The notes below the pieces were generated by a model. It was given only the letters and a program-made list of their open reading frames with translations. It made no database searches and was not told where the DNA came from. Positions 1-64,000 of a DNA stretch of 64,000 nt are shown piece by piece (the first letter of the stretch is position 1; the number at the start of each line of letters is the position of its first letter). The position numbers and the translations under genes were made by a program. Origin of the DNA: Halobaculum limi (lineage in GTDB: Archaea; Halobacteriota; Halobacteria; Halobacteriales; Haloferacaceae); NCBI RefSeq assembly GCF_029490015.1, contig NZ_CP120468.1:2108001-2172000 (forward strand). Reading direction: 5' to 3'.

Positions 1-393
1 GAGGTCTTCGAGGACGGTCAGTCTCGCGCCGGTCCCGGTGAGGACGAGACCGTCCAGCGACAGGTCGCGTTCGAGTGCGACCCACATCGCGACGGCTCCC
101 CCGAGGGAGTTCCCGACGAGGACTGAGGCGCCCGTCTCCTCGGCGACGGCGACGACGTCGGCGGCGTACGCTTCGAGTGCGTCCGCGCCGCCGTCGGCGT
201 CGACGTCGTCGCTGTCTCCGTGGCCGCTCAGGTCGACGGCGACGACGGGTGTTCGGTCGACGAGTCGGGACTGTCCCGTCCACACGTCGCTCGTTCCACC
301 GCTCCCGTGAATGCACAACAACCCCGGGCCGGCCGCCTCGTCGCCGCGGACCCGATAGGCGGTTTCCCGCCCGTGGTGGTCGACCGTCTTCAT
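1..393 (-). CDS. alpha/beta hydrolase, 3' part missing
   Basis: The reading frame starts at an ATG at 393 on the minus strand and runs off the window, giving 131 N-terminal residues. The fold is recognisable from an oxyanion-hole HGSGG at residues 29-33, a DLSGHGDSD turn near residue 54 and a nucleophile elbow GNSLGG with the catalytic Ser at about residue 96. These are hallmarks of small serine hydrolases/esterases of the alpha/beta hydrolase superfamily; the acid and His of the triad would lie outside the window. The substrate cannot be told. A TATA-like element sits 27 bp upstream of the ATG, which supports this start and leaderless transcription away from the cdc48 operon. Confidence 0.85.
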   Translation of the reverse strand, partial: MKTVDHHGRETAYRVRGDEAAGPGLLCIHGSGGTSDVWTGQSRLVDRTPVVAVDLSGHGDSDDVDADGGADALEAYAADVVAVAEETGASVLVGNSLGGAVAMWVALERDLSLDGLVLTGTGARLTVLEDL

Positions 394-416
394 ACCACTA
401 GTCGAGACGGTGGGGG

Positions 417-423
417 TATAAAT
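417..423 (-). promoter_or_regulatory. TATA box of the hydrolase gene
   Basis: The minus strand reads ATTTATA about 27 bp before the hydrolase ATG. This is the usual distance for a leaderless haloarchaeal promoter. Confidence 0.5.
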
Positions 424-592
424 CGCTGGGAGGGGCCGCCAGTCTGGATATGACTACCGACTGTCCCAACCGTTGTCCGCGGTGGGTCGACGACGGAGAT
501 TCGTCGGCGGACTAACTCCCGAATCGGTGTGAACCGCCAAACTACTAAACGACTCCGCTCCCGACGCAGTATTGCGATTAGTCGGCGATAGA

Positions 593-604
593 TTTAAATA
601 TATA
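593..604 (+). promoter_or_regulatory. TATA box of the Hsp20-like/cdc48 operon
   Basis: TTTAAATATATA lies in an unusually AT-rich stretch about 30-35 bp before the ATG at 632. A purine-rich GGAGAG at 624-629 could act as a ribosome-binding site if the leader reaches it. This is the strongest TATA element in the first 5 kb. Confidence 0.6.
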
Positions 605-631
605 AGCGTATTACTTGTGGTTAGGAGAGAT

Positions 632-880
632 ATGATACAACGCCACTCAACTGATCGGCGCGATCGGTTCGTCCGTCGCTACGACTACGACGACGGGACC
701 GTCATCGCCGCTGACCTCGACGCCGCAGACGAGGACATCCACGTCGACACCGTCGACGGATCGGCGGTCGTCGTCATCGCGCGTGCGGGCGGGGAAGAGG
801 AGTTCGAGTTCGACCTCCCCGGCCCGGCCGCAAGGGTTGACATTCAGAACGGCGTACTCACTATCGACATCAACGCATGA
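632..880 (+). CDS. small Hsp20/CS-like protein (DUF7127-type) coupled to cdc48
   Basis: This is an 82-residue acidic protein. Its second half alternates charged and hydrophobic residues in a beta-rich pattern, with [12 protein letters not shown] followed by a terminal NGVLTIDI strand, as at the end of the alpha-crystallin (Hsp20) domain. It matches my memory of a haloarchaeal family (DUF7127) found beside cdc48; the name is from memory. An upstream in-frame extension is possible, but the ATG at 632 fits the TATA box and a GGAGAG. Its stop overlaps the cdc48 start (ATGA), so both are translated from one message. Inferred role: a co-chaperone or substrate adaptor for CDC48. Confidence 0.75.
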
Positions 881-3138
881 AACTCACCGTCAAACCCCTC
901 AAACAGAAAGACGCAGGGCGTCGCCTCGCTGCTATCGACCGCGTCGCCGCCGAGGAGTTGGGGCTCTCCGGCGGTGACTACATCCGCATCGAAGGCGACA
1001 CGACCGCTATCGCGCGCGTGTGGCCGGGCTACCCCGAGGACGACGACTCCGGCGTGATCCGGATCGACGGCCAACTCCGACAGGAGGCCGGCGTCGGCAT
1101 CGACGACCGCGTCACCGTCGAGGCCGCAGACGTCGAACCTGCCGACCAGATCACCATCGCGCTCCCCCAGCAGTTCGGGATCCGAGGGAACGTCGGGTCG
1201 ATTATCCGCGACAAACTCTCCGGGCAGCCTGTCACGCAAGGGCAGACAATTCGCTTCCCGCTTGGACTCGGACTGATGGGTGGCGGCTCGCAGGCCGTCC
1301 CCCTGAAGATAGCGTCGACGAAGCCCTCGGGCACGGTCGTCATCACCGACTCCACGGAGGTCGAAATCTCCGAGAAGCCGGCCGAACAGATCGGCGACGT
1401 CGGTGCCGGCGGCGGCGCAGAGACGCCGGACGTCGCCTACGAGGACATCGGCGGCCTCGACGACGAACTCGAACAGGTCCGCGAGATGATCGAGTTGCCG
1501 ATGCGCCACCCGGAACTGTTCAAGCGCCTCGGCATCGAACCGCCGAAAGGCGTGCTCCTGCACGGCCCGCCGGGGACGGGGAAGACGCTCATCGCGAAAG
1601 CCGTCGCCAACGAGATCGACGCCCACTTCCAGACCCTCTCTGGCCCCGAGATTATGTCGAAGTACTACGGGGAAAGCGAGGAGCAACTCCGCGAGGTGTT
1701 CGAGGAGGCCGCCGAGAACGCCCCCGCGATCGTCTTTATGGACGAACTCGACTCCATCGCGCCCAAACGCGAGGAGGCCGGCGGCGACGTGGAGCGCCGC
1801 GTCGTGGCGCAACTCCTCTCGCTGATGGACGGCCTCGAAGAACGCGGTGAAGTCGTCGTCATCGGCGCGACCAACCGCGTCGACGCTATCGATCCTGCTC
1901 TCCGCCGCGGCGGGCGCTTCGACCGCGAGATCGAGATCGGTGTCCCCGACCGCGAGGGCCGCAAGGAGATCCTGCAGGTCCACACGCGGAATATGCCGCT
2001 GTCGGACGACATCGACATCGACGAGTACGCCGAGACCACCCACGGCTTCGTCGGTGCGGACATCGAGAGCCTCGCGAAGGAGGCTGGGATGAATGCGCTC
2101 CGGCGCATCCGCCCGCAGATCGACCTAGAGGCCGACGACATCGACGCCGAGATCCTGGAGTCGATCCAGATCACCAGCGACGACATGAAGCAGGCGCTGA
2201 AGGGGATCGAACCCTCGGCGCTGCGGGAGGTGTTCGTCGAGGTGCCCGACGTCACGTGGGACGACGTGGGCGGACTCGACGACACGAAAGAGCGCCTCCG
2301 CGAGACGATCCAGTGGCCCCTCGACTACCCCGAGGTGTACGAGGCGATGGACATGCAGTCTGCCAAGGGTGTGTTGATGTACGGCCCACCGGGGACGGGC
2401 AAGACCCTCCTCGCGAAGGCCGTCGCCAACGAGTCCGACTCCAACTTCATCTCGGTGAAGGGGCCGGAACTGCTGAACAAGTACGTCGGGGAGTCCGAGA
2501 AGGGCGTCCGCGAGATATTCAGCAAGGCCCGCGAGAACGCGCCGACCATCGTGTTCTTCGACGAGATCGACGCCATCGCGACCGAACGCGGTCGCAACTC
2601 GGGCGACTCCGGCGTCTCCGAACGGGTCGTCTCACAACTGCTGACGGAACTCGACGGTCTCGAGACGCTGGAGGACGTCGTCGTCATCGCGACGACGAAC
2701 CGCCCGGACCTCATCGACAACGCCCTGCTTCGACCGGGCCGTCTCGACCGCCACGTCCACGTGCCGGTCCCCAGCGAGGAGGGTCGCCGCCTCATCTTCG
2801 AGGTCCACACCCAGCACAAACCGCTGGCCGACGACGTCGACCTCGAGAAACTCGCACGCAAGACGAGCGGGTACGTCGGCGCAGACATCGAGGCCGTCGC
2901 TCGCGAGGCGTCGATGAACGCGACGCGGGAGTTCATCCAGTCGGTCGCACCCGAAGAGATCGGCGAGTCCGTCGGCAACGTCCGTGTGACGATGCAACAC
3001 TTCGAGGACGCACTCGACGAGGTGAACCCCTCCGTCACCGAGGAGACGAAACAGCGCTACGAAGAGATCGAACAGCGGTTCCAGAACCGCGAGGCTCGCG
3101 ACGAACAGGAGACGGAACTGGGCCGGACGTTCCAGTAG
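877..3138 (+). CDS. cdc48: CDC48/VAT-family AAA+ ATPase
   Basis: This 753-residue protein has the full CDC48/p97/VAT layout: an N-terminal double-psi barrel substrate/adaptor-binding region (about 1-185) and two AAA+ modules. Walker A GPPGTGKT occurs at 230-237 and 503-510. Walker B is VFMDELDS in the first module and VFFDEIDA in the second, and both keep Arg fingers (GGRFDRE and PGRLDRH). The family forms a hexameric unfoldase that extracts and unfolds proteins, in archaea probably feeding the 20S proteasome. The start overlaps the stop of the Hsp20-like gene. Nothing is missing; haloarchaea usually carry several cdc48 paralogues, so this is one of a set. Confidence 0.97.
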
Positions 3139-3353
3139 AACCGCTCTCTGTCGGGGAGTCCCCGCTCACTTCGCTCACGGTTTCACGGTAGTGACGTTCA
3201 CTCCGTGGCGTACCTCCGTTCACACCGCAACTCCATCGTACCGCTTTCATACGCCGCCCCGGGGTTTCCTGTGTCTGTCGACCCCCGCCGAAGCGCGGGT
3301 CCGCTCGTTACTGTCAGCAATGTTGAAGCGAGTGGCCGGACAGACGGTAGTAG

Positions 3354-3788
3354 ATGAATCGGTCCCGGATGGGGTTCGATGTCGACGCACTCTGGAATCG
3401 CCACGAAAGCCCGGTCAGCGTCTGGTGGCTCGTGCTACTGTATCCCGTCTTCGTCCTGACTGTCTACCGGCGAAGCCGTCCACTGGCGGGCGTGCTCGTC
3501 GTCTCGCTGGCGGCGAATCTACTCGTCGTGTCACCTCCCGAGACCGATGACGCGTGGGCGACGCGAGTCGTACGCGGTGAACGAGCGTGGCTCGAACGGG
3601 GCCTCCGCTCCTCGAAAGTCGATCTCTTGGGCATCGGTGTCGGAGGTATGGTAAACGTGTACACGCTCCGGGCCGCGTACGACCGTCGGCCCGCCGAAAC
3701 GGTGGTCGGAACCGTGGCGTCGATGCTTCTGATGTGCCTGTTCTTCCAGCGAATGGCTGACCGCTACGAGACGATGATAGACGCCTAA
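3354..3788 (+). CDS. DUF6653-like small membrane protein
   Basis: This 144-residue protein has about three hydrophobic segments. Near residue 11 it reads ALWNRHESP, followed by a first membrane span, a second span, then DDAWATRVVRGERAW. That order (RH-x-P near the start, and a W-x-x-R-x-V-x-GE motif after the second span) resembles the uncharacterised DUF6653 family as I remember it. An alternative ATG five codons downstream (3369) would remove MNRSR. It stands alone, 215 bp after cdc48 and convergent with the next minus-strand gene. Function unknown. Confidence 0.65.
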   Translation: MNRSRMGFDVDALWNRHESPVSVWWLVLLYPVFVLTVYRRSRPLAGVLVVSLAANLLVVSPPETDDAWATRVVRGERAWLERGLRSSKVDLLGIGVGGMVNVYTLRAAYDRRPAETVVGTVASMLLMCLFFQRMADRYETMIDA

Positions 3789-3902
3789 ACAGCCCTCGGG
3801 ACCGCCGCGTGAGTCTGCTCTGTCTCAACTACAGGTGAGTGGGCAATGCCCTCCCACACGAGTCGCAGAACCACTCGTCCGACCGGTGAGACGATCGGTG
3901 GC

Positions 3903-5090
3903 TCACAGCCCCAACCCGGTACTGTACTCCAGCGTTCCGAATCCGGTGCCCATCGACTCCTCGTCTATCGGTGTGCCGCCGACGCGTCCGGTGAGTCCGC
4001 TCATCCGGAACAGGAACTCGTTGTAACTCCAGTGCGACTCGAGTCGGCCACCGAGTCGCGAGCGGTCGAGCCAGTTTCGCGCGCGGCCGTAGGTCCGGGC
4101 GACGAACCGTACGTAGTCGCCCGCATCGTTCTCGACGCGAACGTCGAAATCGGGCTGTTCGCCGGTTCCAAGCAGTGGCTCGACGGTGATCCGATCGAAC
4201 TCCGTGTAGCCGTCTCCCGACCCCCAGTTCCAGAACCCGGTCTGTCGAAGGGGGATCGTCAGCCGTTCGAGTCTGTTGGAGGAGAAGAACTTGTAGCCTC
4301 GCCGGAACAGATGCGGTCCGATAAACGGAACTAACACCGAGAAGGAGGTCCCATCCGGGAATATCGCCCAGATCCACTTCCAGGGCATCAGCGGGATGTC
4401 GAAACACACCCGCTGGAAGTAACACGACCCAGACAGCGTCTCGGGGCCGTCGGGCAGGTCGAACTCCCCTTCGAACTCCATCTGTCGCCACGCGACGACC
4501 TCGGCGCCACCCAGCGGCGTGTCGATGTCCAGCGACTGGTGTGGTGCAGTCATCTTCGAGTCGAGGTCGCCCCACGCCTCGAACTCCGCCTCGGCGTCGT
4601 CACCGACGACGTGGGCGCGCAGTCCGAGGGATCGGTCCGAGAGCGCCGTCACCTCGCTTCCGCGCTTCGTGCCGTCCTCGCGGTCTGCCCAGGCGTCGAG
4701 TCGTTGATCCTCGCGAGACAGCACCGCTTCGGCCGGTTGCCTGACGACGTGGTCGTGGACCGCTTCGTCGTCGCCAGCCCACCCGACCGTCGTCGCGTCG
4801 AATCGGTCCACGCCGTCGGCGACGGGACGGTCGGCGTCCATCCCTCGCGGTGGGAGGCCGTTCACCCGGCTCCCGTCGCCTACACAGGCAGCGACGGAGA
4901 ACATCAACTGTCTCGGGCCGTAGCCCTCCTCGCCTTCTGGGAACAGAAGAAAGAACCACCACGACGAGGACGTCGAATTCTGCCGCTCTGGATTTTGCCA
5001 CCATATCTTCTCGAACACACGCCGGTGGTCGGCGAGGGTCCTGTCCGCGAAGGCGTCGGTCACTGGCGACTCTCTCGCTGGCACGGTCAA
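3903..5090 (-). CDS. possible CrtC/AttH-like lipocalin-fold protein
   Basis: This 395-residue protein is rich in aromatics and beta-type sequence, with no signal peptide or membrane span. Two blocks stand out: WWFFLLFPEG...GYGPRQLMFSV near residue 45, and CYFQRVCFDIPLMPWKWIW followed by FPDGTSF in the middle. The 'W-x-W...DG' layout in a beta-rich protein recalls hydroxyneurosporene-hydratase/AttH lipocalin-like proteins (CrtC fold); this is inference from pattern. The frame opens with TTG at 5090; a GTG two codons later is equally possible and no ATG is available before residue 60. Codon use looks normal for the region. I do not recognise a definite function. Confidence 0.6.
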   Translation of the reverse strand: MTVPARESPVTDAFADRTLADHRRVFEKIWWQNPERQNSTSSSWWFFLLFPEGEEGYGPRQLMFSVAACVGDGSRVNGLPPRGMDADRPVADGVDRFDATTVGWAGDDEAVHDHVVRQPAEAVLSREDQRLDAWADREDGTKRGSEVTALSDRSLGLRAHVVGDDAEAEFEAWGDLDSKMTAPHQSLDIDTPLGGAEVVAWRQMEFEGEFDLPDGPETLSGSCYFQRVCFDIPLMPWKWIWAIFPDGTSFSVLVPFIGPHLFRRGYKFFSSNRLERLTIPLRQTGFWNWGSGDGYTEFDRITVEPLLGTGEQPDFDVRVENDAGDYVRFVARTYGRARNWLDRSRLGGRLESHWSYNEFLFRMSGLTGRVGGTPIDEESMGTGFGTLEYSTGLGL

Positions 5091-5183
5091 ATAAACCGTG
5101 CATCGACTGGTGTGGTTCGTGACTCTACGACTCGTCGGTGGACGGGTGAGTGAGGAAATACGAGAGCGCCGTCCTCGTCTCAG

Positions 5184-5846
5184 TCAGTCCACGACTCGTG
5201 GTGCGATGGCGATGTACCTGTCGCTACTCGGGTCGCGGAACATCACCGGTCGCGGGGCTTCGTCGGGGTGGAGCCGAACGCTCGAACGGTCTTTCGTGGG
5301 GTCGTATCCGAAGATCCGCTGCACGTGTTTGACGTACTCTCCCAACACCGCCGACGTTCCTCCGTCGTCGTTTTCGAAGCAGTACACCGCCTCGTCGTAC
5401 GTACTCTCGTCGAGTGTCACGTCGACGGGTTCGGCGGTCAGTTCGTCGCCGAACGCGTACGCTTCGTCGGCGGACTGTTCGAACTCGAACCGAGTCACGT
5501 TGCTCGAGTCGAGCAGATAGCCTTCCGACCAATCGACGTCTGCAAGCCCGACAGTCTCCGGTTCGACTCTCGTGTCGGTCACGACGGCGTCGTGGTCATC
5601 GACGAGGAACGACTGGTCGATTCCGAACAGCCGGACGAAGAGCATTCCCTGCCGTTCGTACTCGTTCATCGGTCTGTCACCGATGGTCTGCTGGAGACTC
5701 GTGCTGTCCGACCGTTCGTCGTTGGATGCAGCGACGATGATTTCGACGGTTCGCCCTGCGTACGCGACGCCGAGGTTCACACGTCCCTGGCTGTCTGCTT
5801 TGAGTGTCTCGTGCTTCTCCGGATCGCGGATCGTTGTTTCAATCAT
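5184..5846 (-). CDS. AbrB/SpoVT-like N-terminus fused to an unknown domain
   Basis: This is a 220-residue protein. The first 40 residues (KADSQGRVNLGVAYAGRTVEII) look like half of an AbrB/MazE/SpoVT swapped-hairpin DNA-binding domain, as in small haloarchaeal antitoxin-like regulators. The remaining 180 residues are acidic and beta-rich, with no family I can name. The extreme C-terminus ends DRYIAIAPRVVD, similar in shape to the 'Y-x-LAPRI' tail of sliding clamps, but that is only a resemblance. A GGTGAG ahead of the ATG suggests a leadered message, unlike many neighbours. No toxin gene is adjacent. Confidence 0.6.
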   Translation of the reverse strand: MIETTIRDPEKHETLKADSQGRVNLGVAYAGRTVEIIVAASNDERSDSTSLQQTIGDRPMNEYERQGMLFVRLFGIDQSFLVDDHDAVVTDTRVEPETVGLADVDWSEGYLLDSSNVTRFEFEQSADEAYAFGDELTAEPVDVTLDESTYDEAVYCFENDDGGTSAVLGEYVKHVQRIFGYDPTKDRSSVRLHPDEAPRPVMFRDPSSDRYIAIAPRVVD

Positions 5847-6112
5847 TGGTTGTACTCACCAACAATTGGCTAGCTATGACTATCATCACTAATACTTTTC
5901 CCAACGCCAGCACGGCGCTGCCCTCTGCTGTCTTCTTTTCTGGACACAACTTAGTCGGAGCCACCACGACTCATCCCTAAGCAGGCATCACGACTGGGCC
6001 ACTATCTCACTGGAGTACCCTCGGTTGGGCCTAATCTCTGACAGACGCGTCGCGCTGTCGATTCAGTAGGGACTCACCAAGCGATTCTCCGACTACGGAT
6101 ACAACAGCCCCG

Positions 6113-6412
6113 TTACTCCCGTTTCAGGCCGCCACGCTCTTTGATCTGCATAATCCGCCGGACGTTCAGATATATCTCCTCGGGCGAGGTGTCCTCCTCG
6201 GGATCGTACAGGTCCGAGACGCGATAGAGGACGGCCGACAGTTGTTTCGACTCGCTGGAGTCGCCGCGGACGTCCTCAGCGACAGCGCGGATGAACGCTC
6301 GGGTGTCGGCGTCGGACGCGAACTCTTGGTCTGAATCCGGCGCGAGTTGCCAGTCGGGGTCGTCGTCCTCCCGCAACGCCTCGGGAAGCCGGGCGTCTTC
6401 GTCGTCGCTCAT
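6113..6412 (-). CDS. conserved small acidic protein, unknown function
   Basis: This 99-residue protein starts MSDDEDARLPEALRED and is very acidic at the N-terminus. It then has a predicted helical half (DTRAFIRAVAEDVRG, SKQLSAVLYRVSDLYD) and a Lys/Arg-ending tail, RRIMQIKERGG. It has no membrane segment, cysteine or recognisable motif. The acidic head and amphipathic helices are typical of a genuine haloarchaeal protein rather than a chance frame. It lies 75 bp downstream of the mrp stop on the same strand, so it may be co-transcribed with it. The region upstream of its neighbour (5,850-6,110) holds no gene I could find. Confidence 0.65.
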   Translation of the reverse strand: MSDDEDARLPEALREDDDPDWQLAPDSDQEFASDADTRAFIRAVAEDVRGDSSESKQLSAVLYRVSDLYDPEEDTSPEEIYLNVRRIMQIKERGGLKRE

Positions 6413-6487
6413 ACTCCGCGTTCGAACTGCCTGCGGCTAAGCCCTTACTGACTCGGCACACACCACTGCCAAACGGCAGACGGCCGC

Positions 6488-7561
6488 TTACTGCGACGGG
6501 GCGTCTTGGCCCGATCGGGCGCTGACCTCGCGTCGGCGGACGACACCGACGTTGTTGGCGACGTTCTCGGTGACGAGTTTAAACGCGTCGCCGACCTGCC
6601 CCGGTTCGTCGTCGAGGACGACCGGTTCGCCGGTGTCCCCGCCCGTCCGAACCGACGGGTCCAGCGGAACCCCACCGAGGAACGGGAGGTCGTTGTCAGC
6701 GGCGAACTGCTTGCCGCCGCCCTTCCCGAATATCTCGTGTTCGGAGCCACAGTCCGGGCAGACGAATCCGGACATGTTCTCGACGATGCCGAGGACGTTC
6801 GTGTCGTGTTTGCCGAACATCCGCAGGCCCTTGTTGGCGTCGTCGAGAGCGACCTCCTCGGGCGTCGTGACGATGACCGCGCCCGTCAGCGGCAGCGTCT
6901 GCAGGATTGTCAGTTGCGTGTCGCCGGTGCCCGGCGGTAAGTCGAGCACGAGGTAGTCGAGTGCGCCCCACTCCACGTCTTCGACCAGTTGGGTCAGGAG
7001 TTTGTGGACCATCGGCCCCCGCCAGATGACAGGGTCGTCCTCGCCGACGAGGAAGGCCATACTCATCAGTTTCATCCCGTACTTCTCCGGCGGGATGATG
7101 GTCTCCTGTTCGGTCGCGTGGGGCGCTTCGTCGGCGTCGACCATCCGCGGGACGTTCGGCCCGTACACGTCGGCGTCGAACAGGCCGACGCGAGCACCCA
7201 GTTGCGACAGCCCCGCAGCGAGGTTCACCGCGACGGTCGACTTCCCAACGCCGCCTTTCCCGGAGGCGACCGCGATGACGTTCTTGACGTTGGGGAGGAC
7301 CTCCTCGTCGGCGGACAGTCCCGTGTCGACCGACGCCGAGATGTCGAGGTCGTAGTCCGTGTCCGCGAGAGCGTCGCGAACGCCCTCGGCGATATCCGTC
7401 TCGTGGGGCGCGTACGGCGCACCGAGCGCGAGCGACACGCGGATCACTCCCTCCTCGTCGTCGACCTGGACCGCGTTGACCAGGCCGAGCGAGACGATGT
7501 CGTCTCCGAGGTCCGGGTCCGCTACTGTCGCGAGTCGCTCGCGTACGGCGGCTTCGTCCAT
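6488..7561 (-). CDS. apbC: Mrp/ApbC/NBP35-type Fe-S cluster carrier ATPase
   Basis: This 357-residue protein has a MIP18/DUF59 domain (about 1-85, with a DPDLGDDIVSLGLV start) followed by a ParA/MinD-like P-loop ATPase. The deviant Walker A motif GKGGVGKST spans 101-109, and a CPDC motif (Cys268, Cys271) is the expected Fe-S binding site of the dimer. The family carries and inserts [4Fe-4S] clusters into target apoproteins; with moaA (a [4Fe-4S] enzyme) starting 170 bp away on the other strand, a functional link is plausible but not proven. Length and domains are normal. Confidence 0.95.
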   Translation of the reverse strand: MDEAAVRERLATVADPDLGDDIVSLGLVNAVQVDDEEGVIRVSLALGAPYAPHETDIAEGVRDALADTDYDLDISASVDTGLSADEEVLPNVKNVIAVASGKGGVGKSTVAVNLAAGLSQLGARVGLFDADVYGPNVPRMVDADEAPHATEQETIIPPEKYGMKLMSMAFLVGEDDPVIWRGPMVHKLLTQLVEDVEWGALDYLVLDLPPGTGDTQLTILQTLPLTGAVIVTTPEEVALDDANKGLRMFGKHDTNVLGIVENMSGFVCPDCGSEHEIFGKGGGKQFAADNDLPFLGGVPLDPSVRTGGDTGEPVVLDDEPGQVGDAFKLVTENVANNVGVVRRREVSARSGQDAPSQ

Positions 7562-7731
7562 AGGTCACGGTCGGCGAGCGCCCCGAATAAGGGTTTCCCA
7601 CGGTGTACTTTTGAGTCAGTCTCTCGCAACCGATGTTCCAATCTTGATACTTCGAGAGTAACTGTTTGTAGTTACAAAATCGGAGATCGCTCCCTCATCT
7701 TCAAGTACACACGAACGAACCTAGCTACATA

Positions 7732-8715
7732 ATGCCGACACCGCTGGTCGACGACTTCGGTCGCGAGGTGACGGGCGTCCGCGTCTCCCTCACCGACCGT
7801 TGCAACTTCGACTGTGTCTACTGTCACAACGAGGGGCTTGGCGACACGCGCGGCCCGATGGACGCGCAGGACGACGAGATGTCGACCGACGACGTCGTGC
7901 GGTTCCTGGAGGTTGCCGCCGAGTTCGGCGTCGACGCGGTGAAGTTCACCGGCGGAGAGCCGATGCTTCGCGACGACTTGGAGGAGATCATTCGCCGCAC
8001 GCCCGACTCGATGGAGACGTCGATGACGACCAACGGGACCTTCCTCCCCGGTCGCGCGGAGGCACTCGTCGAGGCGGGACTCGATCGCGTGAACGTCTCA
8101 CAGGACGCGCTCGACCCCGAGGCGTTCGCCGAGATCACGAAGTCGGGCGCCTACGAGAAGGTCCTCGAAGGCGTGCGATGTGCCCTCGATGCCGGCCTCG
8201 ACCCGGTCAAACTGAATATGGTCGTGTTCGAGCACACCGCCGGCTACGTCGAGGGGATGGTCGACCACGTCGCCGAGAACGACGGCCTCCAACTCCAACT
8301 CATCGAGTACATGCCCGAACTCACGGGCCGACCGGAGTGGAACATCGACATCCAACGGGTCCACGACTGGCTCTCAGACATCGCAGTCCGCGTCGAACAC
8401 CGCGAGATGCACGACCGCAAGCGGTACTACATCGCCGGCGACGACGGCGGCGAGGGGATGGTCGAGATCGTCGACCCCGTCGAGAACGCCGGCTTCTGTG
8501 CCAACTGCGGGCGCGTGCGCGTCACGCACGAAGGATATCTCAAGGGGTGTCTCAACCGCAACGACGATCTGAAGCCGATGGGCGAGATGACGAAACCCGA
8601 GATCCGTGAGGCGTTCCGCGCCGTCGTCGCCGACCGCGTGCCATACTACGGCGAGTACATGGTCCAGAACGACCGCGGCGAGTGGGAGATAAACGAGGAG
8701 TACATCGGCGCATAG
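7732..8715 (+). CDS. moaA: GTP 3',8-cyclase MoaA (molybdenum cofactor)
   Basis: This 327-residue radical SAM enzyme converts GTP to 3',8-cyclo-GTP, the first step of molybdopterin synthesis. The SAM-cluster motif is CNFDCVYC (Cys24, 28, 31). The second, substrate-binding cluster comes from Cys256, Cys259 and Cys273 (CX2CX13C). A GGEP motif follows the first strand, as expected. The C-terminal GG of bacterial MoaA is not seen; archaeal proteins often lack it. It is monocistronic here, without other moa genes nearby; a TOBE (molybdate-binding type) protein lies at 30.5 kb. Confidence 0.95.
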
Positions 8716-8766
8716 CGGGAATCACCCCTGTGTGAACGAAACACAACCGGCGCGCGGAACGCGGGG

Positions 8767-8772
8767 TTTATA
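8767..8772 (+). promoter_or_regulatory. TATA box of the rpl21e-rpoF operon
   Basis: TTTATA lies 31-36 bp upstream of the rpl21e ATG at 8803. This supports that start over an in-frame GTG at 8791. Confidence 0.5.
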
Positions 8773-8802
8773 CGCCAGTCAGAAGAACACGTGCGCACGA
8801 CT

Positions 8803-9096
8803 ATGCCGAGTTCGAACGGACCCCTTCACGGTACCCGAGGAAAGCTCTCGAACGACCCGCGCGACCGTGGTACGTCGCCGCCCCAGCGCGCCATCGCCGA
8901 GTTCGAGGAGGGCCAGAAGGTCCACCTCAACATCGACCCGTCCGTGCCCGACGGCCGCTTCCACCCGCGATTCAACGGCCACACGGGGACGGTCAAAGGC
9001 AAGCAGGGCGCGGCGTTCAAAGTCGAGATCGTCGACGGCAGCAAGGCCAAGACGATCATCGTCAAGCCCGCGCACCTGAAGGCTCAGACCGAGTGA
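8803..9096 (+). CDS. rpl21e: 50S ribosomal protein L21e
   Basis: This 97-residue protein matches archaeal/eukaryotic eL21: an N-terminal [17 protein letters not shown] basic region, then an SH3-like core with [19 protein letters not shown]. It is a component of the large ribosomal subunit. I chose the ATG giving MPSSNG, because an upstream GTG would add four residues absent from the family and sits inside the expected transcription start zone. It heads the conserved archaeal array with rpoF (4 bp gap), DUF655 and rsmA. Confidence 0.96.
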
Positions 9097-9100
9097 CGCG

Positions 9101-9457
9101 ATGACGATCTTCAAGGAGAAACTCGACGAGGAGTACCTCACAGTCTCCGAGGCGAAGGAACTGCTCAGCGCGGTCGAAGCCGAGCGCGCGACGGAGGAAG
9201 ACCGCGAGATGCGCTACGAACTGGCGCGCGCGGTCGACCACGTCAACCGCTTCGCGTTCCTCGACGCCGACGAGTCGCTCGAACTCGTCGAGGAACTGCT
9301 CGAGTTGGAGAAGGTCGACGAACCGCAGGCGTACAAACTCGCCGACCTCCTGCCGCGCGACCGGACGGAGGTCCGTGCGGTGTACGCGCAGGAACGCTAC
9401 GCGCTCGACGGCGACGAACTCGACGCCATCCTCGACATCGTCGCCAAGTACGCGTAA
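9101..9457 (+). CDS. rpoF: RNA polymerase subunit Rpb4 (RpoF)
   Basis: This 118-residue helical protein has the archaeal Rpb4 pattern: an N-terminal LTVSEAKELL segment, a central helix rich in Glu/Arg, and a C-terminal HRDC-like part with YKLADLLPRDRTEVRAVYAQE. Rpb4 pairs with Rpb7 (RpoE) to form the stalk of RNA polymerase, which aids open-complex formation and RNA binding. It starts 4 bp after the rpl21e stop, so the two are co-transcribed. Confidence 0.95.
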   Translation: MTIFKEKLDEEYLTVSEAKELLSAVEAERATEEDREMRYELARAVDHVNRFAFLDADESLELVEELLELEKVDEPQAYKLADLLPRDRTEVRAVYAQERYALDGDELDAILDIVAKYA

Positions 9458-9530
9458 TCGGCACCGCCCGTCGGCTCGGCGACTACTGCCGTCGCCGCGC
9501 GATGGCGGAACGCGACGACGGCGACGACCT

Positions 9531-9536
9531 TTTATC
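9531..9536 (+). promoter_or_regulatory. TATA-like element before the DUF655 gene
   Basis: TTTATC lies 25-30 bp before the ATG at 9561 in the 103-bp gap after rpoF. It suggests an internal promoter in addition to read-through from rpl21e. Confidence 0.4.
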
Positions 9537-9560
9537 AGGCCCGACGACCTATCGGTGGGT

Positions 9561-10217
9561 ATGAACGATGAGCACGACGCCGGTGCGACCGACAGTCCTC
9601 CGGACGCGGCGACCGCCGACGAGTCGGCTGCAGAGACGGACGACGCCGCCGTCGTCAACGCCTACATCCTCGAGTACCTGCCGCACGGCCGCGCGGACGA
9701 CGACCGGCCCCAGCACCGCCGCCCCGCCGTGGCGTACGGTCTCGGTGAGCGTGACTTCCGTCTGTTCGAGTTCGAGTTGACCGACGACGCCGAGTTCGGC
9801 ATCGACGACCTCGTCCAGATCGAACCCGAGACCGCACCGGGCATCAAGCGGGCCCGCCGCGTCGGCTACGACGACCTGAATCGCGGGGCGAGTCAGGAGT
9901 TGGAGTACGTCGTCGAGGAGATTATCGAGCGCAACGAGCGTCGCTTCGTCGACTTCTACAACGACGCCGAACCCATCTCGCTTCGCCTCCACCAACTGAA
10001 TCTCCTGCCGGGCATCGGGAAGAAGCTCCGCAACAACGTCCTCGACGAGCGAAAGCGCGGGCCCTTCGAGTCGTTCGAGGATCTGGAAGAGCGAGTCTCG
10101 GGCCTCCACGACCCGAAGGAAACGCTGGTGGAGCGCGTGATGGAGGAACTGCGCGACGACGACCTGAAGTACCGCATCTTCGTCGGCATCGACGCGCCGA
10201 CTGCCAACAAGGACTAA
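9561..10217 (+). CDS. DUF655 protein (OB fold plus helix-hairpin-helix)
   Basis: This 218-residue protein has a disordered acidic head (about 1-28), an OB-like region that opens NAYILEYLPHG, and a C-terminal helix-hairpin-helix segment with LLPGIGKKLRNNVLDERK, typical of non-specific nucleic-acid binding. DUF655 is conserved across archaea between rpoF and rsmA, which suggests a role in RNA metabolism or ribosome assembly; no activity is established that I know of. The start at ATG 9561 fits the upstream TATA element. Confidence 0.92.
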   Translation: MNDEHDAGATDSPPDAATADESAAETDDAAVVNAYILEYLPHGRADDDRPQHRRPAVAYGLGERDFRLFEFELTDDAEFGIDDLVQIEPETAPGIKRARRVGYDDLNRGASQELEYVVEEIIERNERRFVDFYNDAEPISLRLHQLNLLPGIGKKLRNNVLDERKRGPFESFEDLEERVSGLHDPKETLVERVMEELRDDDLKYRIFVGIDAPTANKD

Positions 10218-10306
10218 CCGCTATCCAGCGGTGGGCTGTGCCGTCGTCGTACGGGTCGAGCGCCCGTATGAACGCATTTACACGCGTTCCCGTACAACCG
10301 TGCGCA

Positions 10307-11167
10307 ATGACTGACGCGACGCCGGAGTTTCGCGACCCGGACGACCTCCGACGGCGGGCGGGCGTCCGCGGCGACCCCGACCGCGACCAGCACTTTCTCG
10401 TCGACGACCGGGTGTTGGATCGACTCCCCGGCTACCTGCCCGACGACGCCGACCGCTCGAACCTCCTCGAAATCGGTGGGGGGACGGGTGCGCTCACCGA
10501 CCGACTGCTCGCGGCCGGCGACCACGTCACGGTCGTCGAACGCGACGGCGACTTAGCACGCTTTCTTCGCGAGGAGTTCGCCGACGACATCGACGCCGAG
10601 CGACTCGACGTGGTCCACGGCGACGCCCTCGACGTCGAGTTGCCGCCGTTCACCGCCTCCGTGTCGAACCTGCCGTACGGCGTCTCTTCGGAAGTGACCT
10701 TCCGCCTGCTTCCGCTGGGGAAGCCGATGGTGTTGATGTTCCAAGCGGAGTTCGCCGACCGGATGGTCGCCGACCCTGGAACCAGCGAGTACGGGCGCCT
10801 CTCGGTGTCTGCACAGCACTACGCAGACGTAGAGATCGTCGAGCGCATCCCACCGGAGGCGTTCGACCCGCAACCGCGCGTCGACAGCGCGGTCGTCCGC
10901 TGTCGCCCGCGCGACCCGGACTACGAGGTTGGCGACGAGGCCTTCTTCCTGCGGTTCGTGAAAGCGCTGTTCACGCAACGGCGCAAGACCGTCCGCAACG
11001 CCATCCGCAACACGGCCCATATCTCCGGCCTCGAAGACGCCGACGCCGTCGTCGATGTCGTCGAGGAGGACCTCCTTTCACAGCGTCCTGGCGACCTCAC
11101 GCCTGCCGACTTCGCGGCGCTAGCGGAACTGGCGCGTGAGACGAGCGAGGTGGGCCCCGGGCAGTGA
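10307..11167 (+). CDS. rsmA: 16S rRNA dimethyladenosine transferase RsmA/KsgA
   Basis: This 286-residue SAM-dependent methyltransferase dimethylates two adjacent adenosines in the 3' hairpin of 16S rRNA during late small-subunit assembly. The N-terminal DQHFLVDDRVLDRL matches the family start. The SAM-binding motif is LEIGGGTGALTDRL, the catalytic motif SNLPYGVSS, and the C-terminal helical domain has LFTQRRKTVRNAI. The ATG at 10307 gives a normal N-terminus; in-frame starts further up would add unrelated sequence. Its TGA shares one base with the next gene's ATG (TGATG). Confidence 0.96.
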   Translation: MTDATPEFRDPDDLRRRAGVRGDPDRDQHFLVDDRVLDRLPGYLPDDADRSNLLEIGGGTGALTDRLLAAGDHVTVVERDGDLARFLREEFADDIDAERLDVVHGDALDVELPPFTASVSNLPYGVSSEVTFRLLPLGKPMVLMFQAEFADRMVADPGTSEYGRLSVSAQHYADVEIVERIPPEAFDPQPRVDSAVVRCRPRDPDYEVGDEAFFLRFVKALFTQRRKTVRNAIRNTAHISGLEDADAVVDVVEEDLLSQRPGDLTPADFAALAELARETSEVGPGQ

Positions 11168-12375
11168 TGCAGTCGAGTGCGTCAGCGTCGGTGATCGCGA
11201 CCCTCATCGAGGCGGTCCAGTCGCTCGCGCCGTCGGTGGAGTCACAGGTCGTCGCGACGGTGGGCGTGGTCGTGGCATTGTTGGCGTATATCGCACTCGT
11301 CGACCGTCTCGGGACGCTGGTGAAACAGCGCCTCGATGACCACGCCCTCGCGGTGGAGTCGGTGCAGGCGGCGGCCGTGACCACCGGCGCCGTCACCGCG
11401 GCGGCGTTCGTCCTCGTCGTCTGGAGAGGCGTCGGGACGCTCACGCGGGCGCTCCCGACCGAGGTGGTGACTGGCGCGACGGTCGTGCAGGTCCTCCTGT
11501 CGGTCGGCATCATCGTCGGCGCGACGCTGCTCACCAGACTCACGAAGCGGACAATCCGCAACGTGGGACGCGAACAGGTGGCGCTGTCGGACCACCAGAC
11601 AGAGATCGCACACCACGTCGTGCAGGTAGCGGTGTACGCGGTGTCGCTGTTGGTCGTGTTCACCGTCTGGGGAATCAACCCTGGCAATCTCCTCGTCGGC
11701 GCCGGGTTCGCGGGCATCGTCCTCGGCCTCGCGGCCAGACAGACGCTCGGCGCGGTACTCGCGGGGTTCGTCGTGTTGTTCTCGCGGCCGTTCGAGTTGG
11801 GCGACTGGGTCGTCGTCGGCGACCAAGAGGGCGTCGTCACCGACATCACCATCGTCAACACGCAGATTCGCACGTTCGACGACGAGTACGTGATGATCCC
11901 GAACGACATCGTCACGAATCAGGATCTGGTCAATCGCTCCCGAAAGGGTCGACTCCGCCTCAACCTCGACGTGGGCGTCGACTACACGACTGACGTCGAC
12001 GAGGCGATCGACGTCGCCGAAGAGGCGATGCGCGGCCACGACCTGGTGATGTCGGCGCCCGACCCCCACGTCGTCCTCACAGGGTTCGACGACTCCTCGA
12101 TCGGGTTGCGACTACGCTTTTACATCGACAACCCCAGCGCGCGCAAGATGTGGAAGGCACGGACGCGAGTGACGCTCGCGGTCAAGCGTGCGTTCGACGA
12201 CGCGGGCATCAAGATCCCGTACCCGCAGCGGGAACTGTCCGGTCGCGCGGAGACCGGCGGCTTCCGCGTCGCCGACGCCGAGGACGGGCGAACGGAGCGT
12301 CAGAGCGTGACCGCCGAGGCCGACGGCGGGCAGACGGATGGCTCGTCGGCAGACGACGGAGGCGACGATGCCTGA
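11167..12375 (+). CDS. MscS-family mechanosensitive channel
   Basis: This 402-residue protein has four or five hydrophobic spans in the first 190 residues, then the MscS pore-helix/beta domain: AGFAGIVLGLAARQTLGAVLAGF, then FSRPFELGDWVVVGDQEGVVTDI and TIVNTQIRTFDDEYVMIPND. The C-terminal cytoplasmic part is of normal size and ends in a low-complexity acidic tail. MscS channels release solutes on hypo-osmotic shock, important for a halophile. The gene is inserted between rsmA (1-bp overlap) and hemK2 (8-bp overlap), which are usually neighbours in archaea. Confidence 0.94.
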   Translation: MQSSASASVIATLIEAVQSLAPSVESQVVATVGVVVALLAYIALVDRLGTLVKQRLDDHALAVESVQAAAVTTGAVTAAAFVLVVWRGVGTLTRALPTEVVTGATVVQVLLSVGIIVGATLLTRLTKRTIRNVGREQVALSDHQTEIAHHVVQVAVYAVSLLVVFTVWGINPGNLLVGAGFAGIVLGLAARQTLGAVLAGFVVLFSRPFELGDWVVVGDQEGVVTDITIVNTQIRTFDDEYVMIPNDIVTNQDLVNRSRKGRLRLNLDVGVDYTTDVDEAIDVAEEAMRGHDLVMSAPDPHVVLTGFDDSSIGLRLRFYIDNPSARKMWKARTRVTLAVKRAFDDAGIKIPYPQRELSGRAETGGFRVADAEDGRTERQSVTAEADGGQTDGSSADDGGDDA

Positions 12376-13018
12376 CGACGAGACGTCGTCCGACCCACAG
12401 TCGGACGACCACGGCGAACTGGACACGACCACGCGCGACAGCCTCGCGGCACGTCGTGGCCTCGACGCTCCGGTGTACGACCCGGCGGAGGACTCGGGAC
12501 TGCTCGCGTCCGCAGGCGTCGACAACGCATGGGGGCGGACGCTGGAAGTCGGCACCGGATCAGGGTGGGTCGCCGCACAGGTACTCGACGCCGGGGTCGC
12601 AGACCGCGTCGTCGGCAGCGACGTGAACCCCTTCGCGTGTGCGCGGGCCCGCGACCGCGGGGTGGAAGCCGTCCGCGGCGACTTGCTCGCGCCGTTTCGT
12701 GCGGACGCGTTCGACACCATCCTGTTCAATCCGCCGTACCTCCCGACCGACCCCGACAACGAGTGGGACGACTGGCAGGAGGTGGCGCTGTCGGGCGGGG
12801 AGTCCGGGCGCGACCTCATCGAACCGTTCCTCGACGACCTGCCGCGCGTCCTCGCGCCGGACGGCGTCGCTCTCCTGTTGGTCTCGTCGCTGACCGGGTT
12901 CGCCGACGTCGTCAAGTACGCGGTCGAATGCGGCTTCGTCGCCGAGACGGTCGCAGAGGAGTCGTATCCGTTCGAGACGCTGTCGATCCTCGCACTTCGA
13001 CACCGGGATGGCGACTGA
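12368..13018 (+). CDS. HemK2/Mtq2-family methyltransferase
   Basis: This 216-residue protein is a class I SAM methyltransferase of the HemK2 (archaeal/eukaryotic PrmC relative) family. It has the SAM motif LEVGTGSGWVAAQ and the diagnostic NPPYLP at residues 121-126. The family methylates the Gln of the GGQ motif in release factor 1 (Mtq2 in eukaryotes) to aid translation termination. The N-terminus (first 30 residues) is a disordered acidic extension. The start overlaps the mscS stop by 8 bp. Location close to rsmA is standard for archaea. Confidence 0.9.
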   Translation: MPDDETSSDPQSDDHGELDTTTRDSLAARRGLDAPVYDPAEDSGLLASAGVDNAWGRTLEVGTGSGWVAAQVLDAGVADRVVGSDVNPFACARARDRGVEAVRGDLLAPFRADAFDTILFNPPYLPTDPDNEWDDWQEVALSGGESGRDLIEPFLDDLPRVLAPDGVALLLVSSLTGFADVVKYAVECGFVAETVAEESYPFETLSILALRHRDGD

Positions 13019-13087
13019 CGAGAGATAACTGTTGAACATAGAATAGAACGGCAAGTATTATGCGTCGGCATTTCGTAGCCTCTGCCG

Positions 13088-14104
13088 ATGACCGACGTAG
13101 TCGCCACCACACCGGGGCTGTATCCCCTCCCGGACTGGGCGAAAGAAGATCTCTCCGACTTGAAGGGCCACCAGAAACACGACCTCATCGACGGCGAGGA
13201 AGCGCCGGCGGTGGCGGACGTGTACGCCGACGTGCGCGCCGAGTTCGTCGCCGACCAGCAACACGCCGGCCTCGACCGCATCGTCGAGGGCCAAGGCCGC
13301 TGGGACGACATGCTCGCGCACCCGCTGACCGTCCACGAGAACGTCGAGACGGGCGGTATCGTTCGCTACTACGACAACAACAACTTCTACCGCGACCCGA
13401 AGGTCGTCGACGACCTCACGCCGTCGGGCGACGTGGCGTCGGAACTGAAGGCCGCGAGCGCCCTCCTCGCCGCCGACGAGTCGCTGCAAGCGACGCTCCC
13501 CGGCCCGTACACGCTCGCTGATCTGGCGACCGACGAGCACTACGGCGACGAAGCGGAGTTCCTCGACGCCGTCGGCGACTTCCTCGCGGGCGAGGTAGAG
13601 CAGTTCCCCGCTCACGAGACGCTGTTTCTGCTGGAACCCTCCTACGTGACGAACGCGCCCGGCGACGACCTGAACGAACTCGCCAGCGAGACCATCGACC
13701 GCGTCGCCGCGGCGACCGACGCCGACGTGGTCGTGCAGACGTACTGGGAGGCGTTCGAGGAGAAGGCGTACGCCCACCTGATGGACGCCGACGTCGACGC
13801 CGTCGGCTTCGACTTCGTCACCGCCGACCGCGCGGCGAACCTCGAGTGCATCAATGAACTCGGCACGACCGACGACGTCGCTCTCGGCCTCGTCGACGGG
13901 CAGAACACGCTCGTCGAAGACCCGGAGACGGTCGCAGAGCGCGTCGACTGGGTGCACGACCAGATTCCCGCCCAGTCGTTCGAGACGACGTACGTGACCA
14001 CGAACACCGAGACGTTCTATCTGCCAGTGAACAAACATCAGGCCAAACTCTACGTCCTCGCGGAGGCGGCCGACATCGCCGCCGCAGAGGAGGTGGAGGC
14101 GTGA
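13088..14104 (+). CDS. MetE-like protein without the zinc site (N-terminal-half homologue)
   Basis: This 338-residue protein is a TIM-barrel of the cobalamin-independent methionine synthase (MetE/UROD-like) superfamily. The zinc ligands found in the next gene (HVC and SPDC) are replaced here: the equivalent places read VVVQTYWEAF and TTNTETFYLP, with no Cys. This mirrors the N-terminal half of bacterial MetE, which has lost zinc and helps bind the folate substrate. Its stop overlaps the next start (GTGA). I infer that the two proteins act together as a split methionine synthase. Confidence 0.85.
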   Translation: MTDVVATTPGLYPLPDWAKEDLSDLKGHQKHDLIDGEEAPAVADVYADVRAEFVADQQHAGLDRIVEGQGRWDDMLAHPLTVHENVETGGIVRYYDNNNFYRDPKVVDDLTPSGDVASELKAASALLAADESLQATLPGPYTLADLATDEHYGDEAEFLDAVGDFLAGEVEQFPAHETLFLLEPSYVTNAPGDDLNELASETIDRVAAATDADVVVQTYWEAFEEKAYAHLMDADVDAVGFDFVTADRAANLECINELGTTDDVALGLVDGQNTLVEDPETVAERVDWVHDQIPAQSFETTYVTTNTETFYLPVNKHQAKLYVLAEAADIAAAEEVEA

Positions 14105-15183
14105 GCCGAAATCCCGCGAACCGCGAGCAGTTCCGCCCCGACGACCACGACAGCGACCACTTCCTGCTCACGACCGTCGTCGGGTCGTACCCCAAGCCGA
14201 AGTGGCTCAACCGCGCCCGCGACCACTTCGAGGACGACGACCACCCGTTCGGCGACAGCGAGTGGGAAGAGGCGACCGACGACGCCTGCCGCGTCATCAC
14301 GCACGAACACGAACGCGCGGGACTGGACACGGTCGTCGACGGCGAGATGCGCCGCGAGGAGATGGTCGAGTTCTTCGCCGAGCGTATCGACGGCTACGAG
14401 TTCAACGGCCCCGTGAAGGTGTGGGGCCACAACTACTTCGACAAGCCGTCGGTCGTTGAGGACGTCGAGTACGACGACCCGTGGCTGGTCGACGAGTTCG
14501 CCTTCACCGACGAGGTGGCAACTCGCCCGGTCAAAGTCCCGATCACCGGCCCGTACACGCTCGCCAACTGGGCGTTCAACGAGTCGTACGAGGACGATGA
14601 GGCGTTGGCGTACGACCTCGCAGACCTCGTGAACACCGAGATTGAGAAACTCGTCGAGGCGGGCGCTCGCTACATCCAGATCGACGAACCCGCGCTGGCG
14701 ACGACGCCGGACGACCACGCCATCGTCGGCGAGTGTCTCGAACGCATCGTCAGCGACATCGACGAGGACGTCCGCATCGGTCTCCACGTCTGCTATGGCG
14801 ACTACTCGCGCGTCTACCCCGAGATCAACGACTATCCGATCGACGAGTTCGACGTGGAACTGTGCAACGACGACTACGAACAGATCGAGACGTTCGCGGA
14901 CGGCGAGTTCGCGCCCGACCTCGCACTCGGCGTCGTCGACGCCCACGTCGCCGAGGTGGAGTCCGTTAAGGAGATCAAGGAGAACATCAAGCAGGGCCTG
15001 AAGGTCGTGCCGCCGGAGAAACTCACCGTCAGCCCCGACTGCGGGCTGAAACTCCTCCCGCGTGAGGCCGCCTACGGCAAGATGGAGAACCTCGTGCAGG
15101 CCGCTCGCGAGGTCGAACAAGAACTCGACGCCGGAACCATCGAGGTTCCCGCATTCGAAGACGCTGCCCCTGCAGACGACTAA
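14101..15183 (+). CDS. metE: Methionine synthase, MetE C-terminal catalytic type
   Basis: This 360-residue protein is the zinc-bearing catalytic half of cobalamin-independent methionine synthase: TTVVGSYPKPKWL at the start, His229 and Cys231 (LHVCYG), a DEPAL motif near residue 198, and Cys314 (SPDCGLKLLP) as the third zinc ligand. The enzyme transfers a methyl group to homocysteine. Start GTG at 14101 overlaps the upstream stop. Archaeal 'core' MetE proteins have this length, so it may take methyl groups from a corrinoid or folate donor different from bacterial MetE. Confidence 0.92.
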   Translation: MSRNPANREQFRPDDHDSDHFLLTTVVGSYPKPKWLNRARDHFEDDDHPFGDSEWEEATDDACRVITHEHERAGLDTVVDGEMRREEMVEFFAERIDGYEFNGPVKVWGHNYFDKPSVVEDVEYDDPWLVDEFAFTDEVATRPVKVPITGPYTLANWAFNESYEDDEALAYDLADLVNTEIEKLVEAGARYIQIDEPALATTPDDHAIVGECLERIVSDIDEDVRIGLHVCYGDYSRVYPEINDYPIDEFDVELCNDDYEQIETFADGEFAPDLALGVVDAHVAEVESVKEIKENIKQGLKVVPPEKLTVSPDCGLKLLPREAAYGKMENLVQAAREVEQELDAGTIEVPAFEDAAPADD

Positions 15184-15351
15184 CCGAGGCGAACCCAGCG
15201 TCTCGACTGGCCTGTGACGAAGTCGCGTGATTCCCCGTTTGTCGACGGCACGACGATTCTTCGGCGACGACGGTCCCGAGCGATTCTGACGTGGGTTTGG
15301 TTCTATAACCGACAATTTTAGTGTAGTATCCTCCGCATATTTCGACACGCT

Positions 15352-15924
15352 ATGTCGCCCTCCACGTTCGCCCGGGTGCTTCCCGTGGTGGTCATCGCCA
15401 CGGTCCTCCTCGCAGGTGCGGTCGCCGGTACCGCGGCGGCAGGTGGCACGTCGCTCGCGACCGCAAACGAGACGGTGCGCGTCCACGGCACCGCGGACGC
15501 GACGGTCGGTGGGAACACGACGCTCGACACCGGGCGGGAACTCACCGTCCGGATACGGTCGACCGCGGAGACGAATCCGCGCTTCTTCAAATCGAACACG
15601 ACGACCGTCGAGCAAGGTGGGAGGTTCGCGGTGGAGTTCGACCTCTCGGACTACTCGGCGGGCGACACCTTCACCGTCGCGGTGTTACACAACGGGTCGC
15701 GCGTCGCCGAGGCAGACGGCCGCGTCGTCGCGCCCGACGTGCCGACGACGATGGCGGGAACGACGGTGACGGCGACGACGCCGGACGACGGCACGACTGG
15801 TTCCGGAACCGCCGGGTCGACGGCGACCGGGACCGACACCGCGACACCGATTCCCGGATTCGGTCCCGTCGCGTCGGCGCTCGGTATCGCCACCGGCGTC
15901 GGTATCCTGCGACGGCGCGCGTAG
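15352..15924 (+). CDS. Secreted PGF-CTERM surface protein with BGTF-like domain
   Basis: This 190-residue protein begins with a signal peptide (hydrophobic VVVIATVLLAGAVAG, then GTAAAG), continues with a 90-residue beta domain (ANETVRVHGTADATVG...FDLSDYSAGDTFTVAVLHNG) like the BGTF domain of haloarchaeal S-layer glycoproteins, and a Thr/Gly-rich linker suited to glycosylation. The C-terminus has PGFGP, a hydrophobic span and RRRA, which is the PGF-CTERM signal processed by archaeosortase A for lipid anchoring. The protein is thus probably cell-surface attached. It is monocistronic, with a weak AATTTTAG element about 33 bp before the ATG. Confidence 0.85.
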   Translation: MSPSTFARVLPVVVIATVLLAGAVAGTAAAGGTSLATANETVRVHGTADATVGGNTTLDTGRELTVRIRSTAETNPRFFKSNTTTVEQGGRFAVEFDLSDYSAGDTFTVAVLHNGSRVAEADGRVVAPDVPTTMAGTTVTATTPDDGTTGSGTAGSTATGTDTATPIPGFGPVASALGIATGVGILRRRA

Positions 15925-15971
15925 TCCGGCCACCCGATGACTGATTACCCGGGGCCGCGAACGCCTCGGTC

Positions 15972-16946
15972 ATGACTAGTGACCCTCCGGTCACGGACGC
16001 GGTCGAAGATGCCGCCGCGGACATCGCGACGATGGAGATACGCGGTGCCGCCACTATCGCGCGGGCGGCCGCCGAGGCTCTGGCCGTCCAGGCCCGCGAG
16101 ACAGACGCCGACTCCCCGGCCACGTTCGAGGCGTCGATGCGTCGTGCAGGCCGCCGACTGTACGACACCCGTCCGACTGCGGTGTCGCTCCCCAACGCAC
16201 TCCGCTACACGCTCGGGCGGATGGATGGTGACGACGTGGAGGCGCTTCGAGACTCGCTGCTCGGGGCGACGCGGGCGTTCACCGACCGCCTCGACCGCGC
16301 GCAACGCGACCTGGGGCAGGTCGGCGCGAACCGCCTCCGTGACGGCGACACGGTGATGACCCACTGCCACTCGACGGACGCACTCTCGTGCGTCGAACAC
16401 GCCGTCGAACAGGGGAAAGACATCTCGGCTATCGTCAAGGAGACGCGCCCGCGCAACCAGGGACACATCACCGCAACCGAACTGCGGGAGTTGGGCGTCG
16501 ACGTGACGCTCGTCGTCGACTCGGCGGCGCGGCGCTACCTCGACGACGCCGACCACGTCCTCGTCGGTGCCGACTCTATCGCCGCCGACGGCGGCGTCGT
16601 CAACAAGATCGGAACCTCGGGACTGGCGGTGAACGCCCGCGAACGCGGCGTGCCGATTATGGTCGCCGCGCAGACGATCAAACTCCACCCCGACACGCTC
16701 ACCGGCCACACCGTGGAGATCGAGATGCGCGACGAGACGGAGATCATCGACGCGGACACCCGCGCAGACATCGGCGATATCGAGGTTCGCAACCCCGCCT
16801 TCGACGTGACGCCGCCGCGGTACGTCGACGCTATCGTCACCGAGTCGGGGCAGTTCCCGCCCGAGAGCATCGTCACGCTGATGCGGGAACTGTTCGGCGA
16901 GAGCGCCGATCGCCCGTGGGAAGAGCCGACCGAGCCGCAGCAATGA
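15972..16946 (+). CDS. Ribose-1,5-bisphosphate isomerase
   Basis: This 324-residue member of the eIF2B/MtnA/RPI-like family matches archaeal ribose-1,5-bisphosphate isomerase. Motifs include THCHSTDALSCVEHA, ETRPRNQGH, VGADSIAADGGVVNKIGT and the late AAQTIKLHP. The enzyme turns ribose-1,5-bisphosphate into ribulose-1,5-bisphosphate, downstream of nucleoside phosphorolysis. In many archaea RuBisCO follows; halophilic archaea are reported to run a non-carboxylating version. The stop overlaps the PfkB start (ATGA), so the two enzymes are likely made together. An eIF2B-subunit role is less likely given the catalytic motifs. Confidence 0.9.
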   Translation: MTSDPPVTDAVEDAAADIATMEIRGAATIARAAAEALAVQARETDADSPATFEASMRRAGRRLYDTRPTAVSLPNALRYTLGRMDGDDVEALRDSLLGATRAFTDRLDRAQRDLGQVGANRLRDGDTVMTHCHSTDALSCVEHAVEQGKDISAIVKETRPRNQGHITATELRELGVDVTLVVDSAARRYLDDADHVLVGADSIAADGGVVNKIGTSGLAVNARERGVPIMVAAQTIKLHPDTLTGHTVEIEMRDETEIIDADTRADIGDIEVRNPAFDVTPPRYVDAIVTESGQFPPESIVTLMRELFGESADRPWEEPTEPQQ

Positions 16947-17896
16947 TCCGCGAGCAGTCGGGCGACGGGTCCGACGGCGAGCGACCGCGCGTGCTGTGTG
17001 CGGGCCACGTCAACTGGGACGTGACGCTCATCGTCGACAGTCTCCCCGCGCCCGACGGCGAGGTACGGATCGAGCGTCGCCACCAAGCGGGCGGCGGGAG
17101 CGCCGCGAACGTCGCCGTCGGCCTCGCGGGGATGAACGCCCACGCGGCGCTGTTTGGCTCCGTCGGCGACGACGAGTCGGGTCGACTGGCCGCCCGAGAA
17201 CTGTCGAGCGCCGGCGTCACGACCCACCTCGTCGAGACGACCGGCGAGACGGCCGTGAAGTACATTATCGTCGACGCCGCCGGCGAGGTGATGCTCCTGT
17301 CGAACGACGGCGCGAACGAGGCGTTCACGCCCGACGACCTCCCGCCGGAGGCGTTGACCGCCGACACCGACCTCCTCCACCTGACGAATCAGCCACCGGC
17401 GGTCGCGGCGGCGCTGGCCGAACGCGCCCGCGAGGTCGGCGCGACGGTGAGTTTCGCGCCTGGCCGGCAGTTCGCGAAGCGCGAGTTCGAGGCGACGCTC
17501 GCGCTCGCGGACGTGGTGTTCTGCAACCGTCGGGAGGCGGCCGCGCTGTTGGACGTCGACGACGACGGCAACTCCCCGTACGGGGCGCTGCGCGACGACG
17601 CCACGCTCGTCGTGACCCACGGCGCGGCGGGGTCGGAGGTCCACGTCCGCGCACACGACCGCACGTACACCCACGACGGGTTCGACGCCGAGGTGGTCGA
17701 CACGACGGGCGCGGGCGACGCGTTCGCGGCGGGCTTTCTCGCGGCGCGACTCGCGGGTGACGACCACGAACAGTCATTAGCGGTCGCGAACGCCTGTGGT
17801 GCGCTCGCAGCGGGCGAGGTCGGCGCTCGCGTCGAGGTGTCGTGGGAGCGTGTCGCGGCGTTCCTCGACGGCGTCGACGACGTGTCGCGTGTGTAG
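16943..17896 (+). CDS. PfkB-family kinase, likely ribose-1-phosphate kinase
   Basis: This 317-residue PfkB/ribokinase-family kinase has the N-terminal glycine-rich substrate motif GGGSAANVAVGLAGM and the C-terminal DTTGAGDAFAAGF with catalytic Asp259. Coupling to ribose-1,5-bisphosphate isomerase (4-bp ATGA overlap) supports assignment as the ATP-dependent kinase that makes ribose-1,5-bisphosphate from ribose-1-phosphate, as described for the haloarchaeal non-carboxylating pentose bisphosphate pathway. The substrate is inferred from context; PfkB enzymes vary (ribose, adenosine, fructose). Confidence 0.88.
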   Translation: MIREQSGDGSDGERPRVLCAGHVNWDVTLIVDSLPAPDGEVRIERRHQAGGGSAANVAVGLAGMNAHAALFGSVGDDESGRLAARELSSAGVTTHLVETTGETAVKYIIVDAAGEVMLLSNDGANEAFTPDDLPPEALTADTDLLHLTNQPPAVAAALAERAREVGATVSFAPGRQFAKREFEATLALADVVFCNRREAAALLDVDDDGNSPYGALRDDATLVVTHGAAGSEVHVRAHDRTYTHDGFDAEVVDTTGAGDAFAAGFLAARLAGDDHEQSLAVANACGALAAGEVGARVEVSWERVAAFLDGVDDVSRV

Positions 17897-17981
17897 CCTG
17901 TTACGGAACCCCTAAGGGGCGGTCGGACGCACCGACACCCAAGAATATGACCGCGCCCACGCGAGGTGACCAGCCGTGACG

Positions 17982-19526
17982 ATGGACGACCGCATCGACG
18001 AACTCCGCGAGCGACGCGCCGAAGCAGAGCGGGGCGGCGGCGAAGACCGCATCGAACGCCAACACGAGAAGGGGAAGATGACCGCCCGCGAGCGCATCGA
18101 CTACTTCCTCGACGACGGCACCTTCCACGAGTTCGACCAGTTCCGAACCCACGACACCCACAAGTTCGGGATGGAGGGCAACCAGATATACGGCGACGGC
18201 GTCGTCACCGGCTACGGCGAGGTGAACGGCCGCAAGACGTTCGTATTCGCCCACGACTTCACCGTGTTCGGCGGGTCGCTCGGTGAGGTGTTCGCCGAGA
18301 AGGTGTGTAAGGTGATGGACAAGGCGATGGACGTCGGCGCGCCCGTCGTCGGCCTCAACGACTCCGCGGGTGCGCGCATCCAGGAGGGCGTCGGGTCGCT
18401 CGCCGGCTTCGCCGAAATCTTCCGCCGCAACACCGAGGCGTCGGGTGTCATCCCACAGCTGTCAGGGATTATGGGCCCGTGTGCGGGCGGTGCGGTGTAC
18501 TCCCCGGCTATCACGGACTTCACCTTCATGGTGAAGGAGACCAGCCACATGTTCATCACCGGCCCGGACGTCATCAAGACGGTCACGGGCGAGGAGGTGA
18601 GCTTCGAGGAACTCGGCGGCGCACAGACGCACGCGAGCACCTCCGGCGTCGCCCACTTCGCGGAAGATTCTGAGGAGGACGCGCTCGACCATATGCGCCG
18701 CCTGCTGTCGTATCTCCCGCAGAACAACGTCGAGGACCCGCCACGCGTCGACCCGTGGGACGACCCCGACCGCCGCGACGAGGAACTGAACCAGATCGTT
18801 CCCGACGAACCGCGCAAGCCGTACGACATCACGAACGTCGTCGACAGCGTCGTCGACGAAGGATCGTTCTTCGAGACGCACGAGGCGTTCGCGAAGAATA
18901 TCGTCACCGGGTTCGCCCGTCTCGACGGGCGCTCCATCGGCGTCGTCGCCAACCAGCCACGGGTGAACGCCGGGACGCTGGACATCGAGTCCTCCGAGAA
19001 GGGCGCACGCTTCGTCCGCTTCTGTGACGCGTTCAACATCCCCATCCTGACGTTCGTCGACGTGCCGGGCTTCATGCCCGGCACCGACCAAGAGCACAAC
19101 GGGATCATCCGCCACGGCGCGAAACTCCTGTACGCCTACTCAGAGGCGACCGTGCCGCTGCTCACCGTCATCACGCGCAAGGCGTACGGCGGCGCGTACG
19201 ACGTGATGGCCTCCAAGCACATCGGCGGCGACGTGAACTACGCGTGGCCGACCGCCGAAATCGCCGTGATGGGGCCGCAGGGCGCGGTGAACATCCTCTA
19301 CGACGACGAACTCGCCGACGCCGACGACCCCGACGAGAAGCGCCAGGAACTCATCGACGAGTATCGCGAGGAGTTCGCCAACCCCTACACCGCGGCGGAC
19401 AAGGGCTTCCTCGACGACGTGATCGAACCGACAGAGACGCGCCCCCGCCTCATCGACGACCTGGAGATGCTCTCCTCCAAGCGCGACGCCCAACCCGACA
19501 AGAAACACGGCAACATCCCGATCTGA
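17982..19526 (+). CDS. pccB: Acyl-CoA (propionyl-CoA) carboxylase carboxyltransferase subunit
   Basis: This ~514-residue biotin-dependent carboxyltransferase (PccB type) has a crotonase-like double domain: [34 protein letters not shown] and [12 protein letters not shown] in the N-half, and [13 protein letters not shown] and [14 protein letters not shown] in the C-half. It transfers the carboxyl group from biotin to propionyl- or acetyl-CoA. A GTG two codons upstream (17976) is an alternative start. The pccX gene follows after one base, and the biotin carboxylase/BCCP partner is at 22.8-24.6 kb. In haloarchaea the complex supports propionyl-CoA use and the methylaspartate cycle/PHBV metabolism. 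Confidence 0.95.
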
Positions 19527-19527
19527 G

Positions 19528-19833
19528 ATGGCGAGCGACGAGACAGACGACGACACGGCCGACCCCGCCGCCGCCGTCCTCGACCGCCTGACGCTGCCGG
19601 ACGACGCCGACGCGGAGGAGACAGCGGCCATCGTCGCCGCCGTCGGCGCACACGTCCGTGACAGCGAGGCCGCCGCGGCCGCGGCGGCCACCGACGACGG
19701 CGCTGAGACGTGGGACGGCAAGCGCTGGGCGTTCGCAGGCAGACTCGACGCGCTTCAGGGGCGGGCCGCACGCACTCCCGAGAACGCGCCGACGGACGCG
19801 TGGACCGCGAGCGGACGGACAGACCGCTTCTGA
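19528..19833 (+). CDS. pccX: Small carboxylase subunit, PccX-like
   Basis: This 101-residue acidic protein has an Ala/Asp-rich helical first half ([24 protein letters not shown]) and ends [15 protein letters not shown]...[12 protein letters not shown]. It starts 1 bp after pccB. The layout (helix, then W...GR...W-x-x-SGR) matches the haloarchaeal PccX small subunit reported as essential for propionyl-CoA carboxylase in Haloferax mediterranei, and is shaped like the epsilon subunit of actinobacterial acyl-CoA carboxylases. Likely role: bridge or stabiliser between the carboxyltransferase and the biotin-carrying subunit. Confidence 0.82.
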
Positions 19834-19840
19834 GCGGGCG

Positions 19841-21205
19841 CTATCGCGTTCGCACCCGAACGCGAAGTGGGTCACTCGGCCGGAGGGTCGCCGCCGCCTC
19901 GAATGACGGTTCGCCGGTGTCCGCCGGCACCGGTTCGACTGCCGTCTCCCGGAACACGACTGCGAGCACCGCGTGTAACTCCAGCGATGCGAACCGCATC
20001 CCGATGCAGTGGCGTGGGCCGGCCCCGAACGGGAGATACGCGTGTTCCGGGCGTTCGGGGTCGGCGGCGGTCCACCGATCCGGATCGAACACCTCCGGGT
20101 CGTCCCACCAGCGCGGGTCGGCGTGGAGCCGCCAGATCGGGATCGAGAGATTCGTCCCCTCGCGAACCCGGTAGCCACCGATCACCACGTCTTCGGTCGG
20201 CTGGCGGAACGTGACGTACGCGGGCGGGTGCGTCCTGAGTGTCTCCGAGACGACACGGTCGGTCAGGTCGAGACCGCGAAGTGTGGCTGCGTCGAGGCCG
20301 TCTGCTGCCGCGGCGGCGACCTCCTCGTGGAGGGCTGCCGCGACCGACGGGTGGCGAGCGAGCGCGTGCGTTCCGTACGCCAACGCGAGCGAGGTGGTTT
20401 CGTGGCCGGCGAACAGAAACGTCATCAATTGGTCGCGGACGGCAGCCTCCGAGAGCGAATCGTCCTCGCGGAGGGCGACCAGTAGCGTCAACAGATCGTC
20501 CGCGTCGCCCGGGTCGGCCCCACGGCGGTCGGCGACGAGGCCGTCGACGTACTCGCGGAAGGCGGCGGTGTCGCGGGCGAACCGACGGTTCGTCGGCGTC
20601 GGCACCCAGTCGGGGAGAAACGCCGATACCGAACCGGCGTCCGCACGCGCTTGCACGCTCCTCGTCGCCGACTTGATCACCTCGTATCCGTCGTCATCGC
20701 GCACGTCGACGCCGAACAGCGTCCGACCGAGAATCCGCATCGCCAGCGTCGAGTACGCGTCCACGAGGTCGATGACCTCGCCATCATCCCACGATGCGAC
20801 GAGGCGTTCGGCCTCCTCGACCATCGCGTCGGCGAACGCCTGGATCCGCTCGCGGTAGAACAGCGGTTGCAGTTGCGTCCGCTGTTCGCGCCACTCCTCG
20901 CCCTCTGTGAGCAGGAGACCGTTCTCCAAGAAGTCCACGCCGGAGCGCCGCTGTACGTCCGACTTGCGGAACCGATCGGCGTCGTCGACGAGGACACGCC
21001 GTACGTCGTCCGGGTGGAACAGCGCGACGTTCTCCCAGAGGCCGAAGTCGAACGCGACGACGTCGCCGTACTCGGAGACTCGGTCGTAGAACGAGAACGG
21101 ATCACGCACGAACCACGGGAGCGTTCCAACTGCGGGGAGGCCGTCGGGCCCCGGTGGCGGGGGTGCACTCGACGGGTCGGCGTCGAAGTCGCTCGTCGGT
21201 GTCAT
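19841..21205 (-). CDS. Cytochrome P450
   Basis: This 454-residue cytochrome P450 has all the hallmark elements: an I-helix FAGHETTS, the K-helix SETLRTHPP (ExxR), and the heme loop FGAGPRHCIGMRFA with the axial Cys at residue 400. There is no N-terminal membrane anchor, so it is soluble like bacterial CYPs. A signature PPPPGPDGLPAVGTLPW lies at the start. It converges with the pccBX transcript (7 bp between the stops). It is divergently transcribed from a Bat-type regulator across an 83-bp region with a palindromic TATA. Substrate unknown; haloarchaeal P450s are linked to carotenoid or fatty acid hydroxylation only by speculation. Confidence 0.93.
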   Translation of the reverse strand: MTPTSDFDADPSSAPPPPGPDGLPAVGTLPWFVRDPFSFYDRVSEYGDVVAFDFGLWENVALFHPDDVRRVLVDDADRFRKSDVQRRSGVDFLENGLLLTEGEEWREQRTQLQPLFYRERIQAFADAMVEEAERLVASWDDGEVIDLVDAYSTLAMRILGRTLFGVDVRDDDGYEVIKSATRSVQARADAGSVSAFLPDWVPTPTNRRFARDTAAFREYVDGLVADRRGADPGDADDLLTLLVALREDDSLSEAAVRDQLMTFLFAGHETTSLALAYGTHALARHPSVAAALHEEVAAAAADGLDAATLRGLDLTDRVVSETLRTHPPAYVTFRQPTEDVVIGGYRVREGTNLSIPIWRLHADPRWWDDPEVFDPDRWTAADPERPEHAYLPFGAGPRHCIGMRFASLELHAVLAVVFRETAVEPVPADTGEPSFEAAATLRPSDPLRVRVRTR

Positions 21206-21228
21206 ACCCGATCCTCGTCGTGCGTTCC

Positions 21229-21249
21229 TGTTCGAATTTAGCACGAACA
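21229..21249. promoter_or_regulatory. Inverted repeat at the P450 start region, possible operator
   Basis: TGTTCG and its complement CGAACA are separated by 9 bp. The repeat covers the expected transcription start of the P450 gene (about 25 bp from the TATA element at 21258). It shares the core GTTCGAA with the palindrome at 21277-21288. Confidence 0.35.
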
Positions 21250-21257
21250 GCGTCGCC

Positions 21258-21267
21258 TATTTAAATA
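21258..21267. promoter_or_regulatory. Palindromic bidirectional TATA element
   Basis: TATTTAAATA is a perfect 10-bp palindrome between two divergent genes. It is 27 bp from the regulator ATG (leaderless) and 57 bp from the P450 ATG, implying a leader of about 30 nt for the P450. One TATA could serve both directions. Confidence 0.55.
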
Positions 21268-21276
21268 AGGCCGACG

Positions 21277-21288
21277 CGGTTCGAACCG
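21277..21288. promoter_or_regulatory. 12-bp perfect palindrome before the Bat-type regulator
   Basis: CGGTTCGAACCG ends one base before the ATG at 21289. Position over the transcription start suggests an autoregulatory operator. It could equally be chance in a GC-rich genome, but the GTTCGAA core is repeated at 21230. Confidence 0.35.
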
Positions 21289-21951
21289 ATGCGGTACCTC
21301 GACGTGACCATCGACCAACCGCCCGAAAGCCGGCATCCGATGCAGCAGTTCATCGCCGAGACCGACGCCGTCGACCGGGAGGAACTGCTCGCGTGGCAAC
21401 GGGTACCCGAGCGCGACGTCGAGTACGCGCTGTTCTTCGTCGAGGGAGACGTCGACCGCTACCGGAAGGCCATAAGCACCGTCGACTCCGTCGCGGAGTT
21501 CCGGCTTGCACAGGTCGGCGACGACCGCTTCCACTCGTTCGTGGTTCAGGAGACGCGCCCGGCGGACGTAGCGTGGCGGGCGGCGTTCGCCGAACGAGGG
21601 CTCGTCGTGACGTTGCCCGTCAGCTACGACTCGGCGGGACGGATGCGTCTCCGGGTCGTCGGCTCGGCGGTGGCGCTGCGCGACGCGCTTGCGGACCTGC
21701 CGGAGGGGCTGACCCCGACGGTCCACAGCGTCGGCGAACTGGACCACCGCCTCGGGTCGGCGGTGTCGAGACTCACCGCCCGGCAGCGCGAGGTCCTGGC
21801 GGTCGCGTTCGACGCCGGCTACTACGAGGTACCTCGGGAGGCGTCGCTCGATTCAGTCGCGGATCGACTGGGGTGTGCCCGCGCGACTGCCTCCGCACAC
21901 CTCCGAAAAGCCGAACGAGCCCTCGTTGCCGACGCGCTCGGTGCCGAGTGA
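21289..21951 (+). CDS. Bat-type HTH-10 transcriptional regulator
   Basis: This 220-residue protein has an N-terminal BAT-like sensing region (about 1-155) and a C-terminal HTH-10 domain: LTARQREVLAVAFDAGYYEVPR, then SLDSVADRLGCARATASAHLRKAE. This is the family of the bacterio-opsin activator and many haloarchaeal regulators. No PAS or GAF domain is present, so its signal is unknown. It is divergent from the P450 gene with shared promoter elements, making that gene the likely target, together with autoregulation. Confidence 0.9.
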   Translation: MRYLDVTIDQPPESRHPMQQFIAETDAVDREELLAWQRVPERDVEYALFFVEGDVDRYRKAISTVDSVAEFRLAQVGDDRFHSFVVQETRPADVAWRAAFAERGLVVTLPVSYDSAGRMRLRVVGSAVALRDALADLPEGLTPTVHSVGELDHRLGSAVSRLTARQREVLAVAFDAGYYEVPREASLDSVADRLGCARATASAHLRKAERALVADALGAE

Positions 21952-21997
21952 ACTGCGGCCCGCTGTCACCGTCGCCGTTCGTTCTCGCAGTCGCCGC

Positions 21998-22666
21998 TCA
22001 GCGGCCCCCGTATTCGGGGTGGTCGACGAACACCCCATCGACGCCCACCTCGCGGAGTCGGTCGAACGGGTCTGCCGAACGGAGGGTCCAGGCGTTGACT
22101 TCGAGTCCGCGGTCGTGTGCCTGAGCGACCCGCTCCGGGTCCATAAGGACGACGTCGTAGTGTGGATGGACGTACTCGGCACCGAGTTCCGCTGCGAGCG
22201 TCAGCGTATCCGCCCAGCCGTCGGCGTCGGCGACGATCGGTGCCAAGGGTAGATCAGACGCCGCCATCTCCCGGAGCGCGGCCGCGGAGAACGACGAGAC
22301 GACCGTTTCGTTGTCGACGGCGTCCGCCGTCTCGGCGACCGCGTCCACCAGGCCCGTCGTCTTGAGTTCGACGTTGACCGTCGCGTCCGACGGGACGGAG
22401 ATGAACGCCTCCGGGAGCGTCGGCACCCGTTCGTCGGAGTCATCCACTCGCAGGGCTCGAATCTGTGCGAGGCTGGTCTCGTCCACGCGGGCGTCGACGC
22501 CGAGGAGTCGGTCGAGCGTCTCGTCGTGGAAGACGATCGGTTCGCCCGACCCGCACCGGCGGACGTCGAACTCGACCCAGTCACACCGGCCGCTCGCGTT
22601 CCGGAAGGCGGCGACGGTGTTCTCGGGGTACAGGTCCGGACACCCGCGGTGGGCGATCACGCGCAC
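21998..22666 (-). CDS. Glycerophosphodiester phosphodiesterase
   Basis: This 222-residue protein is a GDPD-family TIM barrel. It has the catalytic layout IAHRGCPDLYPENT (His-Arg near the start and Glu-Asn), EFDVRR (Glu and Asp metal ligands) and VFHDETLDR (second His). The family hydrolyses glycerophosphodiesters into glycerol-3-phosphate and an alcohol, salvaging lipid head groups. There is no signal peptide, so it is cytosolic. I start at the GTG at 22666, three codons before IAHRG; longer frames upstream add residues atypical for the family. Confidence 0.9.
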   Translation of the reverse strand: MRVIAHRGCPDLYPENTVAAFRNASGRCDWVEFDVRRCGSGEPIVFHDETLDRLLGVDARVDETSLAQIRALRVDDSDERVPTLPEAFISVPSDATVNVELKTTGLVDAVAETADAVDNETVVSSFSAAALREMAASDLPLAPIVADADGWADTLTLAAELGAEYVHPHYDVVLMDPERVAQAHDRGLEVNAWTLRSADPFDRLREVGVDGVFVDHPEYGGR

Positions 22667-22785
22667 AGGTACGACTAGTCTCTGACTGGTATGTAACTGT
22701 ACGCCCGCAACCGCTGGTCGGTATGATGATCGACCGTTCGGAACCGACGGTTTGAGTAGTGGGCCTGCGGAACACCCTCCCAAGA

Positions 22786-24636
<1,851 letters not shown>

Positions 24637-24739
24637 CTGGGACGCACCGCGACGGCATTCGACGCAGTCGTGTGTCGAGTCGTCTGGATCTGGACACTAC
24701 CGATATTCCGTCACTCGAAGTACAGGTATAGTGGTTACA

Positions 24740-25111
24740 ATGGCAACTACCAGCGACCCCACCACGACGCAGTCCGTGCTCAACCACCACCTCGACGCGT
24801 TCATGGACCAGGATATGACGGCGATGCTCGAGGACTACACGGAGGATTCAGTCGTCGTCACGAACACGGCTGGGACGTTCCACGGTCTCGACGAGATCAA
24901 ATCGCTGTTCTCCGCGCTGTTCGCGGAGTTCGAGCAGTCGAACGTCGAGTTCACGCAGGACGAGGAGGTCATCGAAGACGACATCGCGTACATCTGCTGG
25001 CACGCGGAGACGCCCGAGAACACCTACGAGTTCGCCACAGACACGTTCGTCATTCGCGACGGGAAGATACAGACGCAGACGCTCGGCGCGAAGGTGACGC
25101 CGAAGAACTGA
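24740..25111 (+). CDS. SnoaL-like (NTF2-fold) protein
   Basis: This 123-residue protein has the layout of SnoaL/DUF4440-type NTF2-fold proteins: a first helix HHLDAFMDQDMTAMLEDYTED, then SVVVTNTAGTFHGLDEIKSLF and a C-terminal beta sheet ending RDGKIQTQTLG. Such proteins bind or turn over small hydrophobic molecules, and many have no known reaction. No clear catalytic Asp-His pair can be assigned by eye. An in-frame GTG lies three codons upstream (24731). It is a monocistronic gene, about 100 bp after pccA. Confidence 0.8.
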   Translation: MATTSDPTTTQSVLNHHLDAFMDQDMTAMLEDYTEDSVVVTNTAGTFHGLDEIKSLFSALFAEFEQSNVEFTQDEEVIEDDIAYICWHAETPENTYEFATDTFVIRDGKIQTQTLGAKVTPKN

Positions 25112-25187
25112 CGCGACAGCGACCAGGACACCAGTCCCTCTTTTCAGACGCAGACGCTCCCGAACCACACAGCGACGGGTCCTGCGC

Positions 25188-26291
25188 TCAGATACCGAAC
25201 GTCGCCCGGAGCATGTCGCGCGTCCCCGGCCCCATCCCGACGGCGGTGACGGCGATGAGGAGGAGGACCGCGTAGCGCGGAGAGTCCTCGAACAGTGTGT
25301 CGTCGAAGATGGCGAGGACGAACACCGCGGCGACGAGTTTCACGACGAGGAACGGCCACGCCGCGCCCGCGGTGTCGACGATGAACTGGTTCACCGGGTG
25401 TTTGGGGACGAGGTTCGGCCCCGCGCCGAGAGCGACCATGTAGTCGAGGCCGATGACGTTCGCGACGCCGTCGAGGGCGTGCGCGCCGATGACGACGATG
25501 CCCGCGAGTCCGGTTCCCGAGTGGACCCACGGCGCGGCCGCGCGAGTCACGTACCACGTCGCCGCCGTCGCGATGAGCGTGCCGACGAGGATGACCGTGA
25601 TGACCTGCGGGTAGAACACCACCGGGTTGTCCGGGGCGGCCGCGAGTGCCGCGAGGAAGCCGACGGTGACGACGTTCAGCGCGATCCCGACCCACAGCAT
25701 CGGCCGTTCGATGCCGTCGATCACTCCCTCTCTGTCGGCGACGACCGCGACCACCACCGCCGCGAGCGTGATGGCGAAGACGGTGAAGTAGATGATCGGA
25801 CTGATGAGCAGCGTGTTCAGCGGGTAGCCGAACAGCACCGCTTCCATCGCGTTGTCTGCGTCCTCGACGACGCGAAGCGCCCCCCCGAAGAAGAAAAACG
25901 GGACGAGTGCGAGGAAGAAGTCGGTCGTCCGGGCGATGTCGAGACGGCGGAGGAGGAGGACGACGCCCGACAGCGCCACGAGGAGGACGACGACGTACCC
26001 GACCTCCGAGACGAGCGTGTAGCCGGGGAACGCCACTGGTTCAGCGGCGGCGGCACACTCGGCGCTGGAGTAGAGGTACTCGACGGTGCTACCAGGTCGG
26101 ATCGCACAGACCGCGGAGTTGGCGTCCGCCTGCACGGGCCCCCAGAAGTAGTGCCAGACGAACTCGTCGTACACTCTCTCGGGGAACGCCAGGATGCCGG
26201 CGACGAGGGCGACGACGGCCGCCGTGACGCCCCCGAGATACGCCCGCTCCGGGGAGGTCCCGAGTCGGTCGGCAAGCGAGGTAGTCGACAT
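25188..26291 (-). CDS. DUF63 multi-spanning membrane protein
   Basis: This 367-residue protein has roughly eight or nine membrane spans and matches the archaeal DUF63 family: [23 protein letters not shown] near residue 35, a central [14 protein letters not shown] and [15 protein letters not shown], and [10 protein letters not shown] further on. The conserved charged and polar residues inside membrane segments (RVVEDA, HALDG) suggest a transporter or membrane enzyme, but no function is known. I start at the ATG giving MSTTSLADR (26291); frames further upstream add a basic non-conserved run. It lies downstream of rps17e on the same strand. Confidence 0.88.
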
Positions 26292-26423
26292 ACCGGTGAG
26301 CGGCGGGCCTCGTCGTTCAAGGTGTCGGTTGCGTGTGCGACCATTGCACGCCACGACCGGCGCGACGGAGGACGGTGCTCTCGCTCACGAAGTGGGCGTC
26401 GTCTGAGAACTCGAATTCCTCGA

Positions 26424-26618
26424 TTACGCCGCGGCCGCAGCGCTGGCCTTCTTTCGCGTGATGTAGCCTGCGATGCGGTTGCGAACCCCCTTCGACTCGA
26501 CGTTGGTCAGTTTCTCGACGTTCTCCTTGTTCGTCTCGAAGTCCGTGTTGAACGAGTCGGGGTACTTCTCCAGCAGCAGGGTGGCGAGCTGCTTGACGTA
26601 CTTGGGTTTGATAGCCAT
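26424..26618 (-). CDS. rps17e: 30S ribosomal protein S17e
   Basis: This 64-residue protein is archaeal eS17: MAIKPKYVKQLATLLLEKYP, then the conserved core ENVEKLTNVESKGVRNRIAGYITRK. It is part of the small ribosomal subunit; the archaeal form lacks the C-terminal tail of the eukaryotic protein. A TATA-like CTTTTAG about 28 bp upstream of the ATG gives it its own promoter, separate from the cofD operon that ends 67 bp before it. Confidence 0.96.
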   Translation of the reverse strand: MAIKPKYVKQLATLLLEKYPDSFNTDFETNKENVEKLTNVESKGVRNRIAGYITRKKASAAAAA

Positions 26619-26640
26619 AGTGGGCAGTACACGAAACGCG

Positions 26641-26650
26641 AACTAAAAGC
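26641..26650 (-). promoter_or_regulatory. TATA-like element of rps17e
   Basis: GCTTTTAGTT on the minus strand is centred about 28 bp upstream of the rps17e ATG. Confidence 0.45.
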
Positions 26651-26685
26651 GTTCGTTCCCGTGCGACGAGCCACCTGCCGGTCGG

Positions 26686-27333
26686 TCACCGCTCGTCGCC
26701 GTCGACGTACTCGCGCCACCCACTCACCTCGGTCAGCGTCGCGAACGCCTCACGTTCTGCGGGCCCGCCACAGCGGTCGACCACGTCCGCGAAGTACGCC
26801 AGTCTGTCGAGCAGTATCTCGGTGTCGTACGTGGGGACGTCGAGGCGCGAGGCAGCGACCGTCGCGTCGACGACCGCGCCGAAGCCGCGATTGATCGTCC
26901 GCACGCCGGTTCGCTCCACGGCCGATTCTTGGACGTGGAGGTGCCAGTCGACCCACTGTGTCCCGCCGCGCTCACCAGACGCGACGCGCTCGGCGTCGAC
27001 CTCCGCCCACGCGTCCGCGGAGTCGAGCACCGGTGTGTCCTCCTCGCGAACCGTCACGGCGGCGTCGACGAACTCGCGCGGGTCGGTCGGGAACTGGACG
27101 ACGCCGCCGCCGCGCTCACGGAAGTTACGCCAGGTCCGGGTGCGCCCCCACGTCCGAGCGCGGACGGGCGCGTCGGCGGGCCTGTCCTCGTGTTCGGGCG
27201 CGTGTAAGCCCAGTGCGGCGATATTCCAGCGGTCGTTCGGCCCGAACGTCGCCACCACCGACTCGGTGACGCCGCGCAGTGCCACTGGCCACTCGGTCGA
27301 TTTCCCGCCGTCGTCTCGGGCGTCGTCGCTCAC
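26686..27333 (-). CDS. DUF447 flavin-like split-barrel protein
   Basis: This 215-residue protein matches the archaeal DUF447 family (a flavin-reductase-like split barrel): GVTESVVATFGPNDRWNIAALGLH at the start, RARTWGRTRTWRNF, VVQFPTDPREFVDAAVT, and the later RGFGAVVDATVAAS. Structures of DUF447 members hold FMN, but the reaction is not established to my knowledge. It starts at a GTG overlapping the CitG-like stop (GTGA), making it the last gene of the cofD operon. Confidence 0.88.
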   Translation of the reverse strand: MSDDARDDGGKSTEWPVALRGVTESVVATFGPNDRWNIAALGLHAPEHEDRPADAPVRARTWGRTRTWRNFRERGGGVVQFPTDPREFVDAAVTVREEDTPVLDSADAWAEVDAERVASGERGGTQWVDWHLHVQESAVERTGVRTINRGFGAVVDATVAASRLDVPTYDTEILLDRLAYFADVVDRCGGPAEREAFATLTEVSGWREYVDGDER

Positions 27334-28211
27334 ACGTCCACCCCGCGTTCGAGTGCGACGAACAGCGCTGCCGCCGTCAGGTCGGCGGTCGTCCCCGGGT
27401 TGATGCCGCGGTCGACCAACTCCGCGGCCCACTCCTCTGCCGCCGCGAGCGAGTCGACACTTGCGGCCCGGTCGCACACTTCGCGTGCGACTTCCCGGCC
27501 GTGGTTGGTCGCGACGAGCGTGTCGGGTTCCTCCGCGAGTAACTCGAGGAACGCGCGCGCGGCACGGTCGGCAATCGGCCCCTCGTCGGCACGAATTGCC
27601 TCGGCCGCGCGGAACGTTCGAGGGAACCCATCGACCCACTCGCGGGCGTTCGCGTCGCTCCCGTGTCCGTCGCCGGGAGACGCCGACGCCTCCATCACGT
27701 CGAACAGCGTGAGATCACACTCGCGGAGCGTCGGCACCGCGTCCGCGCCGCGGCGCACGTCGAGGGCATCCATCTCCTCGGGCGGGTCGGCCACCGCAAC
27801 GTCGACGTGTTCGAACGCGCGGTAGAAGCCGGCGGCGTCGTCGACGGTCGTCGCTTCGCACACCTCACGAACTCCCTCGCGTGTACAGTCGCCGGCGGCG
27901 GCCGCGCGGACGAGCGGAATCAGCAACAGGAGACAGCCGAACTGCGTGTTGCCACCAGACTGCTGGCTCATCCCCGCGACGGCCGTCTCGAACGCCTCGC
28001 CAACCGGGTCGCCCGCGGCGGCGCGGTCGAGGCCCAGTCGCGCTCCCACCGCCCCCGCGAGGAAGTGTTCGAATCGGAGGTCGGCGAGGTCGCGGTGGCG
28101 GTCGACGTTCCCCGGCTTGGGCGTTCCAGCGACCTCCAACAGGAGGGCGAGTTCGGCGTTCGCCGCCGGGCCCCGTTCGGGCAGTTCGTGGGTCGGAGCT
28201 TGGTCCGTCAC
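27330..28211 (-). CDS. CitG-like (triphosphoribosyl-dephospho-CoA synthase family) protein
   Basis: This 293-residue helical protein belongs to the CitG/MdcB family: EVAGTPKPGNVDRHRDLADLRFEHF at the start, MSQQSGGNTQFGCLLLLIPL in the middle, and ATNHGREVA and DRGINPGTTADLTAA near the end. CitG makes the prosthetic group of citrate lyase in bacteria, but a haloarchaeon with no citrate lyase here points to another phosphoribosyl-type transfer. Overlapping frames with the Dus-like gene (GTGA) upstream and DUF447 (GTGA) downstream show one translation unit with cofD. Archaeal CitG-like and DUF447 genes tend to occur with pterin/deazaflavin cofactor genes; that is from memory. Confidence 0.88.
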   Translation of the reverse strand: MTDQAPTHELPERGPAANAELALLLEVAGTPKPGNVDRHRDLADLRFEHFLAGAVGARLGLDRAAAGDPVGEAFETAVAGMSQQSGGNTQFGCLLLLIPLVRAAAAGDCTREGVREVCEATTVDDAAGFYRAFEHVDVAVADPPEEMDALDVRRGADAVPTLRECDLTLFDVMEASASPGDGHGSDANAREWVDGFPRTFRAAEAIRADEGPIADRAARAFLELLAEEPDTLVATNHGREVAREVCDRAASVDSLAAAEEWAAELVDRGINPGTTADLTAAALFVALERGVDV

Positions 28212-29041
28212 TGCGACACCTCCGTCGGCGCTGCCGTCGTATCCTCGTCGCTGGCGGCGTCGTCTGTCCACTCCGCGACCGCGTCGGCGACGCGCGCGAG
28301 GACGCGCGGGTCGTCGCTCGGCCGACCGACGCTCACCGCGTCCGCGCCTGCAGCGAGGTACTCCCGGACCGTCGCACGGTCGCGGACGCCGTTGTTGGCG
28401 ACGACGACGAGACCGGGTGCTGCCGCCTTCACTGCGCCGACGACGCCCTCGCTGTCCATCGCGTCGACGTGTATCGCGTCACCGCCAGCGTCACGCAGTG
28501 CGCGTGCAGTCTCTCGGAGATCGACGCCGTCCACCTCCGCACGCACTTTCACGGACACGTCCGCGCCCGCGTCTGCAGCCACGGCGACGTACTCGCACAG
28601 GCGGTCGGTGTCGCGCAGGAGCGACTCGCCACAGCCGACTTCGCACAGTTCCGCCTGTCTGCAGTGTGCGTTCACTTCGAGGATCGCACCGTGGTCGCCA
28701 CAGACCCTCGCGGCCGCTCGGATGGCGGCGACGCTCGTCGCGCGGACGTTGACACCCACACGGAGGTTCACGTCGGCGAGCGTGGTCAGTTGCGCGTCCA
28801 TCCACGCGAACGGGTCGTCGGGGAGGAACTCCGAGCGGTCGCGGTCGCGGACGGTCGCGCGGGCGGCCGCTCTACTCCGCTCGTCCAGCGCGATTCCGCC
28901 GATGAACGCCGCGCCCGCGAACTCGGCCCCGCGCACGGCCCACTCGGCGTCGGCCTCGCCGGAGAGACTCGCCAGCGCGAGTGGCGGATCGATTGCGAGG
29001 TCGGCCGCAGTCGCGCGCAACTCGTCCTCGCCGTCGGTCAC
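28208..29041 (-). CDS. Dihydrouridine-synthase-like flavin TIM-barrel protein
   Basis: This 277-residue protein is a Dus/dihydroorotate dehydrogenase-like barrel: [92 protein letters not shown]. The FMN-phosphate site at the last two strands is recognisable. Compared with true Dus proteins, the Cys/Glu-rich loop ([13 protein letters not shown]) differs, so a tRNA substrate is not certain. It overlaps cofD by 4 bp upstream (GTGA) and the CitG-like gene downstream. A cofactor-related reductase is an equally good guess. Confidence 0.8.
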
Positions 29042-30030
29042 TCGGCCACCTCCAGCGCCCGTCGACACGCGCGGGCGACGCGTTCGGCGTCGGCGGCGTC
29101 GTCGATGCGGGTGTCCGTCCGCACGGTCGGTCGGTCGAGGTTGGTTCCGTCCTCGTCGTCGAGGACGAACGCGTCGGCGAACGGGTAAGCGTCGGCGACG
29201 CCCGCGGTCGAGGGGTCGCGGCCGACGCCGCGCATCAGGTCGGCGGCGGGCCCGGAGAACACTCGATCCTCGACGAACGGCGAGACGGCGACCACCGTCG
29301 TCTCGTGAAGTGCCTCGCGCACGCCGTCGAGTGCGAGCATCGGGCCGATGCTGGTGACAGGGTTGGAGGGACCGATCACCACGTCGTCTGTCAGGGCGTC
29401 GCGGACGGCGTCGGTCGGGGATGCGTCGTCGCCGCCGCGGAACTCCACGTCTTCGACGCCCGGCTCTGCGCGATTCGCGACCCAGTACTCCTGAAAGTGC
29501 ATCGACCCGTCTTCGGTGTGGACGATGGTCGCCACGGGGTCGTCGCTCATCGGGATCAGGTCGATATCGAGGTCGAACGCCTCGGCGAGCGTCCGGGTGA
29601 CCTCGGTGAGCGTGTACCCCTCGTCGAGGAGTGAGGTTCGGGTGACGTGGACCGCGCGGTCGCGGTCGCCGATCTGCATAAACTCCGCGACGCCAGAGAA
29701 GCGCCGCCAGCGAGCGATGTCGCGGCCGGCGGTCTGGGCGTCGTCTGCGAGGTAGCGCGGGCCGCCGTCGAGACCAGCGGCGTCGGCCAACGCCATCAGT
29801 TCCTCGTGGGTCTCGGTGGTGTCGTCGGCGATGCCCCACCAGCGCTCGCGGTCGATGACGCCGCCGCCGTGAAAGAGGACGGTGTCGACGTCGGGGCACA
29901 CGAGGTGGCCGCCGAGTTCGACGTCGTCGCCGGTGTTGCCGACGACGGTCGTCGACTCGGGAGCGAACACGTCGGCGGCACCGTCGAGGAGTTTGGGCGT
30001 GCCGGTGCCGCCGGCGAGGAACGTAACCAT
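29038..30030 (-). CDS. cofD: 2-phospho-L-lactate transferase CofD (F420 synthesis)
   Basis: This 330-residue protein starts [17 protein letters not shown] and has the CofD landmarks [20 protein letters not shown] and [15 protein letters not shown]. CofD joins the activated lactyl-phosphate/PEP group to Fo (7,8-didemethyl-8-hydroxy-5-deazaflavin) to give F420-0 or its dehydro form. It heads a tightly overlapped operon with the Dus-like, CitG-like and DUF447 genes. Haloarchaea use F420 in several reductases, including glucose-6-phosphate and nitro/redox enzymes. Confidence 0.95.
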
Positions 30031-30096
30031 ACCCCCGCTTACACGGGCGGCGATTTGTATGCTGTCGTTACGGCGGTCGACACGTCGAGCGGTGTG

Positions 30097-30378
30097 TCAC
30101 TCGTCGGCGTCGTCGCCGTCTGCCGTCGCTTTCGACTCCCCCTGGAGCCGTTTCGCGGCGTCGCGGCGGTCGACGAGGAACTCCACGAGTGCGCCGACGG
30201 CGACGAGCAGCGACACCCACCGCGTGAGCGACACGTACCAGTCGCTCGGCTCTAGGTCTTCGGGGTTCTCGTAGCCCGCGAGGAGGAGGCGCTTGGTGTA
30301 GTCGATGGTCTGCTTCGGGAACGCGGCGCCGGCAAGGCCGAACACGACCGTCGTCAGAGAGGATGCGCGCTGTTTCAC
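30097..30378 (-). CDS. Small membrane protein, unknown
   Basis: This 93-residue protein starts from a GTG at 30378. It has two hydrophobic stretches (LTTVVFGLAGAAF and WVSLLVAVGALVEFLV) with PKQTIDYTKRLLLAGYENPEDL between them, and an acidic tail. A longer frame from TTG at 30405 would add nine residues. No known domain is recognised. It is about 70 bp upstream of cofD on the same strand and could be transcribed with it. Confidence 0.65.
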   Translation of the reverse strand: MKQRASSLTTVVFGLAGAAFPKQTIDYTKRLLLAGYENPEDLEPSDWYVSLTRWVSLLVAVGALVEFLVDRRDAAKRLQGESKATADGDDADE

Positions 30379-30437
30379 AGACGGAGGTACGTGTCGGGTG
30401 AACAAAAGGACGTGGTTGCAGTAGCGCGGCGGAGTGC

Positions 30438-30644
30438 CTACGCGTCGATCATTACTTCGGTCGCTTTGATCACCGCCGACGCCTCCATCCCCTCCTCGAG
30501 ACCGAGGCGGTCGACGGAGTTGGCGGTGATGATCGACGTGACGTGTTGGCCGTCACCGAGTTCGATCGTCACTTCGGCGGTCAGGCCGTCGACATCGATG
30601 CTGCTGATGGTACCGTGCAGACTGTTTCGCGCACTGAGCGTCAT
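30438..30644 (-). CDS. Single TOBE (Mop) domain molybdate/oxyanion-binding protein
   Basis: This 68-residue protein is one TOBE/Mop domain: MTLSARNSLHGTISSIDVDG, then AEVTIELGDGQHVTSIITANSVDRLGL and GMEASAVIKATEVMI. Such molbindins oligomerise and bind molybdate or tungstate; here it may store or buffer molybdate for MoaA-dependent enzymes. The start is fixed by an ATTTATG element 28 bp upstream of the ATG; an upstream frame would add nine residues over that promoter. Confidence 0.9.
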   Translation of the reverse strand: MTLSARNSLHGTISSIDVDGLTAEVTIELGDGQHVTSIITANSVDRLGLEEGMEASAVIKATEVMIDA

Positions 30645-30668
30645 ACTACAGACATCGCGTGCGAGCGA

Positions 30669-30675
30669 CATAAAT
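30669..30675 (-). promoter_or_regulatory. TATA box of the TOBE gene
   Basis: ATTTATG on the minus strand is 25-31 bp before the ATG at 30644, typical for leaderless haloarchaeal transcripts. Confidence 0.45.
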
Positions 30676-30758
30676 CTGGACTGAGTCGTGTGTACGCGTC
30701 GCTCACGGCTGCAGTCCGTCGAAGAAGTCGAAGTCGGTAGCGTGTGAGTCGACGTCGC

Positions 30759-31238
30759 TCAGTGCGACTCGTCCTCGTACACCCACTCTGCGGTGCCGAG
30801 GTCCCAGTCGACCAGTTCCTCGTCGTCGAAGAACAGGTCGATCTCACGTTCGTTCGCGCCCTCGTCCTCGTGGTCGGAGCCGTGGATGACGTTGTGGCCC
30901 AAGTCGAGGCCGTAGTCGCCACGGATCGTGCCGGGGGCGGAGTCGGCAGGGTCGGTCTCGCCCATCATCTTGCGGACCTGCCGCGTGGCGTCCGCGCCCT
31001 CCCAGACCATCGCGAAGACGGGACCGGAGGTGATGAACTCGACGAGACCCTCGAAGAACGGCTTGCCTTCGTGCTCGCCGTAGTGCTCGTGGGCCAGGTC
31101 CTCGTCGATCTGCATAAATTTCGCACCGACGAGTTTCAGGCCGCGCTCCTCGAAGCGGGAGACGATGTCCCCGATGAGGCCGCGCTGGACGCCGTCGGGC
31201 TTGACCATCACGAACGTGCGCTCGTCGTGGTGGCTCAT
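30759..31238 (-). CDS. ndk: Nucleoside-diphosphate kinase
   Basis: This 159-residue protein starts [21 protein letters not shown] and has the catalytic segment GHNVIHGSD with the phosphohistidine. It balances NTP pools by phosphoryl transfer from ATP to NDPs. An acidic stretch ([17 protein letters not shown]) and the C-terminal tail are normal for halophilic Ndk. It is the last gene of the L7Ae-S28e-L24e operon and overlaps rpl24e by 4 bp (ATGA). Confidence 0.96.
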
Positions 31239-31411
31239 TCGCGACCCGCCTCTGTCCAGTTCTGGTCGCGTGCTTCACGACCCAGATCCGCGTTCTTCTC
31301 GCACTTCGACGAACAGAAGTGCGTGACGCTGCCGTCGACGCTCACGAACATCGTGCCCGTGCCGGGCTCGATGTCTGCGCCGCAGTAGTCACAGTCTCGT
31401 TGCTGGGGCAT
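31235..31411 (-). CDS. rpl24e: 50S ribosomal protein L24e
   Basis: This 58-residue protein is archaeal eL24 with a zinc finger: [17 protein letters not shown] and [10 protein letters not shown] carry the four Cys ligands (CxxC and CxxxC). It is a large-subunit component. It lies 3 bp after rps28e and its stop overlaps the ndk start (ATGA). The residual C-terminal part ends TEAGRE, typical for the archaeal form. Confidence 0.95.
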
Positions 31412-31414
31412 TGC

Positions 31415-31639
31415 TTACTGACCTCCGATGGAGTCGGCGTCGCGCTGGGTCTCGCGCAGTTGGAGGATGTCCCCCATCCGGACGGGACCCAGGACGTTCC
31501 GCGTGATGATACGGCCCTGGTTTTCGCCCTCCTGGATGCGGCACTTGACCTGCATGGCCTCGCCGTGCATCCCGGTCTTGCCGACGATCTCGACGACCTC
31601 GGCAGACGTGGAGCCGCTCTCTTGCTCTTCAGCGGACAT
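31415..31639 (-). CDS. rps28e: 30S ribosomal protein S28e
   Basis: This 74-residue protein is archaeal eS28: [23 protein letters not shown], then [32 protein letters not shown]. It is an OB-fold protein of the small subunit near the mRNA exit. It lies 6 bp downstream of the L7Ae gene and 3 bp before rpl24e, in the conserved archaeal L7Ae-S28e-L24e-Ndk operon. Confidence 0.96.
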
Positions 31640-31645
31640 GGTGGC

Positions 31646-32008
31646 TTACCGCAGTTCCTCGACCTTACCCGCGATGTCCTCGATGTCCTCCTCGGCCTCG
31701 CCAGCCTCGGTGACGGCGGCGGCCGCCGAACCGACTTCGAGGCCAGCCGCGTGGCCGACATCGTCCTGCGTCTCGATGAAGACGTAGGAGATGCCCTTCT
31801 CCTCGCACAGTTCGGGGAGGTGCATCACGATCTCTTCGGGCTCGACGTCCTCGGCGATGTACACGAGCGTGGCGTTGCCGCGCTCGACCGCCTTGGTCGT
31901 CTCGTTGGTTCCTTTCTTGACGATGCCGGTGTCGCGGGCTACCTCGAGCGCGTCGAGGCTTCGTTCCGCGAGGTCCGCAGGGGTTTCGTAGTCGACGTAG
32001 ACTGACAT
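31646..32008 (-). CDS. rpl7ae: Ribosomal protein L7Ae (K-turn binding)
   Basis: This 120-residue protein matches archaeal L7Ae: [38 protein letters not shown], then [25 protein letters not shown]. It binds K-turns in rRNA, C/D and H/ACA guide RNAs and RNase P RNA. The TATA element at 32123-32128 lies about 115 bp before the ATG, implying a leader of about 90 nt, unusual for a haloarchaeal operon with mostly leaderless genes. An in-frame extension upstream of this ATG does not look like the protein family. Confidence 0.96.
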
Positions 32009-32122
32009 GGTTGTGTGGCTTCCCGCTCGGTGGCTCGACACCTCCGCCGGTCGTAAGTCCCTGACGACGGAGCGGGTCACGACCCCGAGCAGGTCGTACT
32101 GCAACGATAGTTGGGATGGCCG

Positions 32123-32128
32123 TATAAA
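32123..32128 (-). promoter_or_regulatory. TATA box of the L7Ae operon with long leader
   Basis: TTTATA on the minus strand, about 115 bp before the L7Ae ATG. It predicts transcription start near 32099 and an untranslated leader of about 90 nt. Confidence 0.5.
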
Positions 32129-32203
32129 CGTGTTCAATGCATCCTGGCCGTGTGACGGCGGGACACGGGAGTTGGACTCACTCTTCGGAGCCGTCGCCGT
32201 CGC

Positions 32204-32893
32204 TCACTCCGACGCTGCGACTGCACGAACGGGCGCGCCGTCGGCGTCGACACGGAGCGGATACGCCCGCACCACGAACTGCTCCGGTAGGCCTGTCGAC
32301 AGCCGGAGGTTCTCGAACACGAGGTTCCCGCTCCCGAGGAGTTCCCGATGTGCGGGAACGCCGTCTGGTTCGTCTGTCCCCGCCCGGTCTGTCGGCGTGG
32401 GGTCTGGGTTCAGCGTGTCCAGGCCGACCGAACACCCTGCCGCCGCGATCCGTCGCGCCGCCGCAGGCGTCAGGTACGGGTGGTCGAGGTACCGCTGGTC
32501 GCCCCAGTACTCTCCCCATCCGGTCCGGATCACGAGTAAGTCAGTGTCGAGGCCGTCCGCCGCACCGTCGACGCCAGTACCGGCCTCCACGTCGTCGACG
32601 CCCTCGGGGAGCATCTCCGGTGTGATCGGTTCGCGGGCGTCGAGGCCAGCGAGGTCAACGAAGGTGGCATCGAAGCGGAACTCCTCGACGGCGAACTCGT
32701 CGAGCGTCGCGCCGTCCGGTTCGGTGTGTGCGGGTGCGTCGACGTGCGTGCCGGCGTGCGTGCCCAGCGAGAGGCGCGTGACGCGGTAGCCGTCGGCGTC
32801 CATCGTCGCGTGCGGTTCGAGCGAGACCGCGGGGTCACCGGGGTACACCGGCATCCCCGACTCGACACGGTGGGTCAGGTCGACGGGGTCCAT
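32204..32893 (-). CDS. Cyclase-family (KynB-like) metal hydrolase
   Basis: This 229-residue protein belongs to the cyclase/arylformamidase (KynB) family. The metal-binding signature LGTHAGTHVDAPAH (HxGTHxDxPxH) is present near residue 44, with MPVYPGDP near the start and ELLGSGNLVFENL near the end. Members hydrolyse N-formylkynurenine, isatin or other cyclic amides; no tryptophan-degradation genes are close, so the substrate is open. It stands in a short operon of one gene. Confidence 0.9.
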   Translation of the reverse strand: MDPVDLTHRVESGMPVYPGDPAVSLEPHATMDADGYRVTRLSLGTHAGTHVDAPAHTEPDGATLDEFAVEEFRFDATFVDLAGLDAREPITPEMLPEGVDDVEAGTGVDGAADGLDTDLLVIRTGWGEYWGDQRYLDHPYLTPAAARRIAAAGCSVGLDTLNPDPTPTDRAGTDEPDGVPAHRELLGSGNLVFENLRLSTGLPEQFVVRAYPLRVDADGAPVRAVAASE

Positions 32894-32991
32894 ACCGGAG
32901 GAGCGCAGCGCGGACCCGTGAACGTGGCGACGGCTAGCGGCGCGCTGTCAGCGGTGGACTCAATCGGTCGGGAAACGAAGCGTCGACCGAG

Positions 32992-33156
32992 ATGACGGAG
33001 TGTGCCGAAGAGAACTGTGCGGAGCGAGCGGCGGTGCGACTCCACGTCCCGTGGGACACAGACCGAGACGTCTGTGTCGCCCACGCGCGGGCGCTCGTCC
33101 AGCGTGACGGCGTCGTCGCCGAACCGCTCCCGGGACACGAGGCCGAGTGGCCGTAG
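32992..33156 (+). CDS. Small Cys/His protein, putative zinc ribbon
   Basis: This is a 54-residue frame from ATG 32992 to TAG 33156. It has Cys4, Cys9, Cys28 and His31 (TECAEENC and DVCVAHARAL), a possible zinc site. It includes HVPWDTDRDVCVAHARALV and ends GHEAEWP. The acidic, motif-bearing composition suggests a real haloarchaeal small protein, although too short for standard calls. It converges with the GNAT gene, with a 7-bp gap between the stops. Function unknown. Confidence 0.6.
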   Translation: MTECAEENCAERAAVRLHVPWDTDRDVCVAHARALVQRDGVVAEPLPGHEAEWP

Positions 33157-33163
33157 CGAAGGG

Positions 33164-33898
33164 TTACGCGAGGCGCTTCGCCAGCATCACCTCGTCGACG
33201 TACTCGCCGTCCATCCTGTAGTGGTCCTCGCGGACGGCCTCTCGTTCCCAGCCGTGGGATTCGAGGAAGCCGATGGCTCCCTCGTTCGTCGCAGGAACGC
33301 TGTTGTACAGTTTCTCGAAGTCGTGGTCGCTCGCCCACGCCTCACCCTCCTCTAGGAGGGTCGCCCCGATCCCCTTCCCGCGGTACTCCGGGATGAGTCC
33401 GACTGTGAGGACGGCGGTGTGGCTCAGTTTCTCGGCCTCGGGTAAGTCGAGGTGGACCCATCCGATCACGTCGTCGTCGACGGCGGCGACCAGGAACAGT
33501 CGCGACCGCACGTCGTTGTGGCGGAGGATGACCTCGTCGTGTTCGATGACGTCTGCGACCGTCTCCGCCTCGATGTACCTCCCCTCGCCCGCGACCGCGC
33601 GGATTGCTGACACGAGGCCACCCAAGTCTGGTTGTGCCGCCATTCGGACGACGTACTCGATACCGTTCGCCGTGTACGCGGTGGCGTCTTCCTCGGCGTA
33701 CGCGACGCTCAGTCGGTCGTCTTCCCAGGTGAGATACCCGTCGCGGACCAGCGCTGTCACGTGGTGGCCGAACGCGGTCCGGTCCATATTGAGCGCGCGT
33801 CGAACGTCTCGTTCGTGGACGTTCCCGTGCTCCTCGACGTACTCGTACAGGTCGCGCCGGTCGTCGTGGGTGAAGGTCAGCTTCTCGGTTAGCTCCAT
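33164..33898 (-). CDS. Winged-helix-GNAT acetyltransferase fusion
   Basis: This 244-residue protein has an N-terminal winged-helix-like part (YEYVEEHGNVHERDVRRALNM, then HHVTALVRDGYL) followed by a GNAT acetyltransferase with the acetyl-CoA motif LIPEYRGKGIGATLLEEGEAW and NEGAIGFLESHGWERE. Domain order suggests a DNA-binding module that brings an acetyltransferase to a target or senses a ligand. ATG at 33898 is preferred over GTG at 33913, which would add five residues. Substrate unknown. Confidence 0.82.
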   Translation of the reverse strand: MELTEKLTFTHDDRRDLYEYVEEHGNVHERDVRRALNMDRTAFGHHVTALVRDGYLTWEDDRLSVAYAEEDATAYTANGIEYVVRMAAQPDLGGLVSAIRAVAGEGRYIEAETVADVIEHDEVILRHNDVRSRLFLVAAVDDDVIGWVHLDLPEAEKLSHTAVLTVGLIPEYRGKGIGATLLEEGEAWASDHDFEKLYNSVPATNEGAIGFLESHGWEREAVREDHYRMDGEYVDEVMLAKRLA

Positions 33899-33990
33899 GT
33901 GCAATGATACCACATAGCAACACTTAACCGTGCGTCGCGCCTACGTACCCGAGACATCTCGTTTCTGGTCAGAATAAGTGCACGCTGGTG

Positions 33991-34383
33991 TCACTCCTGT
34001 TTCGGTGCGGAGTCGGTCACAGTCGGATCCTGTCGCGCGGGGACGCCTGTGAGAACACGCGCGACGGAAACGATGTTTCGAGTGTCCAGCAGCGTCTCCG
34101 CCGCGACCCTGACGGGCACCGACGGCGCACAGTCGACGCCGAGGTGCCTCGCGTACACGGCCAGCCAGTCTTCCGTCGCCCGGTTGAGTAAGTCGAGGTC
34201 TCGGGGCTGGACTCTCTCCTCCTCGCTCACGCGCGCCTCGATGTAGCACGCGACGACGGGGCCGAGGCCGTCGCGTGCGGCACGGCGGGCCGCGGCGTCG
34301 GCGGGCGGGTCGGTGACGCCCGCACGCTCGCTGGCGCGCGCCGCTCGCGCCGCGCGTGTCGCGAGGGTTTCGGCGTCGCTCAC
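33991..34383 (-). CDS. Conserved haloarchaeal protein, unknown
   Basis: This protein of about 130 residues has a basic Ala/Arg-rich first third (AARAARASERAG, AARRAARDGLGP), then VACYIEARVSEEERVQPRDLDLLNRATEDWLAVYARHLG, predicted helical, and a polar C-terminus. It has no known motif. Start choice is ambiguous: GTG 34383 (4 bp after the upstream stop) or ATG 34398 (overlapping it). It follows the ETF dehydrogenase gene, so may be in the ETF operon. Confidence 0.6.
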   Translation of the reverse strand: MSDAETLATRAARAARASERAGVTDPPADAAARRAARDGLGPVVACYIEARVSEEERVQPRDLDLLNRATEDWLAVYARHLGVDCAPSVPVRVAAETLLDTRNIVSVARVLTGVPARQDPTVTDSAPKQE

Positions 34384-34387
34384 GGGG

Positions 34388-36088
34388 TCACCCCTCATCG
34401 AACTGGACGCCTTTCCCGCCGCTCGGGTGTCGCCACTCGGTCGCCGCGACGACGGCACACGTCCCACACTCGACGCACGGCTGGGTGTCGAGGCTGACGG
34501 CGCGACGCTGCTCGCCGTTCGAGGCGACGACCTCCTCGCGGTAACAGCCGCCACCGAAGTCGCGGGCGCTGACCGGGCAGGCGGTCACGGCGTCCCCGCT
34601 GGCTTCGACGGAGTCGTCCACGAGGTGGATGTGGGGGTTACCGATGTCGGTGTCGTAGGTGAGCGACCCGATGCGCTCCTCCAGCGACGGCGGCGTCGCG
34701 TCGTTCTCGCTGGTGACGCGCGTGCCGAGTTCCTCCGCCAACACGACGGGGACGGTGGAGTACGCCGCGTTCGTGTCCGGCAGCGCCCCGAGCAGGAACG
34801 GTGAGTTGAATGCTCGCTCGACCACCGGCGCGGCCAGTCGAACGCCGAGACGACCGACCCGTGACTCGGCGACGCGTTCGACCGCGTCGGACACCAAGTC
34901 GTGTTCGCCCGCACGCCCGAGCGCCCGATAGCGTCGCGGGCGCAACGTCGCGTACAGACCCGAGTCGTGGAGTTTCCGCTCGTATCGCTCGCCCGCAGAG
35001 CCAGTGTCACGGCGGTTTCGCGCCTCGATGAACGCCTCTGCGGCGAGGCCGCCCGCCGTGACGGCGTGGTTCATCCCCTTGATGATCGGTCCCTGTGCCT
35101 GCATCTGTCCGGCAGCGTCGCCGACGAGCAGCAGTCGGCCGCGGTGCGGAGACGGGTGGGCCGCCCGCTTCGCGTCGGGGACGAGTTTCGCGGAGTACTC
35201 TCGCTCGGCGTACTCGTCGGGGAGCCACTGGCCGAGATGCGGGTGCGTGAGGAGTGCGTCGAGCAGTTCTTGTGGTTCGGCCTGCCGCGCCACGAGACTG
35301 TCGAGGTGGAACACAGTCCCGATGGACAGCGAGTCCCGGTTCGTGTACAGGAAGCCGCCGCCGCGGACGTCCTCGAAGAGGTCGCCCGCGAACAGTCGAG
35401 CCACCCCCTCGTCGTCGCCGATGTCGAACCGCTCCGCGATGACGTCGGGCGGCACGTCGACGACGGCCTTCACGCCTTGGAAGAACTCCTTGGGGTCGTC
35501 CCAGTCCATCAGGCCGGCCTCCCGTGCGAGTTCGCTGTTCACGCCGTCGGCAGCGATGACCACGTCTGCTCGAATCGGATCGAGTTCGTCGCAGGTGACG
35601 CCCACGATGTCGCCGTTCTCACGGAGTAGACCGTTGACGTGGACTTCAGTGAGGAGGCCGCCGCCGGCCGCTGCCGTCCGCTCGTGAACTCGCTCGGCGA
35701 GCCACGAGTCCATCCGCCGGCGTAACACGGCGTCACACCACGCCGTGTCGTGGTCGTGGACGCGCTGAAGGTCGACAGTGTGGATCCGGTCGCCCGCGAG
35801 CGTGTCCATATAGTTCCGGGTGACGGGCCGTTCCGTCGCCGCCTCGCGGAAGCCGTCGAACAGGCGGTCGAGCGTGAACGGTGCGGACTCCTCTGCGTAC
35901 AGGAGGCCGCCGGAGACGTTCTTCGACCCTGCCTCCACCCCACGCTCTACCACGAGCGTCTCGACGCCGTTGTCGGCGAGGACGGCCGCGGCCGCCGCGC
36001 CGGCGGGGCCGGCACCGACGACGACCGCCTCGAACGACTCGCCCTCGACGTCGCCGCGGTCGAATCCGAGTTCGCTCACGTCACTCAT
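34388..36088 (-). CDS. fixC: ETF-quinone oxidoreductase (FixC) fused to a FixX-like ferredoxin
   Basis: This 566-residue flavoprotein has the FAD motif VVGAGPAGAAAAAVLADNG and a mid-chain GDAAGQMQAQGPIIKG typical of FixC/ETF:ubiquinone oxidoreductases. The last ~80 residues (HIHLVDDS...ACPVSARDFGGGCY...QPCVECGTCAVVAATEWRHPSGGKGVQF) are a FixX-like ferredoxin module, usually a separate gene in bacteria. It would move electrons from ETF to the quinone pool. Start ATG 36088 overlaps the etfA stop by 8 bp. It is the third gene of the etfB-etfA-fixC operon. Confidence 0.93.
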   Translation of the reverse strand: MSDVSELGFDRGDVEGESFEAVVVGAGPAGAAAAAVLADNGVETLVVERGVEAGSKNVSGGLLYAEESAPFTLDRLFDGFREAATERPVTRNYMDTLAGDRIHTVDLQRVHDHDTAWCDAVLRRRMDSWLAERVHERTAAAGGGLLTEVHVNGLLRENGDIVGVTCDELDPIRADVVIAADGVNSELAREAGLMDWDDPKEFFQGVKAVVDVPPDVIAERFDIGDDEGVARLFAGDLFEDVRGGGFLYTNRDSLSIGTVFHLDSLVARQAEPQELLDALLTHPHLGQWLPDEYAEREYSAKLVPDAKRAAHPSPHRGRLLLVGDAAGQMQAQGPIIKGMNHAVTAGGLAAEAFIEARNRRDTGSAGERYERKLHDSGLYATLRPRRYRALGRAGEHDLVSDAVERVAESRVGRLGVRLAAPVVERAFNSPFLLGALPDTNAAYSTVPVVLAEELGTRVTSENDATPPSLEERIGSLTYDTDIGNPHIHLVDDSVEASGDAVTACPVSARDFGGGCYREEVVASNGEQRRAVSLDTQPCVECGTCAVVAATEWRHPSGGKGVQFDEG

Positions 36089-37838
36089 CGTCGTCACCTC
36101 CGTCGGCCGAATCGGTTGTCGGTGTCGCGGCACCGCCATCAGCCACCGCCGCCGCACCACGGTCGGTGGTGGCTACCGCCTCCGTGAGTCGGGGCAGCAC
36201 TTCGAAGAGGTCGCCCTCGATGAAGTAGTCACACCAGTCGCGGATTCGCGCTTCCGGGTCGGTGTTGATGGCGATGATGGTGTCGGCCTCGTCACACCCG
36301 ACCTTGTGCTGGACCGCCCCGGAGATGCCGGCGGCGATGTACACCGTGGGCTTGACCACCTGCCCCGTCTCACCGATCTGCCGGTCCTCGTGGGTGTACT
36401 GTTCGACGTGGCCCGCGAACTCGTACGACCCGGTGACGATGCCGCGAGAGACGCCCACGTCGGCGTCTTCGAACGCCGCCGCGAGGTCGACTGCGAGTTC
36501 GACCCCGCGGGTCGGGTTCGTGCCGATGCCGCGTCCGACGGCCACCACCACGTCGTGGCCCGAGAGGTCGACGCCGCTGTCGAGGCGGTCGAAGTCGGTG
36601 ACCTGGACGCGGAACCAGTCGTCGTCGAGGGGCAAGTCGTGTTCGACGACGAGGCCCTCGCGGGTCGGATCCGGGTCGGGCACCTCGAAACTTCCCGGAA
36701 TCACCGACCCGCCCTGCGGGTGGAACTCGCGGTCGGGGTTGTCCAGACAGAGGATGGTCGAGTACTCGAACCCCGAGAAGTCGGGGCGTTTCATGTGTAA
36801 TACGCGCTCGAAGGTGCGTTGTGACCCCGCCTCGCCTGTCTTCACCGGATTCGAGATGCGGGCGTCCTCGATGAACAGGCCCGAGCAGTCGGACGCCAAC
36901 CCGGAATCGAGTTCTGCCTGTACCTGCGCGGAGAGGTCGCGACCGTTGTTCGTCGCCGGAAACAGCACGTACCGCGGTTCGTCGTAGTCGCGCCAGTCGG
37001 CGTCGCGGGGCGGAGACGGCTCCCGGTCCTCGCTACGTGCGGGCGTCACCGCGCCCCAGCGAGCCATATCTGCGAATAGTTCGGTGTAGGGCTTGTGGAG
37101 GAACCGGGAGAGGCGTTCGTCCTCGTGGTAGACGACGACGTCCGCACCGCAGGCGATGCACTCGTCGGCGTGGCGCGCCACGTCGTCGCCGATGAGGACC
37201 GCGACGACTCGCTCCGGGTCGTCGTCCGCGCCGACGTACGCCTCGTTGTACTCGTCCGTCAGGTCCCGCGCCTTCCCGAGCAGTTCTCGCGAGACGGAGA
37301 GGAGGTAACCCGCTTGCGTCTCGCAGTACACCCACATATCGCCGAAGGTCCCGTCGGGGAGGGCCCTGACGTGGCGCTTGTCGGCGGTCGGGTGGTCGAG
37401 GTCCGGGTGGCGCTCCTCGGGCGACGCACGCTCTGTTCCCTCATCGCTCACGCCGTCCTCCGAGTCGTCGACCGAGTCGAGTCGCCGCTCGATGAGTCGG
37501 ACCACTGTGTCGCGGTTCTCGCCGGATTGCTCCTCGTCGCGGAGCGACCGCAGGTGCGCTGGGTCGTCGATCTCACGGAGGCGATTGCCAATCTCCGCGA
37601 GGCTCATCTCGGCGAGGTCGACGTCGCCGGTTGCGTCTTCGTCATCACCCGTGTCGTCCTCCTCGGCGGCGACCGCTTCCAGACGGCTCTGGATCACCGT
37701 GATCACTGCGTCGCGGTCACGACCATCTCGTTCGGCCGCCAGTAGCGCCTCCAACTCGGCGGTGTCGTCGATAGCCCGCACCTTCGGCCCGAGTTCGGCG
37801 ATGTCGAACTCGCCGGGGTCGATGTCGGGCATCGTCAC
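36081..37838 (-). CDS. etfA: Electron transfer flavoprotein alpha subunit with extra N-terminal repeats
   Basis: This ~585-residue EtfA/FixB is much longer than the usual ~320. Residues 13-56 and 80-123 are two aligned 44-residue helical repeats (19 identities), joined by an acidic linker. The central part has VYCETQAGYLLSVSRELLGKA like EtfA, and the C-terminal FAD-binding domain keeps GRGIGTNPTRGVELA, RQIGETGQVVKPTVYI and AAGISGAVQHKVG. It is the alpha half of ETF, receiving electrons from acyl-CoA dehydrogenases. GTG 37838 (GTGA overlap with etfB) or ATG 37832 may start it. The role of the repeats is unknown. Confidence 0.93.
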   Translation of the reverse strand: MTMPDIDPGEFDIAELGPKVRAIDDTAELEALLAAERDGRDRDAVITVIQSRLEAVAAEEDDTGDDEDATGDVDLAEMSLAEIGNRLREIDDPAHLRSLRDEEQSGENRDTVVRLIERRLDSVDDSEDGVSDEGTERASPEERHPDLDHPTADKRHVRALPDGTFGDMWVYCETQAGYLLSVSRELLGKARDLTDEYNEAYVGADDDPERVVAVLIGDDVARHADECIACGADVVVYHEDERLSRFLHKPYTELFADMARWGAVTPARSEDREPSPPRDADWRDYDEPRYVLFPATNNGRDLSAQVQAELDSGLASDCSGLFIEDARISNPVKTGEAGSQRTFERVLHMKRPDFSGFEYSTILCLDNPDREFHPQGGSVIPGSFEVPDPDPTREGLVVEHDLPLDDDWFRVQVTDFDRLDSGVDLSGHDVVVAVGRGIGTNPTRGVELAVDLAAAFEDADVGVSRGIVTGSYEFAGHVEQYTHEDRQIGETGQVVKPTVYIAAGISGAVQHKVGCDEADTIIAINTDPEARIRDWCDYFIEGDLFEVLPRLTEAVATTDRGAAAVADGGAATPTTDSADGGDDDE

Positions 37839-38686
37839 GCACCTCCGGTGAACGGCGACAGTTCGTCCGTAACCGCCGCGAACGCCTCGTCGTCGGCCAG
37901 GTCGACGACAGTCGCCTCACGCTCTGCCGGCGCGCGTGGGATCGGATCGACCGACGAGACGATAGTCGGCGACCCGTCGAGTCCGACGTAGTCGGGGTCG
38001 AGGTTCAGGTCGGTGTGGTCCCAGACGGTGACGTGGTCGTCGATAGACGCCGCTCGCTCCCGGGCGTCGGCCCGCAGTCGCTTGCGCTCCAGTCGGTCCC
38101 GCGCCGTTCGATACGACGGTTGGAACTCGGGATCAGCGACGACGACGGCCGGGAGCGACGCCTCCACCGTCTCTATCTCGGTGTGGTCACCCTCGACGAG
38201 TCGTTTCGCCCGCAGCGTTCCAGCGTCGGGGTCGGCGTCGAGTGCGACGACGTGAGTGACGATGGGGATATCCAGACACCAACACGTCTGGAGGCCGGTG
38301 TGGCCTGTCTCGCCGTCCGCCGTCTTGAACCCGGCCAGAACCACGTCGGGTGTGCCGAGTCGCTCGATGGCCGTCGCGAGCGTGATGGCGGTCGCCCACG
38401 TGTCGGCGGCGGCGAACTCGCGGTCGGAGACGAGGTAGCAGTCGTCGGCGTACACCGACTCCATCGCCTCCTGCAACACCGACTCGTACCCCGGTGGACC
38501 CATACTCACCACGCTCGTTCGCCCGCCGTGTCGAACCCGTAGTTGCAACGCCGCGCGAAGCGCGTGTTCGTCGTTCGGGTTCATCACCGTCGGGGTGTTT
38601 CCACGTTCGAGGTGGCCCTCCTCGTCGAACGACACCTTCCCCTCCCGGAAGTCGGGGACGCCCTTGGTCAGCACGACTGTGTGCAT
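37835..38686 (-). CDS. etfB: Electron transfer flavoprotein beta subunit
   Basis: This 283-residue protein starts MHTVVLTKGVPDF and has GNTPTVMNPNDEHALRAAL, VSMGPPGYESVLQEAM, and the signature VVLAGFKTADGETGHTGLQTCWCLDI of EtfB/FixA. It forms the AMP/FAD-binding heterodimer with EtfA. A TATA-like CTATATC sits about 35-40 bp upstream of the ATG. It heads the operon etfB-etfA-fixC. Confidence 0.95.
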   Translation of the reverse strand: MHTVVLTKGVPDFREGKVSFDEEGHLERGNTPTVMNPNDEHALRAALQLRVRHGGRTSVVSMGPPGYESVLQEAMESVYADDCYLVSDREFAAADTWATAITLATAIERLGTPDVVLAGFKTADGETGHTGLQTCWCLDIPIVTHVVALDADPDAGTLRAKRLVEGDHTEIETVEASLPAVVVADPEFQPSYRTARDRLERKRLRADARERAASIDDHVTVWDHTDLNLDPDYVGLDGSPTIVSSVDPIPRAPAEREATVVDLADDEAFAAVTDELSPFTGGA

Positions 38687-38800
38687 TGGTAACTCGGTAC
38701 AAATGTCGGAGGTCACAGATATAGCGTTTCCTCAGAATGTCAGAACGCGAAATGCACTGTAGGGCCGCCTGATAGCCCGAAAATGACGTTTGGTGATCGA

Positions 38801-41521
<2,721 letters not shown>

Positions 41522-41570
41522 GCGGCCGTCGAGAACGGCGGGGCGGGGTCACGACGCTCGCGAGCGCTGA

Positions 41571-41576
41571 CTTAAT
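41571..41576 (+). promoter_or_regulatory. TATA-like element of the DUF456 gene
   Basis: CTTAAT is 25-30 bp before the ATG at 41601. Confidence 0.35.
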
Positions 41577-41600
41577 GCCCGCTGTGACCGTGTACGGTGT

Positions 41601-42092
41601 ATGGTCGAGCTTGTGACGCTGGCGGCGCTCGCCTTCCTCCTCGGCGGTATCGTCGGCAGCGTGTTGCCGATGGTGCCTGCCGGTGGTCTGTCGCTCGTCG
41701 GCGTCGCCCTGTACTTCTTCGCCGGCCCGTCCGAGGGGCCGCGACTCGGACTGCTGGCGTTTCTTGTCCTCGCGGGCGTAGCGGTAGCGACGGTCGCAGT
41801 CGAGCATTTGAGCGGCGCGCTGGCGTCGAAAGCCGGCGGCGCGGAGACGTCGACGATGATCCTCGCGGCGGTCGCCTCGCTGGTGTTGTTCTTCGTGTTG
41901 GGACCGCTCGGCATCGTCGTCGGCACGGCGCTGACCGTCCTCGGCGCAGAACTGTACGCCGGAAAGGAACCGGAAGCGGCCGCGCGTGCAGCGGTGTACA
42001 CCGTCGCCGGTCTCCTGGCGTCGACGGTCGCCCAGTTCGCGCTGACGCTGTCTATCCTCATCGGCTTCCTCGTCGTCGTGTTCGTGGTGTAG
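41601..42092 (+). CDS. DUF456 membrane protein
   Basis: This 163-residue protein has four or five spans and matches DUF456: VGSVLPMVPAGGLSLVGVALYFF, then FLVLAGVAVATVAVEHLSGALASKAGG and GPLGIVVGTALTVLGAELYAGKEPEAAARAAVYTVAG. No function is established. It is short and hydrophobic, with the charged GKEPEAA loop conserved in the family. It converges with the amidase gene (34-bp gap). Confidence 0.9.
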   Translation: MVELVTLAALAFLLGGIVGSVLPMVPAGGLSLVGVALYFFAGPSEGPRLGLLAFLVLAGVAVATVAVEHLSGALASKAGGAETSTMILAAVASLVLFFVLGPLGIVVGTALTVLGAELYAGKEPEAAARAAVYTVAGLLASTVAQFALTLSILIGFLVVVFVV

Positions 42093-42126
42093 GCCACACT
42101 GACGGCCCCTGCGAACCGCCGACCGA

Positions 42127-43515
42127 CTACGACGACGCTTCGAACACACTCGCCACCTGTAGCGCACGCTCGTCGTCGCCACGGGGAGCGACGACTTGCA
42201 CGCCGACCGGCTTACCGTGGACGTCGCCACAGGGAACCGTCACGGCCGGGTGGCCGGTGCAGTTGAAGGGGGCTGTGTTCGCCAACACCTCGCCAGGCGT
42301 CGCCGTCGCCTGCGGGCCGTCACCGACCGCGTCGAACGCCGGTGCTGGCATCGGCGTCGTCGGGGTCACGAGTACGTCTACCTCGTCGAGACACGCCTGC
42401 GTTCGGCGGGAGAGACGGCGGCGCGCGCGCCACGCGTCGGCGTACGCGTCCGTCTCGGTCAGCGCCTGTCCCGTCTCCCACAGTCGGCGCACGCGGTTGG
42501 GAAGGTCCAAGTCGCGCAGATCCGCTTGGAACGGTGACTCCGACGCCGGACCGCCAGCGACGCCGAACGTCGGCGTCGACTCGTCGTGGGTGGCGGCGAA
42601 CTCGGTGAGCGTGTGAATCTGGTTGACTACCTCGGCCGTCTCGTGTTCGGGAAACGCACACCGCCGGACGGTCGTGCCCGGTCGCTCGGCCATCAGCGTC
42701 GTCGCACGCTCGAACACCGCCGCGACGCGCCTGTCTGCGGCCTCGACGAACGACTCGGGCACACCGACACGGAGGCGACCAGGTGGTTCCGCCACCGCAT
42801 CGCTTGTCGTGGTCTGGGCAGTCGCTCCCGTCGCCGGGCCGACGGGGTCGTCACCCGAGATGGTATCGAGCGTCCGTGCGGCCGTCTCCACGTCGCTCGC
42901 GACGACGCCGACGTGGTCGAGCGTCGGCGCGAGGTCGAGGACGCCCGTCCGTGGCACGCGGTCGTACGTCGGCTTCACGCCGACGACGCCACAGAACGCC
43001 GCCGGCACCCGGACGCTCCCGCCGGTGTCGGTGCCGAGCGCCGCGTCCGCGAGGCCGCCCGCGACCGCGGCGGCCGACCCACTAGAAGAGCCACCCGGAA
43101 CTGCGCCGTCGACGGCGGGGTTCAGCGTCCGCCCGGCGCGACACGCTTCACCGGTGACACCGAGTGCGAGCGCGTCCATCCGGGTCGACCCGACGAGTGT
43201 CGCGCCCGCCGCACGAAGTCGCTCGACGACTGTCGCGTCGGCGTCCGGCGACCAGAGGTCGTCTCCCGTTCCGGCGCGGTGGGTCACGCCCGCGACGGCG
43301 ACGTTGTCCTTCGTCGCGACGCGGAGGCCATCGAGTGGACCGCCCGGAACTGACGAGGCGGTGATTGGCGTCGCGAACGCGTCGTACGGGTCCGACCGGT
43401 CGACCGGAACCGCACGGTCGAACGCCGGCGCGGTGTCGTCACCCGCGAGGGCCTGGGCTTGCTCCGCGTATCGCCGCGCCCGTTCGTCGGCGGTCGTCGG
43501 TCGCTGGTCGGTCAC
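42127..43515 (-). CDS. Amidase (amidase-signature family)
   Basis: This 462-residue protein carries the Ser-cisSer-Lys triad layout: Lys in ATKDNVAVAGV, the GGSSSGSAAAVAGG segment, and the nucleophilic Ser in GTDTGGSVRVPAAFCG. It resembles GatA-type amidases, but no gatB/C is close, so hydrolysis of a small amide is more likely than tRNA amidation. I start at GTG 43515; a TTG at 43542 would add nine residues. It follows BKACE on the same strand with a 66-bp gap. Confidence 0.9.
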   Translation of the reverse strand: MTDQRPTTADERARRYAEQAQALAGDDTAPAFDRAVPVDRSDPYDAFATPITASSVPGGPLDGLRVATKDNVAVAGVTHRAGTGDDLWSPDADATVVERLRAAGATLVGSTRMDALALGVTGEACRAGRTLNPAVDGAVPGGSSSGSAAAVAGGLADAALGTDTGGSVRVPAAFCGVVGVKPTYDRVPRTGVLDLAPTLDHVGVVASDVETAARTLDTISGDDPVGPATGATAQTTTSDAVAEPPGRLRVGVPESFVEAADRRVAAVFERATTLMAERPGTTVRRCAFPEHETAEVVNQIHTLTEFAATHDESTPTFGVAGGPASESPFQADLRDLDLPNRVRRLWETGQALTETDAYADAWRARRRLSRRTQACLDEVDVLVTPTTPMPAPAFDAVGDGPQATATPGEVLANTAPFNCTGHPAVTVPCGDVHGKPVGVQVVAPRGDDERALQVASVFEASS

Positions 43516-43581
43516 GGCTGGAGCCTTCGCCCACGGAGTCAAAGGCGTTCTGGCGGCCGGACTCTCGCCGCTATCGCTCGG

Positions 43582-44427
43582 TCAGCGCCGTGATTCGACG
43601 CCGAGGAGGTCGCGTGCCTCGGGGGGCGTCGCGACTGGTCGCCCGAGTTCCTCGGCGAGTCTGACCGTCCGAGCAACCAGCGCTTCGTTGCTCGCGAGTT
43701 CCCCCTTTTGCAGGTAGCTGTTGTCTTCGAGGCCGACGCGGACGTGCCCGCCGAGCAGCATCGCGTGGGTTGTCAACGGGAGTTGGTGCGGACCGAACCC
43801 GATGACGTTGAACTCCGCGCCGTCGGGCAACTGGTCGACCATCCGCTGGAGGTTCGCGGGCGACGGCGGCGAGAGGGTGCCCGGACCGAAGATGAGGTTG
43901 AGGTACGGCGGCGCTTCGAGGTCGTCGAGGATGCGGAACGACTCGTTGAGGTGGCCGTTGTTGAACACTTCCAACTCCGGTTTGATCCCTCGCTCGCGCA
44001 TCTCGGCGTGGAGGCCGTCGATGGTGTCGCGGGTGTTCTCGCTCGTGAGGCGGCGACCGCGGTTCATCGGCCCCATATCGAGGCTCGCCATCTCCGGCGC
44101 GGGGTCGGTTCGAAGCGGTTCCGCGCGGAGGGCGTCGGGCGCGGCGGTGCCGCCCGTCGAGTGCTGAACGATCACGTCGTCGGTCGCGTCGCGGACGGCG
44201 TCGGTGACCGCTTGAAACCGCTCGGTCGAGAACGCCCGTTCGCCGTTGTCGCGGCGCGCGTGCAGGTGGACGACTGCTGCGCCAGCCTCTTCGACGGCAG
44301 CGGCGGCCGCCGCTATCTCTGCGGGCGTCTCCGGGAGGTCGGGGTGTGCCTCTTTCCCCTGAATCCCGCCGGTGAGCGCCGCCGTGACGACGACTGGCTT
44401 GCCGTCGAGGTACTCTTGATACGTCAT
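43582..44427 (-). CDS. BKACE-family beta-keto acid cleavage enzyme (DUF849)
   Basis: This 281-residue protein is a BKACE/3-keto-5-aminohexanoate cleavage enzyme: PVVVTAALTGGIQGKEAHPDLP, VVHLHARRDNGERAF with the His-x-His zinc ligands, QHSTGGTAAP, MGPMNRGRR, and HAMLLGGHVRVGLEDNSYL. The family cleaves beta-keto acids with acetyl-CoA to acetoacetate and an acyl-CoA. The natural substrate of this one is unknown. It overlaps the small Cys-rich gene upstream by 4 bp (ATGA). Confidence 0.92.
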   Translation of the reverse strand: MTYQEYLDGKPVVVTAALTGGIQGKEAHPDLPETPAEIAAAAAAVEEAGAAVVHLHARRDNGERAFSTERFQAVTDAVRDATDDVIVQHSTGGTAAPDALRAEPLRTDPAPEMASLDMGPMNRGRRLTSENTRDTIDGLHAEMRERGIKPELEVFNNGHLNESFRILDDLEAPPYLNLIFGPGTLSPPSPANLQRMVDQLPDGAEFNVIGFGPHQLPLTTHAMLLGGHVRVGLEDNSYLQKGELASNEALVARTVRLAEELGRPVATPPEARDLLGVESRR

Positions 44428-44618
44428 TCGTCCCACGCGAGGCCGGCGTCTTCGCGGAATATTTCGCAGTCCGCCTCCGGGTCGAGATCGTACCGCTCGT
44501 TGCAGATGTCGGCGTGGACTGGTTGGACGAACTCCTCGGTGACGGTGCAGAACGCGCGGGCCGTCTCGAACTCACGGTCGCCGTGGGCGTCGCGATACTC
44601 CAGATGTGGGCAGGTCAT
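44424..44618 (-). CDS. Small four-Cys protein coupled to BKACE
   Basis: This 64-residue protein starts MTCPHLEYRDAHGDREFET and has Cys3, Cys24, Cys39 and Cys51 (approximate), spaced as single cysteines in an acidic protein. These could bind a metal. Its stop overlaps the start of BKACE (ATGA), so it is translated before and with it. I recognise it only as a conserved haloarchaeal type. Any role in delivering or regulating the beta-keto acid enzyme is speculation. Confidence 0.65.
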   Translation of the reverse strand: MTCPHLEYRDAHGDREFETARAFCTVTEEFVQPVHADICNERYDLDPEADCEIFREDAGLAWDE

Positions 44619-44761
44619 ACGGGCACATCGAGGCCCATCGGCATCAACCCGTGCGTCGGGGAACACCTCGTCTCTCGCCAGGTTCCCGGACCGCGGTCGA
44701 CGCTGCGCCCTCCCTATCGAAAGCTTCCTTACCGTATCGTCGGTAGGCGGGGACCACACCA

Positions 44762-46630
44762 ATGGCCGGACAGACACCCAACCGGAGTCCACCGGATGGC
44801 GGCGACTCGAGCGCCGACCACGACCACGACGACGGCGTGCTCTCGGATCACCTCTCGACGGACGAAGTGTACCAGCGCGTCGTCGCCGACGCCGACCACG
44901 AGGTCACCTCGGGGACCCGGGAACTGTTCTTCAGCGCCCTGGCTGCCGGATTCGCGATCACAGTGACGTTCCTCCTGTACGCGTCGGTCACGGCGACTGC
45001 GGACACGAAGTTCGTCGGCGTCCTGCTGTACCCGCTGGGGTTCATCTACATCATCATCGGCGGCTACCAACTGTACACAGAGAACACGCTGCCGCCGGTC
45101 GCGCTGACGCTCGAACGACTGGCGTCGGTGCCGACGCTGGTTCGCCACTGGCTGATCGTACTCTCGGGCAACTTCGTCGGCGGCGGCCTCGGCGCGGTCG
45201 CACTCGCGTACGGTGGGATATTCGACGCCGCGACCGCAGAAGTCGCGATGGGGTTCGCACGGAAGGGGATCGCCACGCCTGCGGTCGATCTGTTCTTCAA
45301 AGCGGCGTTCGCCGGCCTGATCGTCGCCGGCGTCGTCTGGATCAACTTCGCCGCGCGCGACACTGTCTCCAGACTCCTCGTAGTGTATCTCGCGTTCCTC
45401 GCGATCCCGATGGGGAACCTGTTTCACGTCGTCGTCTCGTTCACCGAGGTCGTCTACCTGGCGCTCGTCGCGGGCGTGAACCCGATTCCGGCGCTCGGTG
45501 GGTTCGTCCTGCCGGTCCTCTTGGGGAACACGCTCGGTGGGGTGCTGCTGGTGACGGTGGTCAACTACTACCAGACCTCCGACCGGCGGCTCCAGATCGG
45601 CCGCTTCCAGAAGGTTCGTCGCCTCTCGGTCCGCGAGTGGCTGGCGGGGCCGCTCGCCGGTCGCTCGTACGTGCCGGTGGTCGACACCGTCGAAGAGATC
45701 GTTCGCGATCCGGAGTCGTACCGGATCCTCGTTCCGATCGGCAATCCGCGTACCGAGACCGGGGTGGTTCGACTGGCGTGCCAACTCGCGAGCAGCCACC
45801 GCAAGGGGAAGGTCCACGTCGTTCACGTCGTCCAGGCACCCCGCCGGTGGTCACCCGAAGCCGAGAGCCAGCAGCGTGCGCGGGTCACGGCAGAGTCCGA
45901 CCGACTTCTCGAAAACGCCCGCGAGATCGGTGCCAAACACGACGTCACCCTCGAGACGTCGACCGTCGTCACACCGCGCTCGTTCGAGGAGGTGTTCACG
46001 CTGGCCCGGCGGACCAGCCCCGATCTGGTGTTGATGGGCTGGGACAGACGGGCGCTGTGGAGTTCCGCTCGTGCCGAACGGCCGCTGGCGGAACTGACAA
46101 ACCGGCTGCCGTGCGACTTCCTCGTCGCCAACGACCGCGGCCTCGACGCCTCTCGCGTGCTGGTTCCGACCGCTGGCGGGCCCGACTCGGATCTCAACGC
46201 CGAAGTGGCGCTGGCGCTCCAGGAAGTCGCGAACGCGGAGATAGAACTCCTGCACGTCGTCGAGGACGCGGCCGACGAACCCGCCGGCGAGGCGTTCCTC
46301 CGGGAGTGGGCTACGGAGCGCGGGTTGGAGGACGCGACGATCACCGTCGCCTCCGGCGACGTCGAACCGGCGATCGCGAGCGCCGCAACCGACAGTACGA
46401 TGCTGATGCTGGGAGCGACCGAACAGGGTCTCCTCTCGCGGTTGGTGCAGAACTCGCTCCACCTCGACGTCATCGACGACGTCGACTGCTCGGTGCTGCT
46501 GGCGGAGCGCCCGACGAGACGGTCGATTCGTGACAGGCTGGTCGGCCGCCCGAACCGTGACAGGTACCCGGCGCGAGCGTTCCGTGACCGCACCGCGGGG
46601 CAGACTCCGACGGAGCAGAAAGACGACTGA
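44762..46630 (+). CDS. Formate/nitrite-type transporter fused to two USP domains
   Basis: This 622-residue protein has an FNT (FocA/NirC-like) pore domain (about 35-290) with six spans: SGTRELFFSALAAGFAITVTFLL, LSGNFVGGGLGAVALAY, FFKAAFAGLIVAGVVWI, IPMGNLFHVVVSFTEV and LLGNTLGGVLLVTVVNYYQ. This is followed by two universal stress protein domains (about 319-455 and 462-597), starting SYRILVPIG and SRVLVPTAG. FNT channels move formate, nitrite, hydrosulfide or acetate. The USP tail may sense ATP or stress and gate the pore; this is inference. It is a single-gene unit. Confidence 0.93.
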   Translation: MAGQTPNRSPPDGGDSSADHDHDDGVLSDHLSTDEVYQRVVADADHEVTSGTRELFFSALAAGFAITVTFLLYASVTATADTKFVGVLLYPLGFIYIIIGGYQLYTENTLPPVALTLERLASVPTLVRHWLIVLSGNFVGGGLGAVALAYGGIFDAATAEVAMGFARKGIATPAVDLFFKAAFAGLIVAGVVWINFAARDTVSRLLVVYLAFLAIPMGNLFHVVVSFTEVVYLALVAGVNPIPALGGFVLPVLLGNTLGGVLLVTVVNYYQTSDRRLQIGRFQKVRRLSVREWLAGPLAGRSYVPVVDTVEEIVRDPESYRILVPIGNPRTETGVVRLACQLASSHRKGKVHVVHVVQAPRRWSPEAESQQRARVTAESDRLLENAREIGAKHDVTLETSTVVTPRSFEEVFTLARRTSPDLVLMGWDRRALWSSARAERPLAELTNRLPCDFLVANDRGLDASRVLVPTAGGPDSDLNAEVALALQEVANAEIELLHVVEDAADEPAGEAFLREWATERGLEDATITVASGDVEPAIASAATDSTMLMLGATEQGLLSRLVQNSLHLDVIDDVDCSVLLAERPTRRSIRDRLVGRPNRDRYPARAFRDRTAGQTPTEQKDD

Positions 46631-46718
46631 TCCGTCGACCGCGGGGCACACTGCGTTCGACGGCTCACTCCGCTGGACTGGGAGCGATCTCGCTGGTCGA
46701 CGGTGCCCTGCGTCGCGC

Positions 46719-47105
46719 TTACGCCAACACCACGCCGTCGAATGACCCGGTCAAGACGAGTTCGCCGGCGACGTGGCAGGCGACGCTGGCTTCGACGTCG
46801 GCCCGGTCGTCGCGGCGGTCGATCGCGTCGATCGTCACCTCGCACTCGACGTACTGGCCGGTGTACACCGGGCGGTGGAAGTCGTACGTCATCGTCCGTG
46901 CGAGGACGTCGAGGTCGCCGCCGATCTTCGTGGGGATCGTCGCCGTGAGCAGTCCGTGGACGAGGAGTCGCCCCTCGTCGTCGGGTCGCTCGTGATGTTC
47001 GCCGCGGTCGCCCGAGAGGTCGGCGAATGCTCGAACCTCGTCGGGCGTGAAGGTCCGCTCGTGGGTGAGGACTGCCCCTGGCTCGGGGAGGTCGGCTGGG
47101 TCCAT
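46719..47105 (-). CDS. MaoC-like hotdog dehydratase
   Basis: This 128-residue protein has MaoC/hydratase-2 features: ERTFTPDEVRAFADLSGDRGEHH (an Asp-x-x-x-x-His type catalytic pair), LLVHGLLTATIPTKIGGDLDVL, MTYDFHRPVYTGQYVECEVTI and a last strand GVVLA. It probably hydrates an enoyl-CoA; in haloarchaea such proteins take part in fatty acid or PHA metabolism. I start at MDPADLPEP (47105). It lies downstream of the amidohydrolase/HD operon on the same strand. Confidence 0.9.
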   Translation of the reverse strand: MDPADLPEPGAVLTHERTFTPDEVRAFADLSGDRGEHHERPDDEGRLLVHGLLTATIPTKIGGDLDVLARTMTYDFHRPVYTGQYVECEVTIDAIDRRDDRADVEASVACHVAGELVLTGSFDGVVLA

Positions 47106-47163
47106 ACACGTCGGCTCACGGCCGCAGGGTTTGGAGGTGTCGCCGCCGCCGGACAGCATTCTT

Positions 47164-47334
47164 TCACAGGCGGGCGCGAACCGCCGCTATCGCGGTGAAC
47201 ACGACGTAGGTGCCCACTACGTAGAACGCAAACCACCCGAGAACCGCAAGCGCGCCGCCCGATACGTTGAACGCGGTCAGGACAGCCCCCTGCAGGACTG
47301 CGAGGGCCGCGCGTGGACGGGATGCGACGCTCAC
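47164..47334 (-). CDS. 56-residue membrane protein coupled to the amidohydrolase
   Basis: This short frame (GTG 47334 to TGA 47164) encodes ASRPRAALAVLQGAVLTAF and a membrane span (ALAVLGWFAFYVVGTYVV) ending AAVRARL. Its GTG overlaps the amidohydrolase TGA (GTGA), which is the usual coupling in this genome, so I believe it is real although it is easily missed. Positive residues at both ends suit a single- or double-span protein. No family is recognised. Confidence 0.6.
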   Translation of the reverse strand: MSVASRPRAALAVLQGAVLTAFNVSGGALAVLGWFAFYVVGTYVVFTAIAAVRARL

Positions 47335-48398
47335 GAGGGGAGCGACCCGCCGTCGTCGGACGGTTCAGTCACTCGCTTCACGTCGCCCGCACCAGCGCGT
47401 CGGACGACCGCTCGAACCGGGTCACGAACTCCCGAGAGGTTGTTCGAGTCGCCGTCGAGGACGACGAGGCGAGCGTCGCGGCCGGGTTCGATCAGCCCGC
47501 AGTTCAGGCCAGCGACCTCGGCACCGTTGACTGTCGCCATCCGAAGCACTTCCACGGCGGATGCGTCCGTCGCCTTCGCGGCGAACTCCATCTCGCGGAA
47601 CATCGAGGGACTGTTGAGCATCACGTTATCTGTGCCGAGTGCGACGGTCGTGCGGTCGAGAAGGTCGCGAAGCGGCGGGAGGCCGACGCCGGTGACGAGG
47701 TTGGAGCGCGGACAGACGACGACTGGCCAGCCCTCCTGCTCCAGTCGGTCGAGGTGGTGTTGCTCGGGGTGGACGAGATGCACGATGTGGTCCGGGTCCA
47801 AGTCCATCGCCGCGTCGATGTCGTCGGGGTCACGCTCTCCGGCGTGAATGCCGAACGTCTTGCCCGCCTCGCGGGTCGCCGCACGCTCGTCGGCGAAGTT
47901 GGCATCGCGGGCGCCGCTGGCACCGAAGCCTGCGGCAAACGGGTGTTCCATCGCGGCCACCTCCTCGCGACCGAGGACAACTGACTCCACGGGGAGACCC
48001 TCGCTGGCCGTCGCGATTGCCTCGACGCCCGCGACGCCGCCCTCGCGGAACTCGACGTGGGCGGTCGTCCCCGTGTCGTGCATATATTGGAGGGAACGAC
48101 GCATCGCCGCGACCAACTCCGCGCGGTCGGTCGACCGGAGAATTCGGTGTTTGAGGCCGCCGGGCGGCGCGACGAGTGCGTCCAACTCGAGGCCGCGGCC
48201 AGCCTCCTTCGCCACGGAGTCGCCGATGTGGGTGTGGGCGTTGACGAACGCCGGACAGACGATGTCCGTCGAGTCGACGGCTGTCTCCTCGACGGCGGCG
48301 ACGTTCCCGTCTTCGACGACGACACGTCCCTCGACCGCCTCGAAGTCGTGCCCGACCAGGACCGTCCCCTCGTGGGTGACGGGGTCGCCGTCGCTCAC
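47331..48398 (-). CDS. Amidohydrolase (TrzN/SsnA-type deaminase or chlorohydrolase family)
   Basis: This 355-residue metal-dependent hydrolase has the amidohydrolase signature: FVNAHTHIGDSVAKE (HxH), FGIHAGERDPDDID, HLVHPEQHHLDRL (His), PRSNLVTGVGLPPL and the metal Asp in LGTDNVMLNSPSM. Cytosine/guanine deaminase-like or adenosine-deaminase-like members have this layout. It overlaps the HD gene by 4 bp at its start (GTGA) and the small membrane gene at its end (GTGA). A nucleoside or nucleobase substrate is plausible because the partner HD protein is dNTPase-like, but unproved. Confidence 0.88.
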   Translation of the reverse strand: MSDGDPVTHEGTVLVGHDFEAVEGRVVVEDGNVAAVEETAVDSTDIVCPAFVNAHTHIGDSVAKEAGRGLELDALVAPPGGLKHRILRSTDRAELVAAMRRSLQYMHDTGTTAHVEFREGGVAGVEAIATASEGLPVESVVLGREEVAAMEHPFAAGFGASGARDANFADERAATREAGKTFGIHAGERDPDDIDAAMDLDPDHIVHLVHPEQHHLDRLEQEGWPVVVCPRSNLVTGVGLPPLRDLLDRTTVALGTDNVMLNSPSMFREMEFAAKATDASAVEVLRMATVNGAEVAGLNCGLIEPGRDARLVVLDGDSNNLSGVRDPVRAVVRRAGAGDVKRVTEPSDDGGSLPS

Positions 48399-49645
48399 TC
48401 TCCGGTCCCCGCCCGTTCGCCCGGGTGGAACTCGTCGAGATTGGCGTTGACCCGCCCGCGAACGTCCGAGACGAGGCCACCGTCGATGTCCAGACCGAGG
48501 ACGTCGACAGCCGCTTTCCCGACTCGTTCGGTGGCGTCGGCCACGGTGTAGACGCCCATCCGCCACTGCTGTTTCTGCGCCGCACGGAGGCCGGTCACGA
48601 GCGGCGAGTGGTCACCGAGGCGACGGATCTCACCGCTCACGAGGACCTCCGACGTGGACTCTGTCATCGACGGCTCCGATGGCACGTCGAGGACGACCTG
48701 CTCGGCCGATACCGCCCCGCGGTCGGCGATGGCGGCCTCCAACTCCCGTACCTGTTCGTGGTCGGCCGCCCGCAGCGACTCGGGCGTGTCGTCGTACTCG
48801 GCCCAGATCGCTCGCTTGTACAGGTCGCGTCGGTCGTATCGGCGAGCGAACTCCTCGGTCTCGGGCGTCATCCGAAGCGCACAGATCAGGTCGTAGTCGT
48901 CCATCCGCCGCACCTGCTGGGCCTCGATGTCAGGCGAGTCGATGAGGCGTTCGGTCGCGCGGCGCAGCATCGCCTTCGAGATGCGCGCGACCGGGTGAGC
49001 GTACACGGTCGGCGTCATCAGCGCCCGCGCCATCAACAGCGACTCCGCGGTCTGGACGTTCCCCTCGTCGAGCACCAGTTCCCCGTCGGCGAACGTGAGT
49101 TCGCGGATGAGACGCTCGTGGTCGATAGTGCCGTAGGGGACGCCCGTGTGGTGGGCGTCGCGCACGAGGTAGTCCATCCGGTCCACGTCGAGTTCTCCAG
49201 AGACGAGTTGTCCGAGTCGACCCTCGCCTGCGATGAGACCCGCCACCCGTTCGGGGTCGAGGTCGTGGGCGAGAAGGACGTCGCCCACCTCGGTGTCGAC
49301 GAGGAGGTCCTCGACGTCGTCGTGGTACAGACCGGTGTGGCGGTGGAGGAGTTCCTCGACGTTGTGACTGAACGGGGCGTGACCGATGTCGTGGAGGAGG
49401 GCGGCGGCCCGAACACGCTCGGCTTCGGTCCCCTCGACGCCGACCGACGAGAGGGCGCGGTCAGCGAGGTGGTAGACGCCAAGCGAGTGCTCGAACCGCG
49501 TGTGGTTCGCGGAGGGGTACACGAGTTTGACCGTCCCGAGTTGGGCGACCCGACGGAGTCGCTGGACCGGCCCCGTGTCGAGGAGGTCCGCCGCGACGCC
49601 GTCCACGGAGATGTGGTCGTGGACGGAGTCTTTGATAGTCGTCAT
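48395..49645 (-). CDS. HD-domain phosphohydrolase (dNTPase-like), copy 1
   Basis: This 416-residue protein has the SAMHD1/dGTPase-like HD layout: NHTRFEHSLGVYHLADRAL (first His), LLHDIGHAPFSHNVEELL (HD), DRMDYLVRDAHHTGVPYGTI and EGNVQTAESLLMARALM. It is expected to hydrolyse dNTPs or related nucleotides. A TATA element lies 28 bp upstream of the ATG. A close paralogue sits at 50,526-51,701. The C-terminal part (after about residue 230) is divergent between the two. It heads the operon with the amidohydrolase. Confidence 0.93.
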   Translation of the reverse strand: MTTIKDSVHDHISVDGVAADLLDTGPVQRLRRVAQLGTVKLVYPSANHTRFEHSLGVYHLADRALSSVGVEGTEAERVRAAALLHDIGHAPFSHNVEELLHRHTGLYHDDVEDLLVDTEVGDVLLAHDLDPERVAGLIAGEGRLGQLVSGELDVDRMDYLVRDAHHTGVPYGTIDHERLIRELTFADGELVLDEGNVQTAESLLMARALMTPTVYAHPVARISKAMLRRATERLIDSPDIEAQQVRRMDDYDLICALRMTPETEEFARRYDRRDLYKRAIWAEYDDTPESLRAADHEQVRELEAAIADRGAVSAEQVVLDVPSEPSMTESTSEVLVSGEIRRLGDHSPLVTGLRAAQKQQWRMGVYTVADATERVGKAAVDVLGLDIDGGLVSDVRGRVNANLDEFHPGERAGTGE

Positions 49646-49670
49646 TGGGGCGGGGTTCGCCGCGATACGG

Positions 49671-49676
49671 TATAAA
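49671..49676 (-). promoter_or_regulatory. TATA box of HD copy 1
   Basis: TTTATA on the minus strand, 26-31 bp before the ATG at 49645. Confidence 0.5.
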
Positions 49677-49765
49677 CTGTGGGCGACGGGATGACTCCGG
49701 TCACGTTTCTTTCCTCACCTAGAACCCGAACACCCATCCGTTCGAGGGCCACACAGACACTCGGA

Positions 49766-50506
49766 ATGAGAGCGCGCACACGACGGTCCCTCCCGATAGC
49801 GGTCGGACTCGCCCTCCTCGTCGTCCTCGCCGGGTGTACCGGCGGCGACGCACCGTACGAGGGCGCACCCTCCGCCGAACAGGTCGAACAGAGCCACGAA
49901 GAGGCGCTTCGCGACGCGGGGAGTTTCACGTACAACCAGACGGTGACGGTGAATGCGAGCATCGTCGAGGTGACGAGCAACACCACGGCAGCCGTGGAGT
50001 TAGACCCCGATGCGTACCACCTACAGAGTGAGACCGGCGAGGGTCGCTTCGAGGTGTACGCGCCCGCCGACGACCGGCCGTACGTCCGCTCGCAGTTCGG
50101 CGACACCATCACCTACGAACGCGCCGACAACGAGTCGGTCCCGAACGCCAGTCGGTTCGTGACGCCGCCGGTGAGCGACTTGTCCTCCAGTTTCGACTTC
50201 ACCGCGAACGGCACCACAGAGGTCGACGGCACGACGACGTACGTGTACGAGGCGAACCTCTCGACGCTGAACGAGTCGGCCGTCGGGCCGGTCGGTGAGT
50301 CACTCGCGGAGGCGGAGGCGACGAACGCGACGGTCACTGTGTACGTCCGCTCGGACGGCCTCGTGAAACGCCTCGATTACGAGTTCGTCGTCGAGGGCTT
50401 CGGATCGCCCGCACGCCTGTCGCTGACGCTCACCTACGAGGACGTGGGATCGACGACGGTCGATGAACCGTCGTGGCTGGAAGAGGCGCGGACGGCGACG
50501 AACTGA
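49766..50506 (+). CDS. Secreted lipoprotein (DUF7537-like)
   Basis: This 246-residue protein has a twin-Arg-like head (TRRSLP), a hydrophobic signal and the lipobox VVLAGC, so Cys would be lipidated. The mature part is acidic, with many N-glycosylation sequons (NQT, NAS, NTT, NES, NGT, NLS, NAT), and LSSSFDFTANGTTEVDGTTTYVYEA strands. It resembles haloarchaeal lipoproteins of DUF7537 type (name from memory). It lies between two HD paralogues on the opposite strand. Probable role: cell-surface ligand binding. Confidence 0.85.
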   Translation: MRARTRRSLPIAVGLALLVVLAGCTGGDAPYEGAPSAEQVEQSHEEALRDAGSFTYNQTVTVNASIVEVTSNTTAAVELDPDAYHLQSETGEGRFEVYAPADDRPYVRSQFGDTITYERADNESVPNASRFVTPPVSDLSSSFDFTANGTTEVDGTTTYVYEANLSTLNESAVGPVGESLAEAEATNATVTVYVRSDGLVKRLDYEFVVEGFGSPARLSLTLTYEDVGSTTVDEPSWLEEARTATN

Positions 50507-50525
50507 TACGGTTTCTGTAGTCGAT

Positions 50526-51701
50526 TCAGTCGCGGATCGGCCCTGCACGAACGCCGAGGACGGACTCGGCGGCGGCGGCTACTTCTTCGGTCGCAGTCTC
50601 GGGCGCGTAGACACCCATCCGCCACCCCGAGCGTTGCGCGGCCCGCAACCCCGAGACGAGTTCGGAGGCGTCCTCAAGTCGCTGGGGCACGCCGTCGACG
50701 ACGACGCGGCTTCCAGCCTCGGTGAAGGTTGGCCGGCCGGGCGCGTCGACGATGACGTCGCGCGCGTGGACGCCCGCGATGTCGACGATTTCGCGTTCGG
50801 CCGCGCGTTCGTCTTCGTGGTCCATCTCGACGACGTCGGCGGGCGTCGCCGACAGGTCCGCCCACACAGCCCGCTTGAACAGGTCTCGGTACTCGATGCG
50901 TTCGCCGAGGTGCGGGACGTACTCGCGGAGGGCGACGAGGAGGTCGTGGTCGGCCATCCGCCGGAACTGCATCACGTCGATGCCCGCGTCCGATTCGAGC
51001 AGTCGTTCGGAAGCGCGTTCGAGCATCGCGCCCGCGACTCGGGAGACGTGGTGGCGGTAGACGGTCGAGTCCATCAGCGCCCGCGCGAGCAACAGGGATT
51101 CTGCGGTCTGGACGTTTCCTTCGGCGAGGACGAGCGAGCCGTCCCGATACGTGAGTTCGCGGATGAGGCGTTCGTGGTCGATGGTGCCGTAGGGGACGCC
51201 GGTGTGGTGAGCGTCGCGCACGAGGTAGTCCATCCGATCCACGTCCAACTCTCCGGAGACGAGTTGCCCGAGTTCGCCCTCGCCGCGGACGATGGCGGCG
51301 ACACGGTCGACGGAGAGGCCGTGGTCGCGGAGGACCTCACCCGCGTCGGTGGTGCCGAGGAGGTCGCCGAGTTCGTCGTGGTCGACGCCCGTGCGCCGGC
51401 GGATCACTTCCTCGGTCTGGTGGCCGTACGGGCCGTGCCCCACGTCGTGGAGGAGGGCCGCCGCGCGGAGGTGACGGGCACGGTCACCGTCGACGCCGAG
51501 GTACTCCAGCGCGCGGTCGGCGAGGTGGTACACGCCAAGTGAGTGCTCGAAGCGCGTGTGGGAGGCGGAGGGGTAGACGAGGCGGACGGTCGACAACTGC
51601 TTGATATGGCGCAGGCGCTGGAGGGTCCGGGTGTCGAGCAGATCCGCGGCGACGGGGTCGAGGGTGATGTAGTCGTGGACGCTGTCCTTGATCGCCTTCA
51701 T
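50526..51701 (-). CDS. HD-domain phosphohydrolase (dNTPase-like), copy 2
   Basis: This 391-residue protein is the paralogue of the gene at 48,395-49,645, with the same HD motifs (HTRFEHSLGVYHLADRAL, LLHDVGHGPYGH). A stretch of about 40 residues around GELDVDRMDYLVRDAHHTGV is the same in both, and the DNA there is also nearly the same, while flanks differ. It probably has a dNTPase-like activity. It is monocistronic and converges with the lipoprotein gene (19 bp). Confidence 0.92.
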   Translation of the reverse strand: MKAIKDSVHDYITLDPVAADLLDTRTLQRLRHIKQLSTVRLVYPSASHTRFEHSLGVYHLADRALEYLGVDGDRARHLRAAALLHDVGHGPYGHQTEEVIRRRTGVDHDELGDLLGTTDAGEVLRDHGLSVDRVAAIVRGEGELGQLVSGELDVDRMDYLVRDAHHTGVPYGTIDHERLIRELTYRDGSLVLAEGNVQTAESLLLARALMDSTVYRHHVSRVAGAMLERASERLLESDAGIDVMQFRRMADHDLLVALREYVPHLGERIEYRDLFKRAVWADLSATPADVVEMDHEDERAAEREIVDIAGVHARDVIVDAPGRPTFTEAGSRVVVDGVPQRLEDASELVSGLRAAQRSGWRMGVYAPETATEEVAAAAESVLGVRAGPIRD

Positions 51702-51771
51702 TCGCGTCGAAGTGACACAGAGCGTACCGTAGTGCTGTCGGTGTTGCTCGGGGCGGAGCGACCGTGTCGGC

Positions 51772-52221
51772 TCAGATCGGGACGCCGGACTCTTGGTAGT
51801 CGGTGCCGAGGATGACCATCGTCTGCGAGCGGTCGAACCCGTCCATCGTCGCGATCTGTCCGAACATCAGGTCGCGGAGGTCGTCGGTCGACTCGGCGTA
51901 CACGCGCAACATCACGTCGTACTCGCCGGTGGTCAGGTGGACCTCGCGCACCTCCTCGATGTCTTTGAGCGTCTCCAGTGCCTCCTCCTCGTGGCCCTGT
52001 TGGACGCGTAGCCCGACGAACGCCGAGACGCCGTAGCCGAGCGCCTTCGCGTCCACCTCCGCGCGATACCCCTTCAGCACGCCCGCTTCCTCCATTCGAG
52101 AGACGCGCTCGTGGACCGTCGCGCTCGACATATCGATCCGTCGAGCCACCTCGCTGAACGGCGTCCGAGCGTCCGATTGGAGGATACGGAGGATAGCGCG
52201 GTCGGTGTCGTCGAGTTCCAT
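51772..52221 (-). CDS. Lrp/AsnC-family transcriptional regulator
   Basis: This 149-residue protein has an N-terminal HTH (DDTDRAILRILQSDARTPFSE, then RRIDMSSATVHERVSRMEEAGVLKGY) and a C-terminal RAM/AsnC ligand-binding domain (REVHLTTGEYDVMLRVYAESTDDLRDLMFGQI). Such regulators respond to amino acids or other small metabolites and act as octamers. It is monocistronic, between the HD copy 2 gene and the IMPase gene; it could control neighbours, but no operator is evident. Confidence 0.93.
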   Translation of the reverse strand: MELDDTDRAILRILQSDARTPFSEVARRIDMSSATVHERVSRMEEAGVLKGYRAEVDAKALGYGVSAFVGLRVQQGHEEEALETLKDIEEVREVHLTTGEYDVMLRVYAESTDDLRDLMFGQIATMDGFDRSQTMVILGTDYQESGVPI

Positions 52222-52281
52222 AATGGGTATCGCTCGTTCGGAGACTTCGGGTTTTGGGTTCGCGTAGTCCGCCGCGGGCGA

Positions 52282-53106
52282 TTACGCGTCGCCGTCGGCA
52301 ACCGCACGAATCGCCCGTGCGGCGGCCAACGCCTCGTCGTGTAGCGACCCGTTCGAGACGACGAGTCCCGTGGAGTCGTGTCGCCAGCGGTCGCCGTCGA
52401 GGTCGGTCACTGTGCCACCTGCGTTGCGGACCATGTGGACACCGGCAACCGTGTCCCAAGGGTTGCACGCGACGTTCGTGATGGTCGCGTCGAGCGCACC
52501 CTCCGCGATCATCGCGAGTGTCACCTGCGCGGACCCGAAGCGTCGCATATCGCCGAAGCGTTCGACAATCTCTGCACACGCCGTCGCGTACTCGTCGCGG
52601 GCGTCGAAGTCCCACCAGACGGTCGGCGTCGCCGCGCCCGTCTCCGGATCGGTTCGGTCGCTGACGCTGACCTCCGTGCCGTTGCGGTACACCGTCTCCG
52701 CGTCGGCGACGTACACGTCGTCCATCGCTGGGAGCGCGATGGCCGAGGCGACGGGTTCGCCGTCGACGACGGCGGCGACGGCGGTGGCGAACGCGCGGAT
52801 GTCGCGGACGTAGTTGTTCGTCCCGTCAATGGGGTCGATGACCCACGCCGCGCCCTCGTCGGGGACGGCCTTCAGTTCGTCTTCCTCCTCGCCGACGACG
52901 GCGTCGTCGGGGAACGTCTCGCGAATCTCCGCGATGACGCGCCGTTGGCTCTCGCGGTCTGCCTCCGTCACCACGTTCGTCTTGCCACCCTTTCGCTCGA
53001 CGTCGATGCCGCGTCGGAAGTGGTCGCCGGCGACGGTCGCACCTGCGCGGGCCGCCTGCTCGGCCACGTCGACGCGCGCCGTCGTGTCGGCGTTCGAATC
53101 GGTCAT
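52282..53106 (-). CDS. Inositol monophosphatase-family phosphatase
   Basis: This 274-residue protein has the IMPase/FBPase signature: VVGEEEDELK (metal Glu), VIDPIDGTNNYV, and WDTVAGVHMVRNAGGTV near the C-terminus. Archaeal members act on inositol-phosphate, fructose-1,6-bisphosphate, or NADP; the specific substrate is not clear by eye. The protein starts MTDSNADTTARVDVAEQAARAGA, at an ATG at 53106. It is about 60 bp upstream of the Lrp gene on the same strand. Confidence 0.92.
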   Translation of the reverse strand: MTDSNADTTARVDVAEQAARAGATVAGDHFRRGIDVERKGGKTNVVTEADRESQRRVIAEIRETFPDDAVVGEEEDELKAVPDEGAAWVIDPIDGTNNYVRDIRAFATAVAAVVDGEPVASAIALPAMDDVYVADAETVYRNGTEVSVSDRTDPETGAATPTVWWDFDARDEYATACAEIVERFGDMRRFGSAQVTLAMIAEGALDATITNVACNPWDTVAGVHMVRNAGGTVTDLDGDRWRHDSTGLVVSNGSLHDEALAAARAIRAVADGDA

Positions 53107-53211
53107 ATCTGCAACTGGACCAACACCCCGGAATAGGCATCGGTTCGTGACCTCGGTCGCGGGCGCTGTTGCGACGAGGAGTTTACAGTACCGACGCACG
53201 AACGGACGGCT

Positions 53212-53568
53212 ATGGACGACGACACCCAGCGGGACGACTCCACCGACCCGAAGGGGTTGCCAGAACCGTCGTCGGTCGACGACCACAGATCGGCACGCCG
53301 GGACGAGGATGACCTGCCAGCCGACGTGAACGCGGCGCTGACGCAACTCATCGAGGGAGCGCGGACGGCGATTCGCGAGGGCGACACCGACGACGCACTC
53401 GACGCCGTCGACACCGCCGCAACCGTCGCGGCGAACAAACTCCCGCCGGGCGACCGTCGAGAGACGATCCTGCACGGCTGTGCCCGAGTGACCGACCTCG
53501 CGGCCGACGACCCACCGGTGGCCGCCGAGTACCTCGACGCGATGCGGCGGCGACTCCCCGATCAGTAG
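53212..53568 (+). CDS. Haloarchaeal hypothetical protein, helical
   Basis: This 118-residue protein has a disordered acidic N-terminal 40 residues (DDDTQRDDSTDPKG, ARRDEDDLPAD) and a helical C-terminal part: ALTQLIEGARTAIREGDTDDALDAVDTAATVAANKLP, then HGCARVTDLAADDPPVAAEYLDAMRRRL. The repeated helix-turn-helix character recalls TPR-like pairs, but no motif is certain. Divergent from the IMPase gene. Function unknown. Confidence 0.65.
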   Translation: MDDDTQRDDSTDPKGLPEPSSVDDHRSARRDEDDLPADVNAALTQLIEGARTAIREGDTDDALDAVDTAATVAANKLPPGDRRETILHGCARVTDLAADDPPVAAEYLDAMRRRLPDQ

Positions 53569-53663
53569 TCGGCAGCGGAGGTAGTTACTCGCTACCGAAA
53601 CAGCCGTTATACGACTCCTTCCTGGAGAATATCAGTATTTACTCTATTACGAATCAGAGGGAA

Positions 53664-53669
53664 CTTAAG
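53664..53669 (+). promoter_or_regulatory. TATA-like element before the 83-residue gene
   Basis: CTTAAG is 25-30 bp upstream of the ATG at 53694 in an AT-rich gap. It supports leaderless transcription from that start. Confidence 0.45.
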
Positions 53670-53693
53670 AGGACGCATCACATTCTGACCCAT

Positions 53694-53945
53694 ATGCGCC
53701 CAAGTGAGGCGGTCAGACAGATCGAATACGTCATCGACGCGACGACGACCGACGGCGGCCGACGCTGTGCGGCCGGTTACCGACCGGCGTTCGAACGCGT
53801 CCACGCGGCCGGTGGCGACGGTGACGTGGCCGACCTCGCGTCCGTCCTCTGCGCGGAGATGCGGGCAGGTGGACGACCCAAGCCCGCAGAGGCGGGCCGC
53901 GTCGCCGACGAACTCCTCGGCGTCGCCACGGACGGCGGCGAGTAA
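53694..53945 (+). CDS. Small hypothetical protein
   Basis: This 83-residue protein starts MRPSEAVRQIEYVIDATTTDG and contains AGYRPAFERVHAAGGDGDVADLASVLCAEMRAGGRPKPAEAGRVADELLG. Two short helix-rich stretches and no membrane span. The upstream TATA-like element and codon use suggest a real gene. No relative is recognised. It is followed by a 210-bp non-coding region with inverted repeats and then the tRNA-Leu. Confidence 0.6.
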   Translation: MRPSEAVRQIEYVIDATTTDGGRRCAAGYRPAFERVHAAGGDGDVADLASVLCAEMRAGGRPKPAEAGRVADELLGVATDGGE

Positions 53946-54015
53946 GTACGAGTTCGCGACCGTCTCCGACCGAACGAAGTTGTTCTAGCGTCAGTAATCG
54001 GGAAGCGTACATACT

Positions 54016-54061
54016 CCGATAGCGACGGCTATCGGTGGTCGGTGTGTCGGATAGCCACCGA
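54016..54061. repeat. Overlapping inverted repeats, alternative hairpins
   Basis: CCGATAGC, GACG, GCTATCGG at 54016-54035 makes a perfect 8-bp stem. GGCTATC (54027-54033) can instead pair with GATAGCC (54050-54056), and TCGGTGG (54032-54038) with CCACCGA (54055-54061). The pairings exclude each other. It could be a terminator for the 83-residue gene or an RNA switch. Confidence 0.45.
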
Positions 54062-54155
54062 GACGCGCCGCTGGTGGGTGTGGGTTCGAAGTGAGTTTTG
54101 CGAGGGAAGAGCGCTCCGAGAGCGTCTTCCGCATCACGGGGGGTGACCCCGGCGA

Positions 54156-54239
54156 TGCGAGGGAAGGGATTTGAACCCTTGGACCTCTACAGGAGCGGAT
54201 CTTGAGTCCGCCGCCGTTTCCAGGCTTGGCTACCCTCGC
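54156..54239 (-). tRNA. tRNA-Leu (anticodon CAA)
   Basis: On the minus strand the sequence opens GCGAGGGTAGCCAAGCCTGG and closes CCCTTCCCTCGCA. Acceptor stem GCGAGGG pairs with CCCTCGC and the discriminator is A, as for Leu. The anticodon loop CTCAAGA gives anticodon CAA, reading UUG. A long variable arm (TCCTGTAGAGGTC) makes it a class II tRNA. The T-loop GGTTCAAATCC is normal. CCA is not encoded. No intron is present. Confidence 0.95.
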
Positions 54240-54268
54240 ACGCGTCTGATAGGTGAGGGTCGTCGCTG

Positions 54269-54275
54269 TTTAACC
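54269..54275 (-). promoter_or_regulatory. TATA-like element of tRNA-Leu
   Basis: GGTTAAA on the minus strand, 30-36 bp before the first base of the tRNA, suits transcription with a short leader. Confidence 0.45.
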
Positions 54276-54315
54276 TCCCGGTTTTCTGTGGGGGCGTCCG
54301 GCAATCACGACGACG

Positions 54316-54597
54316 CTATCGACCGCGTCGTGGGGCCATCCCAGCCTGTCGAAGCGACATATAGAGGACGACGCCGAAGGAACTTATCAGGAGGCCGAAT
54401 TCGAGACTGTCCGGCGTGCCGCTCTCGCCGGTGAGGAACAACAGAAAGCTGAGTCCGGCGGCCGCGAGTGCGAGGAGGTACAACACGGCGGGGCGAGAGC
54501 CGCGGTCGGTCAACACGTCGACCGTCATCCGCAGGTCGTGGCGAATTCGGCGATCGGCGGCGACGAGTCGCCTCGTAACCCATCGAAGCGGAGACAT
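54316..54597 (-). CDS. Small two-span membrane protein
   Basis: This 93-residue protein has a basic N-terminus (LRWVTRRLVAADRRIRHDL) and two hydrophobic spans (AVLYLLALAAAGLSFLLFLTG and FGLLISSFGVVLYMSL) and ends RQAGMAPRRGR. I start at MSPLRWV (54597). No family is recognised. It is transcribed toward the tRNA-Leu, with a 76-bp gap. Confidence 0.6.
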   Translation of the reverse strand: MSPLRWVTRRLVAADRRIRHDLRMTVDVLTDRGSRPAVLYLLALAAAGLSFLLFLTGESGTPDSLEFGLLISSFGVVLYMSLRQAGMAPRRGR

Positions 54598-54700
54598 TCG
54601 GTAGCAAAGTATCGGCCTCCGGCGCATTAAACCCCGCTACTGCGGCCAGATGGCCAGACGCGCCGACGGAGTTACGGCGGTCGCTCGCGCATCGACGGAT

Positions 54701-55186
54701 ATGGACGACCACACGCGCGACCCGAGCGTCGCGCCCCCGCTTGGCGACCCGACCGGGTGGCGCTCCGCCGAACGGGTCTGGGAGCACGCCACCCTCCGCC
54801 GTGCGACCGAACACGGCGTCCGCCTGTTCAACAGCGGCGACTTCCACGAGTCACACGACTGTTTCGAAGACGAGTGGTACAACTACGGCGGCGGGTCAAC
54901 CGAGAGCGCCTTCCTCCACGGGATGGTGCAGGTCGCGGCTGGCGCGTACAAGCACTTCGACTTCGAGGACGACGCCGGGATGCGGAGCCTCTTCGAGACG
55001 GCGCTGCAGTACCTCCACGGCGTCCCCGGCGACTTCTACGGGGTCGACGTCGACGACGTGCGCGAGACGCTTCGCCACGCCCTCTCGGACCCGACCGTGC
55101 TCCACGGCTGGCGTATCGAACTCGACGGCCACACCGCGACGGCGTACGACGCCGACTACGAGTACGCCGAGTCGTTGGATCACTGA
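54701..55186 (+). CDS. DUF309 protein
   Basis: This 161-residue protein is of the DUF309 family: [22 protein letters not shown] with the conserved His-E-x-x-x-x-x-x-x-E layout, [16 protein letters not shown], and [22 protein letters not shown]309 proteins form a helical bundle, and the conserved acidic/His residues suggest a metal site; the function is unknown. It begins at ATG 54701 and lies about 80 bp upstream of the M42 peptidase gene. Confidence 0.88.
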
Positions 55187-55263
55187 CTGACCAGCGACGG
55201 GACTGGTCGCGCACCGTCGACCGCGACCCGGTCGCTTTTGTCCGCCGCGCCGTCCGAGGTGCT

Positions 55264-56295
55264 ATGGACGGCTTCGACCTGCTTCGATCACTCACCGAGG
55301 TGCACGGCCCCGTCGGTTACGAGGACGGCCCCCGCGAACTCGTCGTTAGCGAGTTCGAGCAGACGGTCGACCGCGTTCGGACGGACGCGATGGGCAACGT
55401 CGTCGGCACCGTCGAGGGCGACGCGGACGGCCCGGAACTGCTCGTCGCCGCGCATATGGACGAAATCGGGTTCATGGTCACCCACGTCGACGACGAGGGC
55501 TTCCTCCGCGTCAGTTCGCTCGGCGGGTGGAACGCCGAGGTACTCCGGGCGGCCCGCGTGCGCGTCCACGCCGACGGCGGCGATGACCCCCTCGACGGCG
55601 TCATCGGCGCGATTCCAGCCCACGTCCGGGACACCGAGGACGAACAAGATGTAGACGACGTCGCCATCGACGTGGGTCTCGACGGCGAGGCGGCCGCAGA
55701 ACGGGTGAACGTCGGCGACGTGGTGACGATGCGTGCGCCGACCGAACGAATCGGGAACTGCGTGAGCGGAAAGGCGCTCGACGACCGCGCGGGCGTGTGG
55801 GCGATGCTCCGTGCGGCCGAACTGAGCGACCCCGAGACGACGGTTCACTTCGTCGCGACGACACAGGAGGAGGTCGGCTTGCGCGGCGCGGAGGCGGTCG
55901 GCGTCGACATAGCCCCGGACGTGGCTATCGCTGTCGACGGCACGCTCGAACGCTCCGTCCCGGGCGTCGACGCCGCCGACCGCGTCACCACGCTCGGCGA
56001 CGGCGTCGGTATCAAACAGAAGGACGCGACCGTGATTCCGACGCCAGCAGTCGTCGACAGACTGGAGGCACTCGCGGCCGACCGCGGAATCCCGAGTCAG
56101 CGCGAGGTCGCCGCGAACATCGGAACGGACACGGGTGCACTCCAGACCGCCGCCGGTTCGACACCGGTGGGTGCGGTGTCGATTCCGGTTCGGTACCACC
56201 ACTCGACCGTCGAGACCGCTCACGTCGACGACCTCGCAGCGACCGTCGAGTTGCTCGTGGCAGTCGCGGAGGCGGGCGCTGACGGCCGCTACTGA
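55264..56295 (+). CDS. M42-family aminopeptidase (TET-like)
   Basis: This 343-residue metallopeptidase has ELLVAAHMDEIGFMVTHV (first metal His/Asp), KALDDRAGVWAML, VATTQEEVGLRGA with the Glu pair, AIAVDGTLER and IPVRYHHSTVETAH. M42 aminopeptidases such as TET form dodecameric tetrahedra that degrade peptides from proteasomes. A shorter start at 55264 is clearly preferred; a longer in-frame region upstream is not coding. A related gene is cut at the end of the window. Confidence 0.92.
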   Translation: MDGFDLLRSLTEVHGPVGYEDGPRELVVSEFEQTVDRVRTDAMGNVVGTVEGDADGPELLVAAHMDEIGFMVTHVDDEGFLRVSSLGGWNAEVLRAARVRVHADGGDDPLDGVIGAIPAHVRDTEDEQDVDDVAIDVGLDGEAAAERVNVGDVVTMRAPTERIGNCVSGKALDDRAGVWAMLRAAELSDPETTVHFVATTQEEVGLRGAEAVGVDIAPDVAIAVDGTLERSVPGVDAADRVTTLGDGVGIKQKDATVIPTPAVVDRLEALAADRGIPSQREVAANIGTDTGALQTAAGSTPVGAVSIPVRYHHSTVETAHVDDLAATVELLVAVAEAGADGRY

Positions 56296-56389
56296 CGCGA
56301 ACTGCGGCACGACTCGCAGTGGGAGAACGGTTCTCGTCGTGTCGAATCGGAGGCACAGTGATGACGACTCGTCGAGAATCTAGTGGGTG

Positions 56390-56776
56390 ATGGTCACGGA
56401 CTCGTCGCGAGACCGCCGGGTGACGCTCGCCGTCGTCGGTCTCGTTCTCGCCGTCGCCGCTGCAGTCGCGATTTTGTGGTTCGTCGCGGCGACGGGCGGT
56501 TCGGCCGACACCGATCCGATGCGGGCCGTCGAGTGGGAACTCGACCGGGTGAACGACTCGTTCGTCGCCGTCGTCCACGTCGAGGGACCGAGGATACCGA
56601 CCGAGCGTCTCCGCGTGACGGTCGACGGTGTCACTCGCCGGGTGAACTGGTCGAACGAGCCACTCGCTGCAGGCGGTCGGGGCGTTGTCAGGGCCGACCG
56701 TGGCTCCCGGGTGACGCTGTTGTGGGAGCGCACGCGCGTCGACCTCGTCGTTCTCGCCAGGTGGACAGCCGAGTAA
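56390..56776 (+). CDS. Pilin-like single-span protein (DUF1628-type C-terminus)
   Basis: This 128-residue protein has a single N-terminal membrane span (TLAVVGLVLAVAAAVAILWFVAA) and a beta-type domain: DSFVAVVHVEGPRIPTERLRVTVDGVTRR, then AAGGRGVVRADRGSRVTLLWERTRV. The C-terminal pattern (V-x-H-x-G-x-x-I, an L-x-V strand, a G-x-x-V strand, then V-x-L-x-W) resembles archaeal type IV pilin domains. It lacks the class III signal site (usually GA/GS before the hydrophobic stretch), so it may not be a true pilin. GTG 56387 is an alternative start. Confidence 0.65.
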   Translation: MVTDSSRDRRVTLAVVGLVLAVAAAVAILWFVAATGGSADTDPMRAVEWELDRVNDSFVAVVHVEGPRIPTERLRVTVDGVTRRVNWSNEPLAAGGRGVVRADRGSRVTLLWERTRVDLVVLARWTAE

Positions 56777-56854
56777 CAACGGGAGGCTGTCGTCGTTCTC
56801 AACCGTGCTAATTGTTACCAACGGTTAAGCCGAATCGCCACGAATCGCTCCTGT

Positions 56855-57292
56855 ATGGTGTCCACGACGTATCTCGTCAGTACGGTCGTGACTGGACTCG
56901 TCCTCGTCGGTGTCGGGGCATACCTCGCACGTGCGTTCGCGTGGCGCGAACTGGCAAGCGGGGCTGCGGTGACCACGACTGGGCGTGCAGATGGGGCTGC
57001 GGCCCTCTCTGGAGAGGGACGCACGTCGGCGAGACTGCCACTGGCGCTCGGCGGCGTCGGTGTCGTCGTCGTCTTTGCCAGCATCGGCGCGCTCGTCGCA
57101 GGGGAGGCGGCGGTACTGGGTGCCGTCGTGGGCTTCTTCGGAGGGTTACTCGCGCTGTACGTCACGTGGGGAGTGTATCACATCTGTCGCGCTCGGGGTA
57201 TGTCGTACGCGCAAGCGGTGGGGGCTGGCGTGTGGCTACTCTCGATGGTGTTGTTGATCGGAATCGTCGCACAACTGCTCGTGAACGGGTGA
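56855..57292 (+). CDS. Membrane protein, unknown, next to the cox locus
   Basis: This 145-residue protein has four predicted spans: VVTGLVLVGVGAYLAR, LALGGVGVVVVFASIGALV, AVLGAVVGFFGGLLALYVTW and GVWLLSMVLLIGIVAQLLV, with a polar loop after the first. It starts at ATG 56855 and lies 6 bp before the next membrane gene. No family is recognised. Position near cytochrome oxidase genes suggests a respiratory or assembly role, which is inference. Confidence 0.65.
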   Translation: MVSTTYLVSTVVTGLVLVGVGAYLARAFAWRELASGAAVTTTGRADGAAALSGEGRTSARLPLALGGVGVVVVFASIGALVAGEAAVLGAVVGFFGGLLALYVTWGVYHICRARGMSYAQAVGAGVWLLSMVLLIGIVAQLLVNG

Positions 57293-57298
57293 GCGCCG

Positions 57299-58024
57299 AT
57301 GGCAGGTGAGCGCGAGACGAGCGAGCGGAGCGGCCCGTCGCTCCACCGTCTCGATGCTGGCGACGTGGTTGCGTGGCTTCGTGGTGAGTTTTTGCGCCCG
57401 TGGTGGCTCGCCGTCCTCGGAATCGAGGCCGCCCTGCTCGTCGCGTACTTCGGGCTGACAGACGCAACCGTGACCAGGCCGGGCTACGTTCTCGCGCCGT
57501 TCGTCTGGATCAACGCGTCGCTGTGGGCGGTGACGCGAACGGTTCCAACGGCAGCCCCGAGTCGCCGTCGGCTGGTCGCCGGGACGCTCTCTGTCGGCTA
57601 CTTCGTCGTCTTACTCGCGGTCACTGGACTGGTCGGCGGCGGCACCGGCACCGAACTCGCGTACGTCGAAGTCGGAGTCGGGTCGCCTGGCTGGGGGCCA
57701 GTCGTCCGCTACGGCGGCACACTCGCGTCGGTGACGGTCGTTCCCTACCGCTTCATCGGCTATCTCGCGATCGCGTATCTCGTGTACGAGGCGTTGCTCG
57801 GCGCGAGTACGGCCGCCCTATCGGGGGTGGTAGGACTCGCCTCCTGCGTGAGTTGCGGCTTCTCGGTGGTGCTGTCGGTCGTCGCGGGCCTCACGGGCGC
57901 GTCGTCCGGTGCCGTGGGTGCGGTGTACGCTGCCTCGGTCGAGGTGTCGACGGCGGCGTTCCTGTTGGCGCTCCTGTTGCTCGTCGCTCGTCCCGGTGGA
58001 AGATCCAGATCGAACGGCGAGTGA
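57299..58024 (+). CDS. Membrane protein with CxxC loop (DUF7546-like)
   Basis: This 241-residue protein has six or seven spans and a CVSCGF motif in a membrane segment near residue 185, with polar loops. It is 6 bp after the previous membrane gene. I recall a haloarchaeal family (DUF7546) of such proteins beside cytochrome oxidase genes, but this name is unsure. The two cysteines could bind copper or form a disulfide, so a cox assembly role is possible. It converges with coxD. Confidence 0.65.
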   Translation: MAGERETSERSGPSLHRLDAGDVVAWLRGEFLRPWWLAVLGIEAALLVAYFGLTDATVTRPGYVLAPFVWINASLWAVTRTVPTAAPSRRRLVAGTLSVGYFVVLLAVTGLVGGGTGTELAYVEVGVGSPGWGPVVRYGGTLASVTVVPYRFIGYLAIAYLVYEALLGASTAALSGVVGLASCVSCGFSVVLSVVAGLTGASSGAVGAVYAASVEVSTAAFLLALLLLVARPGGRSRSNGE

Positions 58025-58076
58025 CCCGTCATCCCGACGCGCATTGAGGCTGGACGCGACGGCGACAGTGTCGACG

Positions 58077-58346
58077 TTACAGGATCGAGTACGCCGCCGC
58101 CGCGGTGAGTGCGAGTGCGCCCAACAGGCCTGCGAGGACCACAAGCGCGACCGCACGAGGTTCGAACTTGAGGTGCTGGAAGTAGCCGACGACGAGCAGC
58201 GCCTTCACCGTCGAGAGGAGCATAATGACCCCGAACGCCGTCCAGTAGACGGAGTCGAGGAAGCCCGCCTGTTCGATGAGCACCTGCACTGTCGCGAGGA
58301 CGAACAGGACCACGTAGATTACCGTGTACAGTTTAGTGGATGTCAT
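58077..58346 (-). CDS. coxD: Cytochrome c oxidase subunit IV-type protein
   Basis: This 89-residue protein has three membrane spans: YTVIYVVLFVLATVQVLIE, FGVIMLLSTVKALLVVGYFQHLKFEP and VALVVLAGLLGALALTAAAAYSI. The loop LSTVKALLVVGYFQHLK is typical of bacterial/archaeal prokaryotic cox subunit IV. It lies 10 bp downstream of the fused subunit I+III gene and completes the oxidase operon. Confidence 0.9.
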   Translation of the reverse strand: MTSTKLYTVIYVVLFVLATVQVLIEQAGFLDSVYWTAFGVIMLLSTVKALLVVGYFQHLKFEPRAVALVVLAGLLGALALTAAAAYSIL

Positions 58347-58356
58347 TTTTGATACC

Positions 58357-60885
58357 TCACAGGATGTAGAACAGCGGGAACAGGAACAGCCAGACGACGT
58401 CGACGAAGTGCCAGTACAGGCCGAAGTACTCGATGGGTTCGTCCTCGCCTATGTACGCTCCGCGCCACGCCCGAACGATCAGGTACAGCGTGATGAGCAG
58501 CCCCACCGCGACGTGTGCACCGTGGAGGCCAGTCGTCAGGTAGAACGTCGACGACGCGATGTTCGTCGATAAGTCCCACCCGTTGGGGAACGCCGCCTCG
58601 TGGACGTGGAACAGGTGGTTCCACTCCAGCGCCTTGTTGATCAGGAACCCCACCCCGAGGACGAACGTCGTCACGAGACTCCCGATGAGGAGGCCCCGTT
58701 TGCGCTTCTGTGCGGCGACCATCGCGATGACGACGGTGAAACTGCTCGTGAGCAGGAGGTACGTGTTGATGAGGCCCGGAAGCGGGACGTGTGCGACCGG
58801 GACGAGGTCGTGCCACGACTCCCAGCCGTACGCAACCCGGACGAACGCGTACGCGCCGATGAACGCGCCGAACAGCACCACGTCGGAGGCGAGGAACACC
58901 CACATCCCGAGTTTGGTGTTCTCCACCTCGCCGAAGGGCCACTGGGCGGCCCACTCGACGACCGGCCCGTCGAACGGCTCCATCGTCATTGCGACGAGTG
59001 CGCCGAGGGTGACGACGCCGCCGGCGACGAGGAGGCCGAGGTACGCGCCGCCGGCCATCCCGTCGACGAACGAACCCTCCTGAATTCCGGAAGCGCCCAA
59101 CAGCGTGAGGAACGCGCCGGCGGCGATGACGACGGGCCAGGCGCTGGCGTGACTCACGTGGTGACCGTGCTCCGTCTCGGCGGTCGTCGCCGGCGGCGTC
59201 GCTGCCTCCGAGCGGAAGAGCGTGCCGCCGTCGGCGGCCGCGGACGCACTCCCTGCGTCGCCCGTGTCGCTCGTCCGAACCGTCTCCTCGTCGACGAACC
59301 GCAGGGACCCATCGGTGTAGTCGGGGTAGCCGGGGTAGTTTTCGAGCGGCGGCGGCGACGACACCGCCCACTCGCCCGTACTCGCGTACTCCCAGGGGTT
59401 GTCGGGCGCGGGGTCGCCGGCCCACATACTCCGGTACAGGTTGTAGAACATCACGAGGAACGACGACCCCAGCAGGAACCCGCCGACGGTGGCGAGTTGG
59501 TGCCACGGCTCCAGCGAACTCTGGTAGGCGAACACCCGGCGGGGCGTCTCCCACGCGAGGAACATCGGGAAGTACAGCAGATTGAACCCGACGAAGTACA
59601 TCGCGAAGTGGACTTTCCCGAGGAACTCGTCGTACATCCGCCCGGTGAACTTCGGGAACCAGTAGTAGATGCCGCCGACGAGCGCGGTGACGCCGCCGAC
59701 CATCACGTAGTGGAAGTGCGCGACGACCCAGTAGGTGCCGCGGAACTCGTAGTCGAGGACGACCGCGCCCAGGAAGACGCCCGTGATGCCGCCGAGGATG
59801 AACACGACGAGTGCGCCGAAGTTGAACAGGAACGGTGTCGAGAAGCGGATGTCGCCCTTCTTCAGCGTGTAGATGAGCGCGAACACCATCAGGTCGAACG
59901 GCAGCGAGATGCCGATGGTGGTGATCATAAAGAGCGTCTTGACGTTGAGCGAGATGCTCGTCAAGAACATGTGGTGCATCCAGACGAAGAAACTCTGGAC
60001 GGCGACGAGGATCATCGCCGCGATGAACCACTTGCGGCCGACGATGCGCCGCCCGGTGAACGTCTGGAACACCTCCGCCATCACGCCGAGGGCAGGGAAG
60101 AACACGATGTACACCTCGGGGTGGCCGAAGAACCAGAACAGGTGCGTCCACAGGATAGCGCCGCCGGGACTCGACTGCGCGAAGTAGGTCGTCCCGAGGA
60201 GACGGTCCGACGAGAGGATGAGCAGCGCGGCCAACAGCGCCGCGAACGCGAACAGCATCATCCACACGGTGAGGAGGATGGTCCACGAGAACAGCGGCAT
60301 GTTCCACAGCGACATCCCCTTCGCCCGCATTCGATGGATGGTGGTGATGAAGTTCACCCCACCTACCGTCACCGAGACGGTGAACAGCAGCAGCGCGAAC
60401 GTCGTGGTCGTCGCGCCGATGCTCGGGAGGAACGTCGGAACGTTCAGCGGCGCGTACATCGTCCACCCGCCCGAGAACGACGCTCCTTGGAAGAACGACA
60501 CGCCGAACAGAAGTCCCGAGAACAGATACAGCCAGTAACTCAAGGCGTTCAGCCGCGGGAACGCGAGGTCTTTCGCACCGATCTGGAGCGGGACGACGTA
60601 GTTGGCGAAGCCGAACGCGAGCGGCGAGAGGAACCAGAACACCATCAGCAGGCCGTGTGCAGACACCGCCTGGTTGTACGCCAGCGGTCCGAGGATACCC
60701 TCTCCAGGGGCACGCGAACTCCACAATTGCGTTCGGACCAACAGCGCGAGAACCCCGCCGAATACGAGGAAAAACAGCGACGTTCCGATGTACAGGAGGC
60801 CGATGTCCTTGTGATTCGTCGTGACGAAGTACCGCTTCAGCGTCGACGAGTCAGGCAACTCCGGCGTCGCCAGCGAGGAACTCAC
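58357..60885 (-). CDS. coxA: Cytochrome c oxidase subunit I+III fusion
   Basis: This 842-residue protein fuses subunit I (about 1-580) to subunit III (about 600-842). It starts near RYFVTTNHKDIGLLYIGTSL and carries heme and CuB ligands: the SAHGLLMVFW His, HPEVYIVFFPALG with WTHLFWFFGHPE, FVWMHHMFLT (His-His) and VVAHFHYVM. The linker contains a low-complexity acidic segment. It forms the heme-copper core that pumps protons while reducing oxygen. The gene overlaps coxB by 4 bp (ATGA). Confidence 0.95.
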   Translation of the reverse strand: MSSSLATPELPDSSTLKRYFVTTNHKDIGLLYIGTSLFFLVFGGVLALLVRTQLWSSRAPGEGILGPLAYNQAVSAHGLLMVFWFLSPLAFGFANYVVPLQIGAKDLAFPRLNALSYWLYLFSGLLFGVSFFQGASFSGGWTMYAPLNVPTFLPSIGATTTTFALLLFTVSVTVGGVNFITTIHRMRAKGMSLWNMPLFSWTILLTVWMMLFAFAALLAALLILSSDRLLGTTYFAQSSPGGAILWTHLFWFFGHPEVYIVFFPALGVMAEVFQTFTGRRIVGRKWFIAAMILVAVQSFFVWMHHMFLTSISLNVKTLFMITTIGISLPFDLMVFALIYTLKKGDIRFSTPFLFNFGALVVFILGGITGVFLGAVVLDYEFRGTYWVVAHFHYVMVGGVTALVGGIYYWFPKFTGRMYDEFLGKVHFAMYFVGFNLLYFPMFLAWETPRRVFAYQSSLEPWHQLATVGGFLLGSSFLVMFYNLYRSMWAGDPAPDNPWEYASTGEWAVSSPPPLENYPGYPDYTDGSLRFVDEETVRTSDTGDAGSASAAADGGTLFRSEAATPPATTAETEHGHHVSHASAWPVVIAAGAFLTLLGASGIQEGSFVDGMAGGAYLGLLVAGGVVTLGALVAMTMEPFDGPVVEWAAQWPFGEVENTKLGMWVFLASDVVLFGAFIGAYAFVRVAYGWESWHDLVPVAHVPLPGLINTYLLLTSSFTVVIAMVAAQKRKRGLLIGSLVTTFVLGVGFLINKALEWNHLFHVHEAAFPNGWDLSTNIASSTFYLTTGLHGAHVAVGLLITLYLIVRAWRGAYIGEDEPIEYFGLYWHFVDVVWLFLFPLFYIL

Positions 60886-61697
60886 GGGACCACCCCCACG
60901 TCACCGGCGGGACCGCCGGGCGCGCCGAGCGACCGCTGTGCGTCTGTGTCGCCGTCGACGGTCGCGTTCGACGCCGAGGCGTTCGTCGCGCCGGTACCCG
61001 CGTACCACTCTTCGAACGCCGCCTGCTCCATGATAATCACCTCGGCGTCCATGTACGAGTGGCCCGAACCGCACAGTTCGTAGCAGTGTGCCTGATACGT
61101 CCCGGGTTCCTCGGCGACGAACCACGTCTCCGTGGTCTGCCCCGGAATGGCGTCAGATTTCACTCGCAACCCTGGGATGCCGAAGTTGTGGAACACGTCC
61201 CGGGAGGTGACGACGAGGTGGACGTCGGTGTTCGCCGGTGCGCGAAGGGTGGTGCTCGTGTGGCCGTTGGGGTAGACGAACTCCCACGAGAACTGCCCGC
61301 CGATAACGTCCACCTCTATCGCCTCGGGGTCTGCCGCTGAGCGGCCAGGATCTTCGACGTACAACAGCGTGAGGTACGTCCACGCGATGAGCGAGACGAC
61401 GATGACCGCGCTCATCCCGAGAGAGACGAACAGTTTATTTCCGCCCTCGCTCCCGCGCGGGAGTTCGCCCACTTGTGGGCGGTCGACGTCCGCGTGGTCG
61501 TGGTCGGCCCCGCGACGGTACTGATACGCCTTCAGGGTCATGTAGCCGACGACCACGACGCCGACGAGGGTTCCCAACACGAGAAACACCTCGAAGATGC
61601 TGTCGAACACCTGCACACGCGTCCCACGCGGGACGAAGCCGCCGCCGCCGGTGTGTAACAGGAACCGATAGCCTAGTGTTGCGACAACCGAGTCCAT
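60882..61697 (-). CDS. coxB: Cytochrome c oxidase subunit II
   Basis: This 271-residue protein has two N-terminal membrane spans and a periplasmic-side cupredoxin domain with a CuA site: VFHNFGIPGLRVKSDAIPG and HCYELCGSGHSYMDAEV (two Cys, two His, Met). The arrangement supports electron entry from a blue-copper halocyanin or cytochrome c. A C-terminal Ala/Asn-rich tail follows. The start is ATG 61697, 3 bp after the upstream membrane protein stop. Confidence 0.94.
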   Translation of the reverse strand: MDSVVATLGYRFLLHTGGGGFVPRGTRVQVFDSIFEVFLVLGTLVGVVVVGYMTLKAYQYRRGADHDHADVDRPQVGELPRGSEGGNKLFVSLGMSAVIVVSLIAWTYLTLLYVEDPGRSAADPEAIEVDVIGGQFSWEFVYPNGHTSTTLRAPANTDVHLVVTSRDVFHNFGIPGLRVKSDAIPGQTTETWFVAEEPGTYQAHCYELCGSGHSYMDAEVIIMEQAAFEEWYAGTGATNASASNATVDGDTDAQRSLGAPGGPAGDVGVVP

Positions 61698-61700
61698 CGA

Positions 61701-62216
61701 TCACACCTTGTGTTGTGGGATGCCGACGGTCCGGTCGAGGACGCTCGCGAGGACGACGCCGTACACCCAGTGAGCGACCAGCGAGATGACGAGGAACACG
61801 CCGACGGTGAGTGCGGAGCCTCCCGGCCAGAACGCCGGGACGAAGCCGGTCCAGAATATCGTCGCGAACGTCGCGCCGCGCAGGTACCGCGGCGTCCGTG
61901 GCGGGAGGTACGCCCCGACGACGAGGAACACCATCGGCAAGAGGACGGTCCCGCCGGCGACGAACAACGCGAGTCCGAGCGTCAGCGTCGGTTCGATCCC
62001 GAGCAGTCCGGTCAGGGGAACGAACTCGACGATAGGGTCGGGCCGAAACACGCCGAGGGCGAACGGGACACCGACGAGTACTGGGAGCATCGTCAGCATA
62101 CCGAGCAACCCGGCCGCCATCCCGAATCCGAGCACTTTCACCGTGATCGGGACCGCTACGTCGGCCGGTGTCTCGACGGTGGCCGACTCGGTCGTCATCT
62201 CGGTCGGTTCGCTCAT
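61701..62216 (-). CDS. DUF6789-type membrane protein of the cox operon
   Basis: This 171-residue protein has four spans: GFGMAAGLLGMLTMLPVLVGVPFALGVF, LGLALFVAGGTVLLPMVFLVVGAYLP, FATIFWTGFVPAFW and GVFLVISLVAHWVYGVVLASVL. It resembles small cox-associated membrane proteins (DUF6789, from memory). It precedes coxB by 3 bp. The TATA-like CAATAAA on the minus strand sits 26 bp before the ATG. It is the first gene of the oxidase operon. Confidence 0.8.
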   Translation of the reverse strand: MSEPTEMTTESATVETPADVAVPITVKVLGFGMAAGLLGMLTMLPVLVGVPFALGVFRPDPIVEFVPLTGLLGIEPTLTLGLALFVAGGTVLLPMVFLVVGAYLPPRTPRYLRGATFATIFWTGFVPAFWPGGSALTVGVFLVISLVAHWVYGVVLASVLDRTVGIPQHKV

Positions 62217-62238
62217 ACCGCCCCGTATACGTTCGATC

Positions 62239-62245
62239 TTTATTG
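62239..62245 (-). promoter_or_regulatory. TATA-like element of the cox operon
   Basis: CAATAAA on the minus strand, 23-29 bp before the ATG at 62216. Confidence 0.45.
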
Positions 62246-62342
62246 TTAGGTGTTAGCAATACGCACAGTAAGACCGGTCTTCAGCCAGACACGAAGCGGG
62301 GCGAACCGCGCCGCTCAAATGCGTCCCCCCTGGACGGGAAGT

Positions 62343-63152
62343 ATGCGAATCCACCAGCTCGGCGATGGCGTGCCCGAGGTGGCGGTCGTCGCGGCGATCC
62401 ACGGAGACGAGCCGTGCGGTTCTCGCGCCGTCGACCGACTCCGCGCCGAAGCGTCTGACCTTGACCTCCAGCGGCCGGTGAAACTCGTGATCGCCAACGA
62501 GGAGGCGCTGGACGCCGGCGAGCGCTACCTCGAAGAGGACCTCAACCGCGCGTTCCCCGGCGACCCGAACGGCGACACCCACGAGTCACAACTCGCACAC
62601 CACCTCCTCTCGGAAGTCGAGGGGTGTACCGTCCTCGCACTCCACTCGACGCAGTCGACGGCGGAGCCGTTCGCCATCTCAGAGACAGTCAACGAAATCT
62701 CTCGCGCGATCGTTCCCCATCTCCCGGTCGACAAACTCCTCGAAACTGAGGGGCTGGCCGAGGGACGACTGATCCAGCATCCCCACACCGTCGAAGTCGA
62801 GTGTGGTCTCCAGGGGACCGACGCCGCCGCCGACAACGCCTATCGACTCATCCGCGGCTTCCTCGCCGCGACGGGCGCGCTCCCGACAGATTCGGGGCCA
62901 GTTCCCGCCGCAGACGGCGGTTCGACCCGCGACATCGAAGTGTTCCGCCTCCTCGACCCGGTTCCGAAGCCACCGGCTACCGAGTACGAAGTGTTTGCCG
63001 AGAACTTCAGCGAGGTCGCCGTCGGCGACCGGTTCGCGGCCGCGGACGGCGAGGTGTTCACCGCAGACGAGTCGTTCTATCCGGTGTTGATGTCGCCGTA
63101 CGGGTATCAGGACTTGTTCGGCTACGCCGCAGACCACCGCGGCACGCTGTGA
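62343..63152 (+). CDS. Succinylglutamate desuccinylase/aspartoacylase-family protein
   Basis: This 269-residue protein belongs to the AstE/AspA M14-like family: VVAAIHGDEPCGSRAV with His and Glu as zinc ligands, YLEEDLNRAFPGDP, VLALHSTQSTAEPF with the third His, and HTVEVECGLQGTD. Such enzymes release amino acids from N-acyl forms; the substrate is unknown. I start at MRIHQLGDG (62343). It is divergent from the cox operon. Confidence 0.9.
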   Translation: MRIHQLGDGVPEVAVVAAIHGDEPCGSRAVDRLRAEASDLDLQRPVKLVIANEEALDAGERYLEEDLNRAFPGDPNGDTHESQLAHHLLSEVEGCTVLALHSTQSTAEPFAISETVNEISRAIVPHLPVDKLLETEGLAEGRLIQHPHTVEVECGLQGTDAAADNAYRLIRGFLAATGALPTDSGPVPAADGGSTRDIEVFRLLDPVPKPPATEYEVFAENFSEVAVGDRFAAADGEVFTADESFYPVLMSPYGYQDLFGYAADHRGTL

Positions 63153-63180
63153 GCGGGTCGCTCCCGCGGTCGCGGTCGCG

Positions 63181-63462
63181 TTACGCCTCGATGGTCTCGT
63201 CGAGTTCCTCTAACTCCTCGACCGGGTCGAGGTCGTCGCTCATCAGTTTGCGAATGCCGAGGCCGAGGACCACGAGGACCACGAGTCCGACGAGCGCACC
63301 AGCGCCGCGGCCGGGTCCGGACGACGACTCTTCGTCGGCGTCGACCGCCAGTTCTTCCTCGGCGTACTCGTCGAGTTCCTCATCGTCGCCGCCGATGACC
63401 GAGGACGGACTGAAGTCGAAGCCGTCGTGGACGTGCAGTTCGAACAGGGTGATGTTGACCAT
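63181..63462 (-). CDS. Small single-span acidic membrane protein
   Basis: This 93-residue protein begins MVNITLFELHVHDGFDFSPS, has an acidic middle (DDEELDEYAEEELAVDADEES), one span (GALVGLVVLVVLGLGI), then a basic RKLM and an acidic tail. It could anchor a cytosolic acidic head or tail. No family is recognised. It converges with the desuccinylase gene (28-bp gap). Confidence 0.65.
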   Translation of the reverse strand: MVNITLFELHVHDGFDFSPSSVIGGDDEELDEYAEEELAVDADEESSSGPGRGAGALVGLVVLVVLGLGIRKLMSDDLDPVEELEELDETIEA

Positions 63463-63594
63463 ACCTGAGAGACGTCGCCCAAAGTGTTATTCGTTTGGGT
63501 AGTCGTGTGAACACGGCACAGTCCGCTCGTTGACGCTCGAATCACGTCCACGGCGGACCGTCGGCTTCTTGAGGAGACCGTCCCGTGCGCTCGT

Positions 63595-64000
63595 ATGGAC
63601 ACGTCTCGCCGTGCGTTCCTCGACGAACTGCTCACCACTCCGTCGCCGTCAGGCTTCGAGGTCGACGGCCAGCGAGTGTGGGTCGACTACGTCCGCGAGT
63701 TCGCGGACGACGTGTGGACCGACGCCTACGGCAACGCCGTCGCCGTCCACGAGGGGGTCGACGACGCCCCCGAGGTGGCGTTCACCGGCCACGCCGACGA
63801 GATCGGATTTATGATCCGACGCATCACCGACGACGGCTTCCTCCGACTGACGCGCGTCGGTGGCTCCGACAAGACGGTCTCGAAGGGACAACACGTCACC
63901 GTCCACGCGGCCGACGGCCCCGTCGAGGGCGTCATCGGGCAGACGGCCATCCACCTCCGCGACACCGCAGACGACGAGGTAGAGAGCGTCGCCGAGCAGT
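63595..64000 (+). CDS. M42-family peptidase, 3' part missing
   Basis: The window holds the first 135 residues. They start SRRAFLDELLTTPSPSGFE and include VAFTGHADEIGFMIRRI, the first metal-site segment of M42 peptidases, with SKGQHVTVHAADGPVEGVIG following. It aligns well with residues 55-130 of the complete M42 gene at 55,264, but is clearly a distinct paralogue. The remaining metal ligands lie beyond the window. Start chosen as ATG 63595. Confidence 0.85.
   Translation, partial: MDTSRRAFLDELLTTPSPSGFEVDGQRVWVDYVREFADDVWTDAYGNAVAVHEGVDDAPEVAFTGHADEIGFMIRRITDDGFLRLTRVGGSDKTVSKGQHVTVHAADGPVEGVIGQTAIHLRDTADDEVESVAEQ

Follow-up and report, generated by a model that had tools for sequence, protein, structure and literature searches.

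The first committed enzyme of methanopterin synthesis is MptG, the beta-RFAP synthase. We know of no enzyme for the reductive opening of the ribofuranose to ribitol that follows MptG, or for the alpha-ribosyl transfer step. Methanopterin has an alpha-ribosyl group on its ribitol, and CitG proteins join a ribosyl group from ATP to a hydroxyl through an alpha bond. To our knowledge, neither CitG nor DUF447 is among the named enzymes of the methanopterin pathway.

In methylotrophic bacteria, the H4MPT carrier serves formaldehyde oxidation. The genes form the blocks mch-orf5-orf7-fae-orf17 and orf19-orf20-afpA-orf21-orf22, and mutants in the cluster are said to be without cofactor. The order mch-orf5-orf7-fae is that of Methylosinus (PMC3615186), and all genes of the methylotroph cluster were reported essential on methanol (PMC8141765). 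Planctomycetes also carry H4MPT genes (PMC5020050). For haloarchaea, the literature view is that methanopterin-specific enzymes are absent and that tetrahydrofolate is used (PMC8305020). Most Halobacteria are reported to have a split MetE as their only methionine synthase; its methyl donor was left open, with methyl-THF or another methyl pterin predicted (Price et al. 2021, PMC7857596). For DUF447, a 2026 paper guesses at cannulae. Among the papers that we searched, none links DUF447 to methanopterin.

We analysed a 64,000 nt stretch of Halobaculum limi DNA (NZ_CP120468.1, positions 2,108,001-2,172,000), called the window below. All gene coordinates are window positions. The features are as follows.

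29038..30030, minus strand: cofD, 2-phospho-L-lactate transferase of coenzyme F420 synthesis (330 aa; TIGR01819)
28208..29041, minus strand: Dus-like flavin TIM barrel, MJ0144-like family (277 aa; Pfam Dus)
27330..28211, minus strand: CitG-family protein, probably of the methanopterin-cluster kind, proposed ribosyl transferase (293 aa; PF01874)
26686..27333, minus strand: DUF447 protein with a predicted FMN split-barrel fold, proposed FMN-dependent reductase (215 aa; PF04289 and PF20766)
29038-29041, 28208-28211 and 27330-27333, minus strand: GTGA overlaps indicating translational coupling, read from the sequence
13094-14080 and 14107-15147, plus strand: metE-N and metE-C of the split methionine synthase, not adjacent to the four-gene unit (ends approximate, from matches)

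All four genes lie on the minus strand, in the place and order given in a preliminary description of this DNA, and the three successive GTGA overlaps that it reported are present. Each junction is a 4-bp overlap in which the GTG start of the next gene falls inside the end of the preceding one. We drew 147 Halobacteriota genomes. Of the 25 haloarchaea among them that carry the genes, 22 have the complete order cofD, Dus-like, CitG, DUF447, two of these with a spacer of ~1 kb. As for the other three, one is without the Dus-like gene, one has cofD elsewhere and one has two pairs ~5 kb apart (in G032, cofD-Dus and CitG-DUF447 on opposite strands). The four-gene arrangement is more than chance. Downstream of DUF447 in the window, a small ORF on the same strand (26620-26429, minus) reads as ribosomal protein S17e. 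An annotated S17e gene likewise follows DUF447 on a Natrinema plasmid.

Profile scores upheld the family names CofD, Dus-like, CitG and DUF447. CofD scored 386 bits against TIGR01819, above the equivalog cut-off of 257.45. The Dus-like protein passed the Pfam Dus threshold (32.7, cut-off 20.4) and fell below that of the MJ0144-type family TIGR00736 (120.6 bits, cut-off 218.7). The cysteine of its NAHCRQ motif, which we take to be the catalytic cysteine of the Dus motif, is invariant across all seven aligned homologues. The CitG protein matched PF01874 over the full domain length with 218 bits (cut-off 27). Conversely, it scored far below the NCBIfam equivalog cut-offs for CitG (18.8 versus 272.3 bits) and MdcB (25.8 versus 282.35 bits). 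Thus, the window protein shares the full-length Pfam domain with the triphosphoribosyl-dephospho-CoA synthases CitG and MdcB, but differs from them in equivalog score and in genomic company. Both DUF447 domains were above threshold (DUF447_N, PF04289, 68.9 with a cut-off of 24; DUF447_C, PF20766, 64.4 with a cut-off of 24.8). An AlphaFold2 model of the DUF447 protein (pLDDT 83) matches four solved relatives and, more distantly, flavin reductases. Three of the solved relatives are titled as FMN-bound (2iml, 2nr4 and 2ptf). The model predicts an FMN-type fold for the window protein, which is a putative FMN binder.

We next consider whether the four genes serve one pathway, as had been suggested for this unit. 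In the 147-genome draw, DUF447 is missing from three haloarchaea, G008, G049 and G104. All three are also without CitG and without an MptG homologue, and all three retain CofD and the Dus-like gene. At the G104 site, the pair found behind DUF447 in the congener G025 comes immediately after cofD-Dus. Hence, CitG-DUF447 is missing there from an otherwise intact locus. The reverse case also occurs. G017, G010 and G019 have the order cofD-CitG-DUF447; the Dus-like gene is missing although CitG-DUF447 is kept. A single pathway served by all four genes is therefore rejected. The four genes are two modules, cofD/Dus-like and CitG/DUF447. The Dus-like gene probably has a separate function and is a passenger beside cofD. 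Single absences of DUF447, CitG or MptG were seen in two, three and one further genomes, respectively, all non-haloarchaeal and all except one draft assemblies that are 91-93% complete. Phylogenetic profiling of the four families, which the preliminary description had proposed, thus gave a positive result for CitG and DUF447 and a negative one for cofD and the Dus-like gene.

The co-loss with MptG is seen more widely. DUF447 was undetected in 8 of 391 haloarchaea: G329, G392 and G439 (genus g3), G414 and G449 (g87), G008 and G049 (g7) and G104 (g9). The MptG homologue is absent from all eight, and present in all 32 haloarchaea used for comparison. DUF447 and MptG are therefore concordant in 40 of 40 genomes (Fisher p = 1.3e-8, with the genomes related to one another). 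Given the relatedness of the eight negatives, there were at least four independent loss events, not eight. CitG is likewise absent from all eight, and is present in 29 of the 32 comparison genomes. The three further CitG-negative genomes belong to g3 and retain DUF447 and MptG. Conversely, no case of CitG without MptG and DUF447 was found in the 40-genome haloarchaeal set. Since CitG was lost alone in three g3 genomes and was never kept alone, CitG depends on MptG and DUF447, and not the reverse. Such one-way dependence is expected for a later pathway step.

In the window's own genome, the MptG homologue lies outside the window (G000:C1:986594-987538). It scores 145 bits against TIGR00144, above the subfamily cut-off of 113.5; most methanogens score 300-550. 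In an MptG tree, the haloarchaeal sequences group as a single clade, but its branch is long and the deep nodes are weakly supported, which leaves orthology to true MptG unsure. The haloarchaeal homologues retain many of the residues that do not vary among methanogen MptG proteins. Mch does not follow the trio (MptG, DUF447 and CitG). It was found in all 28 haloarchaea tested, trio-negative ones included; hence, it can work without the carrier proposed below. For DmrX, the dihydromethanopterin reductase (TIGR02700) that acts last in methanopterin synthesis of methanogens, there was no match near the cut-off in 28 haloarchaea tested. With DmrX absent and Mch not tracking the trio, the carrier could differ from methanopterin proper; other reactions are probably served by folate.

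Outside the haloarchaea, CitG and DUF447 occupy methanopterin gene clusters. G113, taken as Methanosarcina-like, and its relatives have the order CitG-DUF447-DmrX, with DmrX scoring 323-328 bits against TIGR02700, above the cut-off. In G001 the order is cofD-Dus-CitG-DUF447-DmrX. The haloarchaea thus share with archaeal H4MPT synthesis the CitG-DUF447 pair, which adjoins DmrX in methanogens and relatives, and an MptG homologue above the subfamily cut-off. They differ in that DmrX was not found in the 28 genomes tested and in the divergence of MptG. In planctomycetes, MptG directly follows DUF447 in 62 of the best 80 loci, and in one case (L163; 529 aa) the two are naturally fused. In Lacipirellula, DUF447-MptG is preceded by genes for a DHPS-like protein, pabB and pabA. 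On proteobacterial plasmids, CitG and DUF447 fall within H4MPT/methylofuran clusters (mptG-mtdB-mch-fae-fhc). Among the matches listed, the bacterial plasmid CitG genes are on rhizobial and Paraburkholderia plasmids, most of which also carry DUF447. Phyllobacterium has the order mch-RimK-CitG-fae, which was not found around haloarchaeal CitG; its CitG is ~30% identical to that of the window (E 5e-14). Since mch-RimK-CitG-fae matches mch-orf5-orf7-fae, gene order puts CitG in the place of Orf7. DUF447 falls in the orf19-orf22 block. If mutants in the methylotroph cluster lack the cofactor, a connection of CitG and DUF447 with methanopterin is already known in part for bacteria, and what is new concerns haloarchaea and methionine. 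The link to a pterin cofactor, one of several that the preliminary description had entertained, has thus held: CitG and DUF447 track MptG, and they sit in methanopterin clusters of other lineages.

In haloarchaea, by contrast with the formaldehyde oxidation of methylotrophs, the genes associate with Mer and MetE. CitG-DUF447-MptG is contiguous in G466 and twice in G333, genomes of one genus, and lies head-to-head with metE-N/metE-C. Two g3 genomes without CitG, G330 and G427, have the order mer-DUF447-mptG-metE-N-metE-C, and G382 has mer-DUF447-mptG. The mer genes of these operons score 435-448 bits (NF002619, cut-off 276). G427 is Halobellus limi; its operon is on plasmid NZ_CP031312.1, identical over the stretch compared. 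There, an npdG gene annotated by RefSeq (F420 reductase) is divergent and upstream of mer-DUF447-mptG-metE-N-metE-C. None of the genes seen in the haloarchaeal trio operons was specific to folate. The metE-N and metE-C genes of the window are 56% and 73% identical, respectively, to the trio-linked MetE halves of G466.

All 54 trio-positive genomes tested, a set that includes three g3 genomes without CitG, have the MetE pair, whereas five of the eight trio-negative ones have lost it or have it in altered form (p = 8.7e-6, uncorrected for relatedness). Four of these five have a divergent C-half only and G104 has the N-half only. The exceptions are G329, G392 and G439 of genus g3, which retain the MetE pair without the trio; hence, MetE can run on something else in these genomes. 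Loss of Mer was examined in one trio-negative genome, G049. Its complete chromosome has no Mer (best E 0.1), MetE-N, MptG, CitG or DUF447; cofD, Dus, Mch and PabA/B homologues are present. The split MetE is the same enzyme as that studied earlier, for which the donor was left open (PMC7857596); here, linkage to MptG, DUF447, CitG and Mer suggests that the donor is of the methanopterin type.

Taken together, we think it rather probable that CitG and DUF447 help to make a methanopterin-type methyl carrier, which is loaded by the F420-dependent Mer and used by MetE for methionine. The MptG homologue would make beta-RFA-phosphate. Together, MptG, DUF447 and CitG would assemble the ribosyl-aryl portion of a one-carbon carrier resembling tetrahydromethanopterin and present in addition to folate. 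The F420 made through CofD would be needed by Mer to convert the methylene-carrier to the methyl-carrier, and the split MetE would transfer the methyl group from the carrier to homocysteine. DUF447 is fused to or coupled with MptG and has an FMN-type fold, and so is a natural candidate for the ribofuranose-opening step. The chemistry that we infer for the two proteins is put forward tentatively. DUF447 may catalyse FMN-dependent reductive opening of the ribofuranose of beta-RFA-phosphate to ribitol. Equally tentatively, CitG may attach the ribosyl group in alpha linkage, with a beta-nucleotide (ATP, for example) as donor and with inversion during the transfer, in a CitG-like manner.

A wider claim would be that a functional methyl carrier of the methanopterin type, reserved for methionine synthesis and additional to folate, has been retained by most haloarchaea, that its genes are movable as a plasmid cassette in Halobellus, and that DUF447 and CitG are two missing methanopterin enzymes, for the FMN-dependent ring opening and the alpha-ribosyl transfer, respectively. 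In this full form we regard the claim as doubtful. Were a second, methanopterin-type carrier real, the annotation of Mer, MptG, CitG, DUF447 and MetE would change across the class. The methyl-donor question of the split MetE could also be put to the test in Haloferax volcanii, which is well suited to genetics and in which the MptG homologue is HVO_2628 and mer is HVO_1937. Methanopterin synthesis is central to methanogenesis, and concrete candidates are named here for two of its steps.

The same genes can be read with folate as the carrier. MptG, CitG and DUF447 could be methanopterin leftovers that now produce or trim a derivative of folate (one whose aryl side chain is ribosylated or altered, for example), which is used by Mer and MetE. 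Such a role fits the view that haloarchaea use folate (PMC8305020), and is also favoured by the occurrence of Mch in all 28 haloarchaea tested, the failure to find DmrX in 28, the divergence of MptG and the pabA/pabB homologues of G049. We nevertheless consider it unlikely, if still credible. Haloarchaeal MptG keeps many methanogen-invariant residues, the trio shows linkage with Mer and MetE and was lost along with Mer and MetE-N in G049, and its operons have shown no folate-specific gene. Modification of coenzyme F420 or a deazaflavin by CitG and DUF447, which the preliminary description had raised, is very improbable. It would account for the position of cofD before CitG-DUF447 in nearly all sampled haloarchaea and in G001, G010 and G019. 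However, cofD is kept in all three trio-negative genomes of the phylum draw, and CitG or DUF447 genes lie apart from cofD in G032, G466, G333 and, with CitG absent, G330 and G427. Furthermore, no F420 gene is annotated near the CitG and DUF447 homologues of proteobacterial H4MPT clusters.

The preferred reading, a methanopterin-type carrier, must also be set against two explanations in which the genes have no shared task. CitG could be a true triphosphoribosyl-dephospho-CoA synthase for an acyl-carrier lyase, with DUF447 an unrelated flavoprotein. We find this scarcely believable: against the full-length Pfam match stand the equivalog scores of 18.8 and 25.8 (versus 272 and 282 bits), and the gene has the co-loss and the neighbours of methanopterin genes. 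Alternatively, the co-losses could stem from lifestyle or from genome reduction in general, and not from a shared pathway, with the linkage being an inherited operon order. The relatedness of the genomes and the small size of three of the eight trio-negative ones (2.1-2.4 Mb) are in keeping with this explanation, which we judge improbable. The other five are 3.2-3.9 Mb, and in G104 the CitG-DUF447 pair alone is missing from the locus. Moreover, the same genes have come together in new operons, also on a plasmid, and the bacterial linkage is independent.

On the Halobellus limi plasmid NZ_CP031312.1, npdG is followed by mer, DUF447, mptG, metE-N and metE-C in a single block.

NZ_CP031312.1 18369-24005 (locus L277 5170-10806): npdG and mer-DUF447-mptG-metE-N-metE-C block

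A second MetE pair is held by another contig of the same genome. The block reads as a movable methionine cassette.

The CitG-DUF447-MptG / MetE block occurs twice in the haloarchaeal genome G333 (loci L075 and L076), together with a third MetE pair. Genome G104, which has no CitG-DUF447-MptG trio, encodes a solitary MetE N-half (L086 9049-9981; 43% identity) and no C-half. In a planctomycete MAG, DUF447 and MptG are naturally fused in one 529-aa frame (L163 7998-9587); this is one case only and may be an assembly error.

The Dus-like gene adjoining CitG has an additional C-terminal part outside the haloarchaea, as in these three loci.

L041 7305-8447: Dus-like gene, extended
L038 7574-8680: Dus-like gene, extended
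L046 7949-9058: Dus-like gene, extended

In L041, this part scores 174 bits against TIGR03277, the domain of methanogenesis marker 9. The Dus-like genes of haloarchaea have no such extension.

In some lineages, a DUF763 gene lies between cofD and CitG (L043 and L044 alike), joined in L043 by a YfcE-like phosphodiesterase.

L043 5929-7694: genes between cofD and CitG
L044 7828-8688: gene between cofD and CitG

Directly downstream of DUF447 in the window, the gene at 26429-26620 (-) reads as ribosomal protein S17e; in Natrinema, DUF447 has this neighbour in the annotation too.
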